From Microbacteriaceae bacterium BACL25 MAG-120322-bin65 (lineage in GTDB: Bacteria > Actinomycetota > Actinomycetes > Actinomycetales > Microbacteriaceae), in the NCBI GenBank assembly GCA_001438965.1, contig LIAY01000004.1:1-35816 (forward strand): a stretch of 35,816 nt of DNA. Direction: 5' to 3'. Under the pieces are notes generated by a model. It did no database searches. It had not been told where the DNA came from and saw only the letters and a program-made list of their open reading frames with translations. Position numbers and translations under genes: made by a program. Numbering within the stretch: the first letter of the stretch is position 1; each line of letters begins with the position of its first letter. This document shows, piece by piece, positions 1 to 35,816 of the stretch.

Positions 1-49
1 CCAGGCTCAACAGCCCAAGCCCTATTCTCTCGACCAGATCGCGCAGTAG
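1..49 (+). CDS. rplM: 50S ribosomal protein L13, C-terminal end (truncated by window start)
   Basis: Frame 2 reads QAQQPKPYSLDQIAQ* just upstream of rpsI; matches the usual L13 C-terminus and the conserved rplM-rpsI order. Confidence 0.8.
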   Translation, partial: QAQQPKPYSLDQIAQ

Positions 50-73
50 CGCTCGATAAAGGACAAAATTAAC

Positions 74-580
74 GTGGCTAAGACAGAAGAAACCGCAGAC
101 CAGAGCGTCGCGGAAGAAACCCCCCAGACGTACAGCACGGAAACTCCCGCTTCGGAAGCTGTTGCCGAGAAGAAGCCTCGCGCCCCGCTCAGTGTTGGTG
201 GCCAGGCTGTGGGTCGTCGCAAGCAGGCAATCGCACGCGTGCGTTTGACTCCTGGTAGCGGCTCCTACGCGGTCAACGGTCGCACGCTGGAACAGTATTT
301 CCCCAACAGGCTGCACCAGCAGCTGATCAATGACCCCTTCACGGTGTTAGACCTTGCCGGCAGCTATGACGTTATTGCTCGCATCACCGGTGGTGGACCT
401 TCCGGTCAGGCTGGCGCTTTGCGTTTGGGGATTGCTCGTGCCCTGAATCAGATCGATGAAGAGAACAACCGCGCTTCACTCAAAAAGGCCGGATTCCTGA
501 CACGGGATTCCCGCGTGAAAGAGCGTAAGAAGGCTGGTCTCAAGAAGGCTCGTAAGGCTCCTCAGTATTCGAAGCGTTAA
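74..580 (+). CDS. rpsI: 30S ribosomal protein S9
   Basis: GTG start; [12 protein letters not shown]...[19 protein letters not shown]...[27 protein letters not shown] is diagnostic for S9; N-terminal acidic extension typical of Actinobacteria. Confidence 0.98.
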
Positions 581-603
581 ACGCTTCGAGGCGGATGGAT
601 CCG

Positions 604-1968
604 ATGGGTCGCCTTTTTGGTACAGATGGGGTCCGGGGGTTAGCCAATGGCGAGCTCACGGCCGATATGGTCGTGCGGTTGTGTCAAAGTGCTGCCCTCG
701 TACTCACTAAAGGGCGCCATGCTGATGAGCTCCAAGCCTTGGGGCGGCGGCCTAAAGCGGTCATCGCCCGCGACCCTCGTGTGTCAGGGGAGTTTCTCTC
801 TTCTGCGGTCTCAGCGGGTCTGGCAAGTTCCGGGATTGATGTCTGGGACGCGGGAGTAGTCCCCACCCCAGCCAACGCATTCTTGGTCCGAGAAGGCCAC
901 TTTGATTTCGGCGTGATGGTCTCGGCTTCGCATAATCCAGCCCCTGATAACGGGATTAAGTTCTTCTCCTACGGTGGCACGAAGTTGCCGGATGAGGTCG
1001 AAGATCGCATCGAGGCCGCCATGAGTGAGCCACCTCTAGCGCCATTAGGCGCTGATGTGGGGCGCATTATTCGGTTTGCTGATGCAGAAGATCGCTATGC
1101 CGAGCATCTGCTAGCCACTCTGGATCGCGATCTCACTGGTTTGCACGTGGTACTGGATTGCGCCCATGGGGCAGCCTCCACACTTTCACCCCGTGTTTTC
1201 CGCGAAGCAGGGGCCAGGGTGACCGTCATTGGTGACCAGCCCGATGGGCTCAACATTAATGATGGCTACGGCTCGACCTATCTGGAGCGGTTGCAAGAAG
1301 CCGTGCTCACAAACGGTGCTGACTTTGGTGTTGCCCACGATGGCGATGCGGATCGAGCACTGGCGGTCGATCACACGGGTCAGATTCTCGATGGCGATGT
1401 CATCATGGCCATTTTGGCGGTGTCGATGAAGCAAGCGGGCACGCTCGCCAACAACACCCTTGTCGCCACCGTGATGTCCAATCTGGGACTGCGCCTTGCG
1501 ATGAAGGAGCACGGAATCACGTTGCTCGAAACGGCGGTGGGCGATCGCTACGTTTTGGAGCAACTCGCTTCGAGTGGATCAAGCCTGGGTGGCGAGCAGT
1601 CGGGCCACCTTATTTTGACCGATCACTCCACCACTGGTGACGGGATTTTGACCGGGTTGCACTTGGCTCGTGAAATTAAGCGAACAGGTAAAACTTTGGC
1701 GCAGTTGGCCCAAATCATGTCGGTCTATCCTCAGGTTTTACTGAACGTATCTGGCGTAGATCGCAAACGTCTCGCTAAGAATGACACTGTCGCCGCCGCC
1801 GTCTTGGCAGCTGAGCAGGAACTAGGCGAACAAGGTCGCGTGCTCTTGCGTCCCTCGGGGACTGAAGCCCTGATTCGGGTGATGGTGGAGGCAGTCGATA
1901 TTGATACTGCAGAACGGATCGCAGCGGATTTGGCGGCGGTAGTAACACGCGAGCTCGCGCAGGCCTAA
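604..1968 (+). CDS. glmM: Phosphoglucosamine mutase
   Basis: [15 protein letters not shown]..., [15 protein letters not shown] active-site motif, DGDADR metal loop, [15 protein letters not shown] track begins at 595; the second ATG at 604 gives the conserved start. Confidence 0.96.
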
Positions 1969-2912
1969 ATCTTTCGCAGCAGTACTTTCTGAATGCGGTG
2001 GTCTGCCTCTTTTCGCAAAATCAGCGACGCTCGGGGTCTGGTGGGGAGAATGTTGTGGACCAGGTTGGGCTCGTTGATTTCCGTCCAAATTCGCCTGGCT
2101 TCTTGCCGCGCCTGCACTTCACCCAATTGCGCATAGCGATGGAAATGGCTTCTGGGGTCGCTAAAGGCACCTTTTTGAAGAGCGATGAAGCGTTCTTCAT
2201 ACCATTTAGCGATATCGCTGGTGCGAGCATCAACAAAAATGCCAAAATCAAAGAGGTCACTCACTGCCAGCGCAGAGGAAGTAGCCGGCGGCGCTAACAC
2301 GTTGAGGCCCTCGATGATGACAATGTCAGCACCGGCAACCTCCTGGGTTTGCCCGGGCACGCGGTCATAGAGCAGGTGGGAATACACCGGGGCGCTCACT
2401 GGTGAAACTCCACTTTTGATCTGGGACACAAATCGCAAAAGAGCGCGTGTGTCATAGCTTTCGGGGAATCCTTTGCGATCCACGGTGCCGCGCTTTTCTA
2501 GCTCCGCTAGGGGTAAAAGAAAACCATCAGTGGCCACCAACGCCACCGAGGGGGTTGCGGGATTCCTGGAGAGCAGTTCTGCCAATACCCGAGACGTTGT
2601 TGATTTGCCCACGGCAACACTGCCGGCCACGCCAATGATGAAAGGCGTATGGGATACGTCATCGCCTAAAAACTCTCGGGTGAGATAGTGCAGGTGTCTT
2701 GCGCCTTCGACATAGAGTGCCAGCAACATCGCTAAGGGCTGGTAGACCTGCAACACTTCATCGCCATCGAGCATGTCTCCCACCGAGCGAACCCGCGCAA
2801 GGTCATCCTCAGAGAGGGGCAGTGGGGACCTCGGAGCCAAATTAGACCAGCTTGCCCGGTCATATTCGAGAAAAGGGCTACCGTTGTCGCTTCCAGCGGA
2901 GGGCAGAGCCAT
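1965..2912 (-). CDS. coaA: Type I pantothenate kinase
   Basis: [22 protein letters not shown]-loop, [26 protein letters not shown] extends to 2993; Met at 2912 ([25 protein letters not shown]) is the more plausible start. Confidence 0.94.
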
Positions 2913-3007
2913 AACCACCAGGGTAGTGGCCGAGAGAGCCCACTCGGCACGGCTTTGTGCCCTCGTGGCCACCGCGCAGCAAGGGAGCATCACCTAGGCT
3001 AGAGGCC

Positions 3008-4858
3008 ATGTGCGGAATTGTCGGATATGTGGGCCAACGCTCCACCGCCCAGGTGGTCTTAGGCGGTCTAGCGCGTCTGGAATATCGCGGGTATGACTCG
3101 GCTGGTATCGCGATTATTACCCCTGGGAATGCACTTGTGTCCCATAAACGCGCCGGCAAGCTCAGCGTCTTGCGAGATGATCTGGCCACAAACCCTCTGC
3201 TGGATGGCACCACTGGCATTGGCCACACCCGGTGGGCAACCCATGGTCCGCCCACTGACAACAACGCCCACCCGCACTTAGGCGATGAGGGAAAGCTGGC
3301 GTTGATTCATAACGGGATCATCGAAAACTATGAGCTACTCAAGCGCGAACTTGTGGAGCAGGGCGAAACCTTCCATTCCGATACCGACTCTGAAGTGGTC
3401 GCCCTGATGCTCGGTCGGGAATATCGAGACACCCATGATGTGAGTACCGCCATGCAACGCGTTGTTGCCCGTTTAGAGGGCGCTTTTACTCTGTTGGCTG
3501 TTCATGCAAACCAGCCCGGCGTGGTCGTCGGCGCAAGGCGCAACTCACCCTTGGTGGTGGGTCTGGGCGAGGGGGAGAACTTCTTAGGTTCTGATGTTGC
3601 CGCTTTTGTGGCGTATACGGATAAAGCGATGGCCGTGGGACAAGACCAAATTGTCACCATTACCCCGGATTCTGTGACCGTTGTCGACTTCGAAGGCAAA
3701 CCCGCCAATGCGACCCCTTTCACCGTTGACTGGGATGCCTCCGCTGCCGATAAGGGTGGCTGGTCAAGCTTTATGGCTAAAGAAATTTCAGAAGAACCTG
3801 AAGCGGTGGCCAACACCCTTCGTGGGCGCGTGGGAGCTGGTGGGATTGTCACGCTACCCGAGCTTGATGCTGTACTAGGCGACTCAGTTTCGATTAGTCG
3901 CATTATCTTTATCGCCTGTGGCACAGCCGCCTACGCCTCGATGTTGGGCGCTTACGCCATTGAAAAATGGTCCGGTATTCCTGCCACGGTGGAGCTCTCG
4001 CACGAGTTTCGATACCGTGACCCGGTGGTGGACGCTTCCACGTTGATTGTGTCGGTGAGCCAGTCGGGTGAAACGATGGACACCCTGATGGCGGTGCGCT
4101 ACGCCAAAGAAAAAGGCGCCACCACATTGTCGATTTGTAACACCCAAGGTGCCACGATTGCTCGCGAATCAGATGCGGTGCTCTACACCTACGCAGGTCC
4201 GGAAGTCGCTGTGGCCTCCACGAAAGCTTTTCTCTCCCAAGTCGTTGCTACCTACCTTTTGGGGCTATATCTCGGTCAGCACAACGACCGTGTCAGCGCA
4301 GAGCTATCTGCACAGCTCGCCCAAGATTTCGAGGATCTGCCCGATCAGTTAGAAGAAATGGTCCAAACGGGCGCTCGCATCAAAGAGCTGGCTGGCTGGA
4401 TGGCCGATACTCGCTCAGTGTTGTTCTTGGGCCGCCACGTGGGCTATCCGGTGGCACTGGAGGGGGCACTCAAGCTCAAAGAGTTGGCCTATATCCATGC
4501 TGAGGGCTTTGCCGCAGGCGAGCTCAAACACGGCCCCATCGCGCTCATCGAACCGGGCCAAATCGTGTTCGTTGTGGTGCCAAGCCCCAGGGACCCCTCC
4601 TCCCTCCACGCCAAGGTGGTCTCGAACATCCAAGAAATTCGTGCCCGGGGCGCGCGCGTGATTGCCATCGCCGAAAAGGCCGACGCTGCCGTGTTGCCCC
4701 ACGCGGATGAAGTGATCGCGGTGCCTTTCGCCTCGACGTTCATGGAGCCACTTCTGGCTGTTGTTCCGCTGCATATTTTTGGCATGGAGTTGGCTGCTGC
4801 TAAAGGCCTAGATATTGATCAGCCGAGAAACCTGGCGAAATCCGTCACGGTGGAGTAA
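3008..4858 (+). CDS. glmS: Glutamine-fructose-6-phosphate transaminase (isomerizing)
   Basis: MCGIVGYVGQR with N-terminal catalytic Cys, TRWATHG, SQSGETMDTLMA SIS domain, C-terminal LAKSVTVE. Upstream in-frame Met at 2957 disregarded because Cys must be residue 2. Confidence 0.97.
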   Translation: MCGIVGYVGQRSTAQVVLGGLARLEYRGYDSAGIAIITPGNALVSHKRAGKLSVLRDDLATNPLLDGTTGIGHTRWATHGPPTDNNAHPHLGDEGKLALIHNGIIENYELLKRELVEQGETFHSDTDSEVVALMLGREYRDTHDVSTAMQRVVARLEGAFTLLAVHANQPGVVVGARRNSPLVVGLGEGENFLGSDVAAFVAYTDKAMAVGQDQIVTITPDSVTVVDFEGKPANATPFTVDWDASAADKGGWSSFMAKEISEEPEAVANTLRGRVGAGGIVTLPELDAVLGDSVSISRIIFIACGTAAYASMLGAYAIEKWSGIPATVELSHEFRYRDPVVDASTLIVSVSQSGETMDTLMAVRYAKEKGATTLSICNTQGATIARESDAVLYTYAGPEVAVASTKAFLSQVVATYLLGLYLGQHNDRVSAELSAQLAQDFEDLPDQLEEMVQTGARIKELAGWMADTRSVLFLGRHVGYPVALEGALKLKELAYIHAEGFAAGELKHGPIALIEPGQIVFVVVPSPRDPSSLHAKVVSNIQEIRARGARVIAIAEKADAAVLPHADEVIAVPFASTFMEPLLAVVPLHIFGMELAAAKGLDIDQPRNLAKSVTVE

Positions 4859-4875
4859 GCGAAAAGACGTAAGCC

Positions 4876-5244
4876 ATGGTGGTGGGCGTGGGAGTGGATT
4901 TAGTCGATATTGCTCGTTTTGAGCGCGCCCTCGAGCGAACACCCAAGCTTCGCGATCGCCTTTTTGGCCCACTTGATGTCTCACAACCGGATATCTCGTC
5001 ACAATCCTTGGCTGCCCGTTTTGCAGCAAAAGAGGCGGGAATCAAAGCTCTTGGTGGCAACATTCCAGGCTTTAGTTGGCACGATATTCAAATTCAGGGA
5101 GCTCGTGGCGAACAACCACGTTTAGTTCTCTCCGGCGGTGCCAGTGAGCACGCCAGCGCCCAAGGCATCGTTTCCCACCATGTGTCGCTCAGCCATGATG
5201 CGGGCATGGCACTTGCTTTTGTTGTGATGGAGGACGCCTCGTGA
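4876..5244 (+). CDS. acpS: Holo-[acyl-carrier-protein] synthase
   Basis: VVGVGVDLVDIARFERAL and RFAAKEAGIKALG motifs; downstream of glmS. Confidence 0.95.
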   Translation: MVVGVGVDLVDIARFERALERTPKLRDRLFGPLDVSQPDISSQSLAARFAAKEAGIKALGGNIPGFSWHDIQIQGARGEQPRLVLSGGASEHASAQGIVSHHVSLSHDAGMALAFVVMEDAS

Positions 5245-6347
5245 GTGGGGCCATGAGAGAGGCGTTGATTCGCCCGGGGGCAATTTCTGCCAATGTTGAA
5301 ATTTTGCGAAAAATCTCCGGCACACCGCACATGCTCATTGTGGTTAAAGCCGGTGGCTATGGTCATGGCGCGGTGACCGCGGCGCGAGCGGCGTTAGCCG
5401 GCGGGGCCGATTGGCTGGGAACAGCCGATATTCACGAAGCCCTAGAGCTCCGTGAAGCAGGAATTTCGGCCCCCGTTTTAGCTTGGCTGTTTGGCCCAGG
5501 CGAGGACCTCACCGGCGCCTATGAGGCCGGTATCGATTTGGGAGTTTCCTCGATCGCTCAACTTGAGCAGCTTCTTTCCGTGGTGAGCGCAGGCAAGCCT
5601 GCTCGCATTCACGTTAAAATTGATAGTGGACTGGGGCGCAATGGCCTAGACCCTAGAGACTGGGATGACTTTTTTGTGCGCTTGGCCCTTGCGCAACAAG
5701 CCAACGAGGCTCGCACGATCGGTATTTTTACCCACCTTTCTGGTACCTCAATTGCCGCTGATGCGAGCCAAGGCCAGGTCTATGACCAAGCCGTGGCGCT
5801 TGCCGCCGAACACGGGGTGGTCCCGGAGATTCGCCATGTTGCCTCGAGTATTGGTACCAGCGATTCACCGGCTTTAGCTCATGACATGGTGCGCGTGGGG
5901 GCGGCGGCCTATGGGGTCCCCGTTACCGAGCGCTACGAGTCAGTTGGTCTGAGACCCGCGATGCGATTGAGCGCCCAAGTAATTTTGGTTAAACGGGTCG
6001 CTGCTGGTTTAGGGATCGGTTATGGGCACACGTATCGCACCGAAAATGAGACAAACCTTGCCTTGGTGCCTCTGGGATACGCCGATGGCATTGCCCGCCA
6101 TGCTTCCTCAGCTGGTCCCGTGGTTATTGAAGGAAACCGCTTTAGTGTTTCGGGGCGGATTTCTATGGATCAATTCAGTGTTGATCTAGGCCAGGCCACA
6201 GCGAAAGAAGGACAGTGGTGTGTCTTGTGGGGGGATCCCAGAGATGGTGAGCCCAGTGCTACCGAATGGGCGCAGGCAGCAGGAACCATTGCCTATGAAA
6301 TTGTGACCCGGGTAGGGCCTCGCGTTCCTCGGGTTATTGCCTTATGA
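5241..6347 (+). CDS. alr: Alanine racemase
   Basis: VVKAGGYGHGAV PLP-lysine motif, HVKIDSGLGRNG, GRISMDQFSVDLG; 4-bp GTGA overlap with acpS. Confidence 0.95.
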   Translation: MSGAMREALIRPGAISANVEILRKISGTPHMLIVVKAGGYGHGAVTAARAALAGGADWLGTADIHEALELREAGISAPVLAWLFGPGEDLTGAYEAGIDLGVSSIAQLEQLLSVVSAGKPARIHVKIDSGLGRNGLDPRDWDDFFVRLALAQQANEARTIGIFTHLSGTSIAADASQGQVYDQAVALAAEHGVVPEIRHVASSIGTSDSPALAHDMVRVGAAAYGVPVTERYESVGLRPAMRLSAQVILVKRVAAGLGIGYGHTYRTENETNLALVPLGYADGIARHASSAGPVVIEGNRFSVSGRISMDQFSVDLGQATAKEGQWCVLWGDPRDGEPSATEWAQAAGTIAYEIVTRVGPRVPRVIAL

Positions 6348-6850
6348 AACTGGTGGTCGACACCAGCGCTGCGATGGAGCAACTAGGAGCGGTGTTGGCC
6401 GGTGTTGCCCGCGCTGGGGATGTCATCGTTCTCACTGGTGAATTAGGCGCTGGTAAAACGACCTTGGCTCGGGGCATGGGGGATGCCATGGAATTAGAAA
6501 CACCCGTATCTAGCCCAACCTTTATTGTGGCCAGGCACCATCGCTCTCATAACCCAGAAAGACCACCGCTTGTGCACTTAGATGCGTACCGTCTGGGCTC
6601 AAGCGCTGAGCTTGATGAGCTCGATATCGATGTGGAGCACTCGATTGTGCTGGCTGAATGGGCAGCGGAGTATGCCCAGGCGCTATCGAATCAGTGGCTA
6701 GAAATTGGCGTGCAGCGCCCCATCGGTGGCGCAGAGGACGTGGAATCGGATCAACCTCGCGAGGTGAGCATCAGCGCGCACGGTGAAGATAACGACATGA
6801 TGGCGCGCTTTGGAGCGGCACTGGAGGACTTTCGTGTTTCTCGCGGTTGA
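6344..6850 (+). CDS. tsaE: tRNA t6A biosynthesis ATPase TsaE
   Basis: LTGELGAGKTTLARGMG Walker A, SPTFIV, HLDAYRL; neighbours tsaB/tsaD. Confidence 0.93.
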   Translation: MKLVVDTSAAMEQLGAVLAGVARAGDVIVLTGELGAGKTTLARGMGDAMELETPVSSPTFIVARHHRSHNPERPPLVHLDAYRLGSSAELDELDIDVEHSIVLAEWAAEYAQALSNQWLEIGVQRPIGGAEDVESDQPREVSISAHGEDNDMMARFGAALEDFRVSRG

Positions 6851-7454
6851 TTCATCTCTCGGCACGACCGTTGCCATTGTCACCGACGATGGCAGGGTGC
6901 TCTCAGAGACCCAGAGTCTGGATATTCGAGGACATGCAGAAAATATTGGCGTTCTCCTTGCTAGCGCCTTAGAGTCTGCTGGAATTGGGGCCTCCGAGGT
7001 CACCCAGGTGGTGATGGGTATTGGCCCGGGACCGTTTACCGGGTTGCGGGTGGGCATGGCCTCGGCAATCGCGTTCGCCCATTCGCGCTCCCTGCCAGTT
7101 TTGCCTGTTATCAGCCACGATGCTCTGGGTTGGTTCGCCCCCGATGATGTGGTGGTCACCAGTGATGCTAGACGTGGTGAGCTGGCCTATAGCGTCTATT
7201 GGGGGCGCGAGGGCATGCGCCGCGTAGTGGGTCCAACGCTCTGTAGACCAGAGGATCTCGATGAGGCTCTCGGTGAGTACGCCCGCCTCGATCGTCTTGA
7301 GGCCACGATCATTCCGGCAGCCGGTTTAGCTCAGGTAGCCAGGGCTTTTCTCGAACACTCGCTAGCTTTCCCCGAGCCAAGACCACAGTATTTGCGTGCA
7401 CCCGATGTGACAGTCTCAGAAAAATCCTTGCCCCACAAGCCGGTGTTGCCATGA
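6834..7454 (+). CDS. tsaB: tRNA t6A biosynthesis protein TsaB
   Basis: FLAVDSSLGTTVAIV..., GIGPGPFTGLRVGMASAIAFA; GTG start at 6834 inferred (ORF track starts at 6810). Confidence 0.9.
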   Translation: MFLAVDSSLGTTVAIVTDDGRVLSETQSLDIRGHAENIGVLLASALESAGIGASEVTQVVMGIGPGPFTGLRVGMASAIAFAHSRSLPVLPVISHDALGWFAPDDVVVTSDARRGELAYSVYWGREGMRRVVGPTLCRPEDLDEALGEYARLDRLEATIIPAAGLAQVARAFLEHSLAFPEPRPQYLRAPDVTVSEKSLPHKPVLP

Positions 7455-7945
7455 CGTATCGCCTCTCCCAAGTGCTACTAGAGGACCTCCCTGCTCTGAT
7501 CGAGATGGAATCTGAACTGTTCGGCCACGATGCGTGGTCTCCTTCGACCATGGTGGCCGAGGTTTCTCATCCCCAGAGCTACTATCTGCTTGCTCGCCAG
7601 GATGGCACAGACATTCTCTGTGGTTACGCGGGCCTCAGGGCCGCCCTCTCCGGTGGAGATCTAGGAGACATTCAAACCCTCGCTGTGGTGCCAGATCACC
7701 GCCGTGCAGGGTTGGGCAGGCTACTGCTGAACGCCGTACTTGATGAGGCCAGACGGCGTGGGGTTGGTGAGGTATTACTCGAGGTGCGAGCGGATAACAC
7801 GGCCGCTCGAGCGCTCTATGAAGCCGAAGGTTTTATGGCAATTGATGTGCGCAAGGGGTACTACCAACCCGATGGTGTTGATGCCATTGTGATGGCCAAA
7901 CACCTTGAGGCTAAAGGACTTGCGTGGGCGGTGGGTCATGACTGA
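7451..7945 (+). CDS. rimI: Ribosomal-protein-alanine N-acetyltransferase (GNAT)
   Basis: GNAT fold motif [26 protein letters not shown]; sits between tsaB and tsaD. Confidence 0.9.
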
Positions 7946-8993
7946 ACCACTGGTGTTAGGAATTGAAACAAGCTGTGATGAAACCGGTGTTGGCATTGTT
8001 CGGGGCAGCACTCTTTTGGCCAACGCCGTGGCATCGTCGATGGCCGAACACGCTCGCTATGGCGGTGTGGTTCCTGAAGTTGCCGCGAGAGCTCACCTGG
8101 AAGCCTTACCGGTCGTTCTCGAACAGGCCCTGAAAGAGGCGGGGGTGACCTACGAAGATTTAGACGCGATAGCGGTGACCACAGGCCCTGGTCTAGCCGG
8201 TGCCTTGATGGTGGGGGTGGGGGCCGCCAAAGCGCTTGCGGTGAGCTTGGGTATTCCTTTTTATGCTCTGAATCATTTAGTGGGGCACGTGGGAGTGGAA
8301 TGTTTAGATCCGAGTAGAACCCAGACCATCACCCCCACCATCGCCCTGTTGGTGTCGGGTGGCCACACCTCGTTGCTGTTAGTTCATGACCTAGTTTCCA
8401 ACGTGGAGCTCTTAGGCGAAACCATTGATGACGCTGCTGGTGAAGCTTTTGACAAGGTGGCCCGAGTGTTGGGTCTGCCCTACCCCGGTGGACCTGAAAT
8501 TGATCGCTGTGCCAAAGAGGGCAACCCGGAATATTTCAGATTCCCGCGGGGGCTCACTCAACCGAAAGACCAAGAGAAACATCGCTACAACTTCTCTTTT
8601 TCTGGACTCAAAACTGCTGTTGCGCGCCATGTTGAAGCTCTCCAGGCTTCCGGGGAGACACTCGATATTGCGTCGATTGCCGCCTCTTTTCAAGAAGCGG
8701 TCGCCGATGTGCTGGTGAGCAAAGCTTTAGGGGCGTGTGCTGATTATGGTGTGCCCCGTCTTATGCTCGGTGGCGGTGTTGCCGCTAATTCCAGGGTGCG
8801 CGCTCTTGCCCAGCAGCGCTGTGAGCACTCTGGCATCGAATTGAGTATCCCGCCGTTGGATTTGTGCACGGATAATGGCGCCATGATTGCTGCTTTGGGT
8901 GCGCAACGAATGATGGCAGGTTTTCCCGGTTCACCCCTTTCTAGTGGGGTGAACTCCACACTCCCCGCTTCTGTCATCGCACTTACCGACTAG
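7938..8993 (+). CDS. tsaD: tRNA N6-adenosine threonylcarbamoyltransferase
   Basis: [48 protein letters not shown] at 7938. Confidence 0.96.
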
Positions 8994-9013
8994 CTCGCTA
9001 CGCTGGAGAGACC

Positions 9014-9400
9014 ATGAGTCTAGATAACACTCCCAATCCCGCCCCACACGAGACCATCTCGGAAATTTCTGTTACGGAGGTCTCGGTGGAGACTCATGGC
9101 GCCATGCCTCGGGTTTCTGATCCGAAACCGGGCGGCGCACTATCGAAGATTGCGCTCGGCCTTGGCTTGGTATCCCTCGCTCTGACACCTATTTTTGGAA
9201 TCGGTGTGTTTCCGGCGATCCTCGGCATCGTGATGGGGCATATCGCTAAACGAGGCGATGCTCTTGGCCAGATTCGCGCCATGGTGGGCTTGGGGCTCAG
9301 CTACGTTGCGCTGGTGGTGGGAACAATCATCCTGGTCTTTGTTGTGACGCCTATTGTTTTAGCTTTCCTCGTCAGCGCTGGCTACATCCTCGCTGACTAA
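9014..9400 (+). CDS. DUF4190-type small membrane protein
   Basis: Two hydrophobic helices with the GIGVFPAILGIVMGHIAKR pattern seen in DUF4190 proteins. Confidence 0.65.
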   Translation: MSLDNTPNPAPHETISEISVTEVSVETHGAMPRVSDPKPGGALSKIALGLGLVSLALTPIFGIGVFPAILGIVMGHIAKRGDALGQIRAMVGLGLSYVALVVGTIILVFVVTPIVLAFLVSAGYILAD

Positions 9401-10588
9401 CGTCGCAGGATTTTCCACTCGATCGGCCAAGATCGCCACCTTCTTGCCCTGTGCTCGGGTAAGGATCAAGGTCGCCTGCCCACTTCCCCTAAGCGAGAAG
9501 GTCTTGCGCAAGCTGTGGGGGTCAATATCGATTCCCCGTTTTTTGATGTCAATGGTGCCAAGCTCCGCTTTGGCCACCAGTGCTTCTACGGCGTTCACCG
9601 AGTAGGGGATGACCTCGCGGATGCGAAAACACTGCGCCAAAGGAGTTGCTACTGGCTTATCGGTAGTGAAGTAGGCGATGGTGGAATCCATCATGTGGCC
9701 ATCGTGTTGCCTGGCTAAATCACCAATGAGGCGGGCCCGAATTACTGCCCCATCTGGTTCCACCAGGTAGTCCAACATTTCACCCACCGGCGCATCGGGG
9801 GCATCGGCGGCGCCAAACATCTCGGCGATCCCTTTGTGGTTGATCACCAGAGCAGAGCGGGTAACCCCAGGCCTTGCCAAAACGCCCGTCCACAGGACCA
9901 TTTCGACAACGCTCCCTTGGTAGGACACCCATTGGGCCTCCCATTCCGGGGGGATAAGGGATCGATCCATTCCGGGAGCCAGCTTGATGCCTGAAGGCAT
10001 CTGTGACGCCTTATCGAATACCCATTCCAGCGAGGGTGACCAGTCATCAGGGTTGGCTAGGCGAGTGCCACCCTCCCGCCGGGCGGGGTCACACCAGAGT
10101 GCCTCTAGCTCACCAAAATCAGCGTCCTCGACAAGTCGGTGAAAAACCTCTGCGTTTTCTAGCGGGGCAAGGTTGTAGGCGGCCAACGCTGCAGTGGCCT
10201 CATCCGCTTCGAAAGCATGGACGCGAAGCCCTAAACCGGCAAAGGCGAGAGCGTCCCCTCCTATGCCACAACCGGCATCAGCGACGGACGTAATTCCAGC
10301 GGAGTGCATCCTGGCGGCATGATGGCTGGCAACACCTAGCCGGGTGGCCTGTTCAAGTCCCGGCTTGGTATAGAGCATCCGTGGGGCAAACTCACCGAAT
10401 TTTTCGATGGCTTTGGCCCGCAAACCCAGCTGGTTCATCACAGCCCCCACCAGTTCTGGGGAATGCCCGGCTTTGCGCAGCGAGCTCACCATCGACACCA
10501 CATCGTCACCAGATGAAGGGGGCGGGGTCGTAGCTAGAAGAGCCAACGCCTCGGTTGTCAGCAGGGCGGTTACCTCGCTTAGCTCCAT
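9359..10588 (-). CDS. Class I SAM-dependent methyltransferase with C-terminal THUMP-like domain
   Basis: SVADAGCGIGGDALAFAGLGLRVHAFEAD SAM-binding motif, LWCDPARREGG motif IV, C-terminal FSLRGSGQATLILTRAQGKKVAIL. Confidence 0.8.
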   Translation of the reverse strand: MELSEVTALLTTEALALLATTPPPSSGDDVVSMVSSLRKAGHSPELVGAVMNQLGLRAKAIEKFGEFAPRMLYTKPGLEQATRLGVASHHAARMHSAGITSVADAGCGIGGDALAFAGLGLRVHAFEADEATAALAAYNLAPLENAEVFHRLVEDADFGELEALWCDPARREGGTRLANPDDWSPSLEWVFDKASQMPSGIKLAPGMDRSLIPPEWEAQWVSYQGSVVEMVLWTGVLARPGVTRSALVINHKGIAEMFGAADAPDAPVGEMLDYLVEPDGAVIRARLIGDLARQHDGHMMDSTIAYFTTDKPVATPLAQCFRIREVIPYSVNAVEALVAKAELGTIDIKKRGIDIDPHSLRKTFSLRGSGQATLILTRAQGKKVAILADRVENPATLVSEDVASADEES

Positions 10589-10615
10589 AGACTCATTGTG
10601 ACAGGTTGAGAGAAT

Positions 10616-10642
10616 CTGGCACTCGTATTGCGCGAGTGCTAA
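10616..10642. promoter_or_regulatory. CIRCE element 1 (HrcA operator)
   Basis: ctggcactc-gtattgcgc-gagtgctaa; fits TTAGCACTC-N9-GAGTGCTAA closely. Confidence 0.85.
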
Positions 10643-10657
10643 TACTTTCGCTAGGGT
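10628..10657 (+). promoter_or_regulatory. Putative sigma70-type promoter of groES
   Basis: TTGCGC (10628-10633) - 18 bp - TAGGGT (10652-10657), lying between and overlapping the CIRCE sites. Confidence 0.45.
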
Positions 10658-10661
10658 GGGA

Positions 10662-10688
10662 CTAGCACTCTAATGGTGAGTGTGCTAA
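10662..10688. promoter_or_regulatory. CIRCE element 2 (HrcA operator)
   Basis: ctagcactc-taatggtga-gtgtgctaa; near-consensus CIRCE 26 bp upstream of the groES GTG. Confidence 0.75.
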
Positions 10689-10714
10689 CCCAAAGTCTCA
10701 GAAAGAGGTCAACC

Positions 10715-11011
10715 GTGTCGGTATCCATCAAGCCGCTCGAAGATCGAATCGTGATCAAGCAGCTAGAAGCAGAACAGATGACTGCCTCTGGTTTGGTCAT
10801 CCCAGACACAGCAAAAGAGAAGCCTCAGGAAGGCGAAGTTGTTGCAGTCGGCCCCGGTCGCTTCGATGACAACGCTAACCGAGTTCCCATGGATGTTGCC
10901 GTGGGCGATCTCGTGCTGTACTCGAAGTACGGTGGCACCGAAGTGAAGTTCGGCAACGACGAGTACCTCGTCCTGTCAGCTCGCGACGTGCTCGCTATCG
11001 TCGAACGCTAA
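10715..11011 (+). CDS. groES: Co-chaperonin GroES
   Basis: [49 protein letters not shown]...[33 protein letters not shown] start with AGAGG RBS (ORF track start at 10673 lies inside CIRCE 2). Confidence 0.97.
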
Positions 11012-11029
11012 ACGAATCAAATATCGTCA

Positions 11030-11062
11030 CCTCGGGGCTCACACACTGTGTGGGCCCCGAGG
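11030..11062 (+). terminator. Rho-independent-like hairpin downstream of groES
   Basis: cctcgggg...ccccgagg arms with extended internal pairing, immediately after the groES stop. Confidence 0.7.
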
Positions 11063-11097
11063 TAGTTAACGCCCCACCCCGGGTATAACCTGATGCG

Positions 11098-12012
11098 GTG
11101 AGCGAGAACACAACCCGGCGCGATGGCTTTCTTTCCGCGCTTGCCGCTTATGGTCTCTGGGGCATGTTGCCTGCTTTTTTTGTTGCCTTGGATCCCAGTG
11201 GGCCGGTTGAAATCCTGGCTTGGAGAATCCTTCTTTCGTTGATTTTCTGCGTTATCTTGTTGCTGTTCATGCGGCGGTTGCCCGCGGTTGTTCGGTTACT
11301 TGGGCAAGGGAAAATCCTCGGACTTTCGGCTTTTGCCGCTGTTTTCATCTTGATCAACTGGTCGGTATATGTTTATGCCGCCCTCAATCAGTTCATCGTG
11401 GAGGCGGCCCTCGGCTATTTCATCAATCCGTTAATCACCGTGGCTTTGGGTGTGGTGGTGCTCAAAGAGAAGCTGCGTCCAGGCCAATGGGTATCACTTG
11501 GCCTGGCTGTGGTTGCGGTGATAATTCTGGCGGTGGGTGTGGGATCAGTGCCCGTGATTTCTCTCACGTTGGCCTTTTCTTTCGGTCTTTACGGGTTTGT
11601 GAAAAACCGCATGGGGCCTCGAGTGAAATCCCTCGATAGCCTCACTCTGGAAACGATGTGGCTTTCGCCCATAGCCATCGGCTTATTGATTTTTGTGGCA
11701 ACCCGTGACGGATTGTCACTGGGCACCTTAGGTCTTACACATACCGCGTTGTTGCTCTCTGCGGGCGCAGTGACTTCGATTCCGTTGCTGTTTTTTGGGG
11801 CGGCTGCCAGGCGTTTACCCCTATCGATTATGGGGTTGATGCAATACCTCGCTCCGGTGATGCAGTTTCTTTTTGGAGTAGTCATTATGGGCGAGCCGAT
11901 GCCCTTAGAACGCTGGATTGGCTTTGGGCTGGTGTGGATCGCACTGGCCATTTTGAGCGTTGATGCCCTCAGGCATCGGCGTAATCGGGTGCCGGTGGTC
12001 GAAAATCTATGA
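11098..12012 (+). CDS. rarD: EamA-family transporter, RarD type
   Basis: Multi-TM; DGFLSALAAYGLWGMLPAFFVAL and NWSVYVYAALNQFIVEAALGYFINPLITVALGVVVLKEKLRPGQW are RarD signatures. Confidence 0.88.
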   Translation: MSENTTRRDGFLSALAAYGLWGMLPAFFVALDPSGPVEILAWRILLSLIFCVILLLFMRRLPAVVRLLGQGKILGLSAFAAVFILINWSVYVYAALNQFIVEAALGYFINPLITVALGVVVLKEKLRPGQWVSLGLAVVAVIILAVGVGSVPVISLTLAFSFGLYGFVKNRMGPRVKSLDSLTLETMWLSPIAIGLLIFVATRDGLSLGTLGLTHTALLLSAGAVTSIPLLFFGAAARRLPLSIMGLMQYLAPVMQFLFGVVIMGEPMPLERWIGFGLVWIALAILSVDALRHRRNRVPVVENL

Positions 12013-12042
12013 TTGCCTCGGAATAACGCATAAAATCGATGC

Positions 12043-12060
12043 CATCCTGTTACCAGGATG
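12043..12060. other. Small hairpin in rarD / substrate-binding-protein intergenic region
   Basis: catcctg-ttac-caggatg, 7-bp perfect stem. Confidence 0.4.
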
Positions 12061-12174
12061 TAACGAATTCAGCTTGTTTCCAGAGCATATTGCGCCTACG
12101 TTAGAGACTTGTGGCCGTGCACGTCATGGCCATTATCTAGATAAATAGTTAACCATCAATAATAAAGGAGCATC

Positions 12175-13440
12175 ATGAGCGTAATTTCTAAGGCTGGGAC
12201 TGGCTTTGCCATTCTCGCTGCCTCAGCGCTAGTGCTCAGCGGCTGTGCAGCCGCTGATGAAATGGCTTCTGAAACCACTGAGGAAGCCCCCACGGCTGCC
12301 GCAGAGGCTTTGGAACTACTGATCGGTACGGCTTTGCCGCAGACCGGTAACCTTGCATTCCTCGGGCCACCCGAAGAAGCTGGTGTAGCACTCGCTGTCC
12401 AGGACATCAACGACGCTGCAGCTGGCATCACCGTTGACGTTGTGTGGGGCGACTCCGGAGATACTGACAACAAGGCATATGAAACTGAGATTCCCCGTCT
12501 GCTCAACGCAGGTGTGTCGGCAATCTTGGGTGCTGCATCGTCAGGTACCTCCCTTCAGTTCATCGACCAGATTGTTGCAGCGAACGTAATCCAGTTCTCT
12601 CCTGCCAACACTTCGGCCGCATTCACCGACTACGAGGACAACGGTCTGTACTGGCGTACAGCCCCTTCTGACGTTCTTCAGGGTGAGGTGCTCGGAAACT
12701 GGCTCGCTGAAGACGGTCACCAGAACATCGCCATGATGGTTCTGAATGACTCCTACGGCACCGGTCTTGCTAAGTTCACCACGGAGGCCTTCGAGGCTGC
12801 CGGTGGTTCTGTGCTAGCAGCCCCTACCTACAACACGGGAGACACCAACTTCACCTCTCAGATCAACGAGGTGCTCGCAGTTGACCCCGACGCCATTGTC
12901 CTCATCACTTTCGAAGAGGCCAAGACCATCATTCCTGAGCTGTTGAGCCAGTACCCCTCCGACCAGATTTACATGGTCGATGGTAACCTCGCTAACTTCA
13001 GCGCTGACTTCGAGGCCGGCACCATGACCGGTGCGAAGGGAACCCTTCCTGGTCTGGACACCAACGTAATCGGTGACTTCACTGAGCGCATGAACGAGAG
13101 CTGGGTTGCCGCAGGCAACGCTGATCTCGGAGGTGTCTTTGCCTACGGTGCTGAGGCTTACGACTCAGTCGTATTGCTCGCGCTTGCTGCTCTTGCAGCC
13201 GGTGCAACCGATGGTCCTACAGTCGCTGGCAAGCTCCAGGAAGTTTCTGGCGGCTCCGGTGGTGGCGAGAAGTGCACCAGCTTTGCTGACTGTGCTGCCA
13301 TCATCAACGCCGGTGGCGTTGCTGACTATGACGGCGTGTCCGGTCCCATCACCTTCAACGAGGTGGGCGACCCAACAGAAGCCAGCATTGGTAAGTACAT
13401 CTACCTTGAGGACAACACCTACGTGCCTTTCGCAGGCTAG
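12175..13440 (+). CDS. ABC transporter substrate-binding lipoprotein (branched-chain amino acid / LivK-type)
   Basis: Lipobox ALVLSGC; IGTALPQTGNLAFLGPPEEAGVALAVQDIN; periplasmic-binding type I fold pattern; convergent with livHMGF. Confidence 0.88.
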   Translation: MSVISKAGTGFAILAASALVLSGCAAADEMASETTEEAPTAAAEALELLIGTALPQTGNLAFLGPPEEAGVALAVQDINDAAAGITVDVVWGDSGDTDNKAYETEIPRLLNAGVSAILGAASSGTSLQFIDQIVAANVIQFSPANTSAAFTDYEDNGLYWRTAPSDVLQGEVLGNWLAEDGHQNIAMMVLNDSYGTGLAKFTTEAFEAAGGSVLAAPTYNTGDTNFTSQINEVLAVDPDAIVLITFEEAKTIIPELLSQYPSDQIYMVDGNLANFSADFEAGTMTGAKGTLPGLDTNVIGDFTERMNESWVAAGNADLGGVFAYGAEAYDSVVLLALAALAAGATDGPTVAGKLQEVSGGSGGGEKCTSFADCAAIINAGGVADYDGVSGPITFNEVGDPTEASIGKYIYLEDNTYVPFAG

Positions 13441-13468
13441 TAGCGAGTTGCCTCTTTAGAGGTATAGG

Positions 13469-13498
13469 CGTGGGCCCCGGGGAAACCCGGGGCCCACG
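13469..13498. terminator. Strong terminator-like hairpin after the substrate-binding-protein gene
   Basis: cgtgggccccggg-gaaa-cccggggcccacg: 13-bp perfect stem with a GAAA tetraloop; no clear U-tract. Confidence 0.8.
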
Positions 13499-13546
13499 TC
13501 CGTTTAACGCTTACGAAGCTCCACTCAAACCGGGAACAACAATGAG

Positions 13547-13563
13547 CCACCTCAGTGAGGTGG
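13547..13563. terminator. Second short hairpin between convergent genes, possible terminator for livF
   Basis: ccacct-cagtg-aggtgg inverted repeat 17 bp downstream of the livF stop. Confidence 0.4.
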
Positions 13564-13579
13564 TCTGAGAAAACGGGGC

Positions 13580-14311
13580 TTAGGTTCCGAGCGTTCCGAG
13601 GTAGAGGTTGATGACCTTTGGGTCGGTCAGCAGTTCACGACCGGTCCCCGTGTATGCGTCAGTGCCCTGGTCGAGCACGTACGCGCGGTCACAGATCTGT
13701 AGGCATCGTCTGGCGTTTTGTTCCACCATGATGGTGGTCACGCCCGCCTTGTTGATCTCTGAGACGCGGATAAACGCTTCGTCCTGTCGGACTGGCGAGA
13801 GGCCAGCAGACGGTTCATCGAGTAGCAGTACTTTGGGGTCCATCATTAGTGCACGCCCCATAGCGACCATTTGACGCTCACCCCCGGAAAGGGAGCCCGC
13901 GCGCTGCTTCAGGCGCTTCTTGAGATCATCGAATAGGCCCACTACAAAATCCAACCGCTCTGCATAATTCTTGGGCTGTTGGAAGACCCCCATTTGTAGG
14001 TTCTCTTCAATAGTGAGGCTTGGGAAGACGTTGTTGTTCTGAGGCACCATTCCCACACCGCGCTCAACGAGCTTGTTAGCCTTAAGCCCCGTGATGTCAT
14101 CCCCATTCAAGGTGATGTGACCCTCGCGAATCTTGACCTGGCCAAAGATGGCCTTCAACAGGGTGGACTTTCCTGCACCGTTGGGACCAATGATTCCAAT
14201 GAGCTCGCCCTGGCGGGCTTCAATCGAACATCCGTTGAGGATATTGACGCCGGGAAGGTAGCCAGCGAAAAGGTTATCAACGTGGATTACGGGTGTGTTG
14301 TTATCGGCCAT
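13580..14311 (-). CDS. livF: Branched-chain amino acid-type ABC transporter ATP-binding protein LivF
   Basis: GIIGPNGAGKSTLLKAIFG, LSGGERQMVAMGRALM, LLLDEPSAGLSP. Confidence 0.92.
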   Translation of the reverse strand: MADNNTPVIHVDNLFAGYLPGVNILNGCSIEARQGELIGIIGPNGAGKSTLLKAIFGQVKIREGHITLNGDDITGLKANKLVERGVGMVPQNNNVFPSLTIEENLQMGVFQQPKNYAERLDFVVGLFDDLKKRLKQRAGSLSGGERQMVAMGRALMMDPKVLLLDEPSAGLSPVRQDEAFIRVSEINKAGVTTIMVEQNARRCLQICDRAYVLDQGTDAYTGTGRELLTDPKVINLYLGTLGT

Positions 14312-14337
14312 TTAGCTTCTCACTCTTCTCGTCCGAC

Positions 14338-15228
14338 TTATTCGGAAATCTTCGGGATTCGACCGGTCACGGTCCCCAGGTCAACGTCTTGGTGGGAACC
14401 CAAATACGCGTCAATTACGGCAGGGTTCTTCATGACTTGATCAGCGGGGCCTTCCGCGACGACTCGACCTTCGGCCATCACCACAACCCAGTCGGCAATG
14501 TGACTGACCATGTGCATGTCGTGCTCAACGAAGAGCACGGTCATGCCCTCTTTTTTAAGATCAAGAATGTGGTCCAAGAGGGACTGAGTCAGCGCAGGGT
14601 TCACACCCGCCATCGGCTCATCAAGCATCACCAGTTCGGGGTCACTCATTAGTGCACGAGCCATTTCGAGTAGTTTGCGCTGACCGCCAGAAAGGCTCGC
14701 CGCAAAATCGTCTTTTTTGGTGTCGAGCTTGAACTTACTCAGCAAAAGCATTGCCTTCTCGGCAATCTCGTCGTCCTGTTTCTTCCACATGAAGGGAAAG
14801 AGTGAATTGAGAAAATTCTCACCTTTTTGGTCCTTGGCGCCGAGTTTCATGTTGTCGAGCACGGTGAGCAGACCGAGAGCTTTGGTGAGTTGGAAGGTTC
14901 TTACCTGCCCCATCTGGGCGAGCTTGAATGCTGGCACGCCGGCGATGTTTTTGCCGCCAAAGGTCCATTCCCCGGTGTCGGGCTTATCAAATCCGGTCAG
15001 CAAGTTAAACAGGGTCGTCTTACCGGCACCGTTGGGGCCAATCAGCGCGGTAATGGCACCACGAGGAATCTCGAGGTGGTCCACATCGACGGCGGTGAGA
15101 CCACCGAATTGCCGACGAACGTGATCCATCGAGATGATGGGGTCCACTTTCTTTACTCCCGGCTCGATTGTGCCGATGTGAAGACCCTGAGTCTTTGTTA
15201 CTTTGCCCGAACTGTTGTTACCTGACAA
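14338..15228 (-). CDS. livG: Branched-chain amino acid-type ABC transporter ATP-binding protein LivG
   Basis: ALIGPNGAGKTTLFNLLTGF, LSGGQRKLLEMARALM, VMLDEPMAGVNP; TTG start with 11-bp overlap with livM is only probable. Confidence 0.92.
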   Translation of the reverse strand: MSGNNSSGKVTKTQGLHIGTIEPGVKKVDPIISMDHVRRQFGGLTAVDVDHLEIPRGAITALIGPNGAGKTTLFNLLTGFDKPDTGEWTFGGKNIAGVPAFKLAQMGQVRTFQLTKALGLLTVLDNMKLGAKDQKGENFLNSLFPFMWKKQDDEIAEKAMLLLSKFKLDTKKDDFAASLSGGQRKLLEMARALMSDPELVMLDEPMAGVNPALTQSLLDHILDLKKEGMTVLFVEHDMHMVSHIADWVVVMAEGRVVAEGPADQVMKNPAVIDAYLGSHQDVDLGTVTGRIPKISE

Positions 15229-16198
15229 AGGTCATCTCCCTCTTATCGCCAAGGATTCCCTGGGGTCGGAATATCACCAGAAGAACGAGGCCGACACCGA
15301 CCAACACAAAGCGGAGTGTGGCTGCCTGTTGGGCCGTCACCATCGGCAGAATTCCCGAGGACACCAGCGACGGGAGCAGGTTAGATAGGAATGCCTGGAG
15401 AACCCAAAATACGACCGCACCAAGCAGCGGCCCAAAAACCGTTGCCGCGCCGCCGAGTAGGAGAGCAGTCCACACGAAGAAGGTCAACGAGGTGACGTAG
15501 ACGTTCGGATTGACCGCACTGGGAAGCGCATAAACAATTCCCCCGAGGGCTGCAATCACTCCACCGATAATGAGAGCCTGCATCTTGTAAGAAAAAACGT
15601 CTTTCCCAAGAGCCCGGACAGCGTCCTCGTCTTCGCGAATTCCCTTAATAACGCGGCCCCACGGGCTGTGCATGAGACGCCAGACGAAGAGCGCCGCGAG
15701 AGCAACCAGGACTACCCCAATAATCAGAACCCAGAATTCCACCTCGTTGTAAACCCAGGGCCCAAAGCCATACGTGCCCTCTGGGAACGGGTTAGAGGCC
15801 CTGAAGCTTGCGTGATAGCCAAAAAGGCCATCGGCGGACCCAGTGACCTCTTCAAAGGCCGTAGTGAGGAAAAGCAAACGAAGAATCTCGGCTGTCGCAA
15901 TGGTCACAATCGCGAGGTAGTCCCCTCGAAGTCGCAGAGTAGGAACACCCATGACGATGGCGAAGAGCACTGATGCGCCCACTCCCATCAGGGCAGCCGC
16001 CCACCATGGCAAACCAAAGGTCAGAATTGAAATCGCGTAACCGTAGCCTCCAACCGCCATGAAGCCGGCGATTCCCATGTTGAGCAAGCCCGCAAACCCG
16101 AAGTGGACCGCAAGCCCCAACGCGGCGAGAGCAAAAGCCATCGTCGCTGGGCTCAACAGCGATTGGGCTGTGTTTGAGAGAATTGATCCCCAGTCCAT
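15218..16198 (-). CDS. livM: Branched-chain amino acid-type ABC transporter permease LivM
   Basis: Multi-TM; GVPTLRLRGDYLAIVTIATAEILR and RSPWGRVIKGIREDEDAVRALGKDVF-like LivM motifs. Confidence 0.92.
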   Translation of the reverse strand: MDWGSILSNTAQSLLSPATMAFALAALGLAVHFGFAGLLNMGIAGFMAVGGYGYAISILTFGLPWWAAALMGVGASVLFAIVMGVPTLRLRGDYLAIVTIATAEILRLLFLTTAFEEVTGSADGLFGYHASFRASNPFPEGTYGFGPWVYNEVEFWVLIIGVVLVALAALFVWRLMHSPWGRVIKGIREDEDAVRALGKDVFSYKMQALIIGGVIAALGGIVYALPSAVNPNVYVTSLTFFVWTALLLGGAATVFGPLLGAVVFWVLQAFLSNLLPSLVSSGILPMVTAQQAATLRFVLVGVGLVLLVIFRPQGILGDKREMTFVR

Positions 16199-16207
16199 CT
16201 GTGTCCC

Positions 16208-17467
16208 CTAACCTATGCGTTCTTTTCGGCCCAACAGGCCTTGAGGCCTGACGAGCAGAATTGCGATGAGTAGTACGAGAGCCCCGACGTACTTCAAGTC
16301 AGAGGGAATGACTAGGGCAGAGGTTTCGACCATGACCCCGACGATCAATGCCCCTATCAGAGCGCCGAAAGCGGTTCCCAAACCACCCAGTACCACCGCA
16401 GCGAACATCAGCAAAAGAATTTTCTCACCCATATCCCATTTGATGCCGGGTCGGAAGTAAGCCCACAAGATTCCAGATAGCCCCGCAAGCATGGAGGCAA
16501 GAATCCACACAATCCTGACAACTCGGTCGACATCAATACCCGAAGCGGCGGCGAGAGAAGCGTTATCCGAAATAGCTCGGGTGGCTTTTCCAGTGTTGGA
16601 GTAAAGAAGCCACAGCGCAAAGAGAACAATGACCACCAGGCTGATTGCCATGCTGGCAAGGTCAACCGTGCTCAAGGCGACTGCCCCAAAGAGTGGGATT
16701 TTGTTCGCACCAGAACCGGGCAACTGCATGGTTCCACCGCCAACGAAGAACTGGAACACGTAGCGCACAGCGAGAGAGAGTCCAATACTGACAATCATCA
16801 GTTGAACGAGCCCCAACCCTCTCGCCCGAAGCGGTTTCCATAGTCCTGCATCTTGAACCCACCCGAGCCCGGCACTGGCGGCCACCGCTAAGGGGAAAGC
16901 AATCCACAAAGGCAGAGACAACACGACGCCAAATGCGTAGGCCATCAGGGCGCCAAATGTGACGAGTTCTGCGTGCGCAAAGTTAGACAATCCTGTTGTG
17001 CCATAAACCAGAGATAAACCGATAGAAGCAAGTCCCAGCATCAAACCAAAATTGACGCCATAAATGAGCCGCTGAACGACTTGGTCGAACAAGCTGATGA
17101 TCTGGCGTTCGCCTTCGCCGATAAAGAAGTTCTGGACCACACTGCCGCTGGGCCCAATCTCTGCCGACTGAGTAGCGCCACCCTCGAGGACAGCGATTCC
17201 TTCAGGCAAAGTCGACTCATCTAAAGTTACGTCGTAGGTGCCGCGCTCGGGGACTCCAATTACCCACTTACCGTCTGCGTCGGTGACCACTTCCGCGCTG
17301 TAACCATTGCCGGAAACTTCGATTCGAACTGAGGCGATGGGTTCCCCCTCGTTCTTTACGTTGCCAGCGATTCGGAAGTCGTATTCCTCACCAACCGTGT
17401 CCGCAAGGGCTGGGGAGGCAATGGAAGCTCCCATGAAGCCCAGGACGACGACCAGGAAAATCTTCAT
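16208..17467 (-). CDS. livH: LivH-type permease with N-terminal signal peptide and carboxypeptidase-regulatory-like (prealbumin-like) domain
   Basis: MKIFLVVVLGFMGASIASPALA signal; AGNVKNEGEPIASVRIEVSGNGYSAEVVTDADGKWVIGVPERGTYDVTL beta-sandwich repeat; then LivH core GLASIGLSLVYGTTGLSNFAHAELVTFGALMAY. ORF extends upstream to 17596; start 17467 inferred from the signal peptide. Confidence 0.88.
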   Translation of the reverse strand: MKIFLVVVLGFMGASIASPALADTVGEEYDFRIAGNVKNEGEPIASVRIEVSGNGYSAEVVTDADGKWVIGVPERGTYDVTLDESTLPEGIAVLEGGATQSAEIGPSGSVVQNFFIGEGERQIISLFDQVVQRLIYGVNFGLMLGLASIGLSLVYGTTGLSNFAHAELVTFGALMAYAFGVVLSLPLWIAFPLAVAASAGLGWVQDAGLWKPLRARGLGLVQLMIVSIGLSLAVRYVFQFFVGGGTMQLPGSGANKIPLFGAVALSTVDLASMAISLVVIVLFALWLLYSNTGKATRAISDNASLAAASGIDVDRVVRIVWILASMLAGLSGILWAYFRPGIKWDMGEKILLLMFAAVVLGGLGTAFGALIGALIVGVMVETSALVIPSDLKYVGALVLLIAILLVRPQGLLGRKERIG

Positions 17468-17694
17468 CACAGCGCCGAGCTTGCGCTCTGAGCGGTGGGT
17501 GACGGCTTGACTCACAATGCCTCCATAGGGTCGTGCACGAAATCGGTTCACGCCACTTCTCCTCGCGCCGCCATCGCCGCGTCCTGTGTTGGTCATTAGT
17601 TCTGTTTACGCCGCAGCGTGCACAGCGTTCCTATTATGCCGATGTATCGCACTGAGGTCGAACCGGTTACGATGTATTGAAACCAAATCGTTAG

Positions 17695-19236
<1,542 letters not shown>

Positions 19237-19259
19237 GCCGCCCTGAAAGGCCAGAAACT

Positions 19260-20369
19260 GTGCATGAAGTTGAGATTGGGCTGACTAAACGCGCTAATCG
19301 CGCGTACTCCTTTGATGATGTTGCGGTGGTGCCAAGCCGTCGAACTAGGGATCCCGAGGATGTCTCGGTGGACTGGAGCATTGATGCTTTTAGTTTCTCC
19401 ATGCCAGTAATAGCGGCGCCGATGGATTCTGTGATGTCACCTGCTACCGCAATCGCGATGGGAAAAATTGGCGGTTTAGGGGTTTTGAACCTCGAGGGTT
19501 TGTGGACCAGATATCAGGACCCCGAGCCCCTCTATGAAGAAATCGCGTCCCTGGCGGACGAGGAAGCAACGCGCGTCTTGCAGAGAATTTATGCCGAACC
19601 AATCAAGGTGGAATTGATTTCCCAGCGCTTGCAAGAAATTCGTGATGCGGGAGTGCCCGTTGCGGGCGCTCTTTCACCACAGCGCACCCGAGAGTTTTCC
19701 GAGACAGTGGTCAAAGCAGGCGTCGATCTTTTTGTGATTCGTGGAACGACAGTAAGCGCAGAGCATGTCAGCCAGAACCGCGAGCCGCTCAACCTTAAAG
19801 AGTTCATTTATGAACTTGATGTTCCAGTGATCGTGGGTGGAGCTGCGACCTATACCGCCGCACTTCACCTGATGCGCACCGGTGCTGCCGGTGTATTGGT
19901 CGGCTTTGGTGGCGGAGCGGCCTCCAGTACTCGGGCTGCTCTGGGAATCCAAGCTCCGATGGCTACTGCTATTTCTGATGTTGCGAGCGCCAGGCGAGAT
20001 TATTTGGATGAGTCTGGCGGACGTTATGTGCACGTCATCGCCGATGGCGGTTTGGGCCACAGCGGTGACATGGTGGCAGCTATTGCCACCGGTGCAGATG
20101 CGGTGATGCTGGGGTCCACGCTTGCTCGCAGTTCCGAGGCGCCAGGCCGGGGATGGCATTGGGGCCCAGAAGCTCACCACCCCACGCTGCCCCGCGGTTA
20201 TCGGGTCTGGGTGGGCCACGATGGGACACTCGAACACGTTCTTTTGGGACCTGCTCACAGCGCTGATGCCCGCACTAACCTGGTGGGAGCGTTGCGTCAC
20301 TCGATGGCGACCTGTGGATATTCCGATCTCAAAGAATTCCAGCGCGTCGACGTGGTCGTTCACAGCTAA
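19260..20369 (+). CDS. guaB3: GuaB3-type IMP dehydrogenase family protein
   Basis: Second IMPDH/GMPR-fold ORF without CBS domains; RANRAYSFDDVAVVPSRRTRDPEDV, ARRDYLDESGGRYVHVIADGGLGHSGD; directly after guaB. Confidence 0.9.
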   Translation: MHEVEIGLTKRANRAYSFDDVAVVPSRRTRDPEDVSVDWSIDAFSFSMPVIAAPMDSVMSPATAIAMGKIGGLGVLNLEGLWTRYQDPEPLYEEIASLADEEATRVLQRIYAEPIKVELISQRLQEIRDAGVPVAGALSPQRTREFSETVVKAGVDLFVIRGTTVSAEHVSQNREPLNLKEFIYELDVPVIVGGAATYTAALHLMRTGAAGVLVGFGGGAASSTRAALGIQAPMATAISDVASARRDYLDESGGRYVHVIADGGLGHSGDMVAAIATGADAVMLGSTLARSSEAPGRGWHWGPEAHHPTLPRGYRVWVGHDGTLEHVLLGPAHSADARTNLVGALRHSMATCGYSDLKEFQRVDVVVHS

Positions 20370-20432
20370 TCTCAGCCCACTCCACGCCAACACCTTTAGC
20401 CTTAGCGGGATGAGAATGAGAAGGGTGAGCCC

Positions 20433-21158
20433 ATGTGGCGCGTAGCACTGCGACCTCGGTGGCTCGCCGCTTTAGCGTTCGCTCTCGCGATGGCGGGTAT
20501 TTTCGCAGCCCTGAGCCAATGGCAGCTAGATCGCAGTATTGAGCAGGCCAGCGTTGTAGAGCGCGACACCGAAACGGCTGTAGCTCTGAGCAGTGTTGCC
20601 ACCCCTCAGAGCACTATTTCCACGGATGCCAGCGGTCGGAAAGTAACGGCCCAGTGCAGCTTTGTTCCGGGCGATGACGTGGTGATAACCCAGCGCTATT
20701 CAGAGAATCGCGAGGGTTCCTGGTTAGTGCGTCATTGCCAAACCCCTGAGGGTTATTCTCTGGCAGTGGCCGCGGGGTGGCTGGATGGTCTCGAGCGCAC
20801 TGCTGAGACATTCGAAAAGAGCGCGGAGCTGATCGGGCGTTATGTTCCCACCGAATCTCCCCAAGAGTCTGATTTCTTAGCCGGTGAGAACCAGGTTGTT
20901 TCCGTTGCCGAGTTGATAAACCTGTGGGTGAAACCTGGGCCTGTTTATGGTGGCTATCTGGTCCTAGATCAGGCCCCGCAAGGGTTAGCCAGCATCGTGA
21001 CAGTACCGCCGGAGACTGACCGCGAGCTTAATTGGCTCAATATTTTCTACGCTGCTGAATGGGTAATTTTTGCCCTCTTCGCTCTCTACCTTTGGTATCG
21101 ACTGGTAAAAGATGTGTGGGAGCGCGAGCTCGAAGAGGCGTTAAGTAACTCCGGCTAA
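20433..21158 (+). CDS. SURF1 family cytochrome oxidase biogenesis protein
   Basis: N-terminal TM with FAALSQWQLDRSIEQ and C-terminal TM; overall SURF1 layout. Confidence 0.82.
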   Translation: MWRVALRPRWLAALAFALAMAGIFAALSQWQLDRSIEQASVVERDTETAVALSSVATPQSTISTDASGRKVTAQCSFVPGDDVVITQRYSENREGSWLVRHCQTPEGYSLAVAAGWLDGLERTAETFEKSAELIGRYVPTESPQESDFLAGENQVVSVAELINLWVKPGPVYGGYLVLDQAPQGLASIVTVPPETDRELNWLNIFYAAEWVIFALFALYLWYRLVKDVWERELEEALSNSG

Positions 21159-21167
21159 ACTGAAGCC

Positions 21168-21593
21168 ATGGCTCAGGATTTCTCTTCTCTTCGCTCCGTG
21201 GTGCCCGACCGGTTGCGCAGTGCGCTGAAGTGGTATCGGGTGAGCGCTTATGTCACTGGCATTTTGCTCCTACTTCTCACCATCGAGATGGTGGCCAAAT
21301 ATGGTTTTGGCTCCGAACTAGAAATGGGTGGCCAGCAGGGCTTTGTCGCCATGGTGCCCGATGGCACGGTGGCAGCGTTTAACGTTTCCTCGGCCATTTT
21401 GATCGCTCATGGATGGTTCTATGTGGTGTATTTGTTTACCAGTTTTCGCATCTGGTCCATCCTGCGCTGGCCTTTGTGGCGGTTTTTGTGGCTGGCATCG
21501 GGTGGTTTGTTCCCCTTCCTGTCTTTTGTTATTGAGCACTACGCCACCGCCTACATTCGCTCTCTCCTGGCCGAAATTAGAGGCGAGGAGTGA
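21168..21593 (+). CDS. DUF3817 domain membrane protein
   Basis: [22 protein letters not shown]...[45 protein letters not shown]; typical of the DUF3817 family upstream of guaA. Confidence 0.82.
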
Positions 21594-23170
21594 CCGAAGT
21601 GACCGATTCCCCCAGACCGGTCCTTGTTGTTGATTTTGGTGCGCAGTACGCGCAGCTAATCGCTCGGCGGGTCCGAGAAGCCGGGGTTTATTCCGAAATC
21701 GTTTCTCATACGCTCTCTGCCCAGGAAATAGCGGATAAGAATCCGGTAGCTATTGTGCTCAGTGGTGGTCCCGCCAGTGTCTATGGCGAAGGCTCCCCAG
21801 CGCTACAAAAGGGCATTCTGGATATGGGAATTCCTGTCTTAGGTATTTGCTATGGATTTCAAGTCATGGCCCAAGAGCTCGGTGGCGAGGTCGGCCAGAC
21901 GGGGCTTCGCGAATACGGCGCCACCACCGCCACAGTGAATCCCACACTGACCCCACTTTTTGCTGGTCAACCAGTGGAACAAAACACCTGGATGTCTCAC
22001 GGTGATCAGGTTGTTGTTGCCCCTCCCGGTTTTGAGGTTCTCGCCTCTACTGGCGCAACGGCAGTTGCGGCGTTTGGTTCGCTCGAGCGGAAAATGTTTG
22101 GCGTTCAGTGGCACCCGGAAGTTCGCCATTCTGATCACGGCCAAGCAGTCCTAGAAAACTTTCTTCACCACATTGCCGGCTTGGGCAGCGAGTGGAATAG
22201 CGGAAATGTCATCGCCACGCAGGTGGAGAGTATTCGCCAGCAAGTTGGCTCGGACCTCGTGATTTGCGGCCTTTCTGGTGGGGTGGATTCCGCTGTTGCT
22301 GCTGCGCTGGTGCATCAGGCAGTGGGCGACCAGTTGGTGTGCGTTTTCGTTGACCACGGTCTACTTCGCCAGGGTGAGCGCGAACAAGTCGAACAAGACT
22401 TTGTTGCCGCCACTGGCGTGCGATTAGTGACCGTGGACGCCGCAGATCAGTTTTTAGCTGCCCTAGCTGGCGTGAGCGACCCTGAGACAAAGCGCAAAAT
22501 CATTGGCCGTGAATTTATTCGCACCTTCGAACAAGCCTCCGCTGATCTCGTGGCCGAAGCCCAGGACGGTGGTAGCGAAGTAAAATACCTCGTTCAGGGC
22601 ACCCTGTATCCCGACATCGTCGAAAGCGGTGGGGGCTCGGGAACCGCTGTGATTAAGAGCCACCACAACGTTGGCGGTCTACCCGATGATCTGGAATTTG
22701 ACTTAGTAGAGCCACTGCGAACTCTGTTTAAAGATGAGGTGCGCCAGATCGGCCGGGATCTGGGTTTACCCGAAGCGATTGTCGCCAGGCACCCATTCCC
22801 TGGACCGGGTTTAGGTATTCGCATTATTGGTGAGGTCACCGCTGATCGCCTCGAGACACTTCGCCAGGCAGATGCGATTGTTCGGGCAGAGCTGACCCTT
22901 GCTGGTGTTGATGGCGAGATTTGGCAATGCCCGGTGGTGTTGTTGGCGGATGTTCGCTCAGTCGGCGTTCAAGGCGATGGGCGCACCTATGGGCACCCGA
23001 TTGTGTTGCGTCCGGTGTCCAGTGAAGACGCCATGACCGCTGATTGGACGAGGTTGCCCTATGACCTGCTGGCCAAGATTTCTAATCGCATTACCAATGA
23101 GGTTTCAGAAGTAAACCGAGTGGTACTCGATGTGACATCTAAACCACCAGGAACTATCGAGTGGGAATAG
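21590..23170 (+). CDS. guaA: GMP synthase (glutamine-hydrolysing)
   Basis: [17 protein letters not shown] GATase nucleophile, [17 protein letters not shown]-loop, C-terminal [13 protein letters not shown]. Confidence 0.97.
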
Positions 23171-23173
23171 TTC

Positions 23174-24172
23174 CTAGGCTGAGGCTCTCTTCACCAGCTC
23201 GGGCTGGAAAACAATCTTTCGTGGCTCCATTCCTGGGCTTTCTGCTTCCTCGCTCAAGAGCCTTAGCGCAGTTTGGCCCATGAGCTCGCTGGGTTGCCGG
23301 ATAGACGTCAGTGGCACGATTGCTGAGGTGGCGAAATCAATATCGTCGTAGCCCACGAGAGCGATATCTTCAGGAACTCGGATGCTGCTGGCCGCTACGA
23401 GAGCTTGCAGCAGGCCAAGGGCGACCAAATCGTTGGCCGCAAAAATCCCATTAGGACGGTTCTTTGCCGGCATTTGAGCGAGGGCTTCCCCGATTCTTCG
23501 GCCCTCAAGTACCGTGGTGGCCCTAGTTTCAAAAATTTGGAGTTTCGTGCCCTTATGACCCGCGACGGCCTTTTTGGCACCGATCAACCTGTCCTTCACC
23601 TGGGTAATTTCAAGTGGGCCCCCTACAAAACCAATCTGTAACCTGCCCAAACTCATGAGGTGAAGTGTTGCGATATGCCCGCCCGCGATGTCGTCCACCG
23701 AGACCGAACTGAATTCCTCTTTCTGGCTCACCCGGTCCACCAGAACCGAGGGGATTCCAAAGTGTTTCAAGGCGCCCAGCCTGTCTTCAACCGCGCCGTA
23801 GGGAGAGATCAAAATGCCGCGGACTCGCTGTTCCTCAAACAGATCGAGGTAGTTCATTTCTCGTTCTTCGGATTCCGTGGTGTTGGCAAGAATCAGCGAG
23901 AAACCCGCCTTGGAGGCCTCATCCTCGGCGCCCCTCGCAATATCGGTGAAGAACGGGTTTGCCACGTCGAAAACCAACATGGCAATGGTTTTACTTGCAC
24001 CCGCCCGAAGTTGCCGAGCAGCGTCGTTTCGAACAAAACCGAGAGCGTGAATTGACTGGTGGACTTTTTTGACCGTGGCAGCGCTCACCCTGCCGGGGTG
24101 ATTCATCACGTTGGATACTGTTCCCACCGAGACTCCGGCATGGGATGCGACATCTTTGATGCTGGCTGACAT
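23174..24172 (-). CDS. LacI-family transcriptional regulator, probable rhamnose regulon regulator
   Basis: MSASIKDVASHAGVSVGTVSNVMNHPGRVSAATVKKVHQSI HTH; PBP-like effector domain. ORF track extends to 24421 but the canonical start is 24172. Confidence 0.93.
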   Translation of the reverse strand: MSASIKDVASHAGVSVGTVSNVMNHPGRVSAATVKKVHQSIHALGFVRNDAARQLRAGASKTIAMLVFDVANPFFTDIARGAEDEASKAGFSLILANTTESEEREMNYLDLFEEQRVRGILISPYGAVEDRLGALKHFGIPSVLVDRVSQKEEFSSVSVDDIAGGHIATLHLMSLGRLQIGFVGGPLEITQVKDRLIGAKKAVAGHKGTKLQIFETRATTVLEGRRIGEALAQMPAKNRPNGIFAANDLVALGLLQALVAASSIRVPEDIALVGYDDIDFATSAIVPLTSIRQPSELMGQTALRLLSEEAESPGMEPRKIVFQPELVKRASA

Positions 24173-24290
24173 CTTGACTTCGCGACCCTTTCGGTTGATG
24201 GCAGAGCCCCACTCTCTATTTCGTAGGAGCTGAGGCAGGATGCTTTGACAATTTCCAAACTCTTGTGACAAGGTTACAGTTATATTCAAA

Positions 24291-24304
24291 TTGAATCGTT
24301 TCAA
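24291..24304. promoter_or_regulatory. LacI-type operator, site 1
   Basis: ttgaatcgtttcaa, CG-centred palindrome; exact reverse complement recurs at 30379-30392. Confidence 0.82.
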
Positions 24305-24333
24305 CACGTGGTCTGGCAGGGCACCGCAATCAC

Positions 24334-24356
24334 GCGGAGGAATCATTTTTCTCCGC
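24334..24356 (+). other. Hairpin in the rhaI leader
   Basis: gcggag-gaatcattttt-ctccgc. Confidence 0.35.
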
Positions 24357-24423
24357 TGGTTAGAGACAGTCCGGACACGGGGAATACGAAGCGCGAAGGC
24401 TAATTCGAGAGAGAAGAACACTG

Positions 24424-25587
24424 ATGTTCACAGAATCCATGACGAAGATTTTAGAGGCTCAAGCCATCGAGCTTCCCTCCTGGGCCTTTGGCAATTCAGG
24501 CACCCGATTCAAGGTTTTTACGACACCTGGTACGCCGCGCAACCCTTTTGAAAAGATTGAGGATGCCGCCACGGTGAATGAATACACGGGACTTGCTCCG
24601 AGCGTTGCCTTGCATATCCCATGGGACAAGGTTGACGACTTTCAGGCCCTCAAAATTCACGCAGAAAACCTGGGGGTGAATTTGGGCACGATCAACTCGA
24701 ATACGTTCCAAGATGATCAGTATCGCTTTGGTTCTCTTACTCACGTGGACAAAAAAGTCCGCCAAGCCGCCATCGATCACCATTTTGAATGCATTGACGT
24801 TATGGACAAGACAGGCTCCCAAGACCTGAAAATCTGGCTCGCTGATGGGTCCAACTATCCAGGGCAGGTTAACATCCGGGCCCGTCAGGATCGTTTGCAT
24901 GAATCGCTTCAGGCCATCTACGAGCGCTTAGGGGATAACCAGCGGATGGTCTTGGAATACAAATTCTTCGAACCCGCTTTCTATCACACGGATGTTCCTG
25001 ACTGGGGCACCGCCTACGTTCAGGTGCAAGCACTGGGAGACAAAGCCTCTGTTTGCCTAGACACCGGCCATCATGCACCTGGGACCAATATTGAGTTCAT
25101 TGTGGCTCAGCTTCTGCGCCTGAGGCGTCTGGGTTCTTTCGACTTCAATTCCCGCTTCTACGCCGACGATGATCTCATTGTTGGGGCTGCTGACCCTTTC
25201 CAGCTTTTCCGTATCATCTTCGAGGTCTACCGCAATGGTGGATTCGACGAGGACTCCACTGTGGCGTTTATGTTGGATCAGTGTCACAACATTGAAGACA
25301 AGATCCCTGGCCAGATTCGAAGCGTTCTCAACGTGCAGGAAATGACAGCCAAGGTTCTCTTAGCTGATCTTGCTGGTTTGGAAAGCGCGGAAGTCTCCGG
25401 CGATGTCCTCGGTGCCAATGGCATTCTGATGGACGCTTACAACACGGATGTCCGACCGGCGTTGGCCGACTGGCGTGAGGCTCGAGGCCTGCCTCGCGAG
25501 CCCTTCGACGCATACCGGGCAAGCGGGCGTTTAGAAAAAATTGCGAAGGAACGCGTTGGTGGTCAACAAATGGGATGGGGAGCCTAG
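24424..25587 (+). CDS. rhaI: L-rhamnose isomerase (RhaI type)
   Basis: LPSWAFGNSGTRFKVF, LHIPWDKVDDF, VCLDTGHHAPGTNIEFIVAQLLRLRRLGSFDFNSRFYADDDLIVGAADPFQLFRI. Confidence 0.9.
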   Translation: MFTESMTKILEAQAIELPSWAFGNSGTRFKVFTTPGTPRNPFEKIEDAATVNEYTGLAPSVALHIPWDKVDDFQALKIHAENLGVNLGTINSNTFQDDQYRFGSLTHVDKKVRQAAIDHHFECIDVMDKTGSQDLKIWLADGSNYPGQVNIRARQDRLHESLQAIYERLGDNQRMVLEYKFFEPAFYHTDVPDWGTAYVQVQALGDKASVCLDTGHHAPGTNIEFIVAQLLRLRRLGSFDFNSRFYADDDLIVGAADPFQLFRIIFEVYRNGGFDEDSTVAFMLDQCHNIEDKIPGQIRSVLNVQEMTAKVLLADLAGLESAEVSGDVLGANGILMDAYNTDVRPALADWREARGLPREPFDAYRASGRLEKIAKERVGGQQMGWGA

Positions 25588-27620
25588 TGAAGACAACCGC
25601 TGCGGAGCTCGTCGAGCGTTCTCGGAGGCTGGGGAGTGACCCCAAGAACACAAATTTCGCAGGAGGAAACACCAGCGCGAAAGGTGTGGGTTTTGATCCG
25701 GTCTCGGGCGGAGACATCAGCCTCATTTGGGTCAAAGGCTCCGGGGGAGACCTTGGCACCCTCACCGAAGCGGGACTTGCAGTCTTGCAACTAGACAAAG
25801 TCCTCCAACTCCAAGCCGTCTATCCAGGTCTAGAAAAAGAAGACGAGATGGTGGCCGCTTTCGATTACTGCGCACACGGCAAAGGCGGTGCCGCTCCGTC
25901 TATTGACACGGCTATGCATGCTTTGGTTGATGCGTCCCACGTGGACCACCTCCATCCTGATTCGGGAATCGCTATTGCCACTGCAGCTGATGGCAAAACG
26001 CTCACCACCAAAATCTTTGGCTCCAAAGTGGTGTGGGTTCCCTGGCGCCGGCCGGGTTTCCAGCTGGGCTTAGATATCGCTGCCATTAAAGAAACGAACC
26101 CTGAGGCTATTGGTTGCATTTTGGGTGGGCACGGTATTACCGCGTGGGCGGACACGAGCGAAGAGTGTGAAGCTAACTCGCTGTGGATTATTAACACCGC
26201 ACAGAAATACATCGATGAATACGGCAAGGATGCGCCTTTCGGGGCTCTAATGGCCGAGAACAAGGCCCTGCCCGTTCCCGCTCGGCGTGAACGCGCCGCC
26301 GCCTTAGCGCCTCTTCTGCGCGGACTGGCGTCGACAGATAAACGCATGGTTGGTCACTACACCGATGACGAGGTGGTTCTTGATTTCCTAGCTCGCAAAA
26401 AACACCCTGAGCTAGCGAAGTTGGGAACCTCATGCCCCGATCATTTCTTGCGGACCAAGGTTCGACCGATGGTGCTGGATCTACCGGCTGATGCGGATTT
26501 GGAAACCCTGATGGTACGGGCCAGAAAGTTGCATCAGAGTTACCGTGCGAGCTACGCCAAGTACTACGACAAGTTCGCCGATGCTGATTCTCCTGCCATG
26601 CGAGGAGCGGACCCCCTCGTAATTTTGGTGCCCGGAGTAGGAATGTTCTCTTACGGTCCGGACAAAAAAACTGCCCGTGTTGCAAGCGAGTTCTATATCA
26701 ACGCGATTAATGTGATGCGGGGAGCTGAAGCCCTCAGCACATACAAGCCCATTTCCGAGCATGAGAAATTCCGCATCGAATACTGGTCCTTAGAGGAAGC
26801 TAAGCTCCAGCGCTTGCCCAAACCCAAAACTCACGCCACCAAGGTCGCTTTTGTTACTGGTGCAGCCTCAGGAATTGGTAAGGCGATCGCCAAGAGGCTG
26901 GCTGCTGACGGAGCCCACGTCGTCATTGCTGACCTTGATGAAGCTAAAGCGCAAGCCGTAGCGGCGGAGATTGGCTCCAGCGATGTTGCGCTGGGGCTCG
27001 CAATTGATGTCCGGGACGCCCAATCTATCCGCGAGGCACTTGATGCAACGACACGCGCCTTCGGTGGTGTCGACATTGTGGTTAATAATGCAGGCGTTTC
27101 GTTATCTAAACCGCTGCTGGAGACCACGGAAGCAGACTGGGATTTCCAGCACGACATCATGGCTAAGGGATCCTTCCTGGTCTCGCGAGAAAGTGCCCGA
27201 ATCCTCATGGATCAAGCTATGGGCGGTGACATCATCTACATCTCTTCAAAGAATTCAGTTTTCGCGGGCCCCAATAACATCGCTTATTCGGCAACTAAGG
27301 CAGATCAGGCGCATCAAGTGCGCTTGCTGGCCGTTGAATTGGGCGAATATGGAATCCGAGTGAACGGTATCAATCCCGATGGGGTGGTCCGTGGCTCGGG
27401 CATTTTTGCTAGCGGCTGGGGGGCTAACCGGGCCAAAACCTACGGCGTGAAAGAAGAAGACCTGGGTAGCTTTTATGCGCAGCGCACAATATTGAAAAAG
27501 GAAGTTGTGCCCGAGAGTGTCGCGGATGCGGTATCTGTCTTGACAGGGCCTGATTTGACCCTGACAACAGGTATGCACATGCCCGTTGATTCGGGAGTAG
27601 CGGCGGCGTTCCTGCGATGA
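25587..27620 (+). CDS. Bifunctional L-rhamnulose-1-phosphate aldolase / lactaldehyde dehydrogenase (RhaEW type)
   Basis: N-terminal class II aldolase (FAGGNTSAKG..., HVDHLHPDSGIA), C-terminal SDR (VAFVTGAASGIGKAIAKRLA, NNAGVS, YSATKADQ). GTG 25587 has a better RBS than the ORF-track ATG 25575. Confidence 0.9.
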   Translation: MKTTAAELVERSRRLGSDPKNTNFAGGNTSAKGVGFDPVSGGDISLIWVKGSGGDLGTLTEAGLAVLQLDKVLQLQAVYPGLEKEDEMVAAFDYCAHGKGGAAPSIDTAMHALVDASHVDHLHPDSGIAIATAADGKTLTTKIFGSKVVWVPWRRPGFQLGLDIAAIKETNPEAIGCILGGHGITAWADTSEECEANSLWIINTAQKYIDEYGKDAPFGALMAENKALPVPARRERAAALAPLLRGLASTDKRMVGHYTDDEVVLDFLARKKHPELAKLGTSCPDHFLRTKVRPMVLDLPADADLETLMVRARKLHQSYRASYAKYYDKFADADSPAMRGADPLVILVPGVGMFSYGPDKKTARVASEFYINAINVMRGAEALSTYKPISEHEKFRIEYWSLEEAKLQRLPKPKTHATKVAFVTGAASGIGKAIAKRLAADGAHVVIADLDEAKAQAVAAEIGSSDVALGLAIDVRDAQSIREALDATTRAFGGVDIVVNNAGVSLSKPLLETTEADWDFQHDIMAKGSFLVSRESARILMDQAMGGDIIYISSKNSVFAGPNNIAYSATKADQAHQVRLLAVELGEYGIRVNGINPDGVVRGSGIFASGWGANRAKTYGVKEEDLGSFYAQRTILKKEVVPESVADAVSVLTGPDLTLTTGMHMPVDSGVAAAFLR

Positions 27621-29050
27621 GTTCGAGGGTACTTGCCGTAGACCTAGGTGCTACCAGTGGCCGAGTCATTGAGGCATCAATTGGCCCAAACCATCTTGAC
27701 TATTCGGTGGTTCATCGTTTCCCCAATGGACCCCACGTCATGTCCGATGGATTGCACTGGAACGTTACGGCTCTGTTTGCCGAGGTGCTCACAGGCTTGA
27801 GCCTGGCTGCGAGCAGTGGCGGGGGAATCGCGTCCATCGGTGTGGATTCCTGGGCGGTGGATTATGGATTGCTTCAAAATGGCCAGCTGCTTGTTGAACC
27901 GTTTCACTATCGGGATGAGAGGACGCAGTATGGAGTAGAGCGAGTCCACGGTGCGATGCCTTTCGATGAGCTTTTTGTGGAAAATGGCCTTCAGTTCATG
28001 CCCATTAATACTCTGTATCAACTCGCTGCTGAAGATTGGCCGGGGCAATCGGGTAGCGCCGATGCCTTGTTGATGATTCCGGATCTCATCAACTACTGGC
28101 TCACTGGCGAGAGCTTTACTGAGATCACCAACGCATCGACTACCGGGTTATTAGATATCGCAACGGGAGATTTTTCGCCTGCGATTATTGACCTGACAGG
28201 GGCGAAACCTGAAATTTTTGCTCCCTTGATCGAGCCCGGGCACGTAGTGGGGAACCTGCTTGCTGAGCGCAGCGAGGCTCTGGGCTTCCGGGCACCCGTG
28301 ATTGCCGTAGGTTCTCACGACACCGCCTCCGCGGTAGTTGCCGCCCCACTTGCTAGCGCCTCGAGCGCCTACATTTCTTGTGGAACCTGGGGCTTGGTCG
28401 GGGTAGAGGTGTCTAAGCCAATTCTGAGCGAGGCAGCTAGAGCGGCAAACTTCACGAATGAGCGCGGTGTTGATGGACGCATCCGCTTCCTGCATAACGT
28501 GATGGGCCTCTGGCTACTCAACGAGAGCGTCTCGCACTGGAATAAACTCGGCGACACTCGAGGGGTTGAGGAACTGGTGTTAGCCGCTAGCTCTTATTCG
28601 CATGCTGTCCCAGTTTTCGATGTTGCCGACCCCGTGTTTATGGCTCCGGGCGACATGCCAAGCCGAATTGCCAACTGGTTCTCTGAGCGGGGACTTGCCC
28701 ACGGCCCCGATCCCGTTTTCGTGGTCGCCAGCATTATGGAAAGCCTCGCGCGTGCTATGGCAGAAACGGTCCATACAGCTGGCCTGCTGTCAGGAACAGA
28801 CGTAAGGGAAATATGTATCGTTGGCGGAGGCTCGGCGATTCCCAGCCTGTGTCAGAAAATCTCAAATGCAGCAGGGGTGCCTGTTGTGGCGGGGCCTGTT
28901 GAGGCAACCGCGTTGGGAAATATTCTCGTCCAGGCTAGGACCATTGGTTTGATCGATGGTGACCTGGGGTCGCTCAGGGCACTCGTGAGGCGGACAGCTG
29001 ATCTTGTTATCTATCAACCGCATATCGACAGGAAAAATTTTTATGGTTAA
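27617..29050 (+). CDS. rhaB: Rhamnulokinase
   Basis: FGGY kinase: [51 protein letters not shown]. Confidence 0.92.
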
Positions 29051-30281
29051 GCGTCGTTTTCCGAGGCCCTCGGAGTTGGCTCCGTTGTTGAAGTTTAAAG
29101 CGCCGACCCTGAACGGGCGCACACGTCGCCTGGAGGCGGCTCTGACGGTATGGGACTTGCGTACTATTGCGAAGTCTCGGACTCCCAAGGCACCTTTTGA
29201 TTACTGTGATGGGGCGGCTGAGGCGGAGTTGTCTCTTTCTCGCGCCCGGCAGGCTTTTGAGGATGTGGAGTTTCAGCCGGCGATTTTGCGGGATGTGTCG
29301 AGCGTCTCTACCTCGTGGGATGTGCTGGGTGCTCCGGTTGCTTTTCCGGTGGGGATTGCGCCAACAGGTTTCACCCGGATGATGCACTCGGAAGGTGAGG
29401 ATGCTGGTGCTGCAATGGCGGCGAAGTGGGGCGTTCCTTTCTCGTTATCGACGATGGGCACCCGCTCCATTGAGCACGTAAAGTCTGTGGCGCCCGAGGG
29501 CCGTAATTGGTTTCAGTTGTATATGTGGAAAGACCGGGAACGCTCGATGGAGTTAGTGGAGAGAGCCGCCGCTGCTGGTGTTGATACTCTCCAGGTCACC
29601 GTTGATGTTCCCGTTGCGGGGGCAAGGCTCCGGGATAAGAGGAATGGTTTTTCTATCCCACCAGCGTTGACGATGGGCACGGTGCTCAACGCGTTGCCAA
29701 GGCCGTGGTGGTGGTTTGATTTCCTCACCACAGAGCCCCTCGAGTTCGCGTCTTTGTCGTCCTGGCAGGGCACGGTGGCGGAGTTGTTGGATCACATGTT
29801 TGATCCCACCGTCACCTATGAGGATCTGGCCTGGATCAAGAAGCAGTGGCCAGGCAAACTCGTGGTGAAGGGTGTGCAGACGGTTGCGGATGCGAAAGCG
29901 TTAGCCACTTTGGGTGTGGATGCTATTTCCTTGTCTAATCATGGGGGTCGCCAGTTAGATCGGGCGCCGATTCCGTTTCATGTGTTGCCCGAGGTTGTCA
30001 GAGAAGTTGGTAAAGACCTTGAGATCCACGTGGACACTGGGATTATGTCGGGTGCTGATGTGGTCGCGTGTGTGGCTCAGGGTGCCCGGTTTACGCAGGT
30101 GGGTCGTGCATACCTGTATGGGTTGATGGCCGGTGGTGCTGCTGGTGTCGATCGGATGTTCCAGATCGTCACGGAGCAGATGACGCGCACGATGCGGTTG
30201 TTGGGGGTGTCGTCTTTGGAGGAGCTTGAACCGGGACACGTAACCCAGCTACAAAGACTTATACCCAGGACAGGTCGGTGA
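29043..30281 (+). CDS. lldD: FMN-dependent alpha-hydroxy acid oxidizing protein, L-lactate dehydrogenase type
   Basis: [63 protein letters not shown] at 29043 overlaps rhaB by 8 bp. Confidence 0.88.
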
Positions 30282-30308
30282 TGGGTATTTTTTGGCTTTC
30301 GTGCGAAA

Positions 30309-30322
30309 TTGTAACGATTCAA
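30309..30322. promoter_or_regulatory. LacI-type operator, site 2
   Basis: ttgtaacgattcaa, 13/14 match to site 3. Confidence 0.68.
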
Positions 30323-30378
30323 GGACAACCGTTCATTCTGGTCGAAAACCCCGCTGGAGTCTATTAGTGTTGTTTAAA

Positions 30379-30392
30379 TTGAAACGATTCAA
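30379..30392. promoter_or_regulatory. LacI-type operator, site 3
   Basis: ttgaaacgattcaa, exact reverse complement of site 1, 17 bp upstream of the ABC ATPase start. Confidence 0.82.
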
Positions 30393-30409
30393 ATCCGGAG
30401 GGGCTTGCA

Positions 30410-31927
30410 ATGGTGCGCTCTAAAACTTCAGCCCGTGTTGCCGTGCTGGAAATGGCCCACGTGGCTAAAGCCTTCGGTGGGGTCCAGGCACTTGTCGATG
30501 CTGGTTTGGTTCTTTATCCCGGTGAGGTCCACGCACTACTGGGTGAAAACGGCGCAGGAAAATCCACATTGCTGAAGACCTTAGCGGGAGTTCACCGGTC
30601 AGATGCGGGTGAAATAACGCTTCACGGCAGAGCATTCGAGCAGGGAAGCACTCGAGATTCTATCGAGCAAGGTATCGCCGTGATTTATCAGGAGCCGAGC
30701 CTCTTCCCCGACCTCTCCTTGGCCGAGAACGTCTTTGTTGGTAGGCAGCTTGTCAGTGGTGGTTTAGTCGACTGGGCTGCGATGGAAAAAGCTTCTCGGG
30801 CACTCTTTGAGCGGTTGGGTGTGAATCTCGACCCGCACGCAAAGGCGCGGGGAATTTCTATCGCTGATCAGCAGATAGTCGAAATTGCAAAAGCTCTATC
30901 CACGGACGCTCGCATCATTGTTATGGATGAGCCCACTGCGGCGCTTTCGTCCCAAGAGGTCGAGCGACTTTTTAGCGTTGTCAGAAACCTTCGCGACCAG
31001 GGCGGTGCGGTTGTTTTTGTCAGCCACCGTCTTGATGAGGTTTTTGCCCTGTGCGATCGCATGACGGTGATGCGCGATGGTTCCACAGTTGGTACCTCGC
31101 TCATCCGCGACACTACGGATTCCGAGGTTGTGCGCATGATGGTGGGGCGCGAAGTCTCCGAGTTATTTCCTAAGCTTGAGCCCAGAATTGGGGACGTTGT
31201 CCTCAAGGTGGAAAATCTCGGACTCGCTGGGCAGTTCTCGAATATTTCTTTTGAGGTGCGATCCGGAGAAATATTCGCCCTGGCAGGCTTGGTTGGGTCC
31301 GGCCGGTCGGAGGTCATTCGCGCCATCTTTGGCATTGACCGGTATGACACCGGTTCGGTCACTATTCATGGTTCGCGGTTGGCGCCTGGAAGGCCAGCTG
31401 TATCGATGGAGCAGGGCATCGCTCTAGTCCCCGAGGACCGGCGCCAGCAGGGGTTGTTCATGGCCTCGTCGATTGCGCGAAATGTGGCGGTGACTATGTT
31501 GAAAAAATTAACTTCGTGGTTATTACTTCGACGCACGAGGGAAGAGTCGACGGCGGCGACATGGGCCGAGACGCTCCAGGTTAAATTTGCGAATTTGGCG
31601 GACCCCGTGGATAAGCTTTCAGGGGGAAACCAGCAAAAAGTGGTGTTGGCAAAGTGGCTGGCGACCGAACCCCGGGTCCTCATTGTCGATGAGCCGACGC
31701 GAGGTATTGATGTTGGCACAAAGGCTGAGGTACACAAGCTCCTGTCCCAAAAGGCTCAGCAGGGGATGGCCGTGATCATGGTGTCTTCCGAGCTACCCGA
31801 AGTCATGGGCATGGCGGACCGAGTTTTTGTGATGCGCGAGGGCCAGCACAGGGGAACCCTGGAGCGGTCTGAGGCTACCCCGGAAAAGATCATTACTCTT
31901 GCAACGGGTGGAGCGGTCGCATCGTGA
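30410..31927 (+). CDS. rhaT: Sugar (rhamnose) ABC transporter ATP-binding protein, tandem ATPase
   Basis: Two ABC modules: LLGENGAGKSTLLKTLAG and LSGGNQQKVVLAKWLATEPRVLIVDEPTRGIDVG; RbsA/RhaT type. Confidence 0.9.
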   Translation: MVRSKTSARVAVLEMAHVAKAFGGVQALVDAGLVLYPGEVHALLGENGAGKSTLLKTLAGVHRSDAGEITLHGRAFEQGSTRDSIEQGIAVIYQEPSLFPDLSLAENVFVGRQLVSGGLVDWAAMEKASRALFERLGVNLDPHAKARGISIADQQIVEIAKALSTDARIIVMDEPTAALSSQEVERLFSVVRNLRDQGGAVVFVSHRLDEVFALCDRMTVMRDGSTVGTSLIRDTTDSEVVRMMVGREVSELFPKLEPRIGDVVLKVENLGLAGQFSNISFEVRSGEIFALAGLVGSGRSEVIRAIFGIDRYDTGSVTIHGSRLAPGRPAVSMEQGIALVPEDRRQQGLFMASSIARNVAVTMLKKLTSWLLLRRTREESTAATWAETLQVKFANLADPVDKLSGGNQQKVVLAKWLATEPRVLIVDEPTRGIDVGTKAEVHKLLSQKAQQGMAVIMVSSELPEVMGMADRVFVMREGQHRGTLERSEATPEKIITLATGGAVAS

Positions 31928-32904
31928 ACGCTCTCAAAAATCTCATTAAGGCCAGAGAAGTCCCGGTATTTCTTGCCCTCGTCTTAGTCATCGCGGTGGC
32001 GGGTATCGCTAACCCTTCCTTCCTTAGCGCCAGTGGGGCGCGAGACATTCTTTTGGGCGTTGCCATTGTCGCGATTCTGGCGGTGGCGCAAACCTTTGTT
32101 ATTGTCATGCGCCATATTGATCTCTCGGTGGGCTCTCTCATTGGGTTCACGTCGTTCTTGATTGGCGACCTTTATTCGCAGGGCTATGGATTATGGGTCG
32201 GTCTGGCTGCCGCGCTCCTGGTTGGAGCGCTCGTCGGTGCAATCAACGGGTTTCTCGTTGCCTATCTTCGCCTCCCTAGTCTCGTGGTCACCTTGGGTGC
32301 GCTGTACGTGGTGCGCGGCATTTTCAACGATTACGCTTTTGGCCGCACGATTACCGCTGCGATGGTGCCCCCGGAAGTGGCGTGGATTGGCTTGAATCGC
32401 CTCGTCGGCATACCGGTGCTGTTTCTTATCGGATTGGCGTTGGTGATTGTCAGCGGCGTCATTATGCGCAGGGTTCGAGCGGCGAGAGACCTCTACGCAA
32501 TTGGGTCTAATCCGGTTGCTGCCGAGTTGGCCGGTATTCCTGTTGCGAGGCGGGTATTTACGGCTTTTGTGATCAACGGTTCTATTACCGGTTTGGCCGG
32601 AGCGGTTATGTTGGGCCGGTTTAACGCGGCCAATGCAAACTCGGGCTTGGCGCTGGAGCTCATAGTCATAGCTGCGTGCGTCGTGGGCGGGGTCACCATC
32701 GCTGGTGGCTCGGGCTCCGTATGGGGGGCGTTCTTGGGTGCCATCCTGTTGCAGGCCATCACTCGCACGATCGGTGCTCTTGGTATCCCCCAATTCTGGC
32801 AGCAGGCTTTCAATGGCGCGTTAATTATTTTGGCCATCGCCTTAGATAAATACCTCAGCACGAGGGTTATGGCGACAACGATTATGGGGTCCAAAGATGA
32901 GTAA
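31924..32904 (+). CDS. rhaP: Rhamnose ABC transporter permease
   Basis: CUT2 permease: FVIVMRHIDLSVGSLIGF, AIGSNPVAAELAGIPV, GGVTIAGGSGSVWGAFLGA. Confidence 0.88.
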   Translation: MNALKNLIKAREVPVFLALVLVIAVAGIANPSFLSASGARDILLGVAIVAILAVAQTFVIVMRHIDLSVGSLIGFTSFLIGDLYSQGYGLWVGLAAALLVGALVGAINGFLVAYLRLPSLVVTLGALYVVRGIFNDYAFGRTITAAMVPPEVAWIGLNRLVGIPVLFLIGLALVIVSGVIMRRVRAARDLYAIGSNPVAAELAGIPVARRVFTAFVINGSITGLAGAVMLGRFNAANANSGLALELIVIAACVVGGVTIAGGSGSVWGAFLGAILLQAITRTIGALGIPQFWQQAFNGALIILAIALDKYLSTRVMATTIMGSKDE

Positions 32905-33898
32905 ATTCAGCTTCAGCTGGGATAAAGGTGTGGGAATTTTTCTGATTCTTGCCGTCCTGCTGGGATCCTTGCTTTCGGACAACTTCGCTAACGTGAGCAA
33001 CTTGAGCTTCGTTTTGAGGGATGTAACGGAATTCGCAATTATTGCTCTGGCGATGACTTTTCTCATAATTTCCGGTGAGATTGATTTGTCCGTTGCTTCG
33101 ACTTTGAACCTCTCCAGCGCGAGCCTGGGTTTCCTTTATCGAGCCGGGGTTCCCTTTGAGTTGGCCATTATCGGCGGTTTGCTGGTGGGCCTTGCCTGCG
33201 GTTTGTTTAACGGGTACCTGGTCACTAAATTGGGCTTGCCGTCTTTGGCGGTCACTATTGCCACGTTGGCTTTGTATCGCGGACTCAGTTACGCCCTCTT
33301 GGGCAATAAGCCAGTAAATGAACTCCCTGAGTTTTGGATTTCTCTGGGTTATGGCCGCATACCTGGCACTTTTATCCCCTGGTCCACCATTCTCTTGGTG
33401 CTGCTCGTCGCGTTGGCTTGGTTTATTTTGCACAACACGCGTTATGGCCGTTGGACGTTCGCCATCGGAGTCAACGCAGAAGCAGCAAAGTTCAGCGGAA
33501 TTCCTGTTCAACGCACAAAGCTTGCCTTATTCGCGATGACAGGATTGATGTCTGGTGTCGCCGGAGTCGTCTACACTCTCCGCTTCGCGAGCGCGTCGCC
33601 CGATGGCGCTGCCGGTTACGAGCTCAGCGTTATCGCTGCCGTCTTGTTTGGAGGGGTTTCCATCGCCGGTGGCGTGGGGACCCTCTGGGGCGTTATTGCG
33701 GCCGTGCTGTCGTTAGGGGTTATCCGTTCAGCTTTGCAACTTGCAGGATTTACAGCCAACTCCCTCCTTATTGTGAGTGGAGGGCTGCTATTGATTTCAG
33801 TTATCGCACCAAAGATAACTGAAGGCTTGCGAAACCGCCCAAGAGCGGTCAGCAAGAACAACACCAAGAAAACCATTCGAGAGGTGGAAAATGAATAA
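32897..33898 (+). CDS. rhaQ: Rhamnose ABC transporter permease
   Basis: CUT2 permease: MTFLIISGEIDLSVASTLNLSS, IGVNAEAAKFSGIPV, GGVSIAGGVGTLWG; 8-bp overlap with rhaP. Confidence 0.88.
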   Translation: MSKFSFSWDKGVGIFLILAVLLGSLLSDNFANVSNLSFVLRDVTEFAIIALAMTFLIISGEIDLSVASTLNLSSASLGFLYRAGVPFELAIIGGLLVGLACGLFNGYLVTKLGLPSLAVTIATLALYRGLSYALLGNKPVNELPEFWISLGYGRIPGTFIPWSTILLVLLVALAWFILHNTRYGRWTFAIGVNAEAAKFSGIPVQRTKLALFAMTGLMSGVAGVVYTLRFASASPDGAAGYELSVIAAVLFGGVSIAGGVGTLWGVIAAVLSLGVIRSALQLAGFTANSLLIVSGGLLLISVIAPKITEGLRNRPRAVSKNNTKKTIREVENE

Positions 33899-34976
33899 CC
33901 GACTCATTAACTCGGCCATGAGGACCTTTGCCCTCAGCGCCGTAGTAGCACTCGGCATTGCCGGGTGCGCCAGCACCACAGAAACAGAGACAACCGAAGA
34001 CACGACTGGCTCGTCAGAGACCACGACCGACGCCGGAGAGTCTTACCGCATCGCCATCATGCCGAAGGCCATCAACATTGGTTACTTCTCAGCATGGGAC
34101 GAGGGCGCTCAGGCAGCTTGTGTCGAACTCGGCGCAACCTGTGACTACATCGGACCTAACGAGGCCACAGGCCCCGCTCAGGTTCAGTTCATCAACCAGG
34201 CTATTCAGGAAGGCTATGACGCCATCGTGATTTCGGCTGCCGACCAGAACGCTATCGTTCCGGCTCTAGAAGAGGCAATTGCTGCCGGGATCACCATTGT
34301 GACCTCGGACGCTGATGTCGCGGCAGAGTCAGCATCGGCACGTCTGGTGACGATCCTTCCTTCCGCAGCAGACCGTATCGGTACCGCTGAGGTTGACTGG
34401 ATAGCTGAGGAAGTTGGCGAAGAAGGATCCGTAGCGATTCTTTCTGCATCCGCTACCGCTGCTAACCAGAACGTATGGATCGAAGCAATGGGACCGTACC
34501 TCGAAGCCACTTACCCCAACATGTCGTGGGTAGGCGGAAGCCTCGAGTCGGCCGTGTTCTATGGTGACGACGATGCGACCAAGTCCGTTGAGCAGTTCAA
34601 CGCGATCTTGTCTCAGTACCCTGACGTAGCTGGCATCATTGCCCCCACCACTGTGGGTGTTTTGGCCGCTGCTCAAGAGAAGAAGGCCAAGGGCGCAACG
34701 GTTGCCGTCACGGGACTCGGTCTGCCTTCGGAAATGGCTCCATACATTGAGGATGGAACTATTGCCAAGGTTGGTCTCTGGAACCCCATTGACCTGGGAT
34801 ATGTAGCTGTGTATGCAGCTGTCTTAGGCATGCAGGGCGAATTCGATGGTTCTGTCGGATCGACCTTCACCGCTGGTGGGACCTCCTACGTAGTGATCGA
34901 GGGTGGCATTGCTTACCTCGGTGACCCGTTCACCTTCACCATCGACAACATTGCTACCTTCAAGGAGATCTACTAG
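33891..34976 (+). CDS. rhaS: Rhamnose ABC transporter substrate-binding lipoprotein
   Basis: Lipobox GIAGC, Thr/Glu-rich linker, YRIAIMPKAINIGYFSAWDEGAQAACVELGATCDYIGP; RhaS-type PBP. Confidence 0.9.
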   Translation: MNNRLINSAMRTFALSAVVALGIAGCASTTETETTEDTTGSSETTTDAGESYRIAIMPKAINIGYFSAWDEGAQAACVELGATCDYIGPNEATGPAQVQFINQAIQEGYDAIVISAADQNAIVPALEEAIAAGITIVTSDADVAAESASARLVTILPSAADRIGTAEVDWIAEEVGEEGSVAILSASATAANQNVWIEAMGPYLEATYPNMSWVGGSLESAVFYGDDDATKSVEQFNAILSQYPDVAGIIAPTTVGVLAAAQEKKAKGATVAVTGLGLPSEMAPYIEDGTIAKVGLWNPIDLGYVAVYAAVLGMQGEFDGSVGSTFTAGGTSYVVIEGGIAYLGDPFTFTIDNIATFKEIY

Positions 34977-35000
34977 ATCTCTGGTAGTTAGCTGATCGGT

Positions 35001-35033
35001 CCGGGTGGCATCCAGAGTTTGGGTGTCACCCGG
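35001..35033 (+). other. Intercistronic hairpin between rhaS and rhaM
   Basis: ccgggtggca ... tgtcacccgg, 10-bp stem with one G-U, 13-nt loop. Confidence 0.65.
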
Positions 35034-35062
35034 TGCCGTTAACAAGAAAGAAAGGATTCGAG

Positions 35063-35386
35063 ATGCAACGCATTGGTTTTCGTCTCAAACTTCGCAAGGA
35101 CACCCTCGACGAATATGTGGAACGTCACCAAGCTGTGTGGCCGGAAATGCTCGAAGCGCTAAGTGCCAATGGGTGGACCAACTACTCACTCTTTCTTGAC
35201 CGTGACGACGCAACGCTTTTTGGCTATTTCGAGACCCCTGACTTGGCAGCGGCTCGCGCTGGCATGGCAGCACTCGAGATCAATACACGCTGGCAAACTC
35301 AGATGGCGAAATACTTTGAGGCATTAGAGGGCATGAAACCAGATGAGGGTTTCAAGCAGTTAGAAAGTGTATTCTTCCTGGCTTAG
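35063..35386 (+). CDS. rhaM: L-rhamnose mutarotase
   Basis: MQRIGFRLKLRKDTLDEYVERHQAVWPEMLEAL...NYSLFLDRDDATLFGYFE; RhaM/DUF718 family; start at 35063 with RBS agaaagga. Confidence 0.93.
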   Translation: MQRIGFRLKLRKDTLDEYVERHQAVWPEMLEALSANGWTNYSLFLDRDDATLFGYFETPDLAAARAGMAALEINTRWQTQMAKYFEALEGMKPDEGFKQLESVFFLA

Positions 35387-35445
35387 TCTGCCCAATATTA
35401 TCCACTGTGGAGAGCCGCCCATGGTGAAGGACGAGACGGCGTTAG

Positions 35446-35816
35446 TTAGTCACCGCGCAAGATAGCGAGCAAGCGCAGGATTTCAACGTAGAGCCACACA
35501 ACGGTGACCATGATGCCAAAGGCTGCCTGCCAGCCATAAACCCGGGGAGCTCCCTTTTCCACACCTGCTTTGATGGATTCAAAATCCATCACCAGTGAAT
35601 ATGCGGCGAGGAACACGACGAGGATGCCCAGTGGCACGCCCATAGGGATGCCAAAGATTTCTACGCTGCGCAAACCAAACATGCCACTGGTAGTGCCAAA
35701 GGCCATCAGGCCAAAGTTGACCAGAGAGAACACCACGTAGCCCAACATGGCAATGGTGACAATCCGGGTCATCCGTGCTGAAGTGCGAAAACGTCCACTG
35801 AGGAAAAGAAACAGGG
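35446..35816 (-). CDS. Bax inhibitor-1/YccA-like membrane protein, C-terminal part (truncated by window end)
   Basis: Frame stays open past Met at 35772 (LFLFLSGRFRTSARMTRIVTIAMLGYVVFSLVNFGLMAFG...YGWQAAFGIMVTVVWLYVEILRLLAILRGD). Confidence 0.78.
   Translation of the reverse strand, partial: LFLFLSGRFRTSARMTRIVTIAMLGYVVFSLVNFGLMAFGTTSGMFGLRSVEIFGIPMGVPLGILVVFLAAYSLVMDFESIKAGVEKGAPRVYGWQAAFGIMVTVVWLYVEILRLLAILRGD

Follow-up and report, generated by a model that had tools for sequence, protein, structure and literature searches.

A conserved, predicted prealbumin-like domain fused to a LivH-type permease in Microbacteriaceae bacterium BACL25 MAG-120322-bin65 and its actinobacterial relatives

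The E. coli-type LivH (PF02653; NCBIfam equivalog NF008011) has the permease core and the HMGF-K partners in common with the LivH described here, but its model contains neither a signal peptide nor an outer domain, a contrast that the preliminary description of this DNA had drawn and that holds against NF008011. UrtB (TIGR03409), a member of the same permease family, resembles our LivH in having a signal peptide and an extra domain before transmembrane helix 1, but the UrtB extension consists of HEAT repeats, whereas that of our LivH is a predicted beta-sandwich. For example, in a UrtB encoded on an Enterobacter plasmid (L141:1219-2793), the same permease core is preceded by a signal peptide and HEAT repeats. 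Our LivH scores below the cut-off of both models, with 94 bits against NF008011 (cut-off 379) and 119.3 bits against TIGR03409 (cut-off 250.3), so that neither model assigns it a substrate. Since UrtB has one, outer N-terminal domains are not without precedent in this permease family, and it is the sandwich version that differs. In the maltose importer, the outer domain MalF-P2 of the permease contacts the binding protein (PMC3150292); it lies within the permease chain (residues 91-271), the permease is of another type, and any likeness to the LivH domain would be functional only. The CarboxypepD_reg and CnaB prealbumin-like domains (PF13620, PF17802) resemble the LivH domain in predicted fold and in sequence profile, the latter with a score just below the cut-off of PF13620; the LivH domain is unlike CnaB in having no conserved lysine and in being fused to a transporter core.

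The window, i.e., the whole stretch of DNA analyzed, comprises 35,816 nucleotides (contig LIAY01000004.1), and contains the following features of the livH locus:

17520..17524, minus strand: Shine-Dalgarno sequence GGAGG, 4 bases before GTG 17515; same arrangement in relatives
16208..17515, minus strand: livH, encoding signal peptide, beta-sandwich and LivH permease (GTG start)
17402..17515, minus strand: signal peptide with an AxA-type cleavage site between PALA and DT (sequence and ortholog conservation)
17114..17401, minus strand: predicted acidic beta-sandwich, CarboxypepD_reg/CnaB-like, net charge about -14 (Pfam, AlphaFold2, Foldseek)
16256..17065, minus strand: BPD_transp_2 (LivH) core (Pfam)
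16544..16597, minus strand: predicted coupling helix region (cytoplasmic), the topology anchor (model secondary structure and analogy with other importers)
15218..16198, minus strand: livM, partner permease
14338..15228, minus strand: livG, ATPase
13580..14311, minus strand: livF, ATPase
12175..13440, plus strand: livK, lipoprotein substrate-binding protein with lipobox VLSGC, convergent with livF

This arrangement shows livH to encode a subunit of a complete LivHMGF-K importer, a putative amino-acid importer, in a locus that is otherwise ordinary. The order livH-M-G-F was present in 53 of 53 long loci, with livK in 50 of these, and relatives keep livH-livM-livG-livF and a convergent livK, usually beside guaB. 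In the window, two tandem GuaB-family open reading frames (17731-19236 and 19260-20369) adjoin livH, a pair kept in many Microbacteriaceae. The LivK of the window is highly acidic, its 398 residues having a net charge of -47 (family median -40). Elsewhere in the window (30410-34976) is a sugar-type ABC importer with a double ATPase, two BPD_transp_2 permeases and a Peripla_BP_4 binding protein. In addition, the same genome encodes a second LivH-type importer (L139:4385-7074), with a LivH without the outer domain, and with LivM and LivG fused into one 606-residue protein.

Translation of 16208-17467 on the minus strand yields the signal sequence and the beta-rich stretch quoted in the preliminary description, and then the LivH core; this order, which Pfam also recovers, agrees with what had been described. 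That description had placed the signal sequence and the fused domain at 17102-17467, a span that calls for correction at its start. Judging from the aligned sequences, livH most likely starts at GTG 17515, 16 codons upstream of ATG 17467, and encodes a protein of 435 aa. GTG 17515 is preceded by a Shine-Dalgarno sequence with the spacing GGAGG-N4-GTG, the sequence preceding ATG 17467 contains no recognisable Shine-Dalgarno, and in aligned examples from close relatives the matching position also has a GTG preceded by GGAGG. It is these aligned relatives that carry the argument, since the scan that found a Shine-Dalgarno-preceded start somewhere in the start zone of 109 of 110 loci was permissive, and its count is weak by itself. 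The GTG start gives the signal peptide a positively charged n-region, which the earlier span left out, and the mature domain occupies about 17114-17401. The proposal of a cleavable signal sequence is supported, with the AxA site conserved among approximately 109 orthologs (A20 in 94% and A22 in 93%). We regard the architecture of signal peptide, sandwich and LivH core as almost certain. The probability that it is an artefact, i.e., that translation begins at the LivH core and that the upstream frame is non-coding, is negligible: no support for a non-coding upstream frame was found, and in-frame purifying selection, the conserved ribosome site and GTG start, and the conserved cleavage motif all stand against it.

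The domain is approximately 96 residues long, and Pfam matches CarboxypepD_reg (PF13620) to livH residues 33-82 (E 1e-6). The N-terminal piece scores 31.5 bits against a gathering cut-off of 32.3, which two orthologs, L024 and L034, exceed (scores of 33.8 and 35.1 bits). A structure prediction with no beta-sandwich was to have counted against the domain; AlphaFold2 instead predicts the domain alone to be a beta-sandwich of 8-9 strands (pLDDT 91.7, pTM 0.82), and the sandwich is present in the model of full-length LivH (mean pLDDT 88.0), where, with a pTM of 0.74, its position on the core is not fixed. Foldseek neighbours of the domain in the PDB are CnaB-type or transthyretin-like, with TM-scores mostly 0.6-0.78 among the leading matches, and a profile search with the domain matches NOMO2, SdrD and similar chains. 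The domain is thus predicted to have a prealbumin-like beta-sandwich fold. A PDB sequence search with the whole LivH protein gave no matches, and a PDB search with the alignment gave domain-type matches only, none of them to a LivH structure.

The domain is under strong purifying selection, close to that on the permease core in near pairs. Against the two closest relatives (L039 and L041), to which dN/dS is limited because synonymous sites are saturated in more distant pairs, the values are 0.030 and 0.038 for the domain, and 0.014 and 0.035 for the core. At longer range the domain diverges faster, with a mean column entropy of 1.83 bits vs. 1.04 bits for the core. Near-invariant positions (mature numbering) are G13, T40, G44, P51, Y56, L65 and P66, and each domain among the orthologs contains either 0 or 2 cysteines.

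The BPD_transp_2 family (PF02653) matches residues 135-404 at 123.9 bits (cut-off 26.8; E 8e-36), and the best Foldseek matches of the core are PsaBC, BtuC and HmuU. The LivH model contains nine long membrane-type helices, with a short helix between the fifth and the sixth that we infer, by analogy with other importers, to be the coupling helix. Counting the nine helices back from this presumed cytoplasmic anchor gives an outer N-terminus and a cytoplasmic C-terminal RPQGLLGRKERIG tail, which contains 4 K/R. Such a topology agrees with UrtB, for which a published comparison (PMC3098086) noted the absence of the first helix seen in crystallised BtuC-type permeases, and the conserved AxA signal peptide and the 0-or-2 cysteines per domain both fit an outer location. 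The sandwich would then be extracytoplasmic after removal of the signal peptide, directly before transmembrane helix 1, and the signal peptide and the anchored topology both support the outer placement in the preliminary description.

Our survey of 297 genomes of the class identified approximately 117 close orthologs, i.e., matches above about 157 bits, 87 of which align directly across the domain. Tblastn-style matches starting beyond residue 100 appeared to represent many domain-less orthologs in the class, but reading upstream of such late-starting matches revealed the domain or its remainder in 14 of 15. Matches on Paracoccus and Pacificitalea plasmids seemed to cover the N-terminus; since the annotated genes there are ordinary permeases of 288-295 aa that start further in, this coverage lies outside the gene. 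Beyond the class, the domain is found elsewhere in the phylum, and it is present in the 80 related loci that we fetched, mostly from Microbacteriaceae, with the window nearest to Pontimonas. The suggestion that the fusion occurs in related actinobacteria under a plain permease annotation was confirmed, in that nearly every ortholog checked has the domain.

In a tree of the core only, the domain-bearing genes form one group (SH-aLRT 100%) with a single domain-less member (L126), and two changes account for gain and loss of the domain on this tree, vs. 14.2 in shuffles. Because the tree is a quick one rooted on one long-branched UrtB, the branching order inside the group is unsure. The simplest reading of these sequences is one early gain and one nested loss in some Streptomyces. 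In a sample of 150 genomes from the G057 family (Streptomyces-type), 4 have a LivH of this domain-less kind; in the Streptomyces-type loci L177, L200, L201 and L202, LivH keeps the signal peptide and has lost the domain. Domain-bearing LivH is an old actinobacterial subfamily, and is not peculiar to Microbacteriaceae bacterium BACL25 MAG-120322-bin65.

Retention of the signal peptide without the domain in these four Streptomyces loci indicates that the signal peptide has value of its own, and this is a point for the main rival to the reading that we set out below. In this rival the domain mainly serves biogenesis: the signal peptide would drive export of the N-terminal end of LivH, and the sandwich would aid folding or stability, taking no direct part in transport. 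That UrtB has a domain of unrelated type, HEAT, in the equivalent position also fits this explanation. It is nevertheless unlikely, since the domain has near-invariant residues and, in close pairs, is constrained by purifying selection almost to the degree of the core, and since other LivH proteins, e.g., the domain-less paralog encoded in this genome, have no signal peptide and still reach the membrane.

The preliminary description proposed that the domain could dock the binding protein where this is a membrane lipoprotein, and a check for co-occurrence of the two showed lipoprotein LivK in 64 of 66 scored domain-bearing loci, the exceptions being L050 (incomplete read) and L086 (read in the wrong frame). 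LivK without a lipobox was found only beside domain-less LivH, in three Streptomyces-type loci (L177, L200 and L201), where an AxA-type site is present instead. Both observations are what a docking module specific for lipid-anchored LivK would predict. However, a lipoprotein binding protein is also found beside domain-less LivH: in six domain-less outgroup loci, at the same-genome paralog (L139 4385-5257), and in L202, which has lost the domain and kept the lipobox. Strict co-loss of domain and lipobox, suggested by the first Streptomyces locus, is ruled out by L202, and such co-loss amounts to one event at most. The domain and the lipid anchor are therefore not tied, the special link to lipoprotein LivK was not borne out, and, with no LivK-specific rate signal either, a module of this kind is improbable.

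Partial distance correlations, with the core and the other genes controlled for, were calculated in 60 loci and repeated in 18 non-redundant loci. Between the domain and LivM the correlation was 0.49 in the 60 loci, 0.61 in the non-redundant loci and 0.38-0.62 in half-samples, whereas between the domain and LivK there was no specific signal (0.09 and 0.04 in the 60 and the 18 loci, respectively). The evolutionary distances of the domain thus appear to track those of LivM, not those of LivK, which is weak evidence in that it is correlational and cannot show contact. Since LivK and the domain are both acidic, with net charges of -47 and about -14, respectively, a direct attraction between the two is not favored. 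Covariation with LivM also bears on another explanation, that attachment of the sandwich to the cell wall or to surface glycans holds the importer in the monoderm envelope. Many surface and carbohydrate-linked proteins have this fold, but in addition to this covariation, Pfam finds no cell-wall binding family, none of the conserved domain positions in the ortholog alignment is a lysine for a CnaB-type isopeptide, which argues against such a bond, and the domain-less importer shares the same envelope in this genome. We consider wall binding very improbable.

Because the domain tracks LivM and not LivK in these correlations, we favor, at modest confidence, a reading in which the sandwich would be an extracytoplasmic cap that packs against the outside of the LivH-LivM heterodimer. 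The domain would form part of a platform for LivK docking and substrate release, comparable in function to MalF-P2 or to the HEAT domain of UrtB, and would be helpful and not essential, given that some Streptomyces have dropped it. As a whole, this explanation of an outer cap that shapes LivK docking is tentative, and falls a little short of an even chance. The functional step, i.e., the cap and docking role of the domain, is possible, at clearly less than an even chance; against it stand the lack of a specific LivK signal in the correlations and the retention, in relatives without the domain, of an unchanged locus and a lipoprotein LivK. The broader proposal of an old, phylum-wide LivH class, in which the fused prealbumin-like domain would work in the transport cycle by contacting LivM and controlling substrate delivery by LivK, is speculative and rather doubtful. 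If true, docking or gating by a fused prealbumin-like domain would be an arrangement not described for the LivH permease family.

We found no description of a LivH-sandwich fusion in the open-access literature searched, which does not prove that none exists. The fusion is real, conserved and unremarked in that literature, and is an elaboration, of putative function, of an ordinary importer. A conserved outer domain has thus passed under a plain permease label across the Actinomycetota, and its natural deletion in Streptomyces is a ready comparison. Should the domain have a part in gating or in docking of the binding protein, it would offer a way into the mechanism of importers in monoderms.
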